DNA of 64,000 nt from Natrialba swarupiae (GTDB taxonomy: Archaea; Halobacteriota; Halobacteria; Halobacteriales; Natrialbaceae). Positions 1-64,000 of the stretch are shown here, one piece after another (within the stretch, counting starts at the first letter, position 1; the number at the start of each line of letters is the position of its first letter). Both the position numbers and the translations under genes were made by a program. Below the pieces are notes generated by a model. That model was not told the origin of the DNA. It worked only from the letters and a program-made list of their open reading frames with translations, and ran no database searches. The DNA is taken from the NCBI RefSeq assembly GCF_008245225.1, contig NZ_VTAW01000012.1, positions 1 to 64,000 of the forward strand. Direction: 5' to 3'.

Positions 1-864
1 CTTGCAGGGTTGTGGCGCTGCTGGACACAGTTTCCACACCCTGCTGCCTTCGTTGAGAACGTTTCTATGACACGCTCTTTGTAGTGAATTCGTTTTCAGT
101 CATCGATGGGTACGTAGGGCCCGAGCGGGTATATCCGCATATCCTAACCGCCCGAGGATCGTACTTTCAGCTGTTTCCGACGTTCTCCGGGACCGACCGT
201 CAACGCTGTAGAAGTAACGCTCTCGAGAACGGTGTGCGACGAGTGCTCAGTAATTAATCCCCGTCCTAACCAAAGCGAAAAGCAGGTCCAATTCCACTGC
301 TTCCGCCGCGGACGATGGAGGTTGGCGGACGGGACTGTAAAATCGCTGACTTCGGCGTTGAATCCTCAAGACGGTGGACTGACCGAGCGGGTACGGGGTG
401 GGGTTTGTAAACCGGTGGCCTCGGCACTCATAGGGCTCGTCATCACCAGGTGCCGAGTCCGGCTCGGAGCGGGTGTATCGTCATCGGCCGCTCGAGCGTA
501 TGCACGTCGAGCCAAAGACGATTTGGATTGCTGTGCTCCGAGCGAAAATCCGGCGGAGTTCGGTTATACTGTCGGACAAAGCGAGTTACAGGTTTCGACT
601 GAACAGGGGTTCGGAAGTATTCAGAACGCGGATCGAGGCCACTCACGACGTTTCCGGAATGCATCCTTTCGGTGTTCTTCAGCAACGTCGGTATCCCGCG
701 CTCGTTCGTGGTTCTCAATTTCGTCTCCGATCCCTGCTATCGGTCCGGAACACTGTCTTCGGTGAACCTTCCGAGCGTGTATTCGCCATCGCCAGTCGTC
801 TCGAGGAAGGCAGTGTAGCCAACGAGGCAGTTCCGTTCACGCAGATCTAACTCGGAAATCACGG
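1..864. other. Gene-free left edge
   Basis: No convincing gene is visible here. The open frames on both strands give basic, Ser/Arg-rich translations unlike the acidic proteins of the rest of the window. A frame open from base 1 ends at a TAG at 91-93. It could be the tail of a gene that starts outside the window, possibly a transposase remnant, but 30 codons are too few to call. The rest looks like intergenic or decayed DNA, moderately AT-richer near 60-260. Confidence 0.5.
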
Positions 865-880
865 ACAGTAAACCGTATGA
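865..880 (-). repeat. Solo arm of the 85-bp hairpin element (copy A, decayed)
   Basis: ACAGTAAACCGTATGA matches the outer arm of the intact elements at 3237-3322 and 27145-27229. The preceding bases (CGGAAAT and AC) also resemble the inner right half of the copy at 3237. The other arm cannot be found. The arm lies 24 nt beyond the stop codon of the leftward NUDIX gene, so like the other copies it sits just 3' of a gene. Confidence 0.6.
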
Positions 881-904
881 ATCAGTTCCCGGACTCAAAA
901 ACCG

Positions 905-1375
905 CTAGGACGGCGATCCAGCGGCCTCGATCGCCTCGAGCCCGAACGTCACGTTGTCCTCGGGGAGATCACTCCCGCGGAGGTCACGCGGCGCGTACCA
1001 CCGCCAGTCGTCCGGACTCACCTCGCCGTCGGTCGGCGTAATATCGCGGCTCCGAACCGTCGCGTAGTAGATCATATCGATGTGCTGGTGGCCGACCTCG
1101 CCGTCGTGGACGTTGATGTCGTAGAGCATCTGGTGGCGCGGCTGTGGAAGGGGCCGACCGTCGGGCGACTCGACCGCCGCCGGCTCGGCAAGCAGGGTGG
1201 GCTCGAGGCCGGTCTCCTCGCGAACCTCCCGAATCGCGGCGAGGTGGGGGAGTTCGTCCCGATCAACGTGACCCCCCGGCGGGAGCATCAAGTCCAGTCG
1301 CTTGTGGTCGTGGAGGGCGGTCGCCCCGTCGTTGACGATGTAGACGGTCGACGTGAAGTGGCGCGTCGTTTCCAT
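905..1375 (-). CDS. NUDIX hydrolase
   Basis: Predicted Mg-dependent hydrolase of a nucleoside diphosphate linked to another moiety; the substrate cannot be read from sequence. From the ATG at 1375 it is 156 aa. The Nudix box spans residues 35-57 (GHVDRDE, then REVREETGL), with every position of the GX5EX7REUXEEXGU signature present. An in-frame ATG at 1414 would add 13 residues (MADSYGPPFSLPG). I prefer METTRHF because that is where homologues as I recall them begin; neither start has a clear ribosome binding site. It is transcribed leftwards and ends 24 nt from a decayed hairpin arm. Confidence 0.85.
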   Translation of the reverse strand: METTRHFTSTVYIVNDGATALHDHKRLDLMLPPGGHVDRDELPHLAAIREVREETGLEPTLLAEPAAVESPDGRPLPQPRHQMLYDINVHDGEVGHQHIDMIYYATVRSRDITPTDGEVSPDDWRWYAPRDLRGSDLPEDNVTFGLEAIEAAGSPS

Positions 1376-1496
1376 ACCGGGGAGAGAGAACGGGGGACCG
1401 TAACTGTCGGCCATCCGCGGTGAAACTGAAATTGCTATCGATCCGGATTACGTCGATGCGGGTCGAATCACATCGGGCCCTCCTCGCCGTCGACCG

Positions 1497-2426
1497 TCAT
1501 ACGATCCGGTTGTGAAACGCCTCACCGGAATCGAGGCGGTCGACGTTCTCCCGGACGATGTCACCCGTATCCCGGAAGTAGTCCTCGGTAAAGGCCGCAC
1601 AGTGGGGCGTGACGATCACCTCGTCCATCCCCCACAGCGGTGACTCCTCGGGGAGCGGCTCGGTCCCGAAGACGTCCAGCGCCGCGCCGGCGATCGACTC
1701 CGACTCGAGGGCGGCGATCAGCGCATCCTGGTCGACGACCGGGCCGCGGCCGACGTTGACGAAGCGCGCCCCCTCGTCCATCGCCTCGAAGACGTCGGCG
1801 TCGATCGTGTGATGAGTCTCGTCGGTCAGCGGTAGCGTGACGATCACGAACTCGACGTCCGCGACGGCCTCGAGCAGATCGTCGTTCGCGTACACCTCCT
1901 CGAAGCCGGGGACGGGATCGCCGGAGCGTCGAACACCGGTGACGTGGACGCCGAGCGCACCGAGGACGTCGGCGACGCCGCTTCCGAGCGTCCCGGTGCC
2001 GACGACGCACGCGCTCGTGCCGGGGAGCGTGAACGCGTCGTCCCAGGCCGGCTTGTCCCACCGACGTTCGGTCCCGTTCGCGACGTGTTCGTGAAGCCGC
2101 CGGGAGAACGCGAGCAGGTAGCCCGCGACCGTTTCGCCGACGGTCCGGTCGTGAATCCCCGTGCTGTTGGTGAGGATCACGTCGTTGGCCTCGAGTGCGT
2201 CGAACGGAAAGCGGTCGACGCCGGCCTGAATCGAGTGAACCCAGTCGATCTCGAGGAAGGCCTCGCGGTGCTCGAGGGTGACGACGGCGTCGCAGGCGTC
2301 GATTTCGTCGTCGCCGATCACGTCGACGTCGACGGGGAGATCCGAGAGGTACGACGACAGTTCCGACGCCGGGAACACTGGATCGACCGATTCGTGGACG
2401 CCGACTCGCTCGAGTTCGAACTGCAT
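1497..2426 (-). CDS. D-2-hydroxyacid dehydrogenase (NAD(P)-dependent)
   Basis: 309 aa, the usual length for the family. It should reduce 2-oxoacids to D-2-hydroxyacids in the cytoplasm. The Rossmann glycine motif GTGTLGSG is at 143-150. The expected catalytic triad is visible: Arg227 in NVGRGP, Glu256 in DVFGTEP and His275 in TPHCA. The ATG at 2426 (MQFELER) is preferred; the open frame reaches back to a GTG at 2465, but those 13 residues are not conserved-looking. It resembles the haloarchaeal enzyme group active on bulky 2-ketocarboxylic acids. It probably stands alone, because the gap to the NUDIX gene is 121 bp. Confidence 0.9.
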   Translation of the reverse strand: MQFELERVGVHESVDPVFPASELSSYLSDLPVDVDVIGDDEIDACDAVVTLEHREAFLEIDWVHSIQAGVDRFPFDALEANDVILTNSTGIHDRTVGETVAGYLLAFSRRLHEHVANGTERRWDKPAWDDAFTLPGTSACVVGTGTLGSGVADVLGALGVHVTGVRRSGDPVPGFEEVYANDDLLEAVADVEFVIVTLPLTDETHHTIDADVFEAMDEGARFVNVGRGPVVDQDALIAALESESIAGAALDVFGTEPLPEESPLWGMDEVIVTPHCAAFTEDYFRDTGDIVRENVDRLDSGEAFHNRIV

Positions 2427-2541
2427 GGGCACCGATACGAACGGCGGGAAAGTCAACGTTTCCACGACCGTTTACCCCCGCGTCGGTCGCTCTCGAGCGT
2501 TCCGGCAAAAAACACTTATCACTCGATCTAGGAGTGCGATC

Positions 2542-3207
2542 ATGGATCGGCGTTCCCTCCTGATTTCGGTCGGCGGCGCAACGAGTCTCGTCGCCGGCTG
2601 TCTCGGCACCGGCAACGTCAGGGAACCGGCCGACGACGGCGAGGTCGGAACGACGAGCGACGAGACGGACGATGCGAACGGAGGAGATGGGGACACCGAA
2701 ATCGACCCGGAGTTCGAGCGGTGTGACGATCGAATCATCCCGTACACCCGTCTGCCGGAGGAGCCACGGGAGGAAGCGGGCGAAGCGTTCGAGACCCGCG
2801 TCTACGAAACCGACGGGGAGACCGCGCGACTTCGCCTCGAGGAGACGACGCCCACCTGGCCCGGAACGCACGACCTCGTCCTCGTGAACGAAACCGACGA
2901 TTCCGCGACCGTCTCGATCGTCGTCCGCGACGAAGACGGCGACGTCGTCTTCGAGGAGGACGACGTCGAAACGAAACCCGACGACGAGGTCGACGTCACC
3001 GACCGCCCCTCCCTTCCCGTGACGAACGCGTACGCGACGTTCGAGGTGACGGCGACGGTCGACGGCGACCGGATGGAGACGGTCACGTGGACGATCGGCC
3101 GCAGGTCGGGCGGCGAGGGACGACTGCTGCTCTCGGCGGACGGCGCGGAGATCGAAACCGACGACGTCGCGCTCCACACCTGCATGCAGGAGTACCACGA
3201 CGGCTGA
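2542..3207 (+). CDS. Predicted lipoprotein, function unknown
   Basis: 221 aa. The N-terminus MDRRSLL followed by a short hydrophobic stretch and a lipobox (LVAGC, Cys20) marks a lipid-anchored secreted protein. After an acidic low-complexity linker (residues 25-55) comes a roughly 150-residue domain rich in beta-type sequence (DLVLVNETDDSATVSIVV). It looks like an immunoglobulin-like fold of the kind common in haloarchaeal surface proteins. GGAG at 2531-2534 sits 7 nt before the ATG and fixes the start. It is divergent from the dehydrogenase, and its stop is 29 nt before hairpin element B. I do not recognise a specific family. Confidence 0.8.
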   Translation: MDRRSLLISVGGATSLVAGCLGTGNVREPADDGEVGTTSDETDDANGGDGDTEIDPEFERCDDRIIPYTRLPEEPREEAGEAFETRVYETDGETARLRLEETTPTWPGTHDLVLVNETDDSATVSIVVRDEDGDVVFEEDDVETKPDDEVDVTDRPSLPVTNAYATFEVTATVDGDRMETVTWTIGRRSGGEGRLLLSADGAEIETDDVALHTCMQEYHDG

Positions 3208-3236
3208 GTTCGACCCGAAACAATCGTATCACGGAA

Positions 3237-3322
3237 TCATACGAATTACTGTAGCGATGTACCGGTGAGACCGCAACCCAGACGGCGATCTCACCGGAAA
3301 TGACCTACAGTAAACCGTATCA
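3237..3322 (+). repeat. 85-bp hairpin element, copy B
   Basis: An 86-bp imperfect palindrome. The outer arms are TCATACG...ACTGTAG and CTACAGT...CGTATCA. The inner arms CCGGTGAGA and TCTCACCGG pair perfectly. It matches copies C and D in length, arm order and outer sequence, while the inner arms differ in a paired way. It starts 29 nt after the lipoprotein stop. The remaining 208 bp to the MFS stop hold no gene; an AT-rich box (TTCTTTTATC) near 3395 has no ORF behind it. Confidence 0.85.
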
Positions 3323-3530
3323 GAAGAACGTCCGTTCACCGGCCGACCGCTCTTCGCGGCCACCTACCCTGCCGTCGATCGCACGACCGAACGGAGTTCT
3401 TTTATCGAATTGAACGCCAAACTCGGCACATACCCTCGACTCTCCGGTGGGCGATCGATCCACCTCGAGTCACGTCTGCCGACCGCCGACGAACTCGAGA
3501 CGACCGTCGAGTTCTACACGTAGAAGGCAG

Positions 3531-4730
3531 TCAACCGTCCGGAAGTAACAGCGTGAGTGCGGTGACGACGGCGACGACGACGGCCAGCATCACATATCCT
3601 TCGTCGAAGTAACCGCGTTGGGCGACCGCGCCGAACACCACCGGCCCTCCGGCGCTGAGCATCCCTGTACTCGAGCGAACGAGTCCCAGTCCGGTGCCCT
3701 GAACGTCGTTAGAGATAATTTCGGTCAAGTATGACTGGGTGATCGCACCGTTTCCAAGCATCGTACTGATGAGGACGGTCACCCCGACCAGCGCCGCGAC
3801 GCCGTCGACGAACGGGAGCACCGCGAGGCCGACGATCGAACCGCCTAGAACCACCGGCAGAGAGCGACGAATGCCAACCCGGTCGTAGGCCGCGCCGGCG
3901 AGCGGTTTGACGACAACGCCGGCGGCGAAAAACAGCCCGAACAGGGCCCCAGCGACCGGCGGTGAGAGCCCTTTCTCGTCGACCAAGTACGTTGGGTAGA
4001 ACGCCGAGAACGTCTGCCAGACAAAGAGAAACAGGAACAACATGACGCCCATGATCGCAATAGTCGGCGAGCAGAGTTCGGCGACGACTTCTCTGATACT
4101 CGCGTTGGACTCCGCAGTGCCGTCGTCTTCTGGCTCGGATTTCGGCAGCGTCCACCAGAGGCCGACCACGCTGAGACAGAGGAACGGGAGAACGTACCCG
4201 AGGCCAAACTGCCAGCCGACCACGACCGCGAGAACGCTCGCGATGGGTGGAAGCACTGTTTGCCCGAGGTCAGCAGACGCCATCGTCATGCCCAGCGCCC
4301 GGCCGAGTCGACTGGGATAGAGATCCGACAGCATCGTCATACGCGCGACCGGGTACTGTGATAGCCCGAATCCGACCACCGCGGTCGCGGCGAACAGGAC
4401 GAGCGCCGACGGCGCGGAAACCACGACGGCCAGTCCGACAACGGTGACCGACACGCTCGCCGTCAGGATCTTCCGCTCGCTGTACCGATCTGCGAGAATC
4501 CCGCCTGGTACCTGTCCGATCGACTGGGCAAGCCAGATAATGCTCACGAGCAATCCGGCGGTTGTCAGGGTAAGCCCGAAATCGTCGCTAAAGTAGGGCA
4601 GCAGGGGCGGGTAGATCATTCGCGTCCCGACCAACAAGCCCCACGCCACCGCGATGGCAATCAGCGACTTCCCCTTACCGCCGGACCACAACCCGGCCAA
4701 TTCTCGACGCACCGAATCTAAATAGCCCAT
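3531..4730 (-). CDS. MFS transporter
   Basis: 399 aa with about 12 hydrophobic segments, the standard size and topology of a major facilitator permease. The loop between segments 2 and 3 carries the family motif (GGILADRYSERK). The matching loop in the second half is weaker (GAAYDRVGIRR). Substrate unknown. The open frame extends to 4916, but an AT-rich box at 4764-4770 would place the transcription start near 4741. That leaves the ATG at 4730 (MGYLDSVRREL) as the first usable start. Upstream, GTGAC-acac-GTCAC at about 4822-4836 is a small inverted repeat that could be an operator. Confidence 0.87.
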   Translation of the reverse strand: MGYLDSVRRELAGLWSGGKGKSLIAIAVAWGLLVGTRMIYPPLLPYFSDDFGLTLTTAGLLVSIIWLAQSIGQVPGGILADRYSERKILTASVSVTVVGLAVVVSAPSALVLFAATAVVGFGLSQYPVARMTMLSDLYPSRLGRALGMTMASADLGQTVLPPIASVLAVVVGWQFGLGYVLPFLCLSVVGLWWTLPKSEPEDDGTAESNASIREVVAELCSPTIAIMGVMLFLFLFVWQTFSAFYPTYLVDEKGLSPPVAGALFGLFFAAGVVVKPLAGAAYDRVGIRRSLPVVLGGSIVGLAVLPFVDGVAALVGVTVLISTMLGNGAITQSYLTEIISNDVQGTGLGLVRSSTGMLSAGGPVVFGAVAQRGYFDEGYVMLAVVVAVVTALTLLLPDG

Positions 4731-5018
4731 CGAATATTCGAGTTCGAGCATTTCAGAGTAGTCAAAATTACGTTTCGCTGTTGGAACCGGAATCGAGAAC
4801 CAGCAGGGCTTCCGAGGAGAGGTGTGACACACGTCACTCGAGGGCTGACACACACGTTTACCCCGACGTTCGCCGTCTCGAGAGTCGGCGGCTGGTGTAA
4901 CCACTGCCTCGAGCAACTCGAGGACGACCGGCTGGGTCGGCCGGTCTCGCGCTACGGCGGAGCGCGGGATCGGATCTGGACGCCCGTCGACGAGCGGTGA
5001 CCTCGACGCTCCGACCAG

Positions 5019-5417
5019 TCACTGCGATCGCTGGATTTCCTCGAGCACGCGTCGTTCCGCGTCGATTTCGCGCTGTGTTCGCACACCCATCCGGCGGAAG
5101 ACGGGGACCGGCGGGCACCACCCCTGAAGCGCGTGCTGGAGGAGAAACGCCGCGATCACGGCGGGCATCGCGAGGAATCGCCGATCGACCGTCGCGGCGA
5201 GCCCGAGAGAGACGAGCGTGAGTCCGGCGGCGTTCGCCTCGAGCGTCCGCTCGACGTCCCACTCGCGCTCGAGTTCCGCCAGCCGGTCGTCGATCTCGTC
5301 GGTGTGTTCGGCGTAGTACTGAACCCGCTCGCCCAGTTTTCGCCTGATGCGTTCGTTGACTGTCTGAGACGTACTCTCGGGCACTCGGTCGGCGGTTCCG
5401 GGAAGTGACGTGGACAT
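5019..5417 (-). CDS. DUF2892 / YgaP-like membrane protein
   Basis: 132 aa. A hydrophilic N-terminal half (ERIRRKLGERVQYYAEHTDEI) precedes two hydrophobic segments. The second half reads like a DUF2892 (YgaP transmembrane) domain: a hydrophobic stretch, then ALQGWCPPVPVFRRMGVRT. Inner-membrane, exact role unknown; related domains are often fused to rhodaneses. The ATG at 5417 lies 7 nt after the stop of the Cys-rich copper-type protein, so the two are probably co-transcribed. The longer open frame (to 5693) only reads antisense through that gene's coding DNA and is rejected. Confidence 0.85.
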   Translation of the reverse strand: MSTSLPGTADRVPESTSQTVNERIRRKLGERVQYYAEHTDEIDDRLAELEREWDVERTLEANAAGLTLVSLGLAATVDRRFLAMPAVIAAFLLQHALQGWCPPVPVFRRMGVRTQREIDAERRVLEEIQRSQ

Positions 5418-5424
5418 CGGTCGC

Positions 5425-5772
5425 TCAGGTCGACGCCATCTCTCGACAACTCTCGGCGCAGTCGGGGAGGATCTCCGCACACGCCTGACAGTGCTCGTGG
5501 TCGTGTTGTTCACACTCCTCGAGACACTCCTCACAGAGGTCCGCACAGAGTTCCGCGAGGTCGCGGTGGTAGCCCGAGTTGCGCGCCATCCAGCGGGCGT
5601 GAAGCGTCGTGACGTCGGCGACGTCCCGACAGAGCCGAACGCATCGGGCCATCTCCTCGCCCTCGTCGAGGCAGGCGTCGGCACACCACTCACAAACCTG
5701 GGCGGCCTCGAGACAGTTGTCGATACACTCCTGCATGTGGTCGTCGGCGTGGTCGATCCGTTGGAGCGCCAT
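5425..5772 (-). CDS. Four-helix-bundle copper-binding protein (DUF326/Csp-like)
   Basis: 115 aa with 15 cysteines, most in CX2C/CX3C spacing along predicted helices (C16, C20, C27, C30, C34, C44, C48, C76, C80, C83, C87, C95, C98, C105, C109), plus several histidines. This is the pattern of DUF326 and copper storage proteins, in which Cys residues line the core of a four-helix bundle and hold Cu(I). There is no signal peptide, so it should act in the cytosol. It is followed after 7 nt by a DUF2892 membrane protein, which suggests a small metal or thiol homeostasis operon. Confidence 0.88.
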   Translation of the reverse strand: MALQRIDHADDHMQECIDNCLEAAQVCEWCADACLDEGEEMARCVRLCRDVADVTTLHARWMARNSGYHRDLAELCADLCEECLEECEQHDHEHCQACAEILPDCAESCREMAST

Positions 5773-5875
5773 CGACTCGGGCTTCGCCGAACGGCCGCAT
5801 CAACCTGGAGGGAGCGAATGCAAGGAGTCTGTTGGGGACGGTATGCCGAGTGAGGGGTCCCGTTTCGCCTCGAGT

Positions 5876-7063
5876 TTACGCGTCGTCGCGGTCGGACGCC
5901 GGCGAGCCGTCGGCGGGCGCTGGCTCCGCGGACCGACTCGGCGCGGGCTCGGCCCCCCGTGAGCGACCGTCTGTCCCGGCAATTTCTTGGTCGGCTTCGG
6001 ACCCGTCCGGTGCCTGTCGCTCGGTCGGCGATTCGTCTGCGTCCGCCGGTTCGTCCGCGTCCGTCGATTCGGGGCCGCCGTCGGATTCGTCTTCGTCCGG
6101 TGCGACCGCCGGAACGTCGACCGTCTCGAGTGCGTACCGAACGACGTCGGTCCCGTCGACGCCTTCGACGGTCGCCTCGGTGGTGAGCACGACCCGGTGG
6201 GCCATCGTCGGCTGGGCGAGTCGCTTGACGTCGTCGGGCGTGACGAACGAGCGGCCGTCGATGATCGCGGCCGCGCGAGCCGCCTCGAACACCCGCTGGA
6301 CGCCCCGCGGCGAGACGCCGATCTCGGCTCGCCCGTCGCGTCTGGTCGCGCGTGCGAGTTCGACGATGTACTCGCGGATCTTCTCGTCGACGTCGACTTC
6401 CTCGGCCAGCATCTGCAGGACGCGAACCGAGTTCGGCGTCACCGCCGGATCGACGCTCGGCGACAGCGTCCGCCGGTTCGCGCGGCGCTCGAGCAGTCCC
6501 ATCTCGCCGTCGAAATCGGGGTAGCCAAAGGAGGTCTTGACGCTAAAGCGGTCACGCTGGGCCTCGGGGAGGCGGAACGTTCCCTCCTGTTCGATCGGGT
6601 TCTGGGTCGCGATGACGATAAACGGCCGCGGGAGATCGTAGGTCGTTCCGTCGATGCTGACCTGGCGTTCCTCCATGGCCTCGAGCAAGGCGGCCTGGGT
6701 CTTCGGCGGTGCGCGATTGATCTCGTCGGCCAGGACGACGTTCGCGAACACCGGACCCTTGGCGAACTCGAACTCGCCGGCGTGTTCGTCGTAGACGGTC
6801 GAGCCGGTGACGTCTGAGGGTAATAGATCGGGGGTAAACTGGATGCGGGTGAACTCGAGGCCCATCGCCTCGGCGATGACGCGGGCGGTGACGGTCTTTC
6901 CCGTCCCGGGGACGTCTTCGAGGAGGACGTGACCGCGGGCGAGGACGGCGGAGAGCATGGCGAACAGCATCCGGCGATCGACGACGGCAGCCTCCTCGAT
7001 GCGCTCGAGGATCGTCCGAACGGCCGCCGCGGCCTCGTCGGGGGTTACGTTCGTCTCGTTCAT
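5876..7063 (-). CDS. MoxR-family AAA+ ATPase
   Basis: 395 aa. Walker A VPGTGKT at 51-57, Walker B/DEIN at 113-116, then a lid domain ending near 320. The last 75 residues are an acidic, Ala/Pro-rich tail. MoxR ATPases act as chaperones that mature or activate vWA/DUF58 partner proteins. A DUF58 gene lies two genes upstream in the same operon, which makes that pairing likely. The gene is last in the leftward five-gene cluster and follows DUF7519 after a 174-bp gap holding a decayed hairpin element. The ATG at 7063 is the only sensible start. Confidence 0.93.
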   Translation of the reverse strand: MNETNVTPDEAAAAVRTILERIEEAAVVDRRMLFAMLSAVLARGHVLLEDVPGTGKTVTARVIAEAMGLEFTRIQFTPDLLPSDVTGSTVYDEHAGEFEFAKGPVFANVVLADEINRAPPKTQAALLEAMEERQVSIDGTTYDLPRPFIVIATQNPIEQEGTFRLPEAQRDRFSVKTSFGYPDFDGEMGLLERRANRRTLSPSVDPAVTPNSVRVLQMLAEEVDVDEKIREYIVELARATRRDGRAEIGVSPRGVQRVFEAARAAAIIDGRSFVTPDDVKRLAQPTMAHRVVLTTEATVEGVDGTDVVRYALETVDVPAVAPDEDESDGGPESTDADEPADADESPTERQAPDGSEADQEIAGTDGRSRGAEPAPSRSAEPAPADGSPASDRDDA

Positions 7064-7151
7064 ACCTGATCATTACGCCGAGCCATCATGAACCCTCGCT
7101 TCGTTGCCATCTTCTCCGTCTCCTTGCCTTTCGTCCTCGAGAGACGTGGCG

Positions 7152-7237
7152 TGATACGGATTGCTGGCCCGATCTCCCGGCGCACCCGCGACCCGTAGGA
7201 CGGCTGTGCCCGCACTGACGGACACCACGACGGATAG
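7152..7237 (-). repeat. 85-bp hairpin element, decayed copy E (reverse orientation)
   Basis: TGATACGGATTGCTG is identical to the complement of the right arm of copy C. In register with the reverse complement of copy D, ACCCGCGACCCGT is preserved in the middle. The far arm is degraded. One end abuts the DUF7519 stop codon (7238-7240), so in the operon mRNA it would be a hairpin between the DUF7519 and MoxR genes. Confidence 0.6.
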
Positions 7238-8704
7238 CTAGCCGCGAAGCGGGGTCAGAAGGATCAACGCGCCGAAGCCGATCGCGACGACCGCCCCCAT
7301 CGCGACGACGCCGCCGAAGACGTCGGTTCGAACCCACTCGAGGGCGACCGCGACGAGGACGGCGACGACGCCGACGCCGACCGAGAGCACGCCGTGGAAC
7401 AGTTCGGTTCGACGGGTATCGGGAAGGTGGCCGAGTTCGGCGGTCAGCCCCAGGCCGAACGTCGAAACGTCCCAGACGACCGCTGCTCCAGCCAGACAGA
7501 CGAAGACCAGGACCGGACTGAGCGAGCCGAAGCCGATCGCGGCGACGACGAGGCCGACCGCGGCGAGCGCCGGTCCGCCCGCGCGATCGGGAACGATCCG
7601 GAGCAAGACGCCGACGAGCACCAGCCCGACGACGATCAGGAATGCCGGCGGTCCGGCCACGAGGATGACGACGACGATCGACGCCGCGTTGGCGGCCATG
7701 GCCGCACCGATCAGGTTGAAGTAAGTCATTCCCAGGATTACGATGATCGCCATCCCGACCACGAAGGCGACCAGCGAGACGCCGACGACGACGGCGCTGC
7801 TCCAGCGGACCGCGCTCGTCCCGAACCGTCGAGTGAGCAGGCGAAGCGTGACCGCCACGGCGCTTGCGAACAGCGCGAGAAGTGACAGCCCGACGATCGG
7901 CCAGACGACGAACGGTGCGGAGAGGCCGACGAGGAGCGACTCGAGTATCGGGACGCCGCTCACACCCGGGCCGAGAAGATCGAAGATGGACGCGATCGCC
8001 ACCGCGATAAGGACGCCGAACGTGGCGATCGTTCCGATCCCGATTCGCCACCGAGCGCTCGAGAGCGCGCTCTCGACGCGGTCGCGGCGACTGCGCGGGG
8101 TCAGCTGTCGGATCGGGAGCACCCAGAGGGCGATCAGCGCCGAACAGCCGGCACCGACCACGACGAGAGCGAAGCCGACGACCGAGCCTCCGATCGAGGA
8201 CGTCTCGGTCACGACGACGACGATCGCCCAGCCGAGGACGCCGAACGCGGTCACCACCAGGAGAAACACGGACGAACTGAGCACCGCCGCGTACGTCACG
8301 AAACAGCTAGCGACGGCGCGTTTCGTCCCGTCGCCGCCGACGTCGGCCCAGGCCATCGCGATCCCGAACAGCGCGACAGTAAAGCCGGCGAGTGCGATTC
8401 CCGGGCCGCCGAGTAGCGGCGCGGCGAGGACCAGTAACGCGAACACCGAGCCGAACGTCACGATCAGCGTGTGGCCGACGAACAGCTGGACGAAGCTGGT
8501 TCGATCGAGCAGGGCGATTCCGGCCACGGCCAGGCCGGCGAACGTCGCCGGCAGCGTCACGAGCGTCGGCTCGCCGAGAGCGGCCCCGACGGCGACGGTG
8601 ATCGCGACGATGACGAGGGTGGCGATCCAGAGGCTGATCGCCCTGGGTCGGCCCTCGTCGCCGATCGCCGACGGACGATCGAGGCGGGGACCGGCGAGGG
8701 ACAT
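7238..8704 (-). CDS. DUF7519 family polytopic membrane protein
   Basis: 488 aa, almost entirely hydrophobic with about 12 or more predicted transmembrane segments. It matches the DUF7519 proteins that haloarchaea encode next to MoxR and DUF58 genes. No catalytic motif is visible; it is likely the membrane component of the MoxR system. Its ATG overlaps the DUF58 stop by one base (TGATG), so translation is coupled. Confidence 0.85.
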   Translation of the reverse strand: MSLAGPRLDRPSAIGDEGRPRAISLWIATLVIVAITVAVGAALGEPTLVTLPATFAGLAVAGIALLDRTSFVQLFVGHTLIVTFGSVFALLVLAAPLLGGPGIALAGFTVALFGIAMAWADVGGDGTKRAVASCFVTYAAVLSSSVFLLVVTAFGVLGWAIVVVVTETSSIGGSVVGFALVVVGAGCSALIALWVLPIRQLTPRSRRDRVESALSSARWRIGIGTIATFGVLIAVAIASIFDLLGPGVSGVPILESLLVGLSAPFVVWPIVGLSLLALFASAVAVTLRLLTRRFGTSAVRWSSAVVVGVSLVAFVVGMAIIVILGMTYFNLIGAAMAANAASIVVVILVAGPPAFLIVVGLVLVGVLLRIVPDRAGGPALAAVGLVVAAIGFGSLSPVLVFVCLAGAAVVWDVSTFGLGLTAELGHLPDTRRTELFHGVLSVGVGVVAVLVAVALEWVRTDVFGGVVAMGAVVAIGFGALILLTPLRG

Positions 8705-10389
8705 CAGTCCTCACCCCCCGTCTCGGCGCGTTCGGTCGCCGGACCGACCGCTTCGTCTTCCGGCATCGACCCGGCGTCACTCCCAGTCGTCTCGGCACCG
8801 GCAGCGACTCGAGCGGACGCGTCGGAGCCGTCGCCATCGGTTTCCCACGGATCGACCGACTCGTCGTCGCCAGGTCGCCCCCCGGAGCCCGCGTTCGCGC
8901 CGAGTCGCCCACTCGAGAGTCGCGCGTTCGCGCTGAAGGCGTACTCGATGATCAGCGGTAACGGCGTGCCGCGTCGCCAGTCGACGGCGCGTGTTCCGAC
9001 GGACTGACAGCGGGCGAGGCGGGTTCGTCGTCGAATCTGTGCGTACTGTCCGCTGACGGTGTTCTCCGGGACGACGTCGGGCGAGAGGACGATCGACGGG
9101 AGTCCCCCGCCACGCCAGGTCTCGACCGCTTCGACGGGCCGATCGTCGAGCAACGGGGAGAACAACGCTACCTGTGCCCCCGCGGGCGCGAGTTCGATCA
9201 GCTTGCGGATCTGTTCGTCCGCCCGGCGGTCGTCGACGTCGGCGGCTCCTGCGGTCCGTTCCATTCGCCCGTGCCCCTGTTCTGCTCGATTTCGTCTGTG
9301 CGCCTGTTCCGTTCGATCGCGTCCATTCGTCCGTTCCGCTCGATCGTCCCCGCCTGCCCGCTCCGCTCGATCCCGTCGCTCCCAGTTCGAGGTTCCCGCG
9401 GCCGACCACTCTGACGACTGTTCTGGGTCGCGTTCGTCGTGGACGCCGGTCGCGTCCCGGAAGATCTCGAGGCCGCGGGCGCGTTGTTCGGAGCCACTGG
9501 CGGGCTCGAGCCAGTGGAGACCCGCCGGACCGGGGCCGGAGAGACCGATGGCGGCGACGCCGACGTCGTGACCGTGGGCAAGCAGGTCGGTCAGCGCGCG
9601 CGTCGCGGCGTACGCCGACAGTTCGACGGCGGTGGGTCGACCCGGGCCGGCGACGACACGGTTCGGTTCGCGTGCGTCGACGACCAACACGACGGTCGCG
9701 GCGACCTGCCGTTCGTAGTTGACCGTCGCGAGCGAGCCGCGTTTGGCGTAGTGTCGCCAGTCGATCCGATCCGCGGGATCGTCGGGGCGGTACTCCCGGG
9801 TCGAGTGGAAGGTGAGCCCCTCACCGGGCCGATCGGTCGTCAGCTGACCGATTCGTCCGGTCCCGATCTGCTCGAGCGGCGGGGCGTCGGCGTCGAGTCG
9901 ACAGGCGAGCGAACTGTCACCGTCGACTGCGGGTTCGGTCGTGACCACCGCGCCAGCGCCGAGACCGCGAACCCTGACCTGGGGCGGGTCGAACTCGTAC
10001 TCGCCGCGACGGGCGACCACCGCGTACTCGAGGACGATCCGATCACCCGGCTCGAGCGTCCCGCTTCCTCGCGGCGATCCGCCGGTGACGGCGAGATCCG
10101 CCGGCACCGCGTCCGCGACGCGAACGTCCGTCAGCGTCCGCTCGCCGTCGTTTTCGACCTCGAGCGAGACGGTGACGGGACGACCCGGCGGTGCGGGCGT
10201 CGGGCTGATCGTTCGCCGGACGACGAGGTCCTCCGGAGCGCTCGCCCGCGAGAGCGCGCCGTAAGCGACGTATAGCAGCGGAACGACCGCGCCGAGTAAC
10301 ACGGCGCCGTTCCCGCGAGCGACCCCGAGCGCGACGAGGAGAATCGTCGCCGCGACGGCGCCGCGCCAGCGGTGCTGTCTCCACGTCAC
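8704..10389 (-). CDS. DUF58 domain protein (MoxR partner, vWA-like)
   Basis: 561 aa. Two N-terminal membrane segments (residues about 10-45) precede a beta-rich region typical of the family (VRRTISPTPAPPGRPV). The DUF58 signature DPADRIDWRHYAKRGSLATV follows, with a vWA-like half behind it (VVLVVDAREPN). Start is GTG at 10389, since the upstream frame has no other support and GTGA gives a 4-nt overlap with the preceding stop. The vWA half is interrupted by a basic segment built of 9-residue repeats (DNA 9279-9386). DUF58 proteins are MoxR partners thought to act at the envelope; substrate unknown. Confidence 0.9.
   Translation of the reverse strand: MTWRQHRWRGAVAATILLVALGVARGNGAVLLGAVVPLLYVAYGALSRASAPEDLVVRRTISPTPAPPGRPVTVSLEVENDGERTLTDVRVADAVPADLAVTGGSPRGSGTLEPGDRIVLEYAVVARRGEYEFDPPQVRVRGLGAGAVVTTEPAVDGDSSLACRLDADAPPLEQIGTGRIGQLTTDRPGEGLTFHSTREYRPDDPADRIDWRHYAKRGSLATVNYERQVAATVVLVVDAREPNRVVAGPGRPTAVELSAYAATRALTDLLAHGHDVGVAAIGLSGPGPAGLHWLEPASGSEQRARGLEIFRDATGVHDERDPEQSSEWSAAGTSNWERRDRAERAGGDDRAERTNGRDRTEQAHRRNRAEQGHGRMERTAGAADVDDRRADEQIRKLIELAPAGAQVALFSPLLDDRPVEAVETWRGGGLPSIVLSPDVVPENTVSGQYAQIRRRTRLARCQSVGTRAVDWRRGTPLPLIIEYAFSANARLSSGRLGANAGSGGRPGDDESVDPWETDGDGSDASARVAAGAETTGSDAGSMPEDEAVGPATERAETGGED
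9279..9386 (-). repeat. 27-bp coding minisatellite inside the DUF58 gene
   Basis: Four head-to-tail 27-bp units start at 9279, 9306, 9333 and 9360. Each contains a GTTCYGYTCGAT-like core (GCTCC in the last). They encode four nine-residue repeats of the type RRDRAERAG, which are basic in an otherwise acidic protein. The unit divergence suggests an old expansion that keeps the reading frame. Confidence 0.85.
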
Positions 10390-11306
10390 GGCCGATTCAC
10401 CTCCCCGTCTCCGACTCCGTCGGACTCCGCCGGGGCGGCTCTGACTCCGTCCACAGCGCCGGCGTTCGCGTCCGTCTCGTCGGGGCTCGAGTCCGTCTTG
10501 CTTGAAATCGAGTCCACGTCGTTCGGGTTCGAGTCCGCATCGACCGGCCCATCCCCCGGCGGCCGCGGCCCTCGAGCGACCGCGTCCGGATCCACGGCCC
10601 GTTCGAGTCGCCCGTCGGCACCGCGCGTCAACTCCTCGAGACGCGGCTGGACAACGGGAACGGTCCGGGGCGCGGTCTGGCCCGGAACCGTCGGGAGCGC
10701 CTCGTCGGCGGCGTCCGCGACGGCGCCCATCGACCGCCTCGCGAGTCGACGGACGACGCGTTCGGGAAACAGCCAGGCGTACACCCGTTTCCGAAACGAC
10801 CGGTCGGGACCGGAAATCGTCTCCTCGAGGACGCTCGCGGCGACGTCGTCGTCGGTCCACGAGCCGTCCGAAACCGCCGCCTCTGCGTCGGCCCTCACGA
10901 CTCCGCCCTGGACCAGCGCGTCGACGAGTGCCTCGCGAAGCACCGGTCGGAGGACATCGAGACCGTCGTCGACGGTTCCGCTCTTCCGGGCGGTGGCTCC
11001 CGCCTCTTCGACGACGGCCGTGAGGCCGTCACTCGATAGGGGTGGCTCTCGGATCGTCCGTTCGGGTGCCGGATTGGCGAAGGGCTCGTCGTCCGCCCAG
11101 GGAACCGGCGGCGCCGACCCGTCGGGCTCGAGTGCACCCCAGACTTTCCAGCCAGCGACGGCGACTGCGAGGAGGACGATCAGGACGGCGAAGCCGGTCA
11201 GGACGGACTGTCCGCCCCCCGACGCGCCGGCGATTCCGAGGGCGACACCGCCGACGACGAACGCGAGGCCGAGGAGCGCGACCCCCGCGCGGCGAGCGCT
11301 CGTCAC
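10386..11306 (-). CDS. DUF7269 family membrane protein
   Basis: 306 aa. Two adjacent hydrophobic segments at residues about 8-57 anchor a long cytoplasmic-looking helical region (LRPVLREALVDALVQGG, then RSFRKRVYAWLFPERVVRRLARRS). The tail is acidic and Asp/Pro-rich. This is the arrangement of DUF7269, found only in the haloarchaeal MoxR-DUF58-DUF4129 cluster. It overlaps both neighbours by 4 nt (ATGA at its start, GTGA at its end). Function unknown; presumably a structural part of the same complex. Confidence 0.82.
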   Translation of the reverse strand: MTSARRAGVALLGLAFVVGGVALGIAGASGGGQSVLTGFAVLIVLLAVAVAGWKVWGALEPDGSAPPVPWADDEPFANPAPERTIREPPLSSDGLTAVVEEAGATARKSGTVDDGLDVLRPVLREALVDALVQGGVVRADAEAAVSDGSWTDDDVAASVLEETISGPDRSFRKRVYAWLFPERVVRRLARRSMGAVADAADEALPTVPGQTAPRTVPVVQPRLEELTRGADGRLERAVDPDAVARGPRPPGDGPVDADSNPNDVDSISSKTDSSPDETDANAGAVDGVRAAPAESDGVGDGEVNRP

Positions 11307-13471
11307 GACTCGATCACCCGTTGGCCCCCGCGTTCGTCCCCCTCGAGCGACGCGCTCTCCGGGCTGGTGGTGTCGACGGCGGCTGCGTCCCCGTCGTCGC
11401 GTTCGGTCGAGACCTCGGCCGCCCTCGCGTCGACGATTTCGTCGTAGGCGTCGGCCCCACGCCGGCGGACCGTCTCCGATCGGGCTCGATCGCCGTACTC
11501 GACCTCGAGGAACAGCGTCGTCAACTCGGCGACCGGTTCGCGTGGATACCCCTCCTCGAGAGCCCGCCGACGGATCTCACCAGGCGTTCGCGTCCGCCAG
11601 CGACGGGGCGCGACGTCCCGGGCGAACGCCCGCCAGATCTCGCGGAACGTGCGATCGTCCGCGGTGTCGGCTTCGCTGCGGATGGGGCCGGCTTCGCTGG
11701 GGGCGTCTGCCGCCTCGCTCGAGTCCGCGCCGTCGCGGCCGACGAACCGATAGACGACGGCGAGACACACGAACACCGTCGCGACGACCGCGGCGACTCG
11801 CTCGCCGAACTCGACGTAGCTGGCGGCCACGAGGGTCGCCCCGGCGGCGACGGCGACGACCGTTCTGACGCCGGGGCGGGGCGTGGCCGCGATGGCACGT
11901 CGGGTTGCTTCGACCGCTCGTCCGGGAAGCGCCGCGAGCCATCGACCGAGCGCGCGTGCGAGACCGGTCACCGAGCGTGGCAGCGACGCGATGCGGAGAC
12001 GGACCGCCGTGACCAGCGACCGGAGCCACGCGAGCAGCGACTCGAGGGCGGCTACGATCGCCAGCGTCCGGGCGACGACCCAGTCGGTGATTCCGCCGCG
12101 AACCGACGGCGCCGAGGGGAGAGACGGCCTGACGCGTCGGTCGGATCGATGCGCCGCGAGTGCGAGCGCGATCACCGCGACGGTGACGAGTGTGACCAGC
12201 CCACCAATGGTGCCGTAAAACGCCTCTGCGATGAGAACTGCCATCACGGCCGCGACTCCGGCGAGAACGGCGATCGAGCCGCGAGATCCGTGAGTCCGAT
12301 AGCCGGCCGCAACTCCGCCGAAGACGAGCACGGTCAGGGCGACGAGCGGCCCGCCGTAGCTGTCCACGAACGTGGTCGTCGCGGTCTGGTCGCCGGTATC
12401 GACCGTGACGGGTTCGGTCGGGTCCAACGGCAGCGAGAGGGGTACCGTTCCGTTCTCGTCGGTCTCCCCGTGGGGCTCGCCGTCGACGGCGACGTCGGCG
12501 TCCTCGACCGGCTCGTCCGCGATCTCCGCCTGGACGGCGCCATCGCTGCCGGGGATCGGCGCGATCCCATCGGCGACGAACTGCGCCTCGAGCAGGAGGA
12601 TACGAAGCGTCGCCGTCCGTTCGAACTCGCCGCGGGCGACGGTAAGCGAGAGTCGGTCGGAGCCGTCGTCCGGGATCGTCAGGTCGACCGTTCCGTCGTC
12701 GTCGGTTTCGCCGATCGACTCGCCGTCGACGGCGACGTCGGCCGACCGCATCGGCACTCCCTGGATGCTGGCCTCGACGGTGACCTCCTCGCCGGGATAC
12801 GGATCGTCCTGAAGATCGAGCATCACGAAGCCGTCGATCTCGTACTCGGCCGTCGCGTTCCCCTCGATCTGTGCTCGAGCGGTATCGGCGGTGTGGAGGG
12901 ATCCGAAATCGACGGACGAGACGTCGTCGACCGAAGACGTAGTGTCGGGTGTAGACGAGACGATGGGGTGGGGAACGTCGACGTCGGTCACGGTGGGCGA
13001 GCGCGAGGCGGTCGTCTGGCCGGCGCGACACTCGCCGTCCTCGCCGGCGCCGACCCGGATCAGCAGCTCCCGTTCGTACGGAACCGTTCCAGTCACCTGT
13101 CCTTGTTCGTCCGTCTGGCCGACGTGGCGGTCGTTGAACCACACCGGTGCGTCGGCGAGCTCTTCGTCCTCGTAGTGGACCGTCGCCGTCACCTCGGTTC
13201 CCGGAACCGGTTCGTCGCTCAACCAGATCGTACACTGTGCCTGGGCCGGTTCGGGCTCGGTGAACAGATCGAGCAACGCGAGCAACTCGAGCCAGTCGAA
13301 GGCGTCGTCGGATTCGTCTACTGGCTCGCCGAACTCGGACTCCCCCTGGCCGCCGATCGCCGGCGCGAAAAACGCCGCGACGACGACGGCAACCGCCGCG
13401 AGGACGACGAACGAGACCTGCCGGTAGTCGGTGCCGGTCGTCGGCTCGTCGGGCGGATCGTCGGGGGCCAT
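11303..13471 (-). CDS. DUF4129 domain protein with carboxypeptidase-regulatory-like repeats
   Basis: 722 aa, first gene of the MoxR operon. Order: one N-terminal membrane segment; an extracellular part with three beta-sandwich repeats sharing a GE-hxh-GETDxxGTV pattern (GESIGETDDDGTVDLTI, GEPHGETDENGTVPLSL); a central multi-pass region; and a C-terminal DUF4129 domain with RTPGEIRRRALEEGYP. The ATG at 13471 is chosen; the open frame to 13483 needs TTG. DUF4129 often sits at the end of transglutaminase-like proteins in bacterial MoxR loci. Here the transglutaminase domain is absent. Confidence 0.87.
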   Translation of the reverse strand: MAPDDPPDEPTTGTDYRQVSFVVLAAVAVVVAAFFAPAIGGQGESEFGEPVDESDDAFDWLELLALLDLFTEPEPAQAQCTIWLSDEPVPGTEVTATVHYEDEELADAPVWFNDRHVGQTDEQGQVTGTVPYERELLIRVGAGEDGECRAGQTTASRSPTVTDVDVPHPIVSSTPDTTSSVDDVSSVDFGSLHTADTARAQIEGNATAEYEIDGFVMLDLQDDPYPGEEVTVEASIQGVPMRSADVAVDGESIGETDDDGTVDLTIPDDGSDRLSLTVARGEFERTATLRILLLEAQFVADGIAPIPGSDGAVQAEIADEPVEDADVAVDGEPHGETDENGTVPLSLPLDPTEPVTVDTGDQTATTTFVDSYGGPLVALTVLVFGGVAAGYRTHGSRGSIAVLAGVAAVMAVLIAEAFYGTIGGLVTLVTVAVIALALAAHRSDRRVRPSLPSAPSVRGGITDWVVARTLAIVAALESLLAWLRSLVTAVRLRIASLPRSVTGLARALGRWLAALPGRAVEATRRAIAATPRPGVRTVVAVAAGATLVAASYVEFGERVAAVVATVFVCLAVVYRFVGRDGADSSEAADAPSEAGPIRSEADTADDRTFREIWRAFARDVAPRRWRTRTPGEIRRRALEEGYPREPVAELTTLFLEVEYGDRARSETVRRRGADAYDEIVDARAAEVSTERDDGDAAAVDTTSPESASLEGDERGGQRVIES

Positions 13472-13851
13472 TGGTGTCCTCAATCGCGGGACCGATCGGG
13501 TCGAACCTCGATCGGTCGTCGGTATCGGCTGTGTGGGCTACCTGATCATGAATGTGTCCACGCGGTTGCACACCGAGAGAACGCGGCAGTTCGCCGGCGG
13601 CGTTTCCGGCCTGCACCGGTGGTCCAAACTCCGTCGTGTGGGGCAGTTCGATCCATCGGCCGGCGCGCAATCTCTCCGACGCACAGCCCCGGGAGGGGGC
13701 GCCACCGTCCAGGTCCTCTCTGGAGAGCAGCGTCCGATGGGCGGGGATCGAATCGACACGAGCATTCGTTTCGTTCCGCCGGCATACAAATATGTTGGAT
13801 TACGTGTCGGTCCAAAAATCTTTTACCAGCAGCGCGGTGGTGGCGAGTACG
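13472..13851. other. Divergent intergenic region with promoter at its right end
   Basis: 380 bp between the leftward MoxR operon and the rightward ABC operon. No gene of its own is visible. Near the right end, a CAAAAATC/TTTTACC stretch at 13813-13827 is a good archaeal TATA-type box. It lies about 30 nt before the ATG of the 21-codon mini-ORF at 13852. Confidence 0.55.
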
Positions 13852-13917
13852 ATGGATATCGACGAGTCGGTAACAGGATCTTCGGCGTGTGCGACGGGAT
13901 TCGTCGAGGTGAGGTAA
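13852..13917 (+). CDS. 21-codon mini-ORF, possible leader peptide of the ABC operon
   Basis: It encodes MDIDESVTGSSACATGFVEVR. Its ATG is about 30 nt after a TATA-like box (TTTTA at 13821-13825), so the mRNA could be leaderless with this ORF at its 5' end. Its last codons (GTGAGGTAA) also form the Shine-Dalgarno-like GAGGTGAGG for the ABC ATPase gene, whose ATG follows its stop by 2 nt. This fits translational coupling or a leader peptide. It could equally be chance within a short 5' leader; no similarity is claimed. Confidence 0.35.
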   Translation: MDIDESVTGSSACATGFVEVR

Positions 13918-13919
13918 CG

Positions 13920-14690
13920 ATGATCGTCACGGAAAGTCTCACCAAGCGCTACGGTGACGTGGTCGCAGTCGACGGGCTCGACCTTCGAGTGGAAAAAGGC
14001 GAGGTGTACGGATTCCTCGGCCCGAACGGGGCCGGCAAGACGACGACCATGGAGATGCTCACCACACTGTCGACGCCGACTGCCGGCCGAGCGTCGGTCG
14101 CTGGACACTCGACTGCCGAACGCGACGCGATCAAACCTCAGATCGGCTATCTACCGGACGATCCGCCGGTGTACGACGCCTTCAGCGCCCGCGAACAACT
14201 CGAGTACGTCGCGACGCTTCGCGGTCTCGACGACGTGTCCGACCGGATCGACCGCCTGCTCGAGCGGGTGGGCCTCGCCGCCGACGCTGACCGCCAGATC
14301 GACGGCTACTCCCAGGGGATGTGCCAGAAGGTCGGACTGGTCCAGTCGGTGCTTCACGAGCCGTCCGTCCTCTTTCTCGACGAGCCGACCAACGGACTCG
14401 ATCCACGGGCAGCACGCGAGGTCGTCGATCTGATCGCCGACCTCTCGGTGGATGGGACGACGGTCTTTCTCTCGACGCACATCCTCCCGGTCGTCGAGGA
14501 ACTCGCCGACACCGTCGGCGTGCTTCACGAGGGGACGCTCGTCGCCGAGGGATCACCTGCAGAGCTGAAAGCCCGTGCGACGGACGACGGCGACGGCTCG
14601 CTCGAGCAGGTGTTCCTCGAGGTCACCGACGACGGGGGGTACCTCACCGACGACGCGACGCGAGCGGGGGTGGAGGTGGATGACGGATAA
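13920..14690 (+). CDS. ABC transporter ATP-binding protein
   Basis: 256 aa. Walker A GPNGAGKTT at about residues 38-46; the signature is the variant SQGMCQKVG in place of LSGGQ; Walker B is VLFLDEPTNGLDP; the H-loop is in STHIL. The domain matches ABC-2/NatA-type exporters. GAGGT at 13911-13915 precedes the ATG, which rules out the long upstream extension of the frame. The stop overlaps the permease start by 11 nt, so the pair forms one transporter. Confidence 0.93.
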   Translation: MIVTESLTKRYGDVVAVDGLDLRVEKGEVYGFLGPNGAGKTTTMEMLTTLSTPTAGRASVAGHSTAERDAIKPQIGYLPDDPPVYDAFSAREQLEYVATLRGLDDVSDRIDRLLERVGLAADADRQIDGYSQGMCQKVGLVQSVLHEPSVLFLDEPTNGLDPRAAREVVDLIADLSVDGTTVFLSTHILPVVEELADTVGVLHEGTLVAEGSPAELKARATDDGDGSLEQVFLEVTDDGGYLTDDATRAGVEVDDG

Positions 14691-17127
14691 CCGGGACTCG
14701 GAGTCGAGCGAAGCACACGGAACCGAGTCGGATAGCGGAGCCGACGACGGTCGTGCACCCGAGAAACGGCAGGCCGCGTCGTCGCTGTCGGTGATCCTCG
14801 CGGTTTCCCGCGCGGAGCGCCGTCGCTTCGACCATCGACACACGTCGACCCGTCGAAAGAAGGCGGTGGCATACGTCGCGCTCGCGCTCATGCTCCCGGT
14901 TTTCGGGGCGATGGTGTGGGGTGCGTACCGATTCGGTACCTCGGTCGGGGACGGTGGCATGGACGGGTTGTTGACGCTCACACGGTGGTACGTGCCGGTC
15001 GTCATCGGTCTCTACGTCCTCGCTGGCGCGAACGAGGCGGGTAAACGGTTACTCGGGTTCGAAGCGTGTGAGCTGTTGCTCACGACGGTCCGCGATCGCG
15101 ACCTCGTTCTCGGCCTCCTGCTCGCGGATCTTCGCGAATCGGGGTGGTATCTCCTCGGCCCGACCGCGGTTCTCGTCCTGGTCTTTGGCGTCGGCGTCGG
15201 TTCGCCGACGCTCGTCGCCGTCGCGACCGTGGCGGCGGTGCTGGTAACGCTTGCGGCCACGCTGGTCGGCTACGTCGTCGGACTGGGTGCCAGACTCGGC
15301 TTACGCCACATCCCGCTCTCGAGTTCGGCACAGTCCGCGCTGAGCGGCGTCGCCTCCGTCGGCGTATTTTTGCTGTTCGTCGCCGGTGGTGCGATCGCGG
15401 GACAAACGGGCGCGTCGTTCGACCTCGGTGAGACCTCGCCTGCGGAGCTCGCACCCGAGGGGCCGCCGCCGCTGGCGATCGGCTACTACGCCGATTTCTT
15501 CTTCGTCGGGACGCCGATGCTCGAGGGAATCGGGTACCTGGCGCTTGCGAGCGGGGCGCTCGTCGTCGCGGCGATCCCCCTCGCCGTTCGGGGAACGATC
15601 GCGATCACGCCCCGCCTGTGGCGGGTCGAATCCCACGGCGATTCGACGGATTCGGCCGCCGCGTCGACCGGTGACGAGCGACAAACCGGAACGGACGTCG
15701 GGGACCGTCGAGAGTGGCCGTGGCTCGAGATTCCCACGGGCTACGTCGCCGACGGCGTTGTTCATCGGGCGATTCGGACGCCGGACCGGTCGCTTCACGT
15801 CGTCTACTACCTCGTCGGTGCCGGATACGTCGTCGTCTCGCTGGGTGTCGCGGATTCGTCCCTCCTGGCGACCGCGGTCGGCGCGTCGCTGGTCCTGCTT
15901 GGCATCTGGCTCGCGGGTGGCGCTGTCGGCCTGAACCCGATCGGTGACGAGGGATCGATGCTCGGCCAGCTCGTCCTCGCGGAGTACTCGCCGGAGACGT
16001 TCGTTCGCGCGCGAATTCTCGTCGGAACCGCGATCGGACTTCCGCTCGTCCTCGGAGGAACAGCGTTGTCGACCATCAACGAACTCGGCGGTCTCGAGGC
16101 GACGTTAGTCGGCGGATTTCTGGCCGCGATGGTTCCGGTGAGCGCGTGTTTCGCCGTCGGCGTCGGAACGCTCCTCCCCAGATCCGAACCCGGGACGGTC
16201 CTCGAGAAGTTCGAAGTCAGACCCCCCGAGACGCTCGCGATACTCGTCCACGGTGCCGTGACCACGGCGCTGGCCGCTGGCGGTGCGTTCCTCCTGATCG
16301 GCGATCTCGCGCCGGCCGCTCGAGTTGGCGGGCTCGCCGCGGTCGCGCTCTGTTCGCTGATCGTCGCCGATGCGGGCTACCGGTTCGCCGTCAGCGGTAT
16401 CGCGGGGTACGGCCGGCCCCAGAAACCGGATCCCGTCTATGCGCTAGAACTCGTGACGGGGCTCGGATTGCTCGGACTCGCCCTCTCGCTTTCCCTCGAG
16501 ATCGGTATGGCGACGCAGCTACCGTTGTCGGGACCCGTCCAGTTCATCGCGACGTTCGTCGCCGGCTTCGCCGGTTGGGCGCTGGTCGGCGTCGTCTACC
16601 TGTACGCGACCGGCCGATCGTGGGGGTACCTAGACGTCGCGGTTCCGGACGGCCGGGACGGTCGGTATCTCGCCGTCGGCCTCGTCACGTCGCTCGCCGC
16701 CTACGGTGCGTTCGCGACCGCGGTTTGGCTCTTCGAGTTGCCGGTCGTCTCACACGCGATCGCCGAGGAAGTCGGGACCGCTGGACCGGCGTTCGCTCTC
16801 CTGCTCGCCGCGCTCATCCTGCTGGTCAACGCGCCGGTCGAGGAGTTCCTGTTCCGAAACGTCCTCCAGAAGCGCCTGACCGAGGCGATCTCCGCGGGCG
16901 GAGCGATCGTCGCCGTCTCGATTCTGTTCGCCGCCGTCCACCTCCCCGTCTACGCGAGCGCCGATCCCGTCGCAGTCGCCGTCTCGTTGCTCCCGCTCGT
17001 CGTCGTCTCGATCGTCTGGGGCTGGGTGTACGAGCGAAGCGGGAACCTCGCCGTCCCGGCGCTGTGTCACGGACTGTACAACGTAGCGATCGTCGTCGTG
17101 CCGGTGCTCGCCGTCTCGACGTTCTGA
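14680..17127 (+). CDS. ABC-2-type permease fused to a CPBP intramembrane protease
   Basis: 815 aa. Residues about 65-560 contain two sets of membrane segments like the halves of an ABC-2/NatB permease, split by a polar loop near 345. The C-terminal part carries the CPBP (Abi/CaaX protease-like) motifs: EEFLFR with E721/E722, FAAVH with H754, and HGLYN with H797. The metal-binding Glu and His residues are all present, so the protease may be active. The ATG at 14680 overlaps the ATPase gene. Related ABC-permease/CPBP fusions are known, but substrate and proteolytic target are not. Confidence 0.85.
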   Translation: MTDNRDSESSEAHGTESDSGADDGRAPEKRQAASSLSVILAVSRAERRRFDHRHTSTRRKKAVAYVALALMLPVFGAMVWGAYRFGTSVGDGGMDGLLTLTRWYVPVVIGLYVLAGANEAGKRLLGFEACELLLTTVRDRDLVLGLLLADLRESGWYLLGPTAVLVLVFGVGVGSPTLVAVATVAAVLVTLAATLVGYVVGLGARLGLRHIPLSSSAQSALSGVASVGVFLLFVAGGAIAGQTGASFDLGETSPAELAPEGPPPLAIGYYADFFFVGTPMLEGIGYLALASGALVVAAIPLAVRGTIAITPRLWRVESHGDSTDSAAASTGDERQTGTDVGDRREWPWLEIPTGYVADGVVHRAIRTPDRSLHVVYYLVGAGYVVVSLGVADSSLLATAVGASLVLLGIWLAGGAVGLNPIGDEGSMLGQLVLAEYSPETFVRARILVGTAIGLPLVLGGTALSTINELGGLEATLVGGFLAAMVPVSACFAVGVGTLLPRSEPGTVLEKFEVRPPETLAILVHGAVTTALAAGGAFLLIGDLAPAARVGGLAAVALCSLIVADAGYRFAVSGIAGYGRPQKPDPVYALELVTGLGLLGLALSLSLEIGMATQLPLSGPVQFIATFVAGFAGWALVGVVYLYATGRSWGYLDVAVPDGRDGRYLAVGLVTSLAAYGAFATAVWLFELPVVSHAIAEEVGTAGPAFALLLAALILLVNAPVEEFLFRNVLQKRLTEAISAGGAIVAVSILFAAVHLPVYASADPVAVAVSLLPLVVVSIVWGWVYERSGNLAVPALCHGLYNVAIVVVPVLAVSTF

Positions 17128-17528
17128 GTGGGACCCGACCCGATCGGTTTTCGTTCGATCGACGAACCGGTGGCGACCTCGAGTTCGACAATCCGATTCA
17201 GCGGGGCTTCGTCGGCGTGTCGGTCGGCAATCCGGCGGGCAATCGATAGTGGTCTCGAAACGAGTACGCGGTTCCTGGCAACGGGGAGTGGCCACGTCCT
17301 CCCCAACCGACTCGCTCACGCCGTTCGCTCGTCCCTCGCGAGTCGCGGCGCGGCTCACCCCCGGTCGCCGCGCCGCCGCGGGCCATTTGCGGTCACCAGA
17401 CAGCGGACGAGCGGGACCGAGAAACGGGAAAGCCGACGGCTGTGGATGGTGTGATAGCTTCGGGCGGTGTGACGGCTTTGGACAATTCGATGGCTTCGGA
17501 CGGTGATCGGGTGGCGAAAGCGACGGTG
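17128..17528. other. 401-bp gap between convergent genes, no supported gene
   Basis: It lies between the permease/protease fusion (+) and hisE (-). Open frames on both strands are Arg-rich shadows. A minus-strand frame covering 17128-17250 reads more like protein (HADEAPLNRIVELEVATGSS) but has no start signal and overlaps the fusion gene's 3' end antisense. At 17448-17510 the motif GGTGTGAYRGCTTYGG recurs about three times imperfectly. Confidence 0.5.
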
Positions 17529-17813
17529 TTACCGGCGCGCCTCGAGTTCGGCCTCGAGATCCGACAGCTCCATCTCCTTCATCGAGAGCAAGACCAGCAG
17601 GTGATAGACGATGTCGGCGGCCTCGTAGGCGACTTCGTCGCGGTCGTCGTCTTTCGCCGCCAACACGAGTTCCGTCGTCTCCTCGCCGAGTTTCTCGAGC
17701 ACCGCGTTCTCGCCTTTCTCGTGGGTAAACAGCGAGGCGGTGTACGATCCCTCAGGTAGCGTTTCCTTTCGGTCCTCGATGACGTCGAACAGCTCCTCGA
17801 GTACGTCGTCCAT
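17529..17813 (-). CDS. hisE: Phosphoribosyl-ATP diphosphatase HisE
   Basis: 94 aa, the normal length. It hydrolyses phosphoribosyl-ATP to phosphoribosyl-AMP and PPi, the second step of histidine biosynthesis. Family features are visible: SYTASLF, KLGEETTELVLAAK and EAADIVYHLLVLL, with the Glu and Asp residues that bind Mg. The ATG immediately follows the stop codon of the DUF151 gene (TAG then ATG, no gap), so the two are translationally coupled. Here hisE is not with other his genes but downstream of pdxT. Confidence 0.95.
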   Translation of the reverse strand: MDDVLEELFDVIEDRKETLPEGSYTASLFTHEKGENAVLEKLGEETTELVLAAKDDDRDEVAYEAADIVYHLLVLLSMKEMELSDLEAELEARR

Positions 17814-18281
17814 CTATCGTTCACCGGCAACGGTGCGGATATCTTTTAATTCGTCGAACTTCTCGCTGTCGTCTCGGCCGTCCTCGAAGACGTCCTCGGT
17901 GACCTCGATGGTGGCGTTCGTCCGGGCGGCCAGAGCGAGCGAGTCGCTGGGCCGGGCGTCGATGACGACCTCCTCTCGAGGAGTCTTGACGTGTAGATCC
18001 GCGATGTAGGTGCCGCCGCGACCGTCCGCGCGCGCTTCGATCTCGCTGACGACGACGCGGTCGATCCGGCTGCCCAACTCTTCGATCACGTCGAGTAACA
18101 AATCGTGGGTCAGCGGTCGCCCGATATCCTCGGCCTCGAGCCCGCGAGCGATGCTGGTCGCCTCGTCGAAGCCGATGAAGATGGGGATCACGTCCTCCTC
18201 GTCGTCGACGGCGAGGACGACCACTGGAACCGGTCCTTGAGGGGTCCCCGCGACGCGAACCGCGTCGATAGATGCGTGCAT
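17814..18281 (-). CDS. DUF151 bifunctional-nuclease domain protein
   Basis: 155 aa. Family features are VVVLAVDDEEDVIPIFIGFDEA near the N-terminus and DARPSDSLALAARTNATI near residue 110. DUF151 proteins are described as bifunctional nucleases in plants and occur in most archaea with unknown physiological role. Start at the ATG at 18281; the first residues MHASIDAVRVAGTPQGPVPV are typical. It lies between the 42-aa gene and hisE. Confidence 0.9.
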   Translation of the reverse strand: MHASIDAVRVAGTPQGPVPVVVLAVDDEEDVIPIFIGFDEATSIARGLEAEDIGRPLTHDLLLDVIEELGSRIDRVVVSEIEARADGRGGTYIADLHVKTPREEVVIDARPSDSLALAARTNATIEVTEDVFEDGRDDSEKFDELKDIRTVAGER

Positions 18282-18459
18282 GTTCTCTCACTCGCGTGCG
18301 AGGGGCAAAACAGGTCCGGTCGCGAATGCATGCCAGGGCCGGCCGCGACCGGAGACGTGCCGGGTTGTGAGGACGATAGCTGCAGTGTGGGCTCGATCAA
18401 CACTGTGCCCTCCGAGAACCGGTGTAAGCGACTGGACGACCACAGCCACGACGGACCGT

Positions 18460-18588
18460 CTACTCGGCGGGGTACTCGGATCGCTCGTAGAGATACATCG
18501 CTTTCCACAGCACGTCTTCGGCGTCCTCGTTGCTCGAGAGGTCATCAAGCTTGCGGGCCATGGTTTCGGAGACGTCGATCGCTGGCAT
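18460..18588 (-). CDS. 42-aa conserved-type small protein
   Basis: A short gene encoding 42 residues: it starts MPAIDVSETMARKLDDLSS and ends WKAMYLYERSEYPAE, acidic and mostly helical. A TATA-like TTTAATAC (minus strand, 18611-18618) lies about 27 nt before the ATG, as in a leaderless transcript. The N-terminal pattern (a short strand, then DDL/EDAEDVLWKAM) recalls small antitoxin-like ribbon-helix-helix or DUF7557-type proteins of haloarchaea, but this is only a resemblance. It sits between pdxT and DUF151. Confidence 0.75.
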   Translation of the reverse strand: MPAIDVSETMARKLDDLSSNEDAEDVLWKAMYLYERSEYPAE

Positions 18589-18699
18589 GGAAGAACCATC
18601 GATACGGGCCGTATTAAAGGTACTGTATTTCGGAATGGAGTTAATTTATGCCGTATACGTCACGGTTCCGGACACGACTCCGATCACGAACGGCGTCCG

Positions 18700-19326
18700 T
18701 TACCTGACGGTGTTTTCGAGCGACGGTACGAACGCAGCCTCGTTGTCGAAAAAGGCCAACCCGTGAACCCGGCTGTCGGGAGTCAACTCGGGATGAAACG
18801 CGGTCGCGACGACGGGACCGTCGCGGACCGCGACCGGCCGCCCGTCCCAGGAGGCGAGCACGTCGGCACTGCCGACCGCTTCGATAGCCGGTGCACGGAT
18901 AAACACTGCAGGATAGGGGTCCTCGTCGGCGAGTCCGTCGACCGACAGGGGGGCTTCGAAGCTGTCTTTCTGTCGACCGAAGGCGTTTCGCTCGACGGTG
19001 ACGTCGATCAACTCGAGTTCGTCGACGCGGTCGTCAGCCGCGTCCCTCGAGGCGACGATCAACCCGGCGCAGGTCGCAAGCAGGGGTTTGCCCGCTTCGA
19101 CGTGAGCGACGATCTCGGGGGCGATCCCCTCACTGTGGACCAGCCTCGAGATCGTCGTCGACTCACCGCCGGGCATCGCGAGCAGGTCACACGCCGGGAC
19201 GATCCCCGACTCCCGAATCTCGCGAACGTCGACCTCGTAGCCGCGGGATTCGGCCGTTCGTTCGATGGCGCTAGCGTGTTCTTCGACGTCGCCCTGGACC
19301 GCGACGACGCCCGCGACGAGTGACAT
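18700..19326 (-). CDS. pdxT: Pyridoxal 5'-phosphate synthase glutaminase subunit PdxT
   Basis: 208 aa. It supplies ammonia from glutamine to PdxS in the DXP-independent vitamin B6 pathway. Class-I glutaminase features are present: GGEST (oxyanion region), the nucleophile Cys in LLATCAGLIV, and the C-terminal His/Glu pair in AFHPELTPD. The start chosen is MSLVAGVVAVQGD at 19326, the usual N-terminus; an in-frame ATG at 19350 adds 8 residues. pdxS is not in this window. Confidence 0.95.
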   Translation of the reverse strand: MSLVAGVVAVQGDVEEHASAIERTAESRGYEVDVREIRESGIVPACDLLAMPGGESTTISRLVHSEGIAPEIVAHVEAGKPLLATCAGLIVASRDAADDRVDELELIDVTVERNAFGRQKDSFEAPLSVDGLADEDPYPAVFIRAPAIEAVGSADVLASWDGRPVAVRDGPVVATAFHPELTPDSRVHGLAFFDNEAAFVPSLENTVR

Positions 19327-19416
19327 ACGGGCGTCTACGGGAAGAGTCATGAAAAAGGCCGCGTCACGGCGTCGCGACTCGAGACGGTTCGATACGAACT
19401 CGAAGGGACGGTGGGG

Positions 19417-19578
19417 TCAGGAGACGAACGTCAACAGCTGTACGAGTACGCCGACCATGACGCCGGTCGCGATGACCGTCTTCGGGTTGATGAGAATCGC
19501 GTTCGAGTCCTCGGAGTCAAAGTACCGGACGAGCCCGGCACTGGACATCAGCCCACCGGTGTTCTGTCCTCTGTCCAT
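19417..19578 (-). CDS. secG: Preprotein translocase subunit Sec61 beta (SecG)
   Basis: 53 aa. The conserved archaeal Sec61 beta sequence [17 protein letters not shown] is followed by one C-terminal transmembrane segment ([17 protein letters not shown]). It is the small tail-anchored subunit of the SecYEG/Sec61 channel. The ATG at 19578 is preferred over the longer frame to 19722, which has unrelated basic sequence. A TTTAG box at 19604-19610 (minus) gives a near-leaderless start, and a short perfect inverted repeat, ACCCAG-aaaga-CTGGGT at 19579-19595, directly precedes the ATG. Confidence 0.93.
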
Positions 19579-19696
19579 ACCCAGTCTTTCTGGGTGGGGT
19601 GAACTAAACCTTTCGACGTTCGCTCGCTCTCGCGTCGGTTCGCCACGCCGTTTGCGCGAGTGGGAAACCCTTATGCGCGGCGCGGGGTAACTGTCG
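19579..19696. promoter_or_regulatory. Divergent promoter region, secG / thioredoxin
   Basis: Rightward: CCTTATG at 19669-19675 is centred about 25 nt before the thioredoxin ATG at 19697, as in leaderless haloarchaeal mRNAs. Leftward: a GGTTTAG box at 19604-19610 is about 28 nt before the secG ATG. An inverted repeat (19579-19595) covers the leftward initiation site. Confidence 0.6.
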
Positions 19697-19975
19697 ATGA
19701 ACTGTATGACTGTCACGCTCAAGGACTTCTACGCCGACTGGTGTGGCCCCTGTAAGACCCAAGACCCGATCCTCGAAGAACTCGAGGACGACTGGGATGG
19801 CCGATTCGAAGTCGAGAAGGTAAACGTCGACGAACAACAGGATGTTGCAAACGAGTATCAGGTTCGCTCGCTCCCGACGCTCGTCATCGAAAACGACGAC
19901 GGCATCGTCGAGCGCTTCGTCGGAGTTACCCAGCGCGAGGACTTAGAGGACGCCCTCGAGTCCGCAGGTGCGTAA
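19697..19975 (+). CDS. Thioredoxin
   Basis: 92 aa, slightly shorter than Escherichia coli TrxA, lacking part of the first strand. Active site WCGPC at 15-19 and the cis-proline in SLPTLVI. A cytoplasmic thiol-disulfide reductase. The start at 19697 fits a leaderless transcript from the TATA box at 19669-19675; the ATG at 19706 (MTVTLKDF) is also possible. Its stop is 18 nt from the convergent npdG stop. Confidence 0.92.
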
Positions 19976-19993
19976 TCCGGCCTCCTGACTGAT

Positions 19994-20662
19994 TTATATC
20001 CACTTGACGCCGACGTCGTGCATCTCGTCGTTGTACGTGGCAATGTTGATCACCAGCGGTGTGACGCTCTCGACTTCGGCGGCGTTCGCGAGTGGCCCCG
20101 CCTCGAGGGCTCGCAATCCGTCGATTTCGTTCGTGAGCGTGCGGATCGTCTCGTTGGCGGCGGAGTCGTCGCCGACGATCAGCGTATCGAGATCGAACTC
20201 GACATCGAGGTCGGCGAGTTTGCCCGCCGCGAGGTTGTGGTAGGCACCGACGACCGGAACGCCGTCAGGAGCCCGCTGGGCGACGAGTTCGCTGACGCTT
20301 CCGACCCCCGGCGGGTGGTAGTGCATCCCGTCCTCGTCACCGTTCATCCCGACCGCAGGCGTTACCAGGATCGTCTCCTCGTCGAGAACGTCTTCGATCG
20401 CCTCGACCGTGTCCCCTGCGTAGTACGGTGGGACTGAGAGGACCACGATGTCCGCCCTGTCGGCCGCCATCTCGTTTCCAAACCCCTTGATCGTCGGCTC
20501 GTGTCCGCGGTCGTCGAGTTCCGCCTCGTAGCTCTCGACCGCGTCACGCGCTTTCTCGGGATCGCGAGAGCCGATCAGGATCTCGTGGTCCGTATCACGC
20601 GCAAACCGGAGTGCAAGTCCTTCGCCGATGTCACCCGTTCCACCGAGTAGTGCAATTCGCAT
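19994..20662 (-). CDS. npdG: NADPH:F420 oxidoreductase
   Basis: 222 aa. It transfers hydride between reduced coenzyme F420 and NADP. The N-terminal NADP-binding motif LLGGTGDIGEGLALRFA and the GSRDPEKA phosphate-binding stretch are typical. Later NEMAADRADIVVLSVPP and the C-terminal VTPLVINIATYN match the family. The ATG at 20662 is used; a much longer open frame upstream is a shadow of neighbouring DNA. Its presence implies F420 synthesis in this organism. Confidence 0.92.
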   Translation of the reverse strand: MRIALLGGTGDIGEGLALRFARDTDHEILIGSRDPEKARDAVESYEAELDDRGHEPTIKGFGNEMAADRADIVVLSVPPYYAGDTVEAIEDVLDEETILVTPAVGMNGDEDGMHYHPPGVGSVSELVAQRAPDGVPVVGAYHNLAAGKLADLDVEFDLDTLIVGDDSAANETIRTLTNEIDGLRALEAGPLANAAEVESVTPLVINIATYNDEMHDVGVKWI

Positions 20663-20747
20663 GCGAATCGATGGGGACGGCAGCCGAATAAATGGGTTGG
20701 TGCACGGCCGATCTCGCCGGAAATATCGAAGCCATCGGTCGACCCTG

Positions 20748-20778
20748 TGATACGAGTGACTGTCAGTCAGTGCCGGCG
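20748..20778 (-). repeat. Half of the 85-bp hairpin element (copy F)
   Basis: TGATACG, then ACTGTCAGTC, then GTGCCGGCG match one arm of the reverse complement of copy D over 31 nt with about 7 differences. The copy ends exactly at the TAG stop (20779-20781) of the leftward 85-aa gene. The partner arm is not recognisable, although CGATCTCGCCGGAAAT at about 20709 resembles the inner right arm of copy B. Confidence 0.5.
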
Positions 20779-21036
20779 CTACGGTGCCTCGTCTTCGTCC
20801 GGGTTCATCGCTGCACCGAGTCCGCCGTCGTAGGCGTCGCGGTTCTCGATTTCCCTGATTCGCTGCTGGAGTCGATTCTCGAGTGCCTCGCGGCGACCGT
20901 CGTCGACATCGGGATCGCTTCCGAGGGTGCGAAGGTCCGTTCGTGCCGTTTCCAGTATAGAGATGGCTTTTTCGGCCTCGAGTTCCGTCGCTCGATCGAG
21001 AGTTCGTTCGACGTCGGCGAGAGTTACGTCGGTCAT
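20779..21036 (-). CDS. Conserved-type hypothetical protein, 85 aa, helical
   Basis: An acidic, predicted all-helical small protein (TLADVERTLDRATELEAEKA, then REALENRLQQRIREIENR) with a flexible C-terminus (GGLGAAMNPDEDEAP). No membrane segment or metal site. Its composition is that of a real haloarchaeal protein and not of a shadow frame. I do not recognise a family. It ends directly at half-element F. Confidence 0.7.
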   Translation of the reverse strand: MTDVTLADVERTLDRATELEAEKAISILETARTDLRTLGSDPDVDDGRREALENRLQQRIREIENRDAYDGGLGAAMNPDEDEAP

Positions 21037-21117
21037 TGCGTGGCCGTTCCACGTACGACGCCTTTAGTGCTAGACCGGGAGGTGCCACCACGCTCGATCG
21101 GTCGCTCGAGTCGGGCG

Positions 21118-21819
21118 CTATCGGTGTGGAACGGACGGAACCGAACCGCGAGGGACTGAGACGAATCCGACGAAGAGGACGACACCTTGCCCAGCGATGG
21201 CGAATAGGGCGAGAGTCGTATCCGCAAGTACCCACGTGTCGGTGAGCCACTCGAGCGGGCCGACCGCCGTCAGTACCGTCTCTGCGGTGAACACGACGAG
21301 AGCCATACCGACGACGACGAGAAACGTCCACACGAACGACGAGAGCTCCAGATCGAGTCGATCGAGGCCGCCGTAGAACGCCAGCCAGCCGCCGAGTAAC
21401 ACGCAGGCGACGAGATAGAGGTTGACGAAGACGCCGGGAATCTCGAGGAGGAGTGACAGCGCGTATCCCACGGGGAGAAAGGTACACGGCAGATAACAGA
21501 CGGACAGCCAGGCGAAGTTGCCGCCGCCGTGTGGATCTGCACGAATCAGCCGATAGCCGTCGCGCTCGAGCCAGATCGTCCCCAGCGAAGCAACTGCGAG
21601 AATACCGAGCCAGACGAGTTCCTCCGGAATACCGGCGGTTGCCGGCGACAGATCGGTCCCCTGGACGCCCGCGAGGACGACATTGGCGGTCAGCCAGACC
21701 AACCCCACGAACGTTCCGATCGCCGCGGCGATCTCGGTGAGCATCGATCCCGCGGTCGTACGGAGAGTTCTGATGGTCTTCGTCACGGCCGTTGCCACCG
21801 TATTACCACCGACATTCAT
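21118..21819 (-). CDS. Hypothetical polytopic membrane protein
   Basis: 233 aa with about six hydrophobic segments (GTFVGLVWLTANVVLAG, LVWLGILAVASLGTIWL, VNLYLVACVLLGGWLAFY and others). A cysteine-containing loop, SVCYLPCTF, is notable. No transporter or enzyme signature is seen. The ATG at 21819 is used; a later ATG at residue 26 cannot be excluded. It lies between the 85-aa gene and the Rieske oxidoreductase. Confidence 0.7.
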   Translation of the reverse strand: MNVGGNTVATAVTKTIRTLRTTAGSMLTEIAAAIGTFVGLVWLTANVVLAGVQGTDLSPATAGIPEELVWLGILAVASLGTIWLERDGYRLIRADPHGGGNFAWLSVCYLPCTFLPVGYALSLLLEIPGVFVNLYLVACVLLGGWLAFYGGLDRLDLELSSFVWTFLVVVGMALVVFTAETVLTAVGPLEWLTDTWVLADTTLALFAIAGQGVVLFVGFVSVPRGSVPSVPHR

Positions 21820-21874
21820 TCATGTAAACAAATAGGTGACGGTGGAATACGGTCGGTGCAACAACACCGTCTGA

Positions 21875-23500
21875 TTACTCTCTCGAGGGGAGATCCTCGG
21901 TTGCCGGCCCCTCAAGAACCTCTCCGTCGGGGTTGAACCGCGAGCCGTGACACGGACAGTCCCAGCTACACTCCGCGTCGTTCCACTCGAGCAAACAGTA
22001 CATGTGAGTGCAGACGGCCGACGTCGTGTGGAGGTCGCCGTCGGCGTCACGGGCGCAGGCGATCGGCTTCCCACCGCGGCGAACGATCGTTCCCTCGCCT
22101 GATTCGAGTACGGATCGGTCGGGTGCGAGCAGCGTCTGGAGCCAGTCGGTCGCGAACTCGCTCGCGGCGTCTGCGTTCTCGGTGAGCGTCGTGCCCAGAG
22201 AGGCCTTGGGGGTGAAACGCAGCGGATCGAACAGGTCGCGTTCCGGCGGTGAGTCACCCGTAAGGAGGTCCGCCAGCAGACGTCCGGCGGCGACGCCGTT
22301 GGTCATCCCCCAGCCACGAAAGCCGGTCGCGACGAACACGTTCTCGGTCGCCGGGGCGGCGCGGCCGACCAGCGGGACCCGATCTGCCGACTCGTAGTCC
22401 TGGGTCGACCACCGGTAGTCGACCGACTCGACGGGAAATCGCTCGCGCGCCCACCGGAGAAGCCGACGGTAGCGTTCGATCGTCGACCCGCCCTGCCCGG
22501 TCTTGTGGTTCTCGCCGCCGACCAGCAGGAGTTCGCCGTCGTCGTCTCGGTGCATTCGGACGGAGCGGTAGTTCTCACCCGCCCGATAGTACATCCCCTC
22601 CGGCGGCCGTCCGTCGAGACGTAGTCCCAGTACGTACGAACGCTTGGGATGCATCCGAGCGAAGTATCCCGCTCGATCGAGAATCGGGAAGCCAGTCGCG
22701 AGGACGACGCGTCGCGCCGAGAGGCGCGTCGACCGTGCCGACTCGCTCTCCCGTGTTGACCCACGTTCGCGTTCTGACTCGTACTCGAGGCGGACGCTGG
22801 GCGGCGACCCCGGCGTTACGTCGGTTACGCGAGTCCCTTCGAGAACCACCGCGCCATCGTCGGCCTCGAGTTCGTCGGCGACCGCGAGGAGGTACTTCCG
22901 GGGGTGAAACCACGCCTGGTCGTCGAAGCGAACCCCCGCCTGGGCGCGCTCGAACGGCGGAACCGACGTCACGTACGTCGCGGAGAGACCCGCCGCGCGA
23001 GCGGCCTCGGCCTCGCGTTCCATCTCGTCCGGTTCGTTGCTGTAGAGGTAGGCGGGGTGGCGTTCGAACCCACAGTCGATCTCGAGGTCGTCGATCCGCT
23101 GTTCGACGGTATCGATGGCTGCCTCCTGAATCCTCGCGTACTGACTGGCCTGGCGGCGTCCGAACTCCCGGCGGAGGTGATCGTAGATCAACCCGTGCTG
23201 ACTGGTCAGCTTCGCCGTCGATTTGCCGGTGACGCCCGTCGCGATTCGATCGCGTTCGAGAACGACCACCGTCTGCCCGCGCTCGCGGAGTTCGATTGCC
23301 GTCGAGAGGCCGGCGACCCCCGCGCCAACGACGGCGACGTCGATCGGACGGTCGCTCTCGAGGAGCGCCGCGTCCCGGGAATCGTCCCCTCTGCGTTTGT
23401 CGGGTTCGCGTTCGCTCGGTTCGCCTGACTCGAGCGTGTCTGCGAGCCACGGCGAGGTCGGTTCACCGGGGAGGTCGTCGCGGCGGGTGAACTCTGACAT
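21875..23500 (-). CDS. FAD-dependent oxidoreductase with C-terminal Rieske domain
   Basis: 541 aa. The DAO-type FAD fold starts near residue 53 with VAVVGAGVAGLSTAIELRER and ends with FRGWGMTNG. A Rieske [2Fe-2S] domain occupies the last 90 residues: CTHMYC and CPCHGSRF supply the two Cys and two His ligands. Similar FAD-Rieske proteins occur in bacteria and haloarchaea; their amine or organic substrate is unknown. The N-terminal 45 residues are acidic and probably disordered. Confidence 0.9.
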   Translation of the reverse strand: MSEFTRRDDLPGEPTSPWLADTLESGEPSEREPDKRRGDDSRDAALLESDRPIDVAVVGAGVAGLSTAIELRERGQTVVVLERDRIATGVTGKSTAKLTSQHGLIYDHLRREFGRRQASQYARIQEAAIDTVEQRIDDLEIDCGFERHPAYLYSNEPDEMEREAEAARAAGLSATYVTSVPPFERAQAGVRFDDQAWFHPRKYLLAVADELEADDGAVVLEGTRVTDVTPGSPPSVRLEYESERERGSTRESESARSTRLSARRVVLATGFPILDRAGYFARMHPKRSYVLGLRLDGRPPEGMYYRAGENYRSVRMHRDDDGELLLVGGENHKTGQGGSTIERYRRLLRWARERFPVESVDYRWSTQDYESADRVPLVGRAAPATENVFVATGFRGWGMTNGVAAGRLLADLLTGDSPPERDLFDPLRFTPKASLGTTLTENADAASEFATDWLQTLLAPDRSVLESGEGTIVRRGGKPIACARDADGDLHTTSAVCTHMYCLLEWNDAECSWDCPCHGSRFNPDGEVLEGPATEDLPSRE

Positions 23501-23554
23501 CGGAACGGGAACGTACTACGGGGGCGACGTGCAAAAAACGGCCGGGCGGTGTCG

Positions 23555-24433
23555 TCAGTTCCTCACGAGACGGTCGGGCAGCTCGTTGATCGATGCGAGG
23601 ACGGCCGTCGCTCCCTCGTCGTCGAACTTGCGCCGCCCTGCATCGCCGGTGAGCCCGCCGGTCAGGACGCCGACGCCGTGGTACGTCCGGTCGGGGTCCA
23701 CTTCGGCCGCGTTCGTCGCCGTCCGAACGTCGTCCAAGGTGTCGCCGACGAAGACGACGGTTTCGGTGTCGAAGCGCTCCGCCAGCGTCGTCAGCGCCTT
23801 CGGATGGGGTTTTCCCTCCTCCCAGTCGTCCATCGTGAACCGGTGCTCGGCGGGGACGGCGTCGTCGAGCCCGACCCGATCGAGCGCGATCTCGGCTTCG
23901 GCTTCCGGCCGGCCGGTCAGAACGCCGACGTCGTACCCCTCGAGCAGTCGGTCGCGGGTGTCGGCCTCGAGGATCACCGGCTCGTCGTGGATGAACCCGC
24001 GCGTCTCGAGATCGGGTTCGCCGCCTTCGAGTCCGCGGTAGAGCTCCGCTCCGAGGTAGAGTTGCTGGAAGACGTCCCGTAGTCGATCGGGGTCCCAGCG
24101 GTCCTCGACGCGGCGGGTCGCCCGCGCACCGATCGCGTCCCGGACGACGGTTTCGGCCGCCTCGAGTCCGCCGCCCTCGGCGGCGATTCCGTCGGTGAAC
24201 GCCTCGATCGAGTCGCGATACCCCTCGCCCGTCGCGAGCACGTACAGGGCCGCGGCGTACGTGAGTTCCCAATCGTTGTTGAACCCGCCCGCGTCCTTGA
24301 ACTGCTGGATGTCTTCGCGGCGGATCGTCCGGTCGTGGACGCACTCGATCGACTCGAGGATCGCCCGACGGTAGGAGTCGGCGACGTCGACGAGCACTCC
24401 GTCGATATCGAGGACGACGGCATCTGCGTTCAT
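23555..24433 (-). CDS. HAD-superfamily phosphatase (TIGR01548-type)
   Basis: 292 aa. HAD motif I is DIDGVLVD (residues 9-16, Asp nucleophile), motif II is LTGRPEAE, motif III is the Lys in [10 protein letters not shown], and motif IV is FVGDTLDDV. The insertion [18 protein letters not shown] is characteristic of TIGR01548. In some organisms relatives lie in histidine genes, but the substrate here is unknown. It is a cytoplasmic enzyme. Confidence 0.88.
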
Positions 24434-24487
24434 ACTCGAGTAGAGGGAGCGGGGAGAATAAAGGCGGCCGGATTGCCGTCGATCACG

Positions 24488-24904
24488 TCAACCGGTGAAA
24501 TATCGACCCTCGACTCGGGAGACGTACAGCGTCCCCTCACGGACTGTCTTCCGTTCGACCGGTATCGCAGGCTGGTCGCCCCCGAGCGTCGTGAACAGAA
24601 GCGCCGCGTTGGCGTCGCGGGCGACCTCGAGCGCCGGTCGATGCAACTCGGGCGGCAGGTTCCGCGCGTAGATCGCCTCGGCGTCCGCGTAGACCGACGG
24701 GTCGGGATCGACGATATCGTCGCGGACGAACCGGACACCCTCGGGAACCTCGCGACGGTAGACGTCCGTCGCGGTCACGGAAACGCCGTCGTTTACGAGC
24801 GCCGCCGCCAGGTCGGTCCGCCGGCCGATCCCCACCTCGACGAGGCGGTCGTACTCGCGAAGGGACTCGATCATCGATTCGAACCGGCGGCGAGAGTCGC
24901 ACAC
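24488..24904 (-). CDS. UPF0146 family protein
   Basis: 138 aa. The conserved run RLVEVGIGRRTDLAAAL and the following VTATDVYRREVPEGV are hallmarks of UPF0146, archaeal proteins that look like degenerate Rossmann methyltransferases. Function unknown. The GTG at 24904 is given; the internal ATG at 24874 (MIESLREYD) is an alternative, because the strongest TATA box lies only about 10 nt from the GTG. It is divergent from archaemetzincin. Confidence 0.85.
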   Translation of the reverse strand: MCDSRRRFESMIESLREYDRLVEVGIGRRTDLAAALVNDGVSVTATDVYRREVPEGVRFVRDDIVDPDPSVYADAEAIYARNLPPELHRPALEVARDANAALLFTTLGGDQPAIPVERKTVREGTLYVSRVEGRYFTG

Positions 24905-24913
24905 GGCGGGACG

Positions 24914-24919
24914 TTTATA
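24914..24919 (+). promoter_or_regulatory. TATA box of the archaemetzincin gene
   Basis: TTTATA centred about 27 nt before the ATG at 24944, the spacing of a leaderless haloarchaeal promoter. Confidence 0.55.
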
Positions 24920-24943
24920 GCGTCCGCACGCATAGCTGTTGCC

Positions 24944-25465
24944 ATGCTCGTCGACATCGTGCCGGTCGGCAACGTCTCCGCGGAGGTCAAGCGGGCGGCG
25001 TCCTCGGCACTGCGATCAGTGTACGACTGCGACGTCACGGTCAACGAGTCGCAGCCGGTCCCCAACGGCGCGTACGATTCGGGGCGAAATCAGTACTCGG
25101 CCGAGACGTTCATTCAACTCGCCGAACGCGTCGGAAGCGGGGAGAAAAACATCGCGATAACGCCCCACGATCTCTTCTATCGGCGTCGAAACTACGTTTT
25201 CGGACTCGCCTATCTCGACGGCAGCGGCAGCGTCGTCTCGACCTACCGGCTCCAGACCTCGAGCGACGGCGGCTTCTCGAACAAGAGCGCGAGCGAGATC
25301 TTCGAAAACCGGGTGCGCAAAGAGATCGTCCACGAGATCGGTCACACGTTCGGGCTCGAACACTGCGACAACAACCGCTGCGTGATGAACTTCTCGCCGA
25401 CGGTTCGCGGAGTCGACATCAAAGAGGAGAACCTCTGTGGGAGCTGTCAGCGGTTGATTAGATGA
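24944..25465 (+). CDS. amzA: Archaemetzincin, zinc metalloprotease
   Basis: 173 aa. The extended zinc motif HEIGHTFGLEHC is at residues 130-141, followed by the Cys cluster C146, C165, C168 that binds a second structural zinc in archaemetzincins. The Met after the motif (VMNF) corresponds to the Met-turn. A cytosolic peptidase of unknown substrate. Leaderless start from TTTATA at 24914-24919. Confidence 0.93.
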   Translation: MLVDIVPVGNVSAEVKRAASSALRSVYDCDVTVNESQPVPNGAYDSGRNQYSAETFIQLAERVGSGEKNIAITPHDLFYRRRNYVFGLAYLDGSGSVVSTYRLQTSSDGGFSNKSASEIFENRVRKEIVHEIGHTFGLEHCDNNRCVMNFSPTVRGVDIKEENLCGSCQRLIR

Positions 25466-25573
25466 GTCCAGACTCGAGTGTATCAGTCCGCTCGTCGATC
25501 CACCGCGGATGCGCTCCGGTCGTCGAAGCAGGAACTGTTTTAATTTCGTGACTATCCATGTCTGTATATACTG

Positions 25574-25945
25574 ATGCAAACAGTCACCTCAGCTGACAGG
25601 ACCGAAATCGCCTACGAACGACACGGAAACGGACCGCCGCTGATTCTCCTCCACGGAGGGTCGGGGACCCGACGGAGTTGGGAAACGCTTCGTCCTGCCC
25701 TCGCCGACGATTTTACCCTCGTCGTCCCCGATCGGCGGGGTCGCGGGGACAGCAGCGACGGTGAGACCTACGGACTCGAGCGGGAGGTGGCTGACCTCGA
25801 GGCGCTCGTCGAGGCCGTCGACGGCGATCCGACGGTGTTCGGCCACTCCTTCGGTGGGTTAGTCGCGCTGGCGGGCGCGTCCGACCTCACACTCGACCGG
25901 CCACACCGGCCGTACCGGCCGCGAATTCGCGAGCGAAAACAATGA
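25574..25945 (+). pseudogene. Truncated alpha/beta hydrolase
   Basis: 123 residues, about 45% of a normal alpha/beta hydrolase. The oxyanion region LLHGGSGTRRSW and the nucleophile elbow GHSFGG are present. The sequence then leaves the family after ASDLTLDR and ends in a basic tail (PHRPYRPRIRERKQ). The catalytic Asp and His are lacking, and no frame downstream restores them. The promoter looks intact (GTATATAC at about 25562). The stop is 29 nt before hairpin element C, the same spacing as copy B. A deletion with a new 3' end is the likeliest explanation; a stable short protein cannot be excluded. Confidence 0.75.
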
Positions 25946-25974
25946 TGTTCACCGACTACTATCGGTTCCACGAC

Positions 25975-26059
25975 TCATACGGTCTGCTGTAAATCGGTAC
26001 CGGCGAAACCACGAGCCGTCTGTGGTTTCACCGGTAAACCGTTACAGCAATCCGTATCA
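25975..26059 (+). repeat. 85-bp hairpin element, copy C
   Basis: The outer arms are TCATACGGTCTGCTGTAA and TTACAGCAATCCGTATCA. The inner arms CCGGCGAAACCAC and GTGGTTTCACCGG pair with one mismatch. Between the arms and loop are short unpaired stretches. It is the best-paired copy. The remaining 220 bp to the next gene (26060-26279) hold no ORF I can support. Confidence 0.88.
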
Positions 26060-26279
26060 CACGTCCTAACCGTTCCCGATCGAACATGCGAAGAGTACGG
26101 TGACGGATCGTCAGCCGCCGTTCGCGCTGCTCCCGTCCGTCTGGGGCCAGCAACGAATCGGTCGCACGTCGTGACGATCACGCTGTCGGAAGAACAACAC
26201 CTTACTGTGAGCGACGCCTACCGGTAGCTATCCGAGGAGCCGATCGAGAGGATCGACCGGGCGACCCGAACGGCGAACC

Positions 26280-27113
26280 ATGACTGATACCGACGACGAG
26301 ATCGAAATCGAGATCGAACGCGACGAGTACGTCGAGCGCGCCGCATCCGACGGGCACGGCGGAGAGAGCGAGCCGTCCCACGAGTACGCCAGCAACGACG
26401 AGTATCGCGGAAACGGTGAACGCACCGAGAGCGACGACCGTGACGGATACGACCACGGCAACGGGTTCGACTCGCCCACCCGGGAACTCGAGGAGGAACT
26501 GGGCCGGATCGACCTCGAGACGACGCCGGAGGGGTACGTCGAGGGGAGAGTCAGCGCCCTCGAGTCGCTCGACGAGACGCGAGTTCGCCTCGAAGTCACG
26601 TTACCCCACGGCGAGGTCCTGGAGTTCGTCCTCGAGAAACCGATTCCCTGGTCCGAGGAGTTCCTCCTGGCTCGCATCGTCGAGGACGTCGGCTACGACG
26701 CGACCTCGATTAGCCACATCGTCGGCGAGGGGATTCCCCTGGTGCGGACCGATGCGGGGGCGAACGCGGAAGACGACGCCCCCGACTGGAAGACGACGAC
26801 GGTCCACGCGGTCGGCGACGTGATTCTTTCCTCGCTGGGCGGCCGATATCAGCTCGAGGAACGCCGGAGCCCGGAGTGGCGGCTAGTCGATCCGCTCGAG
26901 CGTCGAGCGCACGAGGACGATGGGGGAGGCCGCGATATCGCCAAGGGTTTGGGGACCCTGTTGATTCTGCTGGCCCCGATCGCGGCGGCGGTCGGTGCCA
27001 TCGTCGCAACGACCGGCGGCATCACGATTTCGATTCCGATCATCGTGACGGTACTCACAGCGCTGGTGCTCGCGCTGTTTGGCTTTTCGTTCGTCGCTGG
27101 GAGCAGACGGTAA
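26280..27113 (+). CDS. Hypothetical protein with two C-terminal membrane helices
   Basis: 277 aa. Residues 1-75 are extremely acidic and disordered. Residues about 80-205 form a soluble domain (GYVEGRVSALESLDETRVRL, then LEFVLEKPIPWSEEFLLAR). Two hydrophobic segments close the protein (TLLILLAPIAAAVGAIVA and IIVTVLTALVLALFGFSFVA). It would be a membrane-anchored cytoplasmic protein. No family recognised. It is bracketed by hairpin elements C and D in the same orientation, which raises the possibility of movement as a unit. Confidence 0.75.
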   Translation: MTDTDDEIEIEIERDEYVERAASDGHGGESEPSHEYASNDEYRGNGERTESDDRDGYDHGNGFDSPTRELEEELGRIDLETTPEGYVEGRVSALESLDETRVRLEVTLPHGEVLEFVLEKPIPWSEEFLLARIVEDVGYDATSISHIVGEGIPLVRTDAGANAEDDAPDWKTTTVHAVGDVILSSLGGRYQLEERRSPEWRLVDPLERRAHEDDGGGRDIAKGLGTLLILLAPIAAAVGAIVATTGGITISIPIIVTVLTALVLALFGFSFVAGSRR

Positions 27114-27144
27114 CAGCCCGCAGTGACGGGTCCGGACGGAGAAC

Positions 27145-27229
27145 TCATACGGATTGCTGTACCAATGTGCCGGCGAACCCGCAGACGGGTCGCGGGTTCG
27201 GCGGTACCGACTGACAGTAAACCGTATCA
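27145..27229 (+). repeat. 85-bp hairpin element, copy D
   Basis: It starts 31 nt after the stop of the preceding rightward gene. Its last three bases (TCA, 27227-27229) are the stop codon of the leftward RLI gene. Inner arms GAACCCGC and GCGGGTTC pair perfectly and differ from copy C (GAAACCAC and GTGGTTTC) at matching positions. Confidence 0.88.
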
Positions 27230-29062
27230 GGGCGCGTAGTAGTACTCGCCCTCGCTCTTTTGCTGTTTGTCGAGTTGCGAGTCGGGTTTGTTGATCCGCG
27301 GTCGGGAGGTGCGCTCGTCCCGGCGGAACGTCACCTCGAGGTTCGCGAGGAACTCGTTCATGCCCTCGCGCATCGACTGTGGCGTGCCAGCCCGGCCGTG
27401 GACGGCGGGTTCGCCGTCGAAGACCATCAACCGGTCGGCGAGCAGGTCGATCATGTAGATGTCGTGGTCGATGACCAGAACCGTCGCATCCTGCTGTTCG
27501 GCGTACCGACGGATGGCGCTCGTCGCCTGCACCCGCTGTTCGACGTCGAGGTGGGCGGAGGGTTCGTCGAGCAAGTAGAGATCGGCGGAGTCGGAGAGGC
27601 AGGCCGCAATGGCGACCCGCTGGCGTTCGCCGCCGGAGAGATCCGAGAGGTTCTGCTCCATGATGCGCTCGAGTTGGAGCGGTTGGGCGATCTCGGTGTT
27701 CCAGTACGACGAACCGAACTGGTCGGTGATCGACGAGAGGAAGGCGTCGACCCGCATATGCTGGTCGATGGTGACGTACTGGGGTTTGTACGAAATCTCG
27801 AGATCGAGATCCAGGTCGGCTCCGTCGGCCGAGCCGGCGACGCTGTCCGGCTCTACATTTCCGGTCAGCAGTTTCGCGAACGTCGACTTCCCGATCCCGT
27901 TGGGGCCGACGATCCCCAGCACTTCGTTCTGACGGATCTCGCCGCCCTCGACGTCGAGACTGAACTCGCCGTCGCCGTAGCTCTTTTCGAGGTCGGGGTA
28001 CTCGACGAGCGTGTCGCCGCGGACGCTCGAGCGAGGGGCGTGTTCTTCGAACTCGATTGGATCGGGGCGGATCCGCATGTTCTCGTTGTCGAGGTAGCCT
28101 GCCAGATACTCGTTGATCCCGTTGCGTACGGACTTCGGCGACGTGACGACACCGTAGGCGCCCGGTTCACCGTAGGCGACGTGAAGGGTATCGGCGAGCA
28201 GGTCCAGGATCGCGAGGTCGTGTTCGACGACGAGCATCGATCGGTCTTCCTCCTCGGCGAGTTCGCGGATCAGCCGCGCCGCGGTGACGCGCTGGCCGAT
28301 GTCGAGGTACGGCGTGACCTCGTCGAGGAAGTAGAAGTCGGTGTCTCGAGCCAGCGTGGCGGCGATTGCCACGCGCTGGAGTTCGCCGCCGGAGAGGTCG
28401 TCGATCGACTGCTCCATGACGGGGCCGATCGAGAGCCGTTCGACGAGGTGGTCCAAGGCGTCCCGTTCGTCCGTTTTCTCGAGCAGTTCTCGCGTGTTGC
28501 CGTCGAAGCTGTTGGGGATCTGGTCGACGTACTGGGGCTTGCGGGCGACGGTCACCTCGCCGTCGCGAACGTCCGCGATGTAGTCCTGGAGTTCCGTGCC
28601 GCGGTAGGCCTCGAGTACGTCGTCCCAGTCGACGTCCTCGTCGTGGCGGCCGAGGTTTGGCTCGAGTTCGCCGGCGAGGATGTGGACGGCGGTCGTTTTC
28701 CCGATGCCGTTCGGTCCGAGGATACCCGTCACCTGTCCTTCCTGTGGGGCGGGCAGGCCGTACAGCGAGAATGCGTTCTCGCCGTAGCGGTGGGCTGGGT
28801 CGTCCTGGAGTTCCTTGGGCAGGTTGATGATCTCGATGGCGTCGAAGGGGCACTTCTCGACGCAGATCCCACAGGTTTCGCCGAGACAGATCTCTTCGGA
28901 GATGTGGATCTGTTCGGGTTGACCCTCGTCGGCGTCCTCGCCCCGGAGGGTGATACACTCCTTGCCGGTCCGATTGGGTGGACAGTAGTTCTTACACTCG
29001 TAGCTACACCGGTCGGGCTGGCACCGGTCCAGATCCACGACGGCGATACTGTCGTCGGCCAT
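27227..29062 (-). CDS. Ribosome-recycling ATPase RLI/ABCE1
   Basis: 611 aa. An N-terminal iron-sulfur region with two Cys clusters (CQPDRCSYECKNYC and CGICVEKCPFDAI) is followed by two ABC ATPase domains, each with GPNGIGK Walker A and LSGGE signature. It splits ribosomes after termination and is essential in archaea and eukaryotes. The ATG at 29062 (MADDSIAVVDLDRC) is the standard start. It is two nucleotides downstream of the EMC6-like gene, with which it probably forms an operon. Its stop codon lies inside hairpin element D. Confidence 0.96.
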   Translation of the reverse strand: MADDSIAVVDLDRCQPDRCSYECKNYCPPNRTGKECITLRGEDADEGQPEQIHISEEICLGETCGICVEKCPFDAIEIINLPKELQDDPAHRYGENAFSLYGLPAPQEGQVTGILGPNGIGKTTAVHILAGELEPNLGRHDEDVDWDDVLEAYRGTELQDYIADVRDGEVTVARKPQYVDQIPNSFDGNTRELLEKTDERDALDHLVERLSIGPVMEQSIDDLSGGELQRVAIAATLARDTDFYFLDEVTPYLDIGQRVTAARLIRELAEEEDRSMLVVEHDLAILDLLADTLHVAYGEPGAYGVVTSPKSVRNGINEYLAGYLDNENMRIRPDPIEFEEHAPRSSVRGDTLVEYPDLEKSYGDGEFSLDVEGGEIRQNEVLGIVGPNGIGKSTFAKLLTGNVEPDSVAGSADGADLDLDLEISYKPQYVTIDQHMRVDAFLSSITDQFGSSYWNTEIAQPLQLERIMEQNLSDLSGGERQRVAIAACLSDSADLYLLDEPSAHLDVEQRVQATSAIRRYAEQQDATVLVIDHDIYMIDLLADRLMVFDGEPAVHGRAGTPQSMREGMNEFLANLEVTFRRDERTSRPRINKPDSQLDKQQKSEGEYYYAP

Positions 29063-29064
29063 CG

Positions 29065-29388
29065 TTAGACGGCGGCCTCCGCGGTGAGTAAGATCCCCCA
29101 CACCACGAACCAGAACGAGAACGTCATGAACGTGATGAACAGGTAGTGTTTGATCCCGAACTCGTCGTCGCCGTAGATGCTCGTGAAGTCGAAGAGCACG
29201 AACTGGACGAGGATCGCGCCGACGACGAGCATCAACGCCCGCGTGTCGGTCGCCGCCTCCGCCGGCGCAAGATCGCCGGTGAGGGCAGCAGAGCCGAGTG
29301 CTGCCCCGACGCCGAGCAGCGCCGACAGCGCGGTCACGCTGATCGAGCGTATGTGCTCGCGCCGATCGCTGATCGATTCGGTCGACAT
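29065..29388 (-). CDS. EMC6-like membrane protein
   Basis: 107 aa, three predicted membrane segments (SALLGVGAALGSAALTG, LMLVVGAILVQFVLFDFT, FITFMTFSFWFVVWGILL). The size, topology and sequence around FTSIYGDDEFGIKHYLFITFMTF fit the archaeal EMC6-like family, relatives of the eukaryotic ER membrane-protein insertion complex. It is 2 nt upstream of rli. Confidence 0.83.
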   Translation of the reverse strand: MSTESISDRREHIRSISVTALSALLGVGAALGSAALTGDLAPAEAATDTRALMLVVGAILVQFVLFDFTSIYGDDEFGIKHYLFITFMTFSFWFVVWGILLTAEAAV

Positions 29389-29488
29389 GAATCGAACTCA
29401 GTCGTCAGCAGTGAAAAGGAGTTCGCATTGACGGGATAGCTGAGCGATGCTGACTGGACAGCCAATCTCGAAACGACTAGCCAGCTGA

Positions 29489-30892
29489 TCAGCGATTATC
29501 CTCGATCGTTCCACCAGCGGTGTAACTTCCCTCGATGGTTGTTCCCCACTCGATGACAAGATCTCCGTCGGTATGGAGATCTCCCTCGATTGCGGCCTGA
29601 TCGAGGGTCGTATCACCTTCCGCGAGTACGTCTCCATGGATAGTGGCCCCCTCGACGGTCACGTCGCCGCCAGCAATAACGTCCCCGTCAATAATCGAGT
29701 CCCATCCGACGGTGAGGTCGCCTCCGGCGCTTACGTCTCCTTCGACGGTGTTTCCACCGTCCAATGAAACGTCTTCTCCGGCATCGATATCCCCGGCAAC
29801 CTCGCTTGAGTCCGCCAGTGAGACGCCACCGTCTGTTTCGATACTCCCGCCGACGACTGTCGATCCACCGACGGAAACGTCTTCTCCGGCGTCGATATCC
29901 CCGTCGATGGAACTCGAGTCGCCGGTAATAACAGCACCATCCGCCTCGATGTCACCGGCGACCTCACTCGAGTCACTGAGGTAGACGTCTCCCCCGGCCA
30001 CGATATCGCCGTCTACGGTTCCGTCCCAGCCAACTGTTACGTCATCCGCGGCCTCGATGTCGCCGTTGATCGAACTCGACTCACTGGTGGATACGGACCC
30101 ATCACTCGAGACGTCACCGTCGATCGTCGAGTCCCAGCCCATCGAGACATCGTCTCCTGCCTCGACATCGCCGCCGATGGAACTCGAGTCACCGGTCGTT
30201 ACCGTACCACCGGCGGTAACGTCACCGTCGACCGTCGACTGCCAGCCCGTCGTGACGTCTCCATCGGTCTCGATATCCCCGCCGTATGTATCTTCGTCAT
30301 CAACGTGGACGTCCCCTTCACCGTCTCCGGGCGGCCCTTCACCGTTTCCGGGCGGCCCTCCACCGTTTCCAGGTGGTCCGCCACCGTTTCCAGGTGGTCC
30401 GCCACCGTTTCCAGGGGGTCCGCCACCATCCGGGTTACAGTTGTACGTTACCGTACTGGACGTGTGGACGTCCGCTATCGTCGTCTTGTCGGCGACTGCT
30501 TGTTCGATGGTGACGTCTATACTGACGATCTCATTCTGTGGATTTCCAGGTCCGGAACAGGAGACCACGATCGGTTCTGAACCCCCGGTTTCGATCGAGG
30601 ACGGTGTCTCGACCGTCAGATCGTTGCCGGCTCCGTCGACAGTGATCTCGAGTGTATGTATGTCTGAGGGGAGATTATTTTGAAGCGTTACAATCTCAGC
30701 CTCGTCAGAATCTCCGTCGATACTGCCGTCCGAAGACGAGACACCGAGGGCGGCATTTTCGTCTGCAGCGGTACTCAGGTGAACGCCGCGATCCGCTGCA
30801 ATCGAGGAGAAGCCGTATACCGGCCCGGCCAGTACCAGCGCTCCGACGACGAGGAAAACGAGACCGAGCTTGGTTGTGGCTCCAAAGTACAT
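29489..30892 (-). CDS. Secreted TasA/DUF1102-like protein fused to an 18-residue-repeat beta-solenoid
   Basis: 467 aa in three parts. (1) An N-terminal signal or anchor segment (about 8-27), then FSSIAADRGVHLSTAADENA, which matches the start of the neighbouring TasA/DUF1102-like protein (FSTVEADRTVDLSTTGDGSA), with a beta-rich domain to about 152. (2) Five copies of GGGPPGN-type linker (156-190). (3) From residue 204 to the end, 14-15 tandem 18-residue repeats of the type GDVxAGxDVTxGxxSTID, alternating Gly-Asp turns and hydrophobic positions, as in bactofilin or polymer-forming beta-helices. Probably an extracellular rod-like protein. It follows the DUF7344 gene after 7 nt. Confidence 0.82.
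   Translation of the reverse strand: MYFGATTKLGLVFLVVGALVLAGPVYGFSSIAADRGVHLSTAADENAALGVSSSDGSIDGDSDEAEIVTLQNNLPSDIHTLEITVDGAGNDLTVETPSSIETGGSEPIVVSCSGPGNPQNEIVSIDVTIEQAVADKTTIADVHTSSTVTYNCNPDGGGPPGNGGGPPGNGGGPPGNGGGPPGNGEGPPGDGEGDVHVDDEDTYGGDIETDGDVTTGWQSTVDGDVTAGGTVTTGDSSSIGGDVEAGDDVSMGWDSTIDGDVSSDGSVSTSESSSINGDIEAADDVTVGWDGTVDGDIVAGGDVYLSDSSEVAGDIEADGAVITGDSSSIDGDIDAGEDVSVGGSTVVGGSIETDGGVSLADSSEVAGDIDAGEDVSLDGGNTVEGDVSAGGDLTVGWDSIIDGDVIAGGDVTVEGATIHGDVLAEGDTTLDQAAIEGDLHTDGDLVIEWGTTIEGSYTAGGTIEDNR
30323..30427 (-). repeat. 21-bp coding tandem repeat (GGGPPGN linker)
   Basis: Five 21-bp units encode GGGPPGN (three exact, then GEGPPGD-type variants). The central units are nearly identical at the DNA level, so the array could expand or contract. 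It separates the TasA-like head from the solenoid. Confidence 0.85.
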
Positions 30893-30899
30893 GTTCCTA

Positions 30900-31424
30900 T
30901 TACGGTGGCCGCTCCATTTCGCCGAGTCGCATCCGTCGGCTCTGGACGGCGTGAACGATCGCCGAGGCGACGAACAGCCCGACGACGGCGGTCGCCCAGC
31001 CGAGCTCGGGGATCGTCTCCGTCGGGACGACCTCGAGCCACAGTCCCGCCATCACGGCCGAAGCCACGACGGCGAGTCCGAGGTAGTACGTCCCCCACGG
31101 AATCGAGTCGCCGGGAACGACGTCGAGGTAGACGTCGAGTTCGTTCGCCTTCTCGGTGAGTTCGATCGTTCGATCGTCGAACTCGACCATCTCGGCTTCG
31201 GCGAGCGTCGGCAGGTGCGTCTGCTGGAGCGACGTGTACACCCGCTTTCGCTCCGCGGAGGTCAACTCTTCGACCTCCTTGTCGAGTTCCCAGGCGGCGA
31301 CGTGCTCCGCGAGGTCGCCGAGTTCGACGGGTTCGCCTTCCCGCTTGCAGTAGTGGATGGCGTACCGCCGTCGGTGATTACTCAACAGGTCAAAGATTTG
31401 CCCCCGATTCGAGCGTTCCCCCAT
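30900..31424 (-). CDS. DUF7344 winged-helix protein with two membrane segments
   Basis: 174 aa. Residues 1-90 form a helix-turn-helix of the DUF7344 type (FDLLSNHRRRYAIHYCKREG, then RVYTSLQQTHLPTLAEAEMV). Two membrane helices follow (TYYLGLAVVASAVMAGLWL and ATAVVGLFVASAIVHAV). This would be a membrane-tethered transcription regulator, a common haloarchaeal arrangement. The ATG at 31424 is preferred to 31481, which lies too close to the AT-rich box at 31491-31496. First gene of the transcript carrying the solenoid protein and divergent from the fibre genes, it is their likely regulator. Confidence 0.85.
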   Translation of the reverse strand: MGERSNRGQIFDLLSNHRRRYAIHYCKREGEPVELGDLAEHVAAWELDKEVEELTSAERKRVYTSLQQTHLPTLAEAEMVEFDDRTIELTEKANELDVYLDVVPGDSIPWGTYYLGLAVVASAVMAGLWLEVVPTETIPELGWATAVVGLFVASAIVHAVQSRRMRLGEMERPP

Positions 31425-31777
31425 ACGAACTGAGATACGTGTTTCATTCCGAATGTAACCGTCGCCGACAGATAAACTCATCGGCCAGCTGATATATTGT
31501 TATGTGGCTGTCAGATGATGGGTGGAAAAAACGGCTGATCGATCCGGCTCGAGTCGGAACTGCAGAACAGCCGGTTTCGGGGGCGCATCGCAGGTGTTCT
31601 CGCTCCGTGAATCGACCCAACCACCGGTTCAAACCTGGCTTGAACGACGGTATCGGCGATCTTGCGCCCGTTCTGGCTACTCAATACAAAGTGGGTGGCG
31701 TTCCTCCACTCGAGTAAGAACCGCGCCGGGTAACGGCGAACTACGGTTGCCAGCGCGGTCGTACGAGGACACTACCA
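31425..31777. other. Divergent control region of the surface-fibre locus
   Basis: 353 bp between the DUF7344 regulator (-) and the TasA-like gene (+), with no gene of its own. Leftward promoter candidates are the TATA-like ATATAT at 31491-31496 and TTTATC near 31473. Rightward no strong TATA box stands out; ACTCAATACAAAG near 31680 is the best candidate and would leave an approximately 70-nt leader. Confidence 0.5.
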
Positions 31778-32275
31778 ATGAGAATGAACAGACGCAACGT
31801 GTTGATCGGACTCGGAACCATCGTCGCCGGCGGCGGCGCAGCGCTCGGAACGGGTGCGTTCAGTACAGTGGAAGCGGACCGAACGGTCGATCTGAGCACC
31901 ACGGGCGACGGCAGCGCGCTGTTGGCGCTCGATGACGGCGGTTCCGAGTTGGTTACCGTTACCGACGACGGTGACGGACAACTCGAACTCTCCTCGGAGT
32001 CGCTCAACCAGAACGCGCTCACGCGAGCCGACGGCGCGATCGAAGTGACGAACAACGGGGAAAACGACGTCGGGTTCTCCGTTCGAGACGATAGCTTCGA
32101 CGTCCTCGATTTCGAGGTTAGCGAGGGCTCGATCGTCGGCGATCCGGAGGACCTGGACGCCGACGATACCGTTTCAGTCGATCTGGTCATCGATCTGACT
32201 GACGACGAACTCGACGACGACATCGCGGACGAGATCACGTTCGTCGCCGACGTCGACGATCACTCCACCGCCTGA
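31778..32275 (+). CDS. TasA/camelysin-like secreted protein (DUF1102-type)
   Basis: 165 aa. MNRRNVLIGLGTIVAGGGAA is a short signal segment, followed by GTGAFSTVEADRTVDLST, the arrangement seen at the mature start of SipW-processed TasA/camelysin proteins. The rest is a single acidic beta-sandwich (GAIEVTNNGENDVGFSVRDD) as in haloarchaeal DUF1102 proteins. By analogy it is a fibre subunit or surface matrix protein exported through Sec. It heads a rightward set with a CARDB protein and a SipW-like peptidase. Start could also be the ATG at 31784. Confidence 0.82.
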   Translation: MRMNRRNVLIGLGTIVAGGGAALGTGAFSTVEADRTVDLSTTGDGSALLALDDGGSELVTVTDDGDGQLELSSESLNQNALTRADGAIEVTNNGENDVGFSVRDDSFDVLDFEVSEGSIVGDPEDLDADDTVSVDLVIDLTDDELDDDIADEITFVADVDDHSTA

Positions 32276-32364
32276 TTTCGGTCACGCGGACAACATTTCG
32301 TCACCGCTCTTCACGACGAGGGTCGACCCCTGTCTACAAACCGACACCTCGTCGAGTTCCCCAG

Positions 32365-33285
32365 ATGCCGTCATCCAATACGCTACTCGTTACGACCGTC
32401 GTCTGCCTGCTCGTGGCGCTCGTCGTCCCGACAGCGGCGGTCAGCGTCGGCGAGGAGACGGCATCGGATGGCGTCGTCCTCGAGCCGACGAGCGCTCACG
32501 CCACGATCGACGACGGCGAACTCCGTCTCGATCTCGAGGCGCTCAACAGTCGGGCGACGACGGACGTCGACGGCGTCTTTGCGATCGAGATCCGCGACGA
32601 TGCGGTCGATCGAGTCTGGGTCGAGAGCGCAGTCGATGGCGTCGCCTTCTACGACAGTGACGACAGAACGACCATCGACGAGTCGACCCCGCTCGAGTTC
32701 GACGGCGGAGGATCCGCGACCGTCGGCGTCTCGATAGACACGCGCGTGGCCCAGGAGGGGACCGAGACCTTCACGATCGTCGTCGCGTACGAGGAAGAAG
32801 ACGCCGACGACGACGAAAGCACTACCGGTGGGGCCGGCGGTGCGGGCGGACCTGTCGACGACCCGATCGACGAACTCGACGAGGAGCCGGTCGCAGCGAT
32901 CGAGCAAACTGCACTCGAGGCGTCGCCGACGACGCTCGAGCCGGGGGAGACGGTGACCGTGAACGCGACCTACGAGAACGTCGGCAACGAATCGGGCGAA
33001 CACACGGTCGAGTTCGTGGCCGACGGGGCACTCGTCGCGACGGAGCCGCTCGAACTCGAACCGGGGGAGGCGGAAACGGTCACGTTCGAGTGGACGCCCG
33101 ACGAGCCGGGCACCTACGAACTCGCGGTCGACGACGTTTCGGCCGGATCGGTCGAGGTTCAGGAGCCGGCGCCGCTTTCGATCGAGAACCGGGAACTTCC
33201 GACGTCCGTGACGGCGGCGCTCGCCCCGCCGCTCGCGATCGGGCTCTCGCTCGCGTTGGTCCGTATGAAACGCCAATGGGAGTAG
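32365..33285 (+). CDS. Secreted DUF1102-like/CARDB protein with C-terminal anchor
   Basis: 306 aa. Signal peptide (residues about 7-26), then a DUF1102-like beta domain (FAIEIRDDAVDRVWVESAVD), an acidic Gly-rich linker near 150-165, and a CARDB-type domain (LEPGETVTVNATYENVGNES, then PGTYELAV). A final hydrophobic segment, SVTAALAPPLAIGLSLALV, is followed by the basic MKRQWE. The topology is an extracellular adhesin-like protein tethered by its tail. It lies between the TasA-like subunit and the signal peptidase. Confidence 0.83.
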   Translation: MPSSNTLLVTTVVCLLVALVVPTAAVSVGEETASDGVVLEPTSAHATIDDGELRLDLEALNSRATTDVDGVFAIEIRDDAVDRVWVESAVDGVAFYDSDDRTTIDESTPLEFDGGGSATVGVSIDTRVAQEGTETFTIVVAYEEEDADDDESTTGGAGGAGGPVDDPIDELDEEPVAAIEQTALEASPTTLEPGETVTVNATYENVGNESGEHTVEFVADGALVATEPLELEPGEAETVTFEWTPDEPGTYELAVDDVSAGSVEVQEPAPLSIENRELPTSVTAALAPPLAIGLSLALVRMKRQWE

Positions 33286-33443
33286 CATGAACCGCCGATG
33301 GCTGTAAGCCATCTTGCTGTGGGACGGCCGGCCGCGAGCGGATCGACTCGTTCGGCAGGTCCTTCTCCGGGCTTTATGTGCCTGTGTTTGTATCGACTAT
33401 CCACGACACGGGTGACGACCATGACGGCGTTCCGGGGGTGGCG

Positions 33444-34613
33444 ATGACGGCTCGAGCGTTTCTCGAGCGCGGGGTGACAGTCGTCATCGCACTGATCGTC
33501 GTCGCCCTCCTCGTCGGCCAGCTTCTGGGACAGCCGATCTTGCTCGGCTACGTCGCGACCGGGAGCATGGAGCCGACGATGTCCGCCGGCGACGGGTTCG
33601 TCGCGATTCCGAGCGTGGTCTCCGGCGAGGTCGAGGAAGGGGACGTCGTCGTCTACGACGCGAGGGAACTCCACGACGGCGGGCTGACGACCCATCGCGT
33701 CGTCGAGGTGACCGACGAGGGGTACGTGACCGCCGGGGATGCGAACCCGTTTACCGATCAGGACGGACCCGAGCCGCTGGTCTCGGACGGACAGATCGTC
33801 GCGACGGCCTGGCAGCCGGGCGGCGAGGTCGTCACGATTCCCCACCTCGGAACGGTCGTCATGGGCATCCAGGCGATCGCGACGACGACCATCGACGCCG
33901 TCTCCGGCGTGTTCGGCCTGACGACGGCCGCCGACTCCGACGGCGTCGGCGCGTTGCTGGTCGGCGTCGGCGTCGCGTTGCTCGGCTTCGGGTTCTTGCT
34001 CGAGGGGTTCGGCCCCAGCCGCCGGGAGACGTCCAGACGCCGCAAGCGTGAGAACGTGATCGGGTTCTGGGTCGCTGTCGGCCTCGTGTTGCTCGTCCTC
34101 ACGACGTTTGCGACCGCGGCGATGGTGATCCCGACCGGAACGACCGAGTACGGCATCGTAAGCACCGAGTCGCCGACCGACGATCCGCAGGTGATCGCAC
34201 CCGGCGAGACGAGCGATCTCACGCGGACGTCCGACAACGCGGGGTACGTCCCGGTCGTCACCGTCTACGAAGCCGAGAGCGCCGGCGTCGACATCGACCC
34301 CGGCTGGCAGACGGTCGGCATCCGCTCGAGCGCGGAGACGACGGTCTCACTCACCGCACCGGAGTCGACCGGCGAGTACACCCGACACGTGGGTGAGTAT
34401 CGATACCTCGCCGTTCTCCCGCCGTCGATACTCGTGTTCCTCCACGGCGTCCATCCGCTTCTCGCGATCGCGGCCGTCAACGGCGTCGTGGTCGGAGCCG
34501 CCGTCGTCGTGATGATCGCGCTGTTCGGCACCGGCGATTTCCGTCTGCGAAACGCTGGCGCTGACGTCCCGTTGAGGACCAGACTCGAACGAAAGCTCCG
34601 CAAGTGGCGGTGA
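33444..34613 (+). CDS. S26 signal peptidase I, Ser-His (SipW/ER) type, with extra C-terminal ectodomain
   Basis: 389 aa. A membrane segment (11-35) precedes the catalytic Ser41 (GSMEPTM), His84 (TTHRVVEV) and Asp99 (AGDAN). His in place of Lys marks the archaeal/ER/SipW subtype. The core ends near 160. Two additional membrane segments, a polar ectodomain (about 230-310) and two more C-terminal segments follow, making it about twice the length of a minimal SipW. The ATG at 33444 is chosen because the preceding 22 residues are not signal-like. It probably matures the TasA-like proteins encoded beside it. Confidence 0.88.
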   Translation: MTARAFLERGVTVVIALIVVALLVGQLLGQPILLGYVATGSMEPTMSAGDGFVAIPSVVSGEVEEGDVVVYDARELHDGGLTTHRVVEVTDEGYVTAGDANPFTDQDGPEPLVSDGQIVATAWQPGGEVVTIPHLGTVVMGIQAIATTTIDAVSGVFGLTTAADSDGVGALLVGVGVALLGFGFLLEGFGPSRRETSRRRKRENVIGFWVAVGLVLLVLTTFATAAMVIPTGTTEYGIVSTESPTDDPQVIAPGETSDLTRTSDNAGYVPVVTVYEAESAGVDIDPGWQTVGIRSSAETTVSLTAPESTGEYTRHVGEYRYLAVLPPSILVFLHGVHPLLAIAAVNGVVVGAAVVVMIALFGTGDFRLRNAGADVPLRTRLERKLRKWR

Positions 34614-34747
34614 GAGACATTCCGAACCAGTATCGTTATACTGTTCGATTCCTTGCACCAACACATACATCGTTTCGCCGACCTGTCGATTTCGAGATCC
34701 GACCTGCGACCTGACTCGGAGAGTCGGCAATCCTGGGGGTGGTAGCT

Positions 34748-35926
34748 GTGATCGATAATCCGCGTTTCGACCTGTTGCTCGCCAAACACGGGCGGTCGGT
34801 AGCGATCGCACTCGTCGTGGTTGGGATCGTCGCGTTCGTCGCCACGGGGTGGGTCGTCGCCAACCCGGAGACCCAGACTGTCTCTCAGGTCGCCGAGGAG
34901 GAGGCCGTAACCGACGTCCAAACGAGTTCCTCCGTCGTCGACGGCGGCAGCCTCTGGGAGGAGGGTGACGAACTCGCTGACAACCCCGTGTACGTGATGA
35001 ACGCCTCGCCGGAACTGAGGATCACTCCCGAGACGAGACTGGCGAACCGAACTGCCAACACACCGATCGACGACGCCGAAGTCACGCACCGACTGTTCTT
35101 CGAGTTCGAGGCGAGTCGCAACGACGAGGCGTTCTGGAACGAAACTCGCGAGGAGCTCCACGCCTCGCCCGACGTCGAGGATGGGATCGCGAGGTCGCAG
35201 ACGACGATCGACGTCGAGTCCTATCTCGAGCGTCAACAGGCTCTCGAAGAGGAGATCGGAACCGTCGGATCGATCACGCTTCGAGTGATCCTCGTGGCGG
35301 AGTACGATACCGACACCCTGGCTGGCACGCATACGGACTCGACGACGCTCGTGCTCACCGACGAGGCCTACTGGCTCGAGGAGTCGATTTCGGACGACGA
35401 CTCGGCGACGCACACGATCGGGACCCAGGAGGTTTCGGAGCCACGGAGCCCAGCACTCATCGCCGCGCTCTCGCTGCTCGGAACGCTCTCACTCGTCGGC
35501 TGTGTCCTCGTGGTTCGGCGCACGCCGGTCGACGTCGAGGCCGCCAGACGCGCGGTCCACGAACGCCGATACGCCGAGTGGATCTCGCGTGGTTCGATCC
35601 CGATGTGGGTCGGCGATCACCACATCGGACTCGACAGCCTCGAGGACGTCGTCGACGTGGCGATCGACACGAACCAGCGCGTCGTCCACGACCGACAGCG
35701 GGGACTGTTCGCGGTCGTCAACGGATCGGTCGTCTACTACTACAGCGAACGAGGGGTGTGGGAACAGACGACCTGGCCGGCGATGAATCTGGCCGCTGAT
35801 AAATCGGCTGTCGTTCCGGATCAGGTCCCACCCGTGAGCGAGCTCTCGGAGTTCGACGGCAGCGACGAGTTCGGTGGCGGTGACGAGCCTAATTTCGACG
35901 ACGAAGACGTCTGGGAACAGCTGTAG
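34748..35926 (+). CDS. DUF5305 family membrane protein
   Basis: 392 aa. Membrane segment at about 17-40, an extracellular acidic domain to about 235 (TVSQVAEEEAVTDVQTSS, PVYVMNASPELRI), a second segment near 240-258, then a cytoplasmic domain (GSIPMWVGDHHIGLDSLEDV) and an acidic tail. This is the DUF5305 arrangement, commonly adjacent to S26 peptidase/DUF1102 genes in haloarchaea. GTG at 34748 is chosen because GGGGGTGG ends 5 nt before it. An inverted repeat, CAGTAT-cgtt-ATACTG at 34628-34643, lies in the gap after the peptidase gene. Confidence 0.83.
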   Translation: MIDNPRFDLLLAKHGRSVAIALVVVGIVAFVATGWVVANPETQTVSQVAEEEAVTDVQTSSSVVDGGSLWEEGDELADNPVYVMNASPELRITPETRLANRTANTPIDDAEVTHRLFFEFEASRNDEAFWNETREELHASPDVEDGIARSQTTIDVESYLERQQALEEEIGTVGSITLRVILVAEYDTDTLAGTHTDSTTLVLTDEAYWLEESISDDDSATHTIGTQEVSEPRSPALIAALSLLGTLSLVGCVLVVRRTPVDVEAARRAVHERRYAEWISRGSIPMWVGDHHIGLDSLEDVVDVAIDTNQRVVHDRQRGLFAVVNGSVVYYYSERGVWEQTTWPAMNLAADKSAVVPDQVPPVSELSEFDGSDEFGGGDEPNFDDEDVWEQL

Positions 35927-36135
35927 GTGCCTCTTCGGTGGCGGTCGTTCGATCGCGCTTTCGCATTCGAGAGCCAAACAATCCCCCAGATTTTGACTGA
36001 CTGGTCAACCAATCGAATACCCACTCGAGAATCTCTCTGGAGGATATTTACTATGAAATACGTATCGAATAAATACCATTCCGGAGATCAGTGAGGCTCA
36101 ACTTTTATACTGCTGGGGGCTTTTCGATTCGTAAT

Positions 36136-36429
36136 ATGGGAGAGACCGACGGGGAGGAAATCGAAGACTTGCCACCGAGCGCGAAACTCGTCTTCAAGGT
36201 TCTCGAGTACGACGGCCCGCTAACTCAGAAACAGATCGTCGAGGAGTCGATGCTTTCGGCCCGGACGGTCCGATACGCCCTCGAGCGCCTCGAAGAGATC
36301 GGGATTGTCGACGAGGATATCTACTTTGCCGACGCCAGACAGAGTCTCTATCGGCTCCAGGAACCGGTCGCAGCGGATGGAAGCGGCGTCGAGGAGTGTG
36401 CGAAAAAGGACGCCTGCTGTGCGGAGTAA
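36136..36429 (+). CDS. Small winged-helix transcription regulator with Cys-rich tail
   Basis: 97 aa. A MarR/ArsR-like winged helix (LVFKVLEYDGPLTQKQIVEE, then MLSARTVRYALERLEEIGIV) covers residues 12-75. The C-terminus CAKKDACCAE holds three cysteines that could sense metal or redox state. Start at 36136: a TTTTATA box at 36103-36109 lies about 30 nt upstream, giving a nearly leaderless mRNA; the GC-poor sequence before it supports a real promoter. Target unknown. Confidence 0.85.
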   Translation: MGETDGEEIEDLPPSAKLVFKVLEYDGPLTQKQIVEESMLSARTVRYALERLEEIGIVDEDIYFADARQSLYRLQEPVAADGSGVEECAKKDACCAE

Positions 36430-36527
36430 CTGACCGACCGATTCGATACTGGAGGGCGGCCAGTTCGTCGAGTCGAGAGGCAACCGGGAACGGCAGGATT
36501 ATTTCGCCACAGTGACCGTCTCCACCT

Positions 36528-36944
36528 ATGGATAAAGATCGGTTACCGCGTTGGGGGTGGATGTTGGTCGCACTGTTTTCGGTAACGATCCTCGCAAACA
36601 TGCTCAACGTTGTCGTGCTCGGTCCCGCCGGGTTGGCCGAGGAGTACCACGTGGTCACCGTCATCGCGGCGATGGCACTCGTGTTGATATACGTCGGCGT
36701 CTGGTACGACGAGGAGCGACAGGAGTACTGGGAGTTTCGAACCGAGCGGATCGTCGGCGACGTGATTTTCGTCGTCGTCGGCGCGATCGTCGGATCGGGG
36801 CTCGCGATCGTCTCGATCGGCGAGTTCGGCTTCTCGCGTCTCCTTCAGGACGTCCTCGCGATGGTCTCGGGCTTTGTCGTCGCCTGGGGGCTGTTCTGGT
36901 GGCGCAATCCCGAACTGTACCGAAGCGAGGACGACGGACGCTGA
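36528..36944 (+). CDS. Hypothetical four-helix membrane protein
   Basis: 138 aa, four hydrophobic segments (WMLVALFSVTILANMLNVVV, VVTVIAAMALVLIYVGVWY, VIFVVVGAIVGSGLAIVSI, VLAMVSGFVVAWGLFWW) with short charged loops and tails. No catalytic motif and no family recognised. Confidence 0.72.
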   Translation: MDKDRLPRWGWMLVALFSVTILANMLNVVVLGPAGLAEEYHVVTVIAAMALVLIYVGVWYDEERQEYWEFRTERIVGDVIFVVVGAIVGSGLAIVSIGEFGFSRLLQDVLAMVSGFVVAWGLFWWRNPELYRSEDDGR

Positions 36945-37107
36945 TAGGGAGTGTCTCGAGTTCAGCGATTTCCCGCTCGTGGATCGACATACGGTATCGT
37001 CAAACATGCAGCGATACGTTCGGTTGGCGACGATAATCCGATAAGCATGTTTCGAGCCGAATCCGACCACGGTTGACTCCTCGGCGCAATCTCGATCGAA
37101 CCCACCG

Positions 37108-38010
37108 TTATTCGCCTCGGTGCCGTATGGGTTCGACTCGAGTCACGGCGTCCGGCGTCGGGACGCTGACTCGCTTGTGGGCTGATTCGACGAATCGGCT
37201 CGCGATCGCGTCGGCCGTCTCGCGCTCGAACCCGAGGACACGTGCGGCGTCGGTGACCTCGACGCCGTCGTCTGCAATGCGGGAGAGAAACGGGTCGATG
37301 ACGTCGTAGGGTGCCCCGAGTTCGTCGGCATCGGTCTGGCCGATCCAGAACCCGGCGGTCGGGTCCTTACTGACGATCCGTTTCGGAATACCGAGACGCT
37401 TCGCGAGCGCCCGTACCTCAGTCTTGTAGAGGTCACCGATCGGATAGCTGTCGGCCGCGCCGTCGCCGTGTTTCGTGAAGTAGCCGAGCAACAGCTCCGA
37501 CCGGTTCGCCGTGCCGAGGACGAGCATCGATCGACGGTTCGCCACGTAGTACGTACAGCACATCCGCATCCGGGCGATGGCGTTTCCGATCGCGTGGTTT
37601 CGTTCGTTCGGTCGATCGGTTTCCCAGACCGACTCGAGTTGCGTCGCGAACGTCTCTTCGAACGCCTCGAGCAGCGGTCGCAACTGGATCTCGTGGAACT
37701 CGATGCCCAGGCCGTCGGCGATCGTCCGAGCGTCGTCGGCGTGGCCGCGATCAGCCTTGTGACACGGCAATCCCAGCCCGATCACCCGGTCGCTTCCGAG
37801 CGCTTCGACGGCAAGCGCTGTGGTGACGGTCGAGTCGATCCCGCCGCTCATCCCGACGACGACGCCCGTCGCGTTCGTCTCCTCGACGGTCGATTGGACG
37901 TCCGCGACGATCCGTGAACGAACGCGCTCGAGTCTCTTTCCGTCGGTCACGAATCGGCTGCGTCCATCTTCGACACCACGATAGACAATCGTCTCGCTAT
38001 TGGCACTCAT
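37108..38010 (-). CDS. nadE: NH3-dependent NAD+ synthetase
   Basis: 300 aa. It converts nicotinic acid adenine dinucleotide to NAD using ammonia and ATP. The PP-loop VVGMSGGIDSTVTTALAVEA is near residue 50; GTANRSELLLGYFTKHGDGA and KDPTAGFWIGQTDADELG follow as in the family. There is no glutaminase domain. The ATG at 38010 (MSANSET) is used; the upstream extension would need TTG. The promoter carries an inverted repeat over the TATA box (38040-38062). Confidence 0.95.
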   Translation of the reverse strand: MSANSETIVYRGVEDGRSRFVTDGKRLERVRSRIVADVQSTVEETNATGVVVGMSGGIDSTVTTALAVEALGSDRVIGLGLPCHKADRGHADDARTIADGLGIEFHEIQLRPLLEAFEETFATQLESVWETDRPNERNHAIGNAIARMRMCCTYYVANRRSMLVLGTANRSELLLGYFTKHGDGAADSYPIGDLYKTEVRALAKRLGIPKRIVSKDPTAGFWIGQTDADELGAPYDVIDPFLSRIADDGVEVTDAARVLGFERETADAIASRFVESAHKRVSVPTPDAVTRVEPIRHRGE

Positions 38011-38039
38011 TTCGCCCAAACACTGTGTGTTTCACACAC

Positions 38040-38062
38040 TATACGAACAGATATCTCGTATA
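38040..38062 (-). promoter_or_regulatory. Palindrome over the nadE promoter
   Basis: TATACGA and TCGTATA form perfect 7-bp arms around a 9-bp spacer containing GATATC. On the minus strand the arms overlap the TATA-like TTTATACGA, about 25 nt before the expected start of transcription. A second small inverted repeat, TGTGTG-ttt-CACACA, lies at 38025-38039. An operator for NAD-responsive control is plausible but inferred. Confidence 0.5.
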
Positions 38063-38148
38063 AATCGGTTATCCTTAAACAGCTAGTAGTCGAGGTGTGA
38101 GTCTCAGTCACGTTCTCGATTCTTCCGGATCGGTCACGTGCGGACCGG

Positions 38149-38399
38149 TTTCCACTCGGGTTCGCGTCGCTCACCCTCGCACAACAATCTGCACCAAAAA
38201 ACCGCTCGTTCGCTTCGTTCACTCCCGGGCGACGATCACGACGGAACGACCGTTATCGGGTCTTCGCGATGCACCTTTTTCCACTCGGGTTCGCGTCGCT
38301 CACCCTCGTGCAAAAATCTGCACCAAAAAACCGCTCGTTCGCTTCGCTCACTCCCGGGCGACGATCACGACGGAACGACCGTTATCGGGTCTTTGCGAT
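38149..38399. repeat. Tandem duplication of 122 bp including the 3' end of the PIN-ATPase gene
   Basis: Copy 1 is 38149-38270, copy 2 is 38278-38399, spaced 129 bp, with about five differences. Copy 2 contains the last 11 codons and stop of the PIN-ATPase gene plus its 3' flank. Copy 1 is the same segment repeated downstream. Each copy holds the CG-rich palindromic motifs GTTCGCGTCGCTCACCC and CGTTCGCTTCGYTCACTC and an A-rich CACCAAAAAACC stretch. Confidence 0.9.
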
Positions 38400-40242
38400 C
38401 GATCGCCGCCTCGAGTTCGTCCGCGATCGCACTCCCGCGTGAAACCTGGATCTCGCCGCCACGGCTCACTGTCGCCGTAAAGAGGTACTCGCCGCCGGCC
38501 TGAATCTCGACGGTCTCGCCGTGGTTGCCGTCGACGGGAACGACGATATGTCTCGAGGTGATCTCCGGGGTGACCATCTGGCCAGCCTGTCCCCCGCTGC
38601 TCGCGCCGCCGTCGGCGGTCGTTCCGCCGCCCCCGCCACCGGAACCGTAGTGGGGGTTCTCGTCGTGGGTTCTGACGTCGATGTCGATTCCGAGTCTGTT
38701 CTCGATGTCGGTAATTCGGCCGCCGCCTTTGCCGATGACCGTCGAGATGTCGTCTTCCTCGACGTAGACGACGGCTTTGTCCTGGCTCTTGAGTTTGACG
38801 TCGACGTAGCCGCGTGCGACGGAGCGAATCTCGCGTTCGATCTCCTGTTTGGCGATACGATCGACGCCGCTCTCCGCTCCGGGACCGTTCTCCTCGTCGA
38901 CGAGCGGAACGGTGACGACCTGGCGGTTGAACGTGTAGATCTCGTACTCCGGTTCGCCGGTCTGGAAGTCGGTAACGAGGATAACGGGTCGGGCGAGGTC
39001 TTCCTCGGTGAGCCCAGCCGGCACCTTCACCTCCGTTTTGACGTCGTACACCTTTGCGATCTCCCCGGCGTCGACGTAGACGACCGTGTCGACGACCTGC
39101 GGAATCATTCCTAGTTCGACCCGGCCGATGAGCCGCTGGAGCGCGTCGATCGGACGGGTCGCGTGAACGACGCCGATCATGCCGACGCCCGCCAGTCGCA
39201 TGTCCGCGAAGACCTCGAAGTCGTCGGTCTTGCGAACCTCGTCGTAGATGGTGTAATCCGGCCGAACCATCAACAGCGCGTCCGCGGTCTTGGCCATGTC
39301 GCCGCCCAGTTCGGTGTACTGGGTGATCTCGGGGCCGACCTGCAGGTCCCGTGGCTTCTCCATCGTCTTGACCGCGTACTCGTGACCGTTGAGGTAGCGT
39401 GCGACCGCCTGGGCCAGCGTCGACTTCCCCGCACCCGGCGATCCGGAGATCAGGACACCGCGCTGGCGCTCGAGCAATCGCTCCTTGAGTTCGTCGGCGT
39501 GGTCGTACTCCTCGAGGTCGGTCTGGGCGATCGGTCGGACGGCGGTGATCTCGATCCCGTCGGAAAAGGGCGGTCGGCCGATGGCGATCCGGTAATCTCG
39601 GAACTGGACGATCTTCATCCCCGGCTCCGAGAGTTCGATGAACCCGCCGGCGGCCTCCTTTGCGCCGTCGACGACCTCACGGGCGTACTCGTCCATCGTC
39701 TCCTCGTCTATGGGTTCGTCGGCGAGTTCCTCGTAGCGCATCTCGCCGAGTTCACCCCGTTTGGCCATCGGCACTGCGTCAGTCTTGAGGTGGACGCTCA
39801 TCGTCGTCTCGTCGAAGAACTCCTCGACGGCGAGCGTTCCGACGTCGCGACTCTCCGGGGAGACGTGGCGGACGTCGAGTCCTTTCGCCTCCGCGACTTC
39901 GGCTTGGACGATGTCGCTCGTCAGAAACGTGGCCTCGAGATCCTCCGCGAGGTCGCGGATGAGCGCGTCGATCTCTCCCTCGGAGGCGTGTCCGCGTTCG
40001 ATCGCGTCCGGCCGCTCACCGACGTACTCGAGGTCGACGACGCCGTCGTCGGCGAGATCGGCGAGCCGTTTTAGCTCCTCGAGGCCGTCCCAGCCGGTCT
40101 CGATGCCGTCGTTTGCCTGCGCCTCGAGTTCCGCGACGACCGCTTCCGGTACCGAGATCGTCGCTCCCTCGAACTGCCCGTCTTCGATCGTCTCCGAGAC
40201 GCGGCCGTCGATGACCACGCTCGTATCCGGCACGACGTTCAT
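38365..40242 (-). CDS. PIN-domain / KH-domain ATPase (PINA-type)
   Basis: 625 aa. Residues 1-140 are a PIN domain (VVPDTSVVIDGR with Asp6; later Asp92 and Asp110 as further acidic ligands). A type-II/IV-secretion-like ATPase follows, with Walker A GSPGAGKS at 267-274. A KH-type RNA/DNA-binding segment is at about 485-525 (DISTVIGKGGGRITDIENRL), then a Gly-rich linker and a small terminal beta domain. Archaeal relatives such as Sulfolobus PINA act on branched DNA; nuclease or helicase activity here is inferred. The ATG at 40242 is clear. The 3' end is tandemly duplicated. Confidence 0.9.
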   Translation of the reverse strand: MNVVPDTSVVIDGRVSETIEDGQFEGATISVPEAVVAELEAQANDGIETGWDGLEELKRLADLADDGVVDLEYVGERPDAIERGHASEGEIDALIRDLAEDLEATFLTSDIVQAEVAEAKGLDVRHVSPESRDVGTLAVEEFFDETTMSVHLKTDAVPMAKRGELGEMRYEELADEPIDEETMDEYAREVVDGAKEAAGGFIELSEPGMKIVQFRDYRIAIGRPPFSDGIEITAVRPIAQTDLEEYDHADELKERLLERQRGVLISGSPGAGKSTLAQAVARYLNGHEYAVKTMEKPRDLQVGPEITQYTELGGDMAKTADALLMVRPDYTIYDEVRKTDDFEVFADMRLAGVGMIGVVHATRPIDALQRLIGRVELGMIPQVVDTVVYVDAGEIAKVYDVKTEVKVPAGLTEEDLARPVILVTDFQTGEPEYEIYTFNRQVVTVPLVDEENGPGAESGVDRIAKQEIEREIRSVARGYVDVKLKSQDKAVVYVEEDDISTVIGKGGGRITDIENRLGIDIDVRTHDENPHYGSGGGGGGTTADGGASSGGQAGQMVTPEITSRHIVVPVDGNHGETVEIQAGGEYLFTATVSRGGEIQVSRGSAIADELEAAIDRKDPITVVPS

Positions 40243-40346
40243 TGTGTCGTCCGTTGGGTACGTACGCGTAAAAGGGTGCGGGAGACGACGTGAAGGCTCA
40301 CGGACGGGTGTAGGTGGTGATCGCTGCTCGACGAGAGTGCGTTCGT

Positions 40347-41126
40347 CTACCGGTTCTCGGCGTCCGTCGTCGCTTCGAACGACACTCGAGTCGCCCGTTC
40401 GCGATACCGTTCGTAGAGGTCCGTACACCACTCCCGAAACGCCGGATCGGTGCTCTCGATACACGCCACGAACGTCCTGTCGTCGTGTACGCCGACGAGT
40501 GCGGTCTCGTCGGTCAGCGTCAAGCCGACCTCGAGGGATTCCTCGAGGACGTACAGGGTGAAGATCGACGCCGGGATGTCGTCGCTCGGTGGCGGCGCCG
40601 TCTCGAGTGCCGACCTGGAGACGATGACCTCCGTCTCGATCCCGGCTTCGACGTGTTCGCGGTGGATCTCGACGAACAACTCGCTGAACACGGGCATGAT
40701 CCCGCGGACCGACGCCGTCTCCGTCTCGGTCATCGCGTCCCGGTAGTGGATGATCGGCTCGTGCGGGTCGTTCGGTTCGGCGACCGAAATCGTGGCGTCG
40801 GCCAGAAACAACGGATCGAACGAATCGTCGACCGCCGCGAGCGTCCGGACCACTTCTTCGTGATCCTCGAGAACCGACAACCGGTCGAGAAACGTCGTTG
40901 CGGCCTTGCAAACGTGTGTGCCGACCGGCGTGAGCTCGTAGCGCCCCTCGCGCTTTCGAACCCAGCCGAGGGTAGAACAACAGTTTACGTGCCGCTGGAC
41001 GGTTACGCGCGAGACCGACAGCTCGTCCGTGAGCCCTTTCGTGTCGGCGGGCTCCGATCGGAGCGCTCGAAGCAATTCGAGGCGATGTGGCGAGGAGAAC
41101 AGCTGTTTCCCCCTGTCGTAACCCAT
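40347..41126 (-). CDS. Helix-turn-helix regulator with FilR1-like domain
   Basis: 259 aa. An N-terminal winged helix (LFSSPHRLELLRALRSEPAD, then LSVSRVTVQRHVNCCSTLGW) is joined to a C-terminal domain of the type first defined in the methanogen regulator FilR1 (SELFVEIHREHVEAGIETEV, ALVGVHDDRTFVACIE). Ligand and targets are unknown. An ATTAG box at 41150-41156 lies 27 nt from the ATG, giving a leaderless start. Divergent from hemAT. Confidence 0.85.
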   Translation of the reverse strand: MGYDRGKQLFSSPHRLELLRALRSEPADTKGLTDELSVSRVTVQRHVNCCSTLGWVRKREGRYELTPVGTHVCKAATTFLDRLSVLEDHEEVVRTLAAVDDSFDPLFLADATISVAEPNDPHEPIIHYRDAMTETETASVRGIMPVFSELFVEIHREHVEAGIETEVIVSRSALETAPPPSDDIPASIFTLYVLEESLEVGLTLTDETALVGVHDDRTFVACIESTDPAFREWCTDLYERYRERATRVSFEATTDAENR

Positions 41127-41594
41127 TACCCCCTTCTGGCGTTCACAGTCTATTAGTCCTTCTGGGCCCGCTGTATCGGCTACCCGTCCGAACGTCGGCT
41201 GATCGAGAGCTGTCGTGGCTCATTTCCGGATTGGGAACGGTATGACAGCCCACAAACACTGTTCGTTCTCCGCCTCTTCGTTCACATGCTGAACGAACAT
41301 TCACACGGTAAGGTAAGGTCAGTACGTGACGATTGGTTTCGTGCACCACGACAGTCGCTACCCAACGACTCGAGTGTGCGTGCCCAATCGATCGAGTTCG
41401 GACGGACGTCGATTGTCGTGTGCCTCTGACACAGACGAACCCGGTAAGGCGTTCGAAGCTGCCCGAACCGAACGCCTCATCCGCGTCTCGAACTCGCAAG
41501 AGACGGCTCTCGTTCTGGCGGCCGATCCAGACGGCGTTCCCAGTGAGCGGGAAGAGGCGATTCTTCGAAGACCTCGCTCGAGTACGTTTCGTTC
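41127..41594. other. 468-bp divergent intergenic region
   Basis: It lies between the FilR1-type regulator (-) and HemAT (+). The leftward promoter box CTATTAG is at 41150-41156. GAACGAACATTC at about 41291 is a short inverted-repeat-like sequence, followed by the direct repeat GGTAAGGTAAGG. No gene is supported; the open frames are Arg/Ser-rich shadows. Confidence 0.5.
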
Positions 41595-43253
41595 ATGAAT
41601 CCGGAACGGTCGTTTGGGAACGGGAGGTTGAACCACTTCGTCGACGTCGACGAACTCGTCGCGTCCATCGGTCTCGACGAGGAGGAGATCGCCTGGCGAA
41701 AGGAGTTCGTCGGGTTCGACGAGGCCGACGAGCGACGGCTGGCCGATCTCGAGTCACTGCTCGAGGCGAACGCGGATCAAATCGCCGACGAGTTCTACGA
41801 GAACCTCCTCGAACACGAGGAAGCCCACGCAATCGTCGACCGCTCACCCAAAGGGGTGGAGGCGCTAAAACGGACCCAGAGCGCGTACCTCGTTTCGCTC
41901 GCGACCGGGACGTACGACCAGGCGTATTTCGAGAACCGGGCCAGAATCGGGAAGCTCCACGAACTACTCGATATGCCGCTGAAACAGTACGTGGGGCAGT
42001 ACGGCGTCTACTACGAGTTGCTGTTGACGCGGCTCAGCGAACGCGTCCAGCGACAGGTCGTCGACGCCGCCGAAGAGTGGGCACACGAGCGTGAGGAAGC
42101 CGAATCGGAGTCGACTCGAGCGATCGACGGCCTGATCGACGCGTTCGGATTCGGTGATGGAGGCGAGGGTCGGCCTTCCGAGGACGAACTCGCCCTGGAG
42201 ACGTCGTTCGAGGAGGCGATCAGGGCTGCCATCGACGACGGCATGATGGACGTCCTCGCGCTGTTGCGAATCATTAATCTCGACCTCCAGATCGCAGTCG
42301 ACACGTACGTCGACTCCTACGCCAGGGATCTCGAGCGGGCGACCGAGCGCCGTCGCCAGCTGGCGTACGAGGTCGAATCGGACGTTCAGGCACCGATCGA
42401 GGAGCTGTACGACGCGAGCGAACTCGTCGCCAACCGGGCCGAATCGATCAGCGGTCACGCGGCGAACCAGGCGTCGGCCGTCAACCGGGTTTCGGGGGAA
42501 CTCGAGGATCAGAGTGCGGCCGTCGAGGAGATCGCGAGCACTGCCGACGAGGTACGCTCGGAGAGTGCCCGAACCGAGCGGCTGGCCGCGGCAGGCGTCG
42601 AGTCGGCCGACGATGCACTCGACGACCTCGAGGCGATCGACGAGGCGGCCGAGCAAACCGAGGCGGCCGTCGAACGCCTCGAAGAACGGATCGACGAAAT
42701 CGACGAGGTCGTCTCCCGACTCGAGAGTCTCTCCGAACGAACGGGGCTTTTAGCGACGAACGCGAAGATCGAGTCGACCCGGTCGGACGCCGGCGACGCC
42801 ACGATGGGTGTGATCGCCGACGAGGTTCGAACGTTCGCCGAACGAACGAAACAGGATCTGACCTCGATCCAGGAGGCCGTCGAAGGCGTCCGTGCGGACG
42901 CCGTCGCGACGATCGAGGCGACGGAGGAGACTGTCGATCGGGTCGATGACGGAACGGACAGCGTTCGTCAGACGGTCGACTCGCTCGAGGCGATCCACGA
43001 ATCGGCGCAGTCGACGGCGGCCGGGATGGAAGACGTCGCGACCGCGACCGACCAGCAAGCACGGAGCCTCGAGGTGACCGCGGAGACGGTCGGGGACGTC
43101 TCGACGGCCGCAGACCGGATCGCCGATGCGACCGAGTCGCTGGCCGCCGCGAGCCAGGAACAGACGGCGAGCCTCCGAGACGTCGGCGACACCGTCAGCA
43201 GGCTCACCGACGATCCGGAGCCAGAGCCGCCGGTGTACGAACGGATCGAGTAG
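41595..43253 (+). CDS. hemAT: HemAT-type globin-coupled chemotaxis transducer
   Basis: 552 aa. A heme-binding globin-sensor domain occupies residues about 15-190, with proximal His122 (IGKLHELLDMPLKQYV). A soluble methyl-accepting signalling domain follows; its hairpin tip is VVSRLESLSERTGLLATNAKIESTRSD (around 375-400). Long coiled coils flank it and no membrane segment is present. HemAT mediates aerotaxis through CheA/CheW. It is convergent with the histidine kinase, with 5 nt between the stops. Confidence 0.92.
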   Translation: MNPERSFGNGRLNHFVDVDELVASIGLDEEEIAWRKEFVGFDEADERRLADLESLLEANADQIADEFYENLLEHEEAHAIVDRSPKGVEALKRTQSAYLVSLATGTYDQAYFENRARIGKLHELLDMPLKQYVGQYGVYYELLLTRLSERVQRQVVDAAEEWAHEREEAESESTRAIDGLIDAFGFGDGGEGRPSEDELALETSFEEAIRAAIDDGMMDVLALLRIINLDLQIAVDTYVDSYARDLERATERRRQLAYEVESDVQAPIEELYDASELVANRAESISGHAANQASAVNRVSGELEDQSAAVEEIASTADEVRSESARTERLAAAGVESADDALDDLEAIDEAAEQTEAAVERLEERIDEIDEVVSRLESLSERTGLLATNAKIESTRSDAGDATMGVIADEVRTFAERTKQDLTSIQEAVEGVRADAVATIEATEETVDRVDDGTDSVRQTVDSLEAIHESAQSTAAGMEDVATATDQQARSLEVTAETVGDVSTAADRIADATESLAAASQEQTASLRDVGDTVSRLTDDPEPEPPVYERIE

Positions 43254-43258
43254 CGCCA

Positions 43259-45286
43259 CTACTCGACGGTCCGCTCGAGTTCGACGACGGTGACGTCCTC
43301 GAACGTCGCCTCACACGGCTGTCCGGAGACGACGCTACAGACGACCAGCCCGACGTGGATCGGTGTCGTCTGCTCGATCCGACGTTGATCGATCGCTGTC
43401 CACTCCTGGCCGTCCTGGGAGACGAAACACGTCACGTACCCGTCCAGGAGGTCGACGCGGAACCACTCCGATCGAGACTCCTCTCTGAGCTGTTGGCTCG
43501 TTCCGTCCTCACCACGCTGGGTGCGCCAGAGGACTTCGGTCCCGAATCCGGGCGTCGCCCCGACGAACCCGTACGTCGAGGCGTCCTCGAGTTCGTCACG
43601 GATCATGAACCCGGCCTTGCTGAACGCGTCGACCTCCTCGATGTCGGTGACGCGGCCACGGATACTGACGGGGCCGTCGACGGGCGTATGGACGAAGTAG
43701 AAGTCGTTCCAGTGACGCCAGATATTGGTTCCGTCGGCGCTGACTGACCACCGATCGGTTATCGGGTCGTACTCCGCTTTGCCCTCGGTCTGGAGCGTTC
43801 CAACCTCGATCTCGTCAGTGAGCTCGAGCGCCCTGTCAGCGTGGACGTCCGACCGATCGTCTGCGATGGGCTCGAGCACCATCGGAGAGTTCGTAATCTC
43901 GAAGCGAGCACCGCCTTCGGAGCTCTCGCCGATCTCCAGGCTCCAGCCACGTTGGACGCAGACGTCCGAGACGATGCTTAGGCCCATTCCGCTTCCGTCC
44001 GATTCGGTGGTGTACCCCGCCTGAAGAACCGACTCTCGTTCGGATTCCGGAATACCAGGGCCGGTATCTTCGACGTAGAACCCGTCCTCGAGCGGACCGA
44101 CGCGAACGGTCACGTCCGACTCGCCGTGGTCGATCGCGTTTTTGAACAGGTTCTCGAAAACCGGCCGAATCGTCTCTTTGGCAGTGTAGACGGTTGCAGC
44201 GGGCGGTAACTCGTTCTCGAGGGTCGCATCGCGCGTGTAGAGGACGTTCCACACCGAGTCGGCAATTTCGACGAGTTCGTTCGCCCCCCGCTCGGGGGCA
44301 CTCGATAGGTCCTTTGCGATCGACTCGAGGTCGGTAACGATCTCTTCGATCCGCTCGAGTGACTCTTGTACGGCGTCGAAGGATTCGTCGGCCCCACTCG
44401 TTCGGGCGAGCTGAAGGTGTCCCATCGCCACCTGTAGCGGGTTCTTGAGGTCGTGTCTGACGTTCGTCGAGAACTTCTCGAACTGATCGCGGAGGATCTC
44501 GAGTTCCAGCTCCGTCCGTTTGAACTCGGTGATGTCGACAGTCATGCCGACCAAGCCCTTCGTGGTCCCGTCGTCGCCGACCCACGGAACCTTCGTCGTG
44601 CGCATCGCGTAGGCCGTCTTGCCGTCGCCGTACTGTTCGTCTCGGTCGTAGATCGGTTCGCCGGTCTCGACGACGCGAACGTCGTCCTCGTACGTCTTTC
44701 GGGCCATCTCCGGGTTGGCGTCGCCGTAGATTTCGACGTCGGTCTTCCCGATCGCGTCGGCGGGATCGACGTTATCGGGGACCGACGCGACGCGGACGTA
44801 TCGACCCTCCCGGTCTTTGACGTAGACGTTCGTCTCGATCTCCTCGAGCAGCGTGGTGAAAATCTCGCTCTCTTCGGCCGCTTCCCGTCGCCGGGAGTAC
44901 GTATCGATCACGTCGTCGACGGCCCGGCGAACCGTTTCGGCGGAATCCGATCGCGTGTAGTATCCACTCACACCGGCGTTGAGTGCCTGTCGAGCGACCT
45001 CGTGGCCCTCCTCGTGTTCGTCGACGTAGAAGACGACGGGAAGATCTGCCTCGAGTTGTTCGACCCGGCGACAGAGGTCGATCCCCGTCGTGTCCGACAG
45101 CGACCGGTCGGTGACGACGCAGCCGATATCCTCGCGCTCGTCGATCGTCTCGAGTGCGCTCGCACCCGTCTCCTCGAGGAGAACCTCCGTGGCGGCCCCG
45201 TCGAGGAGCGTCTCGCGGAGGGCTGGCTCTCGGACCGATTCGCCGACGACGACGACGACGGTCGGTTCGTCGAGCAACCGACTCAC
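43259..45286 (-). CDS. Receiver-PAS-histidine kinase with C-terminal DUF1349-like domain
   Basis: 675 aa, GTG start. Order: response-regulator-like receiver (1-130, phosphoacceptor region around Asp60); PAS domain (140-255); HisKA with His278 (NVRHDLKNPLQ); HATPase with N383 (NLFKNAIDHGE) and G-boxes 407-436; then a 180-residue beta domain from about 495 (IWRHWNDFYFVHTPVDGPVS, AGFMIRDELEDASTYGFVG). That last part resembles DUF1349/concanavalin-like glucanase folds usually found in secreted or sugar-related proteins, and is unexpected on a soluble kinase. No membrane segment. Confidence 0.87.
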   Translation of the reverse strand: MSRLLDEPTVVVVVGESVREPALRETLLDGAATEVLLEETGASALETIDEREDIGCVVTDRSLSDTTGIDLCRRVEQLEADLPVVFYVDEHEEGHEVARQALNAGVSGYYTRSDSAETVRRAVDDVIDTYSRRREAAEESEIFTTLLEEIETNVYVKDREGRYVRVASVPDNVDPADAIGKTDVEIYGDANPEMARKTYEDDVRVVETGEPIYDRDEQYGDGKTAYAMRTTKVPWVGDDGTTKGLVGMTVDITEFKRTELELEILRDQFEKFSTNVRHDLKNPLQVAMGHLQLARTSGADESFDAVQESLERIEEIVTDLESIAKDLSSAPERGANELVEIADSVWNVLYTRDATLENELPPAATVYTAKETIRPVFENLFKNAIDHGESDVTVRVGPLEDGFYVEDTGPGIPESERESVLQAGYTTESDGSGMGLSIVSDVCVQRGWSLEIGESSEGGARFEITNSPMVLEPIADDRSDVHADRALELTDEIEVGTLQTEGKAEYDPITDRWSVSADGTNIWRHWNDFYFVHTPVDGPVSIRGRVTDIEEVDAFSKAGFMIRDELEDASTYGFVGATPGFGTEVLWRTQRGEDGTSQQLREESRSEWFRVDLLDGYVTCFVSQDGQEWTAIDQRRIEQTTPIHVGLVVCSVVSGQPCEATFEDVTVVELERTVE

Positions 45287-45580
45287 CGATCTGACACCTC
45301 GACTCGGGCGCGTGCATGGCGTTCGGTCATCGTCTCGCGTCGTCGCCGGTTGCCGACCGCGAAGCGTGGCTCTCGTGACTCGACGACGTCACGGGACTGT
45401 CGTGTGACGTTTCCATCCGTACGAATACTCTCTCGTGTTCAGTGCCATTATCTTAGTGGCCTCGAAACCCGACTCGATCTCGGACGATACACACTACCCG
45501 AACAGGTGTGCCACTATCTCGAGGGGCTCGAAGGAGCGCTCGAGGCCCTCGAACGGATCGGGAGCGAGTCGACAACCCGC
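45287..45580. other. Intergenic, divergent
   Basis: A 294-bp part of the 374-bp gap between the kinase (-) and the peptidase (+). No gene is seen. GTGCCATTATCTTAGTGGC at about 45443-45461 is AT-rich and partly palindromic, and is the best promoter candidate. Confidence 0.4.
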
Positions 45581-45651
45581 TCTCACTGTCGACAGTGTCG
45601 GGATATCGGGACGGATCTCACTGTCGACAGTATCAGGGATATCGGGACGAA
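45581..45651 (+). promoter_or_regulatory. Tandem 35-bp repeats with ACTGTCGACAGT palindromes, candidate operator
   Basis: Two direct repeats, 45581-45615 and 45616-45651, differ at only a few positions. Each has a perfect 12-bp palindrome ACTGTCGACAGT (45585-45596 and 45620-45631) and a GATATCGGGACG block. The second ends 9 nt before the ATG of the ArgE/DapE-family peptidase. The 35-bp spacing is not an integral number of 10.5-bp turns (3.3). Confidence 0.65.
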
Positions 45652-45660
45652 TGGACGACT

Positions 45661-46803
45661 ATGAGCTCCTCAGTCGCCGAGTTGACCCGCGAACTGGTCG
45701 CCATTCCGAGCCACGACGACGAGACGGCCGCCGGAGACGCCATCGAGCGCTGGCTCCGCGAGGAGACGACCGCCCACGTAACTCGAGACGCCGTCGGAAA
45801 CGTCCTCGCGCGCAAGCGGGCGGACGGATCCCCTCGAGACGAACCGGCCCCTCGAGACGAATCGGACGACCGTCGATCGCTCGCGTTCGTCGGCCACCAC
45901 GACGTCGTGTCGCCGGCCGACTCACAGATTCGAGACGCCCCGGAGCCAGGCGAGTACGTCGTCGAGGAGCGCGATGGGCGGATCTACGGGCGCGGCGCGG
46001 CGGATATGAAAGGTGCCGTCGCGGCCGCAATGGTTGCCTTCCGAGAGGCGACGCCCGCCGAGCGAGCGGATCTCGTCTTCGCGAGTTTCGTCGGCGAGGA
46101 AGTCGGCGGCGTCGGCGCGCGCCACGCCATCGAGGAGGGGTTCCTCCCCGACTACGCCGTCGTCGGCGAGGGATCGACGAACTACTCGAGCCCCGGCGTC
46201 ACCGACGTCGTCGTCGCCCACCGCGGTCGACGCGGCGTCACCGTCACCGCCCACGGCGTCGCCTCCCACGCCAGCGAACCAGAAGCGGGCGAAAACGCCA
46301 TCTACCGCGCGGCCGAGGCCGTCGAGCGCGTTCGCGACCTCGAGTTCCCGTCGGTGGAAGTGGCCGGTGAAACGCTCGCCGGAAGCGTCGCCGTCACCGA
46401 GATCGACGGCGGCTCCGCGATCAACGTCGTTCCCGACCGGTGTTCGTTCACCGTCGACGAGCGGACCGTCCCCGGCGAACGGGCCGACCTCGAGATCCTG
46501 GCCGACGTTCCCGGCCTCGAATGGACCGTCGATCAGGATCTGCCGCCGATGCAGTGCGACGACGACGCGTTCGCCGAGGCGACCCTCGAGGCGGCTCGCG
46601 AGAGCCAATCCGGTAAGCCGGAACTCGTGACGAAACCGCACGCGACGGACGCGGGGTGGCTCTCCCAGGCCGGGACGGAGTGTGTCATCGTCGGCCCCTC
46701 CGAACCCGGCGAGGCCCACACGAGAGACGAGAGCGTCTCGATCGCCGTCCTCGAGCGCTGCCGGGAGACCTACCGGACGATCGCGGAGTCGTGGCCGGCC
46801 TGA
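45661..46803 (+). CDS. M20/ArgE-DapE family deacylase or peptidase
   Basis: 380 aa. Zinc-ligand motifs of M20 are present: GHHDVVSPAD (His and catalytic Asp), GRGAADMKG (bridging Asp), FVGEEVGGVGA (catalytic Glu pair), then VGEGSTN and the C-terminal PHATDAGW. ArgE, DapE and carboxypeptidase substrates cannot be told apart here. The ATG at 45661 follows the tandem palindromes directly; the upstream frame reads through that repeat and is rejected. Confidence 0.9.
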   Translation: MSSSVAELTRELVAIPSHDDETAAGDAIERWLREETTAHVTRDAVGNVLARKRADGSPRDEPAPRDESDDRRSLAFVGHHDVVSPADSQIRDAPEPGEYVVEERDGRIYGRGAADMKGAVAAAMVAFREATPAERADLVFASFVGEEVGGVGARHAIEEGFLPDYAVVGEGSTNYSSPGVTDVVVAHRGRRGVTVTAHGVASHASEPEAGENAIYRAAEAVERVRDLEFPSVEVAGETLAGSVAVTEIDGGSAINVVPDRCSFTVDERTVPGERADLEILADVPGLEWTVDQDLPPMQCDDDAFAEATLEAARESQSGKPELVTKPHATDAGWLSQAGTECVIVGPSEPGEAHTRDESVSIAVLERCRETYRTIAESWPA

Positions 46804-46835
46804 TCACTCGAGCGACGCTGGCAGGAAAGACCGCA

Positions 46836-47054
46836 CTACTCGGGGTCGGACTCACTCGAGTCGTCGGCCGACTCGTCGGCCGGCTGTTCGCGCTCGACGA
46901 CCGCCCCGCCACCACACTCCGGGCACGACTCCTGTTCCGTATAGAAGCGCTCGCCGCAGTTCTGGCAGACGTAGGGGGTGCCCTCGTCGGCCGCCTGTTT
47001 CGCCTCGTGCGTGAACTTGCCGACCTTTCGCCCGAGATCCTCGAAGAGCCCCAT
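46836..47054 (-). CDS. Small zinc-ribbon protein
   Basis: 72 aa. An amphipathic N-terminal helix (LFEDLGRKVGKFTHEAKQAA) precedes a rubredoxin-like zinc ribbon, CQNCGERF...CPECGGG, and an acidic tail. Such small proteins are common in haloarchaea; binding partner unknown. Stop is 32 nt from the convergent peptidase stop. Confidence 0.85.
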   Translation of the reverse strand: MGLFEDLGRKVGKFTHEAKQAADEGTPYVCQNCGERFYTEQESCPECGGGAVVEREQPADESADDSSESDPE

Positions 47055-47100
47055 CGTCTCTTCGTTGTCGCTCGAGGCGGAAAATAGTTCGCCGGCCGAC

Positions 47101-47457
47101 CTACGTTCCCGGAACGCCGACCGCGCCGAACCCGGTGAGACCGAGGGCTGCGAGGACCCACAACACGATCAGGACGGTGACCCACGCGATGACGCCGATC
47201 ATCGCCGCGGCGGTCCAGTCGGCGGGATACCGGACGTTGATGACCGCTACGTACGCGAGCAACGCGAGTAGCGGTCCCAGGAACGGAATCCAGCCGACGA
47301 AGAAACCGACCACTGCCCAGACGAGTGCCCCGATCAGGGCAGTGACGATCGCGTGGTCGAAATCGCCCGCGCCGACGATCACGCGTGCGCCGACGTAGAT
47401 CCCGAGCGCCCCGAGTACCAGACTGACCGCGAAGACGATCGCCGAAGCGAGGACCAT
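47101..47457 (-). CDS. Small membrane protein, four segments
   Basis: 118 aa, four hydrophobic segments (VFAVSLVLGALGIYVGARVI, VTALIGALVWAVVGFFVGWI, GPLLALLAYVAVINV, MIGVIAWVTVLIVLWVLAAL). It is conserved-looking with no charged active site. Transcribed towards the zinc-ribbon gene and 46 bp upstream of it. Confidence 0.78.
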   Translation of the reverse strand: MVLASAIVFAVSLVLGALGIYVGARVIVGAGDFDHAIVTALIGALVWAVVGFFVGWIPFLGPLLALLAYVAVINVRYPADWTAAAMIGVIAWVTVLIVLWVLAALGLTGFGAVGVPGT

Positions 47458-47621
47458 ATCGGGAATACGTCGACGCGCTCGAACAGTCTAGGGCTTGCAG
47501 TTCCAGACGACGGGGGCTCTCTACGAGTCTACGACCAGTTCGTCGGTGAATGAGGCGGGCACCGTGATCCCCGGTTCCGGAACCACGACGTTGATAGCGC
47601 CCGCCGTGCTAGGCCCGAAAA

Positions 47622-49175
47622 ATGGCAAGCGAACAGTCATCGACCGAGACGGAGGCGTCCGACGTGTACGACGAGTTCGAGACCCGCGTCGAACGCATCT
47701 CCAACGTCGGCAACGCCGCCGGTATCCTGCGGTGGGACCAGGAGGTCGTCATGCCCGACGAGGGGACGCCAGCCCGTGCACAGCAACTCTCCACGCTGTC
47801 CTCGATCAGCCACGAACTTCTCACCGACGACGAAACCGGCCGACTCCTCGAGGAGCTCGAGGCCCGAGACCTCGACGACGAACGGGCCGCCGTCGTCCGC
47901 GAGGTTCGCCGTCAGTACGACCGAGAGACCAGTGTCCCGCAGGAACTCGTCGAGGAGATCTCCAAGACCACCGCCAACGCCCACCCCACCTGGAAGCAAG
48001 CCAAAGCGGAGGACGACTTCGAGACCTTCGCGCCCGTCCTCGAGAAGCTGGTCGAGCTCAAACGGGAGTACGCCCACCACATCGATCCCGACGCCGACCC
48101 CTACGAAGTCCTCTTTTCGGAGTACGAACCCTACATCGAGCTCGAAACTGCCGAAGAAATCCTCGAGCGGCTCCGCGACGAACTCGTCCCGCTGATCGAG
48201 GCGATCGACGAGAGCACGGAGGCGCGAACCACCTCGGACGACGCTGCCCTCGAGACCGACGCGTTCGCTGGGGAGTTCGACGACGACGATCAGGAGGCGC
48301 TCGCACGCGACGTACTCGACTCGCTTGGCTACAACTGGGATCGCGGCCGTCTCGACACCGCACCGCACCCGTTTTCCTCGGGGACGCAGTTCGACGCCCG
48401 CGTCACGACGCGCTTCGAACCCGAGGATCTGCTCGGCTCGATCACGTCGACGATCCACGAGTTCGGGCACGCGAACTACACGCTCGGACTCCCGGACGAG
48501 GCGTACGGAACGCCACTCGGCGAGGCTCGAGACCTCTCGGTCCACGAATCACAGTCCCGGCTCTGGGAGAACCACGTCGGTCGCTCCCGGCCGTTCTGGG
48601 AGCAGTTCCTGCCGGTCGCCCGCGAACGGTTCCCCGAACTCGAGGACGTCACACCCGAGGAGGCGTACGAGTCGGCAAACCAGGTGTACGACGACAACCT
48701 CATCCGCGTCGAGGCGGACGAACTCACCTACCACCTCCACATCGTCATCCGGTTCGAGATCGAACGCGACCTGATCTCGGGTGACCTCGCGGTCGAAGAC
48801 GTCCCCGAGACGTGGAACGACAAGTACGAAGAGTACCTCGGCGTCCGCCCCGAGACCGACGCCGAGGGCTGTCTGCAGGACATCCACTGGTCTCACGGCT
48901 CGTTCGGCTACTTCCCGACGTACTCGCTTGGCTCCGTCCTGGCGGCCCAACTGTACGCCGCCGCCGAGGACGAACTCGGAGAGCAAGACGACCGCATCCG
49001 CGACGGCGACTTCGGGGACCTGAACCGCTGGCTCCGCGAGAACGTCCACCGCCACGGGAAACGCTACACGACCCAGGAACTGATCGAACGGGCCACCGGC
49101 GAGGAGTTCACCGCCGACTACTTCCTCGAGTACGTCGACGCGAAGTACGGCGCGCTGTACAGTCTCGAGTCCTGA
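47622..49175 (+). CDS. Carboxypeptidase Taq (M32) metallopeptidase
   Basis: 517 aa, the family size. Zinc motif HEFGH at 279-283, DTAPHPFSSGT at about 245-255, and GCLQDIHWSHGSFGYFPTYSLG near 415-435, all M32 hallmarks. It removes C-terminal residues in the cytoplasm. The ATG at 47622 follows an A-rich CGAAAAATGG context without a ribosome binding site. Confidence 0.95.
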   Translation: MASEQSSTETEASDVYDEFETRVERISNVGNAAGILRWDQEVVMPDEGTPARAQQLSTLSSISHELLTDDETGRLLEELEARDLDDERAAVVREVRRQYDRETSVPQELVEEISKTTANAHPTWKQAKAEDDFETFAPVLEKLVELKREYAHHIDPDADPYEVLFSEYEPYIELETAEEILERLRDELVPLIEAIDESTEARTTSDDAALETDAFAGEFDDDDQEALARDVLDSLGYNWDRGRLDTAPHPFSSGTQFDARVTTRFEPEDLLGSITSTIHEFGHANYTLGLPDEAYGTPLGEARDLSVHESQSRLWENHVGRSRPFWEQFLPVARERFPELEDVTPEEAYESANQVYDDNLIRVEADELTYHLHIVIRFEIERDLISGDLAVEDVPETWNDKYEEYLGVRPETDAEGCLQDIHWSHGSFGYFPTYSLGSVLAAQLYAAAEDELGEQDDRIRDGDFGDLNRWLRENVHRHGKRYTTQELIERATGEEFTADYFLEYVDAKYGALYSLES

Positions 49176-49230
49176 CACCTTCCGTTTCGACCCTCGAGTC
49201 TTATCTTCGAGCAGGCCTTAGACGCCCCCG

Positions 49231-49839
49231 ATGATGGTGACGACCCACGCGCTTGTCGGGCTGTTCGTCGCCCTGCCAGTCGCGATTCTCGTTCCCGAAC
49301 ACGGCCCAACGGCCCTCGCCGCCGGCGCCCTGGGAGGTATCGTCCCCGACCTGGACGTCTTCGCGGAGCACCGCCGGACGCTCCACCAGCCGGTGTACGG
49401 GTTCGCCGCAGCCGCGGGTGCGCTTGCCGTGGCGGTCGTGGCCCCGACTGCGCTCACGCTCGGCCTGTTCGCGTTCCTGCTCACCGCGGCGCTTCACTGC
49501 GTCGGCGACGTCGTCAGCTGTGGACTCGGCGCTAGGCCGTGGGACAACCCGCCGTCCGATCGGGCGGTTTACGACCACGTCCGCGGAACGTGGGTTCCCC
49601 CGCGGCGGTGGATCCCGTACGACGGATCGCCGGCCGACCTCGGCTTCGCGGCAGTGATTTCCCTGCCGCTCGTGGTGGTTCTGGACGGCGTCTGGAAACT
49701 CCTGATCGTCGGCTTACTCGCCGTCTCGATCGGGTACACCGTCAGCCGAAAGCGCCTCGAGGACGTCGCGACGTGGGGCGCTCGATTGCTCCCGTCCCGG
49801 TTCCGGCGGTACGTTCCCGAGCGATACCTCGTCTCCTGA
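49231..49839 (+). CDS. Metal-dependent hydrolase-like membrane protein (YdjM/DUF457 type)
   Basis: 202 aa. The N-terminal TTHALVGLFVALPVA and GGIVPDLDVFAEHRRTLHQPV, with conserved His and Asp residues, match the YdjM/DUF457 group of membrane-embedded predicted hydrolases. Four or five membrane segments. Function unknown. It starts at an ATGATG pair; either Met may be used. Confidence 0.82.
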   Translation: MMVTTHALVGLFVALPVAILVPEHGPTALAAGALGGIVPDLDVFAEHRRTLHQPVYGFAAAAGALAVAVVAPTALTLGLFAFLLTAALHCVGDVVSCGLGARPWDNPPSDRAVYDHVRGTWVPPRRWIPYDGSPADLGFAAVISLPLVVVLDGVWKLLIVGLLAVSIGYTVSRKRLEDVATWGARLLPSRFRRYVPERYLVS

Positions 49840-49927
49840 TCCTGCCTGCGACTCGATCACCTGGCGTCGACCGCTATCGCGTGGAGCGAAACACCGACGG
49901 TGCTGGCGAACCCAGGTGGAGGCGACC

Positions 49928-50674
49928 ATGTCATCCGACCGTCGGCTCCAGGAACAGACGGCGATCGTCACCGGTGCGAGCGCCGGAATCGGGGCGGCGA
50001 CCGCCCGAAAGCTCGCAGCCGAGGGCGCGAATCTCTCACTCGCGGCACGGAGCGAGCGTCGGCTCTCGACGCTCGCCGAGGAACTCGAGACGGAGTACGG
50101 TATCGATGCACTGGCGGTCCCGACGGACGTCAGGGCGGAGGACGACGTCGACGCGCTGATCGACGAGACCGTCGAGACCTTCGGTGGGCTGGACGTCCTC
50201 GTGAACAACGCGGGGCTCTCGCGGGGCAGCGACGTCGCCGCGATGGCGACCGAGGAGTACGAGACGATCCAGGAGACGAACGTCGACGGCGTCTTCTACG
50301 CGACGCGGGCGGCGATCCCCTACGTCAGCGAGCGCGAGGGTCACCTGATCTTCGTCGGGAGCTTTGCAGGGCAGTACCCGCGCTCGTTCAACCCGGTTTA
50401 CGCCGCATCGAAGTGGTGGGTGCGAGGATTCGCGAAGAGCGTCGCGGCCCAGGTCGGCGACGAGGGGGTCGGCGTCACCGTCGTCAACCCCGCCGAGGTT
50501 CGCTCGGAGTTCGAGACGACCGACGGCTCGACGTTCGCGGAGGCCTTCGAGGAGGGTGAGGCGAGCGAACCCGAAGAGGTCGCCGACGCCATCGCCTTCG
50601 CCGCCACGCGCGAGGGCTCGAGCGTGAGCGAACTCGACGTCAACAGGCGGGACAAGTTCGCGGACAACTTCTGA
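49928..50674 (+). CDS. Short-chain dehydrogenase/reductase
   Basis: 248 aa, classical SDR. NAD(P)-binding TGASAGIG at 15-22, NNAG at about 88-91, catalytic Ser in FVGSFAGQ, and YAASK near 156-160. GGAGG at 49918-49922 fixes the ATG at 49928 over the GTG at 49916. Substrate unknown. Confidence 0.92.
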   Translation: MSSDRRLQEQTAIVTGASAGIGAATARKLAAEGANLSLAARSERRLSTLAEELETEYGIDALAVPTDVRAEDDVDALIDETVETFGGLDVLVNNAGLSRGSDVAAMATEEYETIQETNVDGVFYATRAAIPYVSEREGHLIFVGSFAGQYPRSFNPVYAASKWWVRGFAKSVAAQVGDEGVGVTVVNPAEVRSEFETTDGSTFAEAFEEGEASEPEEVADAIAFAATREGSSVSELDVNRRDKFADNF

Positions 50675-50680
50675 TCGCCG

Positions 50681-50906
50681 ATGGACCGGTCGAACGCGTT
50701 TCGACGGGAGCTACTTGCGCTCGGGAGCGGTGGGCTCGTGACGATCGCCGGCTGTCCCTCCAACGCGGGATCGGGACGCGACCGACGACGGAACGGAGAC
50801 CGCCGAGCGGGGATACTACCACGTCGAGGGGTCGTCTATTCGGCGAACGGAACGCAGCGGCGCGGCTCCGGTCGACGGAATCGCACTCGACTGTTCGACC
50901 GGGTGA
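50681..50906 (+). pseudogene. Frameshifted lipoprotein remnant
   Basis: The first 32 codons encode a lipoprotein signal (ELLALGSGGLVTIAGC lipobox). In that frame the rest is Arg-rich (RDRRRNGDRRAGI). In the +1 frame from about 50780 the same DNA reads ATDDGTETAERGYYHVEGSS and on to a TGA at 50904, which is typical acidic haloarchaeal protein. A one-base insertion near 50779 therefore explains both. A sequencing error would look the same. Even repaired it is only about 75 residues. It is 6 nt after the SDR stop. Confidence 0.6.
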
Positions 50907-51016
50907 TCGACGGGGTTGGGCAACCGAGTTAGCCCGACGACGGGGTGACGGACCGGTATAAGGAGGGTGGTCCTGCCGGCAGTGCCGTTAGGCCGGGAGC
51001 ACCGCTGGACTCGAGT

Positions 51017-51613
51017 ATGCGTCTCTCCATCCCTGGCGTTCCTGGTGTCTACTACGACACCGATTCAGGAACCACGGCGATTGCCGCCGTCACGACCGCC
51101 GCTGGTCGGTACGCACCGAAACCGAAGGGGTACGCCATCCAGTTGCTCCCGTACCTCTGGTCGTTCGACGTCGACTTACACGAGGTACCGAACGATCACC
51201 CCATCCAGTTCCTTCACCCCGAAGGCGCGCGCAGTCTCGGCACCCTCTCGAGCGGGCAGGGACCGCGGCGGGCCGGCGACGACCTCGAGTCCGTGCTCCG
51301 GTTCGTCTGGTCTGTCAACCGCGAGGTCGAGTCGGCGACGAATCGTCTGGTCGGCCGTTCGCCGGACCACGACGGCGTCGTCATCGAGATCCAGGAAGGA
51401 AGCGTCGGCGTCAGCGGGACGGAACTCGAGACCGACGCGTTCGATATCCACGAAGGCGACGTCTCCGATTCGGGCGGCGACGGCGAGTTCGGTGCCGACC
51501 ACAGTTTCGACCTGAACGCCGACGAGGGCGACGGCAGCGATGACAGTGATGGCGGCGGCGGCAGCGATGGGGAATGCGACGCGGACGAGTTCGACAAAGG
51601 CGGCGAACTGTAG
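51017..51613 (+). CDS. Hypothetical acidic protein
   Basis: 198 aa. Residues 1-120 look folded (LSIPGVPGVYYDTDSGTTAI, KGYAIQLLPYLWSFDVDLHE, LRFVWSVNREVESATNRLVG). The last 60 residues are an Asp/Gly/Ser-rich tail with ECDADEFDKGGEL at the end. No family recognised and no signal peptide. The ATG at 51017 is preferred over the frame opening at 50945. GGTATAAGG near 50956 may be its TATA box. Confidence 0.72.
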   Translation: MRLSIPGVPGVYYDTDSGTTAIAAVTTAAGRYAPKPKGYAIQLLPYLWSFDVDLHEVPNDHPIQFLHPEGARSLGTLSSGQGPRRAGDDLESVLRFVWSVNREVESATNRLVGRSPDHDGVVIEIQEGSVGVSGTELETDAFDIHEGDVSDSGGDGEFGADHSFDLNADEGDGSDDSDGGGGSDGECDADEFDKGGEL

Positions 51614-51646
51614 CGGCGGGCACGACCGATTCGCCCGAACGCTCGG

Positions 51647-53059
51647 TCACCGCCGATGCAGTCGGATCCGAACGTCCTCCGCTGGACCGAACGTCGTCGT
51701 TGGCGAGATCTTCGGATCTGGGTCGCTCAGCAACTCTAGATCGAACCGCCGAAGCAGGGTTGCGACGATCAGCGTCATCTCGAGGGTCGCAAACCGCATC
51801 CCGATGCAGTGGCGGGGTCCTCCGCCGAACGGGAAGTAGGCGTACTCCGGGCGGTCGTCTTCGGAGCCGTCGGTCCAGCGCTCCGGCCTGAACTCCTCGG
51901 GTGCGTCGTAGAAGCGCTCGTCGCGGTGAATGCGAAACTGGGGCAGGGTGAGAATCGTCCCCTCGGGAATCCGGTAGCCGGCGATCACGACGTCCTCGAG
52001 TGCCCGTCGGAACAACATGTAGACCGGCGGGTAGCGCCGCATCGCTTCCGTGATCACCGCGTCGATGTACTCGAGATCCCGGACGTGCTCGGCGCTCGGC
52101 CGATCGTCACCGACGACCGACTCGAGTTCGGCACGGAGTTCGTCGACGACGTCGTCGTGCTGGGCGAGGAGCAAGAACGTGTACGTGAGCGCGACCGAAC
52201 TCGTCTCGTGGCCGGCGAAGAGGAACGTGACGAGATTGTCGCGGATCTCCGCCTCCGAGAGCGCGCATCCTTCCGATCCGCCGGCGCGGACGAGAACCGA
52301 GAGCAGGTCGTCGCCGTCGGATCCCGTCGCTCGCCGCTGGCCGATCAGTTCGTCGACCCGTCGTCTGTACTCGTCCATCGTTCGCTCGAAGCGCCGGTCG
52401 GCCAGCGACGGGACCCACTCGGGGAGAAACGTCGACAGTCGCCGTGCGTCGGCGCGGTCGTTGATCGCTCGCGCGGCCCGGACGACCGCCTCGTCGTCCG
52501 ACGTCGGATCGACCTCGAGATCGAACAACGCTTCGGCCAGTATTCGGAGTGTGAGTCGGGAAAACTCCCGGTTCGCTGCGATCACCTTGCCGTCGTCCCA
52601 GCGGTTCGCCGCCCGGTCGGCGTACGTCGCCATCGTCTCCGCGTACGACTGTACCCGATCGGTGGTGAAGACGGGTTGCATCACGCCACGTTGGCGTCGC
52701 CACTGCTCGCCGTCGCTCATCACGAGCCCCTCCGCACCGATGTCGAGGCCGAGGTCGGCGAAGAGGTAGCGCTCGAACCGTTCGTGTTCGGACACCAGCA
52801 CGCGCTCGACGTGGTCGGGGTGTAACAGCGCGGTGAACGTGTTCCTCACGATGCTGTACCGGACGACGTCCCCGTGTGCCGAAACGACGTCGTAGAAGCC
52901 GAACGGATCGTTGACGACCTGGAACGCGTTCCCGACGATTGGGTAGCCGGCGGGACCCGGCGCAGGCGGATACTCCTCGATCGGACGATCACTCTCGTTT
53001 CCTTCGCCCGCGTCGATCCCCTGACCGGTTCCGTCGGTGGCCGACGATCCTGATACCAT
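51647..53059 (-). CDS. Cytochrome P450
   Basis: 470 aa. Heme-binding FGGGPRHCIG at 411-420 with Cys418 as axial ligand; I-helix AGHETSS; K-helix ExxR in EAMRRYPP; PERF-like FRPERW. Soluble, with an acidic 30-residue N-terminus. Substrate and redox partner unknown. Divergent from a Bat-type regulator (83-bp gap), which probably controls it. Confidence 0.95.
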   Translation of the reverse strand: MVSGSSATDGTGQGIDAGEGNESDRPIEEYPPAPGPAGYPIVGNAFQVVNDPFGFYDVVSAHGDVVRYSIVRNTFTALLHPDHVERVLVSEHERFERYLFADLGLDIGAEGLVMSDGEQWRRQRGVMQPVFTTDRVQSYAETMATYADRAANRWDDGKVIAANREFSRLTLRILAEALFDLEVDPTSDDEAVVRAARAINDRADARRLSTFLPEWVPSLADRRFERTMDEYRRRVDELIGQRRATGSDGDDLLSVLVRAGGSEGCALSEAEIRDNLVTFLFAGHETSSVALTYTFLLLAQHDDVVDELRAELESVVGDDRPSAEHVRDLEYIDAVITEAMRRYPPVYMLFRRALEDVVIAGYRIPEGTILTLPQFRIHRDERFYDAPEEFRPERWTDGSEDDRPEYAYFPFGGGPRHCIGMRFATLEMTLIVATLLRRFDLELLSDPDPKISPTTTFGPAEDVRIRLHRR

Positions 53060-53113
53060 ACGCAGTGAGACGAGCCCTCGGCGGATCCGGATTACCTCGA
53101 ACCTCCTAGGGTG

Positions 53114-53121
53114 TTTTTATA
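53114..53121 (+). promoter_or_regulatory. TATA box of the Bat-type regulator gene
   Basis: TTTTTATA, centred 25 nt before the ATG at 53143, consistent with a leaderless transcript. Confidence 0.6.
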
Positions 53122-53142
53122 CTCGAGATCGAATGTCCACCG

Positions 53143-53853
53143 ATGAAGTACCTCGACGTCCGGATTCGCCAGCCCGACTGGATGCTCCACCCGATGCAGG
53201 AGTTCATCCGGTACGACGACGCCGTCCGGTACGAGGAGCTACTCACGTGGAACATTCAGGAGGGGGCGGGTCTCGAGTACGAACTGTTCTACGTAGAGGG
53301 CGACCTCGAACGCTACCGGGAGGTGATCGAGGGCGTCGAGTCGATCCGTGACTACCGGATCGCGCCCATCGACGAGAAATCGTTCCACGTCTGGGCGTGC
53401 CAGGAAACCCGACCCGAGGACCGATCGTGGCGTGCGGCGTTTGCCGACCGGAACCTGCTCGTCGTTCCGCCGGTTCGGTTCGACGACGCCGCTGCCATGG
53501 GCATGACGCTCGTGGGAGAGGGTGAGGACCTGCAGGCGGTACTCGAGGAGCTACCCGCCGACGTCGAAACGACGGTCGAGGAGATCGGCACGTACGATCG
53601 CCGCGGGGGGACAGTCGCCGGGACTCTCACCGACCGCCAGCTCGAGGCGGCGAGTACGGCGCTCCAGCTGGGTTACTACGACGTGCCGCGAACCGCGACG
53701 CTCGCCGACGTCGCGGCCGAACTCGGCTGTGCCGAGAGCTCCGCGTCCGTGGCGCTCAGACGGGCACAGCGAGCGGTCTTCTCGTGGGTGCTCGAGCGCT
53801 ACGGCGGCGCAGTTGGGACGTCGACGAGGAGCGACGGTCCGGTCGACTCCTGA
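53143..53853 (+). CDS. Bacterio-opsin-activator-type (HTH_10) regulator
   Basis: 236 aa. The C-terminal HTH_10 domain has the diagnostic LTDRQLEAASTALQLGYYDV and TLADVAAELGCAESSASVAL. The N-terminal part (LTWNIQEGAGLEYELFYVEG) is the sensor region common in this class. Leaderless. It probably regulates the adjacent divergent P450 gene. Confidence 0.9.
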   Translation: MKYLDVRIRQPDWMLHPMQEFIRYDDAVRYEELLTWNIQEGAGLEYELFYVEGDLERYREVIEGVESIRDYRIAPIDEKSFHVWACQETRPEDRSWRAAFADRNLLVVPPVRFDDAAAMGMTLVGEGEDLQAVLEELPADVETTVEEIGTYDRRGGTVAGTLTDRQLEAASTALQLGYYDVPRTATLADVAAELGCAESSASVALRRAQRAVFSWVLERYGGAVGTSTRSDGPVDS

Positions 53854-53934
53854 CTGATCGCACTCGTAGACCAGACGACGATCGATCGTGGCTCGAGCCG
53901 GCCGTTTTTGTCCTCGGAGTGCCTACGCCAACTC

Positions 53935-54924
53935 ATGCGTATCGTCACCACGCTCCCCTCGGCGACGGAGATCGTCGCCGCGCTCGGGATCGATCCGGTC
54001 GGCGTCTCCCACGAGTGTGACTTCCCGCCGCGGATCGAGTCGAACCCGTCGGTCACTCGCTCACGAATCGACGCCGACGCCTCGAGCGAGGAGATCGACC
54101 GCCAGGTCCTCGAGGTCGGCGAAGACGGGGTATACGAGGTCGACCTCGAGACGCTCGAGAAACTCGAGCCGGAGCTGATCGTCACGCAGGGGATGTGTGA
54201 CGTCTGTGCGGTCGACGAGGCCGTCGTCGCCGACGCCGTCGACGAGATCGCGGCCGATCCCGACGTGCTGACGACCGATCCCCACAGCGTCGGCGACGTA
54301 CTCGCGGACGTCGAACGGATCGGGCGGGCAGCCGGACGTGAGGACCGCGCTCGCGAGGTCCGTGCCGGCCTCGAGGAGCGGATCGACCGCATCCGAGAAC
54401 GAGTCGCGGATCGCGGTTCCGAGGGAGCGGGAATCGACGACCGGCCACGGGTCGCCATCTTCGACTGGACGGACCCGGTCATGATCGCCGGTCACTGGAC
54501 GGCCGAACTCGTCGAGTGGGCCGGCGGCGAGTACGGACTGGCCGGCGTCGGCGAGGCTTCCCGGCCGCGCGAGTGGGCGGAGATCCGCGACTACGACCCC
54601 GAGATCGTGATCGCCGCCCCCTGCGGGTTCTCCCTCGAGCAGACGGCCGAAAACCGCACCGACCTCATCGACTACGACGGCTGGGCCGACCTGACGGCCG
54701 TCCGCAAGGGACGGGTCTGGGCGATGGACGGCAACCACTACCTCAACCGGCCGGGTCCACGGCTGGTGGAGACCCTCGAAGCGCTCGCGCCGATCGTTCG
54801 GCCGGACCTGTTCGACCGATCGATCGCGCCGTCGTCGGACGGGGAGGTGGTGTGTCCGTTCGACGAACTCGGTCGACGAGGCCGGCTCGAGGGACGCGAC
54901 GGCGACGCTCGGGCCCAACCGTGA
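53935..54924 (+). CDS. btuF: Cobalamin-binding (BtuF-like) substrate-binding protein
   Basis: 329 aa. The start MRIVTTLPSATEIVAALG and later LIVTQGMCDVCAVDE and DPHSVGDVLADVERIG match BtuF/Fe3+-siderophore-type periplasmic-binding folds of the cobalamin group. There is no signal peptide or lipobox, so it would be cytoplasmic, as for several haloarchaeal members. Start at 53935 instead of the upstream frame. Its TGA overlaps the GTG of the JAMM gene by 4 nt. Confidence 0.82.
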   Translation: MRIVTTLPSATEIVAALGIDPVGVSHECDFPPRIESNPSVTRSRIDADASSEEIDRQVLEVGEDGVYEVDLETLEKLEPELIVTQGMCDVCAVDEAVVADAVDEIAADPDVLTTDPHSVGDVLADVERIGRAAGREDRAREVRAGLEERIDRIRERVADRGSEGAGIDDRPRVAIFDWTDPVMIAGHWTAELVEWAGGEYGLAGVGEASRPREWAEIRDYDPEIVIAAPCGFSLEQTAENRTDLIDYDGWADLTAVRKGRVWAMDGNHYLNRPGPRLVETLEALAPIVRPDLFDRSIAPSSDGEVVCPFDELGRRGRLEGRDGDARAQP

Positions 54925-55466
54925 GTCCGAATCGCGATCCAGACGAGCCCGGCGCGAGACCGATCGACCGGGAGCGTCGCCGCTCGTCCGACGAACCCGT
55001 CGACGCCGCCGTTTCTGGCCCCGCACTCGTCGTTCCCGACGCCGTTCGTGACGCCATCCTCGAGCGCGCCCGTGCCGGCCGGCCTCACGAGGTCTGTGGC
55101 GTTCTCGGCGGACCGTTCGATCCCGACGGGCGAAACCGCGTTCGATCGCAGTACCCCGCCGAGAACGTCGCCGACCGACCTCGAACGCGATACCGAATCG
55201 ACCCCGAGGAGCAGTTCCAGATCTTCGAGCAACTCGAGGAGCGGGGGGAAGAGATCGTCGGCTTCTACCACTCTCACCCGCGTGGACCGGCGGAACCGAG
55301 TGAGACCGATGTCACGGAGGCAACCTGGCCGGAGCGGTCCTACCTGATCGTCTCGCTAGAACCCCTCGAGATCGGATCCTGGCGCTGGCGGCCGGCCGAC
55401 GCCGGAAACGACGCGAGCTCCGAGCCCAGGGGGCGATTCGAACGCGAGCGACTCCTCCTCGAGTAA
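54921..55466 (+). CDS. JAMM/MPN+ metalloprotease (SAMP desampylase type)
   Basis: 181 aa with a GTG start overlapping btuF. An approximately 35-residue disordered N-terminus precedes the MPN domain: Glu in RPHEVCGVLGG and the zinc motif HSHPRGPAEPSETD, an exact HxHx7Sx2D. Archaeal relatives such as HvJAMM1 of Haloferax cleave ubiquitin-like SAMP proteins from targets. It may instead act in molybdopterin/thiolation chemistry, where JAMM enzymes also occur. Confidence 0.88.
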   Translation: MSPNRDPDEPGARPIDRERRRSSDEPVDAAVSGPALVVPDAVRDAILERARAGRPHEVCGVLGGPFDPDGRNRVRSQYPAENVADRPRTRYRIDPEEQFQIFEQLEERGEEIVGFYHSHPRGPAEPSETDVTEATWPERSYLIVSLEPLEIGSWRWRPADAGNDASSEPRGRFERERLLLE

Positions 55467-55567
55467 ATATCCGTCCCTCGTCCTCCGTTTGTCCGTACAA
55501 ATCGAGTGATACGGCCCCGACCCCTGGAGGAATCAATAGTTAAGGGGTGTGGAATGCAGTATGTGGT

Positions 55568-55942
55568 ATGGACGTCATCCACGCCGCAATCTGGGTATCG
55601 GATCTCGACGACGCCCGCGCGTTCTTCGTCGACGCACTCGACCTCGAGGAGAACTGGTCGTTCACGCTCGACGGTATCGAAAACGTCTACGTCGGCGGCG
55701 ATCACGGTGAGATTCAGCTTCGGTACGATCCCGACCGGGAGGATCCGGATCCGGACCGGACGGGACTGGACCACCTTGCAGTCTCGGTCGAGGACGTCGA
55801 CGCGACGACCGAACGCGTCGTCGAGGAAACCGGCTGCGACGTCGTCGACGGACCGCTGACGGTCGACGACGCCGATGCCCGCGTCTCGTTTCTCGAAGGT
55901 CCGGACGGCTACGTCGTCGAACTGGTCGAACCGCTCGAGTAA
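55568..55942 (+). CDS. VOC-family (glyoxalase/bleomycin resistance) protein
   Basis: 124 aa, one VOC domain with two beta-alpha-beta-beta-beta halves. Candidate metal ligands are His5 in VIHAAIWVSD, His in GLDHLAVSV, and Glu in GYVVELVEPLE. Lactoylglutathione-lyase-like, but the substrate is undefined. The ATG at 55568 is preferred to the frame start at 55547; TAGTTAAG at about 55537 is the likely TATA region. Confidence 0.88.
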   Translation: MDVIHAAIWVSDLDDARAFFVDALDLEENWSFTLDGIENVYVGGDHGEIQLRYDPDREDPDPDRTGLDHLAVSVEDVDATTERVVEETGCDVVDGPLTVDDADARVSFLEGPDGYVVELVEPLE

Positions 55943-56209
55943 CTGCGACGACCCCGCAGATACACCGGAAAATCGCTCATAAGGGGTGTCGGAGGCGCCA
56001 TCGTGTTCCTGCGACGAATCGGGAGATGGTCACGAGAGATCGGTCACAGCTATCCCAGAACTGATCTCCGGCCGGGAGATGGCCGTCGAACGCAACTCGT
56101 GTTGATCGACGGCGAACTGGATTCTGTCCCCCGTACGACGGTTCCACTCGTGATCGACCGCGATAGGGCTGACAGTGGCTTTTTCCCATCGCTCGCCGAA
56201 CAGTCCGGC

Positions 56210-56998
56210 ATGACGTTCGCTACGATGCTCCGCGACCGCGAGTCACTCGTCGGCACCTGGGTCGCACTGAACGATCCGGCAGTCGCCGAGATCAGCGCCG
56301 GCCTCGAGTTCGACGCTGTCGTAATCGACGGCGAGCACTCGGTCAACTCGATCGAGACGATCACCGAGATGGCCCGCGCAGTGGACGCCGCCGATGTCGA
56401 CGGCGACAGCGACCCCGGGACGATCGTCCGCCTCTCGACGAACGATACGACGGAGATCAAGCGCGTCCTCGATGCCGGCGTAGACGGTGTGATGGCTCCG
56501 ATGATAGACGACCCCCAGGACGCGCAGGCGTTCGTCGAGGCCACCCGCTACCCACACGAGGGCGTCCGTGGCGTCGGCTACGGCCGCGCCACCGAGTACG
56601 GGGAGGCGTTCCCCGAGTATGTCGACCGGGCGAACGACGAGATCGTCACGATCGCCCAGATCGAAACCGAAGCCGGCCTCGAGAACGTCGAGGAGATCGC
56701 CGCCGTCGACGGCCTCGACGGCCTGTTCGTCGGACCGGCCGACCTTTCGGCCGCGCTCGGGATCTTCGGTGAGACCGAAAGCGACGAGTTTCTCGCAGCC
56801 GTCGACCGCACTCTCGAGGCAGGCCACGCGGTCGACAAGCCGGTCTCGATACTCGCGCTCGATGGAGACGAGATCGAACGGTGGGTCGACCACGGTTTCG
56901 ACATCGTGTTCGCTGGCGTCGACATCGACTACGTGAAGATGGGTGGACGGCGCGCGAAGGCGACGTTCGAGGATGCCGCCGGGACTCGAGACGAGTAA
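56210..56998 (+). CDS. HpcH/HpaI aldolase family protein
   Basis: 262 aa. Class-II aldolase of the 2-keto-3-deoxy sugar-acid or 4-hydroxy-2-oxovalerate type. The N-terminal VGTWVALNDPAVAEISAG, DAVVIDGEHS, metal-ligand Glu in QIETEAGLENVEEI, and FVGPADLSAALG are all family hallmarks. Start at the ATG 56210; MLRDRE at 56225 is possible. The preceding 267-bp gap holds no gene. Confidence 0.9.
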   Translation: MTFATMLRDRESLVGTWVALNDPAVAEISAGLEFDAVVIDGEHSVNSIETITEMARAVDAADVDGDSDPGTIVRLSTNDTTEIKRVLDAGVDGVMAPMIDDPQDAQAFVEATRYPHEGVRGVGYGRATEYGEAFPEYVDRANDEIVTIAQIETEAGLENVEEIAAVDGLDGLFVGPADLSAALGIFGETESDEFLAAVDRTLEAGHAVDKPVSILALDGDEIERWVDHGFDIVFAGVDIDYVKMGGRRAKATFEDAAGTRDE

Positions 56999-57085
56999 TC
57001 CGACGTGTCGGTTCGATACTGGGACGGGGAATCAGCACCACGAACGATGTACACGCCAGGTCGGCACGAATCCAGACGGCGGCCG

Positions 57086-58747
57086 CTACAGCCGCTTGCT
57101 TACGTACGGCCCGTCCTGGTGATAGCCGAGTTTCTCCCGGTAGTACTCTCGAGCGCCGATACCCGAAATCACACTCAGCTTGTCGTAGCCCGCCTCTGAC
57201 GCCAGCGTCTCGGCGCGTTCCATCAGCCGACGGCCGTAGCCCTGATGTTGGTGCTGGCCGCTCTCGCTCTCGCCGCCGACGGCGACCTCCGTCCCGTAGA
57301 CGTGGAGTTCACGGACGAGCGCGGCGTTCTCGAGTTCCGGCCTGACGGGATCGTTCGGGAACCGGAGCCGACAGAAGCCGACCAGCAGGTCCGTCTCGAA
57401 GTCCTCGAAGGAGATGAAGTGTTCCGTCCCGCCGCAGGCCTCGTAGGTCATGACGTCGAGTTCGACGGTTTCGGGTTCCTCGTCGTTCATCCCCGCTTCA
57501 CGACAGCGGATGCAATCACAGGAGCCGCCGCGATCCTCGAGTCGCTGGCGTGCGAGTTGTCGGAGGTTCGACTTCCAGACGCCCGCGTCGATGTGATCGG
57601 CGGGGATGTCCCGTTGGACACGCTGGAGTCTGGTGTATCGGGGGATCATCTCCTTGATCTCCGCGACGAGTTCGGCGGCCTCGTCGTTCGAGAGCGGCTC
57701 GTACTCGCCTCTATGCCACCAGTCGTAGGTCGCGGTGTCGCGGACGACCAGCGTCGGATAGATCTTCAGGTAGTCCGGCCGCCACTGCTCGTTTTCGAAG
57801 AGTTCACGGAAATCCTCGAGACACATCTCTGTGGACATGCCGGGCTGGCCCGGCATCATGTGGAAGCCGACCTTGAACGCCGAGTCGCGCAGGCGGCGGT
57901 TGGCGTCGATCGAGTCCTGGGTGCCGTGGCCGCGGTGCATTTCTCGATTTATCCGCTCGTAGGTGGTCTGGACTCCCACTTCGACCTTGGTCCCGCCTAG
58001 CTCGAGCATCCGGTCGATCTGCTCGGGATCGCACCAGTCGGGTTTCGTCTCGAACGTCGTCCCGATGTTGCGGACGTCGTTCGTCTCGTTTTCGGCGATG
58101 ACGTCCTCGACGTAGCGCCACTCGTATTCGTCGGGATCCTGGGCGAAGCTGACACCCTCCGCTGGCTCCGGTTGCTTCTCGACGTCGAAATCGTTCATCG
58201 CCTCGAGTGCGCGCTTGACGAACCACTCCTGGTAGTCGTGGCTCCGGGCGGTCATCGTCCCACCCATCAGGATGAGTTCGACCTTGTCGACGGGGTGGCC
58301 GATTTCGCGCAGTTGCTCGAGTCGGAGCGTCACCTGCCCGTAGGGGTCGTAATCGTTCTGGACGCCCCGTGCGGCGGCGGGTTCCTCGCCCGTGTAGCTC
58401 TGGGAGGAGGAAAACTCCGAATCCGGGCCGCCGGGACAGTACAGACACTTCCCGTGGGGGCATCGTTCGGGCGAGGTCATGATCGCGACCGGCGAGACGC
58501 CCGACGCGGTGCGGACGGGCTTGCGCTGGAGGACTTCCTCGAGTTCCTCGCGGCGCTCGAGAGGTGCGTAATCGAGCACCTCGGAGTTTTTCGGTACCTT
58601 CGGCGCGGAGTACTCCGAGCAGGCCTCGAGTTTGGCCGTTTCGACCTCGTCGCGTTCGATCTCGCCGGCGAGGATGCGCTCGACGAGCGTCTCACAGACC
58701 TGCTCGAACGCGTCGGTCTCGGTCGGATCGGGCGTCTCGGTACTCAC
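57086..58747 (-). CDS. elp3: tRNA uridine(34) acetyltransferase Elp3
   Basis: 553 aa with a GTG start. The radical SAM cluster is C96, C101 and C104 (CPHGKCLYC). The following LILMGGTMTA and KVEVGVQTTYERIN match Elp3. A Cys pair at CDCIRC lies in the linker. The GNAT acetyltransferase domain covers the last 100 residues (GYGRRLMERAETLASEAG). It starts cm5U modification of wobble uridines in tRNA. Confidence 0.96.
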   Translation of the reverse strand: MSTETPDPTETDAFEQVCETLVERILAGEIERDEVETAKLEACSEYSAPKVPKNSEVLDYAPLERREELEEVLQRKPVRTASGVSPVAIMTSPERCPHGKCLYCPGGPDSEFSSSQSYTGEEPAAARGVQNDYDPYGQVTLRLEQLREIGHPVDKVELILMGGTMTARSHDYQEWFVKRALEAMNDFDVEKQPEPAEGVSFAQDPDEYEWRYVEDVIAENETNDVRNIGTTFETKPDWCDPEQIDRMLELGGTKVEVGVQTTYERINREMHRGHGTQDSIDANRRLRDSAFKVGFHMMPGQPGMSTEMCLEDFRELFENEQWRPDYLKIYPTLVVRDTATYDWWHRGEYEPLSNDEAAELVAEIKEMIPRYTRLQRVQRDIPADHIDAGVWKSNLRQLARQRLEDRGGSCDCIRCREAGMNDEEPETVELDVMTYEACGGTEHFISFEDFETDLLVGFCRLRFPNDPVRPELENAALVRELHVYGTEVAVGGESESGQHQHQGYGRRLMERAETLASEAGYDKLSVISGIGAREYYREKLGYHQDGPYVSKRL

Positions 58748-58801
58748 TACAGGGGTTTCGTCGCGCGTCGCGAATAAGCGTGTCGGACTCGAGAACGGAG
58801 C

Positions 58802-59421
58802 TCACCCCGGTCGCGAACTGCTGTCCTCCCCACGGCCGTACTGCTCGCGCGTGATCGTGTACCGGTGGCGGTCGACGATTCGACCGTCCGGCCGAACCGT
58901 CGCGTTCCTGATCAGGCCGTCGTAGCCGCCGCCGAAGCGCTCGACGTAGCCCTCGACTGTGGATCGGGACCTCTCGTTTTCGCCCTCGACTGGAATCGCG
59001 ACGAGATCCAGATCGAGCCGGTCGAACGCGAGTTCGATCAACGCCGCCGCTCGCTCGCCGGAGTAGCCACGGCCCCAGAACCGCTTTCGCAACCAGATTC
59101 CCGGCGTCGCCGTCTGCGTCTCCCAGTCGACGATCAGACAGGCCGCTCCCGCGATCTCGCCGGCGCCGTCCTCGCCCTCCCGCGGTCGAATCAGGTACTG
59201 CGCTCGCGTCCCGTCATCCCACTTCGCCCCGAGATCCTCGACGTACTCGGCGGTCTCGTTCGGCGTTTCGTGGGGCGACCACGGTAAGTACGCGGTCACG
59301 TTCTCGATATTGGGATTCGGTGCGAACAGAGTCAGTAGTACTCGAGGACGTCGGCGGTCTCCCGACAGAGCCACTCGAGGTAGAGTCGGTTGGTCCAGAG
59401 TTCGGGCGGAAACAGTGACAT
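58802..59421 (-). pseudogene. GNAT N-acetyltransferase, disrupted near its N-terminus
   Basis: The body reads as a RimJ-type GNAT domain (PNPNIENVTAYLPWSPHETP, GIWLRKRFWGRGYSGERAAA). A conventional N-terminus begins at the ATG 59421 (MSLFPPELWTNRLYLEWLCR) about 31 nt after a TATA box (59447-59457). The two lie in different frames. Frame one meets TGA at 59334-59332 just after LEYY. Restoring a CGA there and one base near 59322 would give LEYYRLCS and then PNPNIENV, as in family members. So there are two lesions, or one lesion plus a sequencing error. The GTG at 59374 for the intact frame has no support. Confidence 0.8.
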
Positions 59422-59628
59422 CGCTATACGACGTATCTGTTCAGTGTTGTATAACTTTGGCCACCAATATGCAGTAACAGAGATCGTCCCCAGGAGGTTC
59501 GATCTCGCTCGAACGCCCTGATCGAAAACACCGGCTCTACGCGGACTGCTGTCAGTAGGGTGTCTTAAACGATCGAACTGTGCAGCAGGAACGACGATCG
59601 GTCTGGTCGTCGTACCGTATTCGTAGAG

Positions 59629-60354
59629 ATGAACGTGGATTGGCCGTTCGAGTGGGGCGGATCGAAACGAAACGAACCGTCAGAGGTAGATCGGCTCTGG
59701 ACGAGCCTCGGAGCAGCCACGCTGGTTCTCGCCGTGATCTTCGCAGGCATCGCCGGATACTACGCCGCGGTGGGGGAGGCGGGAGCCGAACCGCCTGCAG
59801 GCGTCGTCTACGGCGCGACCGGCGTCGGGTTTCTCCTCGCTGGAGCTTTTCTGTGGTGGCGCTTCGACGAATCCGAACGCTGCGTCGCGTTCCCCGTAGG
59901 CCGGCCGAACCGGGCCGAACTGGTCTGGACGCTCGCGTTCGTTCCGCTGGGCGTAGCCGCGTTCGTCGGCGGCGAGTGGGTCGCGGGAGTACTCGGGTTC
60001 GAGATGACCGCATTCTACGACTACGACCTGACGAACCCGGTGACGCTCCTCGCAGTGTTGTTCGGGCCGGTGATCGTCGGCCCGTTGGTCGAAGAACTCA
60101 TCTACAGGGGGGCACTTCTCTCCTCGCTCGAGGGGCGTGGATGGTCGCCGATCGCAGCGGGTCTCGGATCGATCGTCGTCTTCGCCGGCTCCCACGTCTT
60201 CGCGCTCGGTATCGCGGGCGTGTTCGCCATCGCCGCGTGGGCCGTCTTTCCGACTGTCCTCAGACTCCGGTTCGAGAATCTCACTGGTGCGTGGCTCCTC
60301 CACGTGCTCAACAACGTCTACGCCTACGTAATTGCGGTTCACTTTGTCCTTTGA
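59629..60354 (+). CDS. CPBP-family intramembrane metalloprotease
   Basis: 241 aa, about seven membrane segments. CPBP motifs: EELIYR with Glu155/Glu156, FAGSH, and HVLNN near the C-terminus. All metal-site residues are present. Substrate unknown; CPBP proteins range from CaaX-like proteases to bacteriocin immunity. It is convergent with the second Bat-type regulator (12 nt). Confidence 0.88.
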   Translation: MNVDWPFEWGGSKRNEPSEVDRLWTSLGAATLVLAVIFAGIAGYYAAVGEAGAEPPAGVVYGATGVGFLLAGAFLWWRFDESERCVAFPVGRPNRAELVWTLAFVPLGVAAFVGGEWVAGVLGFEMTAFYDYDLTNPVTLLAVLFGPVIVGPLVEELIYRGALLSSLEGRGWSPIAAGLGSIVVFAGSHVFALGIAGVFAIAAWAVFPTVLRLRFENLTGAWLLHVLNNVYAYVIAVHFVL

Positions 60355-60366
60355 TTGCGCGCTGTG

Positions 60367-61029
60367 TCAGTCGTCGACCGACGCGACGAGCGCGTGAACG
60401 ATCTCCCGTTCGGCCCGTCGCAACAGGTCCGACGCCGTGCTCTCCGTACACTCGAGTTCCTCGGCGACGTCCGCGAGCGACCCGGCTCGAGGGACGTCGT
60501 AGTATCCCCGACGCGTGGCGACTCGCAACGCACGGTACTGTCTGGTCGTCAGACGGTCGGTGATCCGCCGGCCGCGTCCGTGATACTCCCCGACGGAGTC
60601 GATTTCGACCGACACGGCCTCGGAGAGGTCGTCGACGACTTCGCCCAACGTCTCGAACGCACCGAGGATCGTGATTCGGACGACGCCGTCCTCGACGACG
60701 ACCGGGGGGACGTGAATGAGGTCGTGTTCGAGAAACGCCGTCCACCACGACGGGCGCTCGTGGGCGTTCGCCTCCTGGAGGTAAACGTAGAACCGCTCGT
60801 CGTCGACGGGACGGATCTCGTACTGGACGATTTCGGACGCCTCCGCCAGCGCGTCCGCGTAGACGTCCGGATCGCCGTGGACGAAACTGAGCTGGTTGAG
60901 CACCATCCCGCGACTCATTCGCCACGTGAGCAGTTCCTCCCGGACGATCGCCTCGCTCGAGGCGAGTGTGCGACTGAGCTCCGACTGGTAGGCCGGACCC
61001 GGCTCGACGGTCAGATCGACGAACTGCAT
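60367..61029 (-). CDS. Bacterio-opsin-activator-type (HTH_10) regulator
   Basis: 220 aa. HTH_10 signature LTTRQYRALRVATRRGYYDV and SLADVAEELECTESTASDLL at the C-terminus; N-terminal sensor region VREELLTWRMSRGMVLNQLS. Start at the ATG 61029 (MQFVDLTVEPG). Divergent from an SMR drug exporter across 162 bp, which it probably controls. Confidence 0.9.
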   Translation of the reverse strand: MQFVDLTVEPGPAYQSELSRTLASSEAIVREELLTWRMSRGMVLNQLSFVHGDPDVYADALAEASEIVQYEIRPVDDERFYVYLQEANAHERPSWWTAFLEHDLIHVPPVVVEDGVVRITILGAFETLGEVVDDLSEAVSVEIDSVGEYHGRGRRITDRLTTRQYRALRVATRRGYYDVPRAGSLADVAEELECTESTASDLLRRAEREIVHALVASVDD

Positions 61030-61191
61030 CGTACGAACGGGTTGGACGCCCGAAAAGAAATGCGCGCCGATAGTCGACACGCCGGTCTCGCGCCCCCTGG
61101 AAGAGACGAACGGCCCGTCGACGTGCCCAACGCTGGACAAGTGGGACCACGTTTGAGAGCGACTAAGACGGTCTCGAACGCCTTCGAACGC

Positions 61192-61527
61192 ATGAAGGAG
61201 TACACGTATTTGGCTGGTGCGATCGTCACCGAAGTGATCGGCACGTCGGCGCTGAAGCTGTCGAACGGGTTCGAACACGCCGCGCTGGGTGGGCTTGCCA
61301 TCGCTCTCTACGTCGTCTCGTTTTACTTCGTGAGTCAGGCGCTGACGTTCCTTCCTGTCGGACTCGTCTACGCAACGTGGTCCGCGGTCGGGATCGTCGG
61401 TCTGGCGGCGATCGGAATCGTCTTCTTCGACGAAACGGTCGACCTGGCCGCAGTCGTTGGATTCGTCCTCGTCATCGCCGGCGTCGTGTTACTCAACGTC
61501 TACTCGTCGGCGTACAACCCAGTGTAA
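61192..61527 (+). CDS. SMR-family multidrug efflux protein
   Basis: 111 aa, four membrane segments. The membrane-embedded Glu14-equivalent is in GAIVTEVIGTSALK, and LPVGLVYATWSAVGIVG and VVGFVLVIAGVVLLNV are typical of EmrE-like proteins. It works as an antiparallel dimer exchanging cations for protons. Start at 61192. Confidence 0.93.
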   Translation: MKEYTYLAGAIVTEVIGTSALKLSNGFEHAALGGLAIALYVVSFYFVSQALTFLPVGLVYATWSAVGIVGLAAIGIVFFDETVDLAAVVGFVLVIAGVVLLNVYSSAYNPV

Positions 61528-61605
61528 GCCGGTCGACCGGAGGTGGCTTCGGATCGAGAGGGGACAGCCGCTCGTCCCGACGACCGCGAGCGCCACCGGT
61601 GTGGG

Positions 61606-62088
61606 TTACGTATCGAACTCGAGATCACGGTCGCGACTCTGGCGGTTCTCCTCGCGAGCCTGACGACGCCAGTGTTCGACGTCCTCGAGCGTCTCGGTCT
61701 CGAGCAGACGCTCGAGTTTGCGCTCGAACTGCTCGTCGGTCAACTCGCCCGCGGCGTACCGATCGCGAAGCGTCTCGAGGGCGTGGGCGTTGTTCGTCTT
61801 CCGACGTTCGGGTTCGGTAGCCGTCCGGTCGTCAGCTTCCTTCTCGTCCGATCCCCAGCCCCACCAGTCGTCTTCGGCGTCGTCCGACCAGTCCCACCAT
61901 TCCTCACGATCTTCCTCGTCGCCGAACAGCAACGCGACCAGCGGGACGACGACGATGTACCCCACGAGCAAGAACGGAAGCCACCACCACTGGTTGGTAA
62001 ACAGCCCGACGAGCCAGATGCCGGTGACGACCATCGCGGTGATCTCCGTGACGTTCTCACGGAACCGCGTCGCGGGATCCTCGGCCAT
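61606..62088 (-). CDS. SHOCT-domain membrane protein
   Basis: 160 aa. Two membrane segments near the N-terminus (ITAMVVTGIWLVGLF, WWLPFLLVGYIVVVPLVALL), an acidic Trp-rich loop (EEWWDWSDDAEDDWWGWG), and a C-terminal SHOCT motif (ETLRDRYAAGELTDEQFERK). Start at 62088, since the preceding 13 residues look unrelated. SHOCT proteins are often oligomerisation or scaffold parts. Confidence 0.88.
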   Translation of the reverse strand: MAEDPATRFRENVTEITAMVVTGIWLVGLFTNQWWWLPFLLVGYIVVVPLVALLFGDEEDREEWWDWSDDAEDDWWGWGSDEKEADDRTATEPERRKTNNAHALETLRDRYAAGELTDEQFERKLERLLETETLEDVEHWRRQAREENRQSRDRDLEFDT

Positions 62089-62192
62089 ATCGTGTCGTAC
62101 CAGCGGAAGGCCGAAAGCTGTTTCCACCGACGCGGTCGCTGAGCGATGGTGCGACCCGGAGAACTGGACTGGCGCTGTCCGGTCGGTTCTGG

Positions 62193-64000
62193 TTACGCGA
62201 GCGTCTCGCCGAGCGCCTCGAGTGCCGCCTCGCGGACGGCATCGCGTTCGCCTGGCAGGTACTCGACGTGACCGTCCGCGCCGCCGACGACGCTGACCCC
62301 GGCGTTCGGGGCGGCGTCGGCGATAGCCTCGCCGAGTTCGCGGACGTCCAGTGAGTCCGTCGCGCGGGCGTACAGTTCGTCGTCACCGATTCCGAGCGTC
62401 ACCGCCGTTCCCTCCTCGCGACGCCGGTGGAGCGCGTCCAGCAAGAGCGTCGTCGTCGGGAAGTTGTATCGGTGCGTAAAGGCACCCGTGTCGAGAACGG
62501 CGACCGAGACGCCGTCGACGTCTTCGGTCTCGACGTTCTCTCGAGCCGTCTCGAGTTCGGTCTCGAGTTTCGCTCGGAACTGCTCGGAGACGTGGGCGGC
62601 GAGATCACCGTCCCGCGGGCGTCCGTCCTCGTCGTCGAACAGCAGGTCGGCGACGAGTTCGCGCTTGTCCTTGTACGACTGGTAGTACGCCTCGAGTGCG
62701 ACGGCTTCGCGGCGTTCGGAGATGGCAGTCTCGTCGTAGCCGGCCTCCTTCGCGAGCTCGAGATACGCCTCGGGAGCGTTCACCCAGTAGCTGACAGCTG
62801 GGAGATGCTCGACGTCCTCGCGGACGTCCTCGTTGATGTGAGCGGCGACGTTCGCTGCGAGCGCAGTCGAGGTCAGATCGGAGACGTCCGCGCCCGAAAG
62901 CGACGGCGCAACCGCGGTCGTGACTGCGTCGACGATCTCCTCGTCCGCTCGGCTGTCGTCGACGACGAGCGCCTCGGCGTCGTACAGCGAGAGCAGGTCG
63001 TAGCCGTCGACGGATTCGACGGTCGACCCGGCGTCGACGAGCACAACGAGCGGGAGCTGTTCGCCGTGGCGATCCCGCGCCTCGAGCATCGTCGTAACGT
63101 CGTCGGTCGCAGCGTCCATCCCGTAGACGCGCCCGTCGAGGGGCCGACGCTCGAAGTAGTGGTACTCGGCGTCCTCTCGCGTGTGTTTCTCGCGGATCAA
63201 CGGAAGGACGGCCCGTTCGATCGCCGCGCCGGCGACGTAGCCGTCCGCCGTCGCAGCGTGGCGGACGACGATCGGTCGAGCTTCGACGACGGCACGGCGG
63301 ATCGCGGTTGCGGCATTTCCGACCTCGCTCTCGACAGCGGCGACCGCATCGTGTTCGGCGAGCAAGCTGATCTCGGCCGGGCGCGCCTCGCGTTCGATCG
63401 CGTTCTCGAGCCGGTCGGTGACGGCGTCGGCGTCCTCGCCGTCGAGCACGTCGAGCGTCTCGGTTTCGACCTGCAGGTCGCCGTGGTGGCGTTCGACCTC
63501 GCCCTCTAAGGCGACGACGTCGTCGACGTCGACGGCGGGGTAGGCCCTGACGCCGGCTTCCTCGAACGCAGCGCACTCGACGGTGCCCGTCTCGTCTCGA
63601 AGCTCGAAGACCGTCGGGCCGCTCGTCTGGCGGACGCCGACGATCTCACCCTCAAGTCTGACGACGGTTCCGACCTGATCGTCGATGGCGTCGATCGTCG
63701 TCCGGTTGAGGGCGGGCTCTTCCTCTGGCTCGTCGCTGTCGGCGGCCGGAGTCGACGCGGCCGCCGTCTCGGTCGAGACGGAACCGCTTCCGCCGGCGAC
63801 GGCCTCCGTCGTGGTGCCCGCGTCGGGGCTCGGCTCCTTGGACGCCTCCTCCTCGGAGACGGCATCGTCCTCGGCTTCGTCGTCGCCGTCGGTGCCCGGT
63901 TCGGTCTCCGAGTCCGATGGAGCGTCGGCTCCATCCCCGAACTCTTCGGGCCGGAACTCGTCGTCGGCCGTCTCGATTAGCTGCCCGCGGAACTCTCGTT
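62193..64000 (-). CDS. RecJ/DHH-like protein with OB-fold (partial, continues beyond window)
   Basis: The frame is open from 62193 to the window edge, at least 602 codons, so the start is outside. From the edge: REFRGQLIETADDEFRPEEF, a long acidic linker, an OB-fold (IDDQVGTVVRLEGEIVGVRQ, GTVECAAFEEAGVRAYP), then a DHH/RecJ-like region with VVRHAATADGYVAGAAIERA and a DHHA1-like end (VSVVGGADGHVEYLP). This fits the archaeal RecJ-like group (COG1107). The metal motifs appear degraded: Thr stands where the first Asp of DxDG is expected, and VVDDSRAD stands where DHH would be. It may therefore be a structural or binding protein, not a nuclease. Confidence 0.8.
   Translation of the reverse strand, partial: REFRGQLIETADDEFRPEEFGDGADAPSDSETEPGTDGDDEAEDDAVSEEEASKEPSPDAGTTTEAVAGGSGSVSTETAAASTPAADSDEPEEEPALNRTTIDAIDDQVGTVVRLEGEIVGVRQTSGPTVFELRDETGTVECAAFEEAGVRAYPAVDVDDVVALEGEVERHHGDLQVETETLDVLDGEDADAVTDRLENAIEREARPAEISLLAEHDAVAAVESEVGNAATAIRRAVVEARPIVVRHAATADGYVAGAAIERAVLPLIREKHTREDAEYHYFERRPLDGRVYGMDAATDDVTTMLEARDRHGEQLPLVVLVDAGSTVESVDGYDLLSLYDAEALVVDDSRADEEIVDAVTTAVAPSLSGADVSDLTSTALAANVAAHINEDVREDVEHLPAVSYWVNAPEAYLELAKEAGYDETAISERREAVALEAYYQSYKDKRELVADLLFDDEDGRPRDGDLAAHVSEQFRAKLETELETARENVETEDVDGVSVAVLDTGAFTHRYNFPTTTLLLDALHRRREEGTAVTLGIGDDELYARATDSLDVRELGEAIADAAPNAGVSVVGGADGHVEYLPGERDAVREAALEALGETLA

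Follow-up and report, generated by a model that had tools for sequence, protein, structure and literature searches.

The closest described relatives of the locus presented here are the tafi, or Tat-fimbriae, of haloarchaea. As summarised in PMC12687288 from Galeva et al. (2025, iScience 28:111793), TafA is the core component of these fimbriae, which need the twin-arginine (Tat) pathway. NCBIfam lists TafC, TafE and TafF beside TafA, and the PDB entry 9P0A bears the title 'Structure of Natrinema sp. J7-2 Tafi pilus'; our use of the name tafi is based on these NCBIfam names, on that title and on the summary in PMC12687288. Two other archaeal surface structures, the Sulfolobus thread (Saci_0406) and the Pyrobaculum bundling pili, are donor-strand fibres, the thread combining Sec export with isopeptide bonds (PMC9715654). 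In the Bacillus TapA-SipW-TasA operon, TasA is assembled by donor-strand exchange and processed by SipW (PMC9674648). Lastly, halofilins are archaeal bactofilins acting in cell shape (PMC12186497).

We analysed a stretch of 64,000 nucleotides (the window) from Natrialba swarupiae (contig NZ_VTAW01000012.1, positions 1 to 64,000), in which the first-pass annotation had assigned six neighbouring genes to a single surface-fibre pathway. The comparison connects an unannotated locus of haloarchaea with a surface fibre of known structure and reveals which genes travel with the fibre.

A conserved divergent locus

Six ORFs were confirmed in the window sequence between positions 29489 and 35926, all at or very near their first annotated limits. 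The minus strand carries a 467-aa secreted two-domain protein (29489..30892), hereafter TafC-like, and a 174-aa DUF7344 winged-helix regulator (30900..31424). These face four genes on the plus strand: a 165-aa pilin of the TafE family with a Tat signal (31778..32275), a secreted, membrane-anchored CARDB protein (32365..33285), an archaeal/ER-type Ser-His signal peptidase (33444..34613, in a frame open from 33378) and a DUF5305 membrane protein with two membrane-like segments (34739..35926; Pfam E-value = 2e-47). Pfam confirms the Bactofilin, DUF7344, CARDB and DUF5305 domains among the six proteins.

This gene set is conserved as a unit. Among 121 genomes of the family, the peptidase and regulator scores fall cleanly into a close and a far group, the close group comprising 84 genomes for the peptidase (57-77% identity) and 83 for the regulator (at least 63% identity). 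Both genes occur together in 82 genomes, one occurs alone in 3 and neither is found in 36 (Fisher p = 3e-27); they share a contig in 81 genomes (median separation 3.9 kb) and are within 10 kb of each other in 79. The linkage is far beyond chance, and the unlinked distribution that would have spoken against a common pathway is not what these genomes exhibit. In the named loci of other genera the divergent arrangement of [DUF5305, peptidase, CARDB, pilin] against [DUF7344, TafC] is retained. Pilin, peptidase and DUF5305 are all present in 40 of the 42 long named loci having a regulator at least 64% identical, the two exceptions (L072 and L080) having lost the peptidase side to a contig end or to the limit of the stretch. 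More distant regulator paralogues (below about 50% identity), used as a negative control, often lack pilin, peptidase and DUF5305 in their vicinity. Fifteen of 80 related loci additionally contain a DUF7289-type protein of 900-1100 aa with a type IV pilin-like N-terminus, placed beside the pilin gene or after the TafC gene (L089:6963-9671, L073:5990-9088, L071:6323-9091 and others); the window lacks it.

The regulator is a clear DUF7344 protein (Pfam E-value = 5.5e-30), with two C-terminal membrane-like segments by hydropathy. The product of the gene at 32365 contains a CARDB domain (Pfam E-value = 3.4e-11) between a TafF-like N-terminal domain and a C-terminal membrane segment. It has no direct match to the NCBIfam TafF model; an alignment with TafF obtained with hhalign has a probability of 96.8% (E-value = 2.7e-10). 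The TafF-like N-terminal domain, together with the C-terminal membrane segment, suggests that this protein is an anchor, and it may hold the fibre at the membrane.

The first-pass annotation had also proposed a Ser-His signal peptidase, and the family models bear this out. The peptidase scores 59.3 bits against TIGR02228, above the cut-off of 51.85 (it stays under the Pfam S26 cut-off), and exhibits the motifs GSMEPT and TTHRV containing Ser63 and His106, as numbered in the 411-aa reading. Translation probably starts at 33444 (389 aa) and not at the GTG at 33378, because the relatives are commonly about 389 aa long. Beyond the catalytic part, the peptidases of these loci possess a conserved extra region of about 200 residues and further membrane segments; in the window peptidase this second region is non-catalytic and is flanked by later membrane segments. 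The extra region is missing from the 158-position archaeal signal peptidase model and could bind subunits.

A DUF1102 assignment within the locus had to be withdrawn: none of the six window proteins matches PF06510 at an E-value of 0.1 or less in the Pfam search. The DUF1102 matches of this genome sit in a more distant paralogous locus (L013; contig C95:106774-115002), which encodes a DUF7344 protein, a peptidase, a DUF5305 protein and four TafE/DUF1102-type subunits, one of which is fused to a right-handed beta-helix.

Relation to the Tafi pilus

The window pilin matches the NCBIfam TafE model with an E-value of 4.5e-36 (124.2 bits, under the cut-off of 155). In Natrinema gari, the syntenic gene (L089:5877-6521) encodes a protein identical at 215 of 215 residues to the subunit of 9P0A; its neighbour is the same CARDB protein as in the window, and it is placed likewise relative to the regulator. 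The window pilin thus corresponds in position to a subunit proven to form a fibre. The signal regions are near-identical, and 9P0A is the best match of the window pilin both in sequence (E-value = 5.4e-20) and in the fold search with its predicted structure (E-value = 3.8e-4), although the two proteins diverge beyond the N-terminal 40 residues (26% over the whole fold alignment). The fold of the window pilin weakly matches that of the Sulfolobus thread (7pnb; E-value = 0.018), and neither the thread nor the Pyrobaculum bundling pili have a detectable sequence relation to the window.

A second line of evidence comes from Haloarcula amylolytica, one locus of which (L125) encodes TafA, TafC, TafE and TafF, all above their cut-offs, beside the same types of DUF7344 regulator and peptidase, with DUF5305 adjoining the tafi genes. 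The Haloarcula tafi locus shares with the window the regulator, the peptidase, DUF5305, TafE, the TafC head and, probably, a TafF-type anchor, but has TafA and another gene order. Since the Natrinema gari gene matches 9P0A and the Haloarcula tafA/C/E/F locus has the same regulator and peptidase, we consider it highly probable that the locus is a tafi system of a Natrialbaceae type, including the assembly model set out below. The locus is ordinary in kind and well supported, and the tafi system is already published. The features that look new are the absence of TafA together with a likely main pilin of the TafE family, the solenoid-bearing TafC and a DNA element specific to the pilin gene. In a profile search no TafA was found in the genome (best score 44.8 bits for a cut-off of 190), and of 292 genomes in the class just 22 have a TafA above the cut-off. 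In such a TafA-less variant, the role of main pilin probably falls to the TafE-family protein.

The pilin has the Tat signal MRMNRR, the twin arginines being present in 40 of 41 pilin orthologues, and its cleavage is predicted between Ala27 and Phe28. The first-pass annotation had pointed to similar mature N-termini among the secreted subunits, and this holds well beyond the window: the motif [GA][FI]xxxx[AS]xR marks the mature start in 41/41 pilin and 26/26 TafC orthologues, and F28, A33 and R35 vary little or not at all in either alignment. In 9P0A, 188 of the 215 residues are resolved, a length that fits a start at Phe28, provided that nothing but the signal peptide is missing; the same residue is found in the window pilin and in the window TafC. 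The N-terminal tails of both proteins are disordered in the predicted monomers, as would fit a strand donated to a neighbouring subunit, in the manner of TasA and of threads (PMC9674648, PMC9715654). We propose that the pilin is exported folded through Tat and would then be cut after Ala27 by the peptidase of the locus, and that the freed tail (FSTVEADR...) may be inserted as a donor strand into the next subunit, giving a thin fibre of subunits joined head to tail.

The TafC-like protein and the nature of the fibre

The 467-aa protein consists of a Sec-type signal, a PapD-like Ig head, a GGGPPGN linker and a 15-coil beta-solenoid of the bactofilin type. The NCBIfam TafC model matches its N-terminal part only (E-value = 1.3e-13; 50.8 bits, cut-off 410), and Pfam Bactofilin (PF04519) matches with 84.7 bits against a cut-off of 27.9 (E-value = 5.5e-24). 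The AlphaFold model has a mean pLDDT of 86.9, rising to about 96-98 in the solenoid. The rod protein that had been added to the fibre set in the first reading is supported.

The head (residues 28-155; 30428..30811, minus strand) has the predicted mature N-terminus FSSIAADRG, with F28, A33 and R35 conserved, and two invariant cysteines (Cys112 and Cys152). It is predicted to be Ig-like, its best sub-structure matches including PapD-like chaperones such as FaeE (E-value = 5.7e-4); the fold search gave no whole-length match for the TafC model. The Gly/Pro-rich linker (residues 156-190; 30323..30427, minus strand) comprises 35 residues, with pLDDT below 50 at 157-187, and is encoded by a tandem repeat (TRF period 21, 5.4 copies at 30314-30427), the 21-bp unit of which could vary in copy number among strains. 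The solenoid (residues 191-467; 29492..30322, minus strand) is confidently predicted, has a period of 18 residues and is acidic, with 70 D/E to a single K/R.

The second domain is the variable part of the family. Pfam Bactofilin matches 8 of the 26 Natrialbaceae TafC proteins, some of the others having a different second domain and some none; a LamG domain occurs in TafC of Haloarcula, Haloferax and a genome of a further family. On the tree of the head, the solenoid label (an approximate one, assigned by Pfam and repeat motifs) requires 6 changes or more, and well-supported branches force 2 of these. Judged from these sequences, such turnover looks like what is expected of a display or adhesin position, adhesion itself being putative. 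None of the 26 Natrialbaceae TafC proteins aligned has a Tat RR signal, whereas Haloarcula TafC has one, an apparent switch of export route inside one protein family.

We infer that TafC is a tip- or base-like subunit. It would leave the cell by Sec, be cut at the equivalent site and join one end of the fibre through the same kind of tail, the flexible linker holding out the rigid acidic solenoid (roughly 7 nm), which would serve in adhesion or spacing. A bactofilin-type rod carried by a pilus outside the cell would put a cytoskeletal fold to an unexpected use.

Two other readings of these proteins deserve attention. The 467-aa protein might be a self-polymerising surface scaffold of the bactofilin type that shapes the envelope outside any fibre; it has the Pfam match and the PF04519-type beta-solenoid, and the halofilins provide a precedent in cell shape. 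However, its predicted N-terminal secretion signal, unlike a cytoskeletal protein, and its pilin-type head with the matching mature N-terminus set it apart from a cytoplasmic bactofilin: the solenoid is extracellular by its signal, extends over about 277 residues compared with the 98 positions of the Pfam domain, and is fused to the head. Besides, most relatives have the gene next to the regulator of the fibre locus, and most orthologues lack the solenoid or have something else in its place, so that it cannot be the core function. We regard a scaffold of this kind as improbable. More improbable still is a true TapA-SipW-TasA system, either moved into haloarchaea or common to them. The first-pass annotation had likened the locus to such a system. 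In favour of it, a dedicated ER-type signal peptidase accompanies secreted subunits of beta-sandwich type whose mature N-termini are similar, and the donor-strand assembly of TasA and its processing by SipW follow the same logic (PMC9674648). Yet PF12389 (TasA/camelysin) has no match in the genome, the SipW model NF046067 reaches 37.9 bits for a cut-off of 190, no TapA match was obtained among the six proteins in Pfam and NCBIfam searches, and the pilin signal is Tat and not Sec; in the fold search the Tafi pilus ranks first and TasA is outside the 50 best pilin matches. What stands of that comparison is a dedicated signal peptidase in a surface-fibre locus; the TasA, TapA and SipW labels are dropped, and membership of the TasA family is rejected on the PF12389 and SipW results. 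The TasA analogy probably describes how the tafi locus works, not the family to which it belongs.

The element preceding the pilin gene

The pilin gene is preceded by an element of the form TTCTGGC-N5-AATACAAAGTGGGT (also written TTCTGGC-N5-AATACAAAGTGGGTGG), located 33-101 nt before the start codon; the window copy, TTCTGGCTACTCAATACAAAGTGGGTGG, is at 31671..31698 on the plus strand. Allowing up to 3 mismatches, it was found before 34 of 50 pilin genes but in only 2 of 1000 random 300-bp stretches, and its core is practically invariant across 40 aligned sites, both figures being partly circular, as the pattern was derived from the same upstream regions. A genome search depends less on those regions: it returned 73 sites in 69 of the 121 genomes, against 0 for a reversed control pattern. 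Sixty-eight of these sites are no more than 12 kb from the locus peptidase, upstream of it and on its strand without exception, and the remaining 5 are next to TafE-like pilin genes that lie elsewhere or on a split contig. In the window genome there is one good copy; that copy scores 48.4 bits by the position weight matrix, the runner-up in the 64 kb scoring 0.25.

The element might act as an RNA leader rather than at the DNA level, a view encouraged by its position 33-101 nt before the start codon and by a hairpin that the window copy can form. It is, however, an unlikely one: folding is not exceptional (z = -1.56), Rfam yields no match, the start codon follows at distances that differ threefold, and conservation on the 3' side of the hairpin is poor by eye. 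Given the varying distance to the gene and the unexceptional folding, a promoter or operator is the more likely function, and the element is probably the switch of the fibre gene. A bacterial promoter/terminator scan, unsuited to archaea, gave chance-level results. By its position, the membrane-tethered DUF7344 protein is a candidate binder and may control expression, probably through this element.

We lean, by a small margin, towards a broader reading: many Natrialbaceae tafi would be TafA-less, having a shaft of the TafE family, an end subunit with an exchangeable C-terminal domain, and a dedicated single-site promoter or operator whose invariant AATACAAAG core stands almost only before the pilin gene. 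If so, the end subunit with its pilin-type head would resemble the two-domain adhesins of bacterial pili, its C-terminal domain being a bactofilin solenoid, a lectin-like LamG domain, another domain or none. The parts of the locus that can be tested directly are the subunit with exchangeable domains, a candidate for the fibre end or for an adhesin, the one-pathway peptidase, and the near-unique DNA element as a possible switch. The AATACAAAG element, which most Natrialbaceae loci share, was not found in loci of the Haloarcula type or in the C95 paralogue; it is also present in the Haloferax and Halobellus loci.
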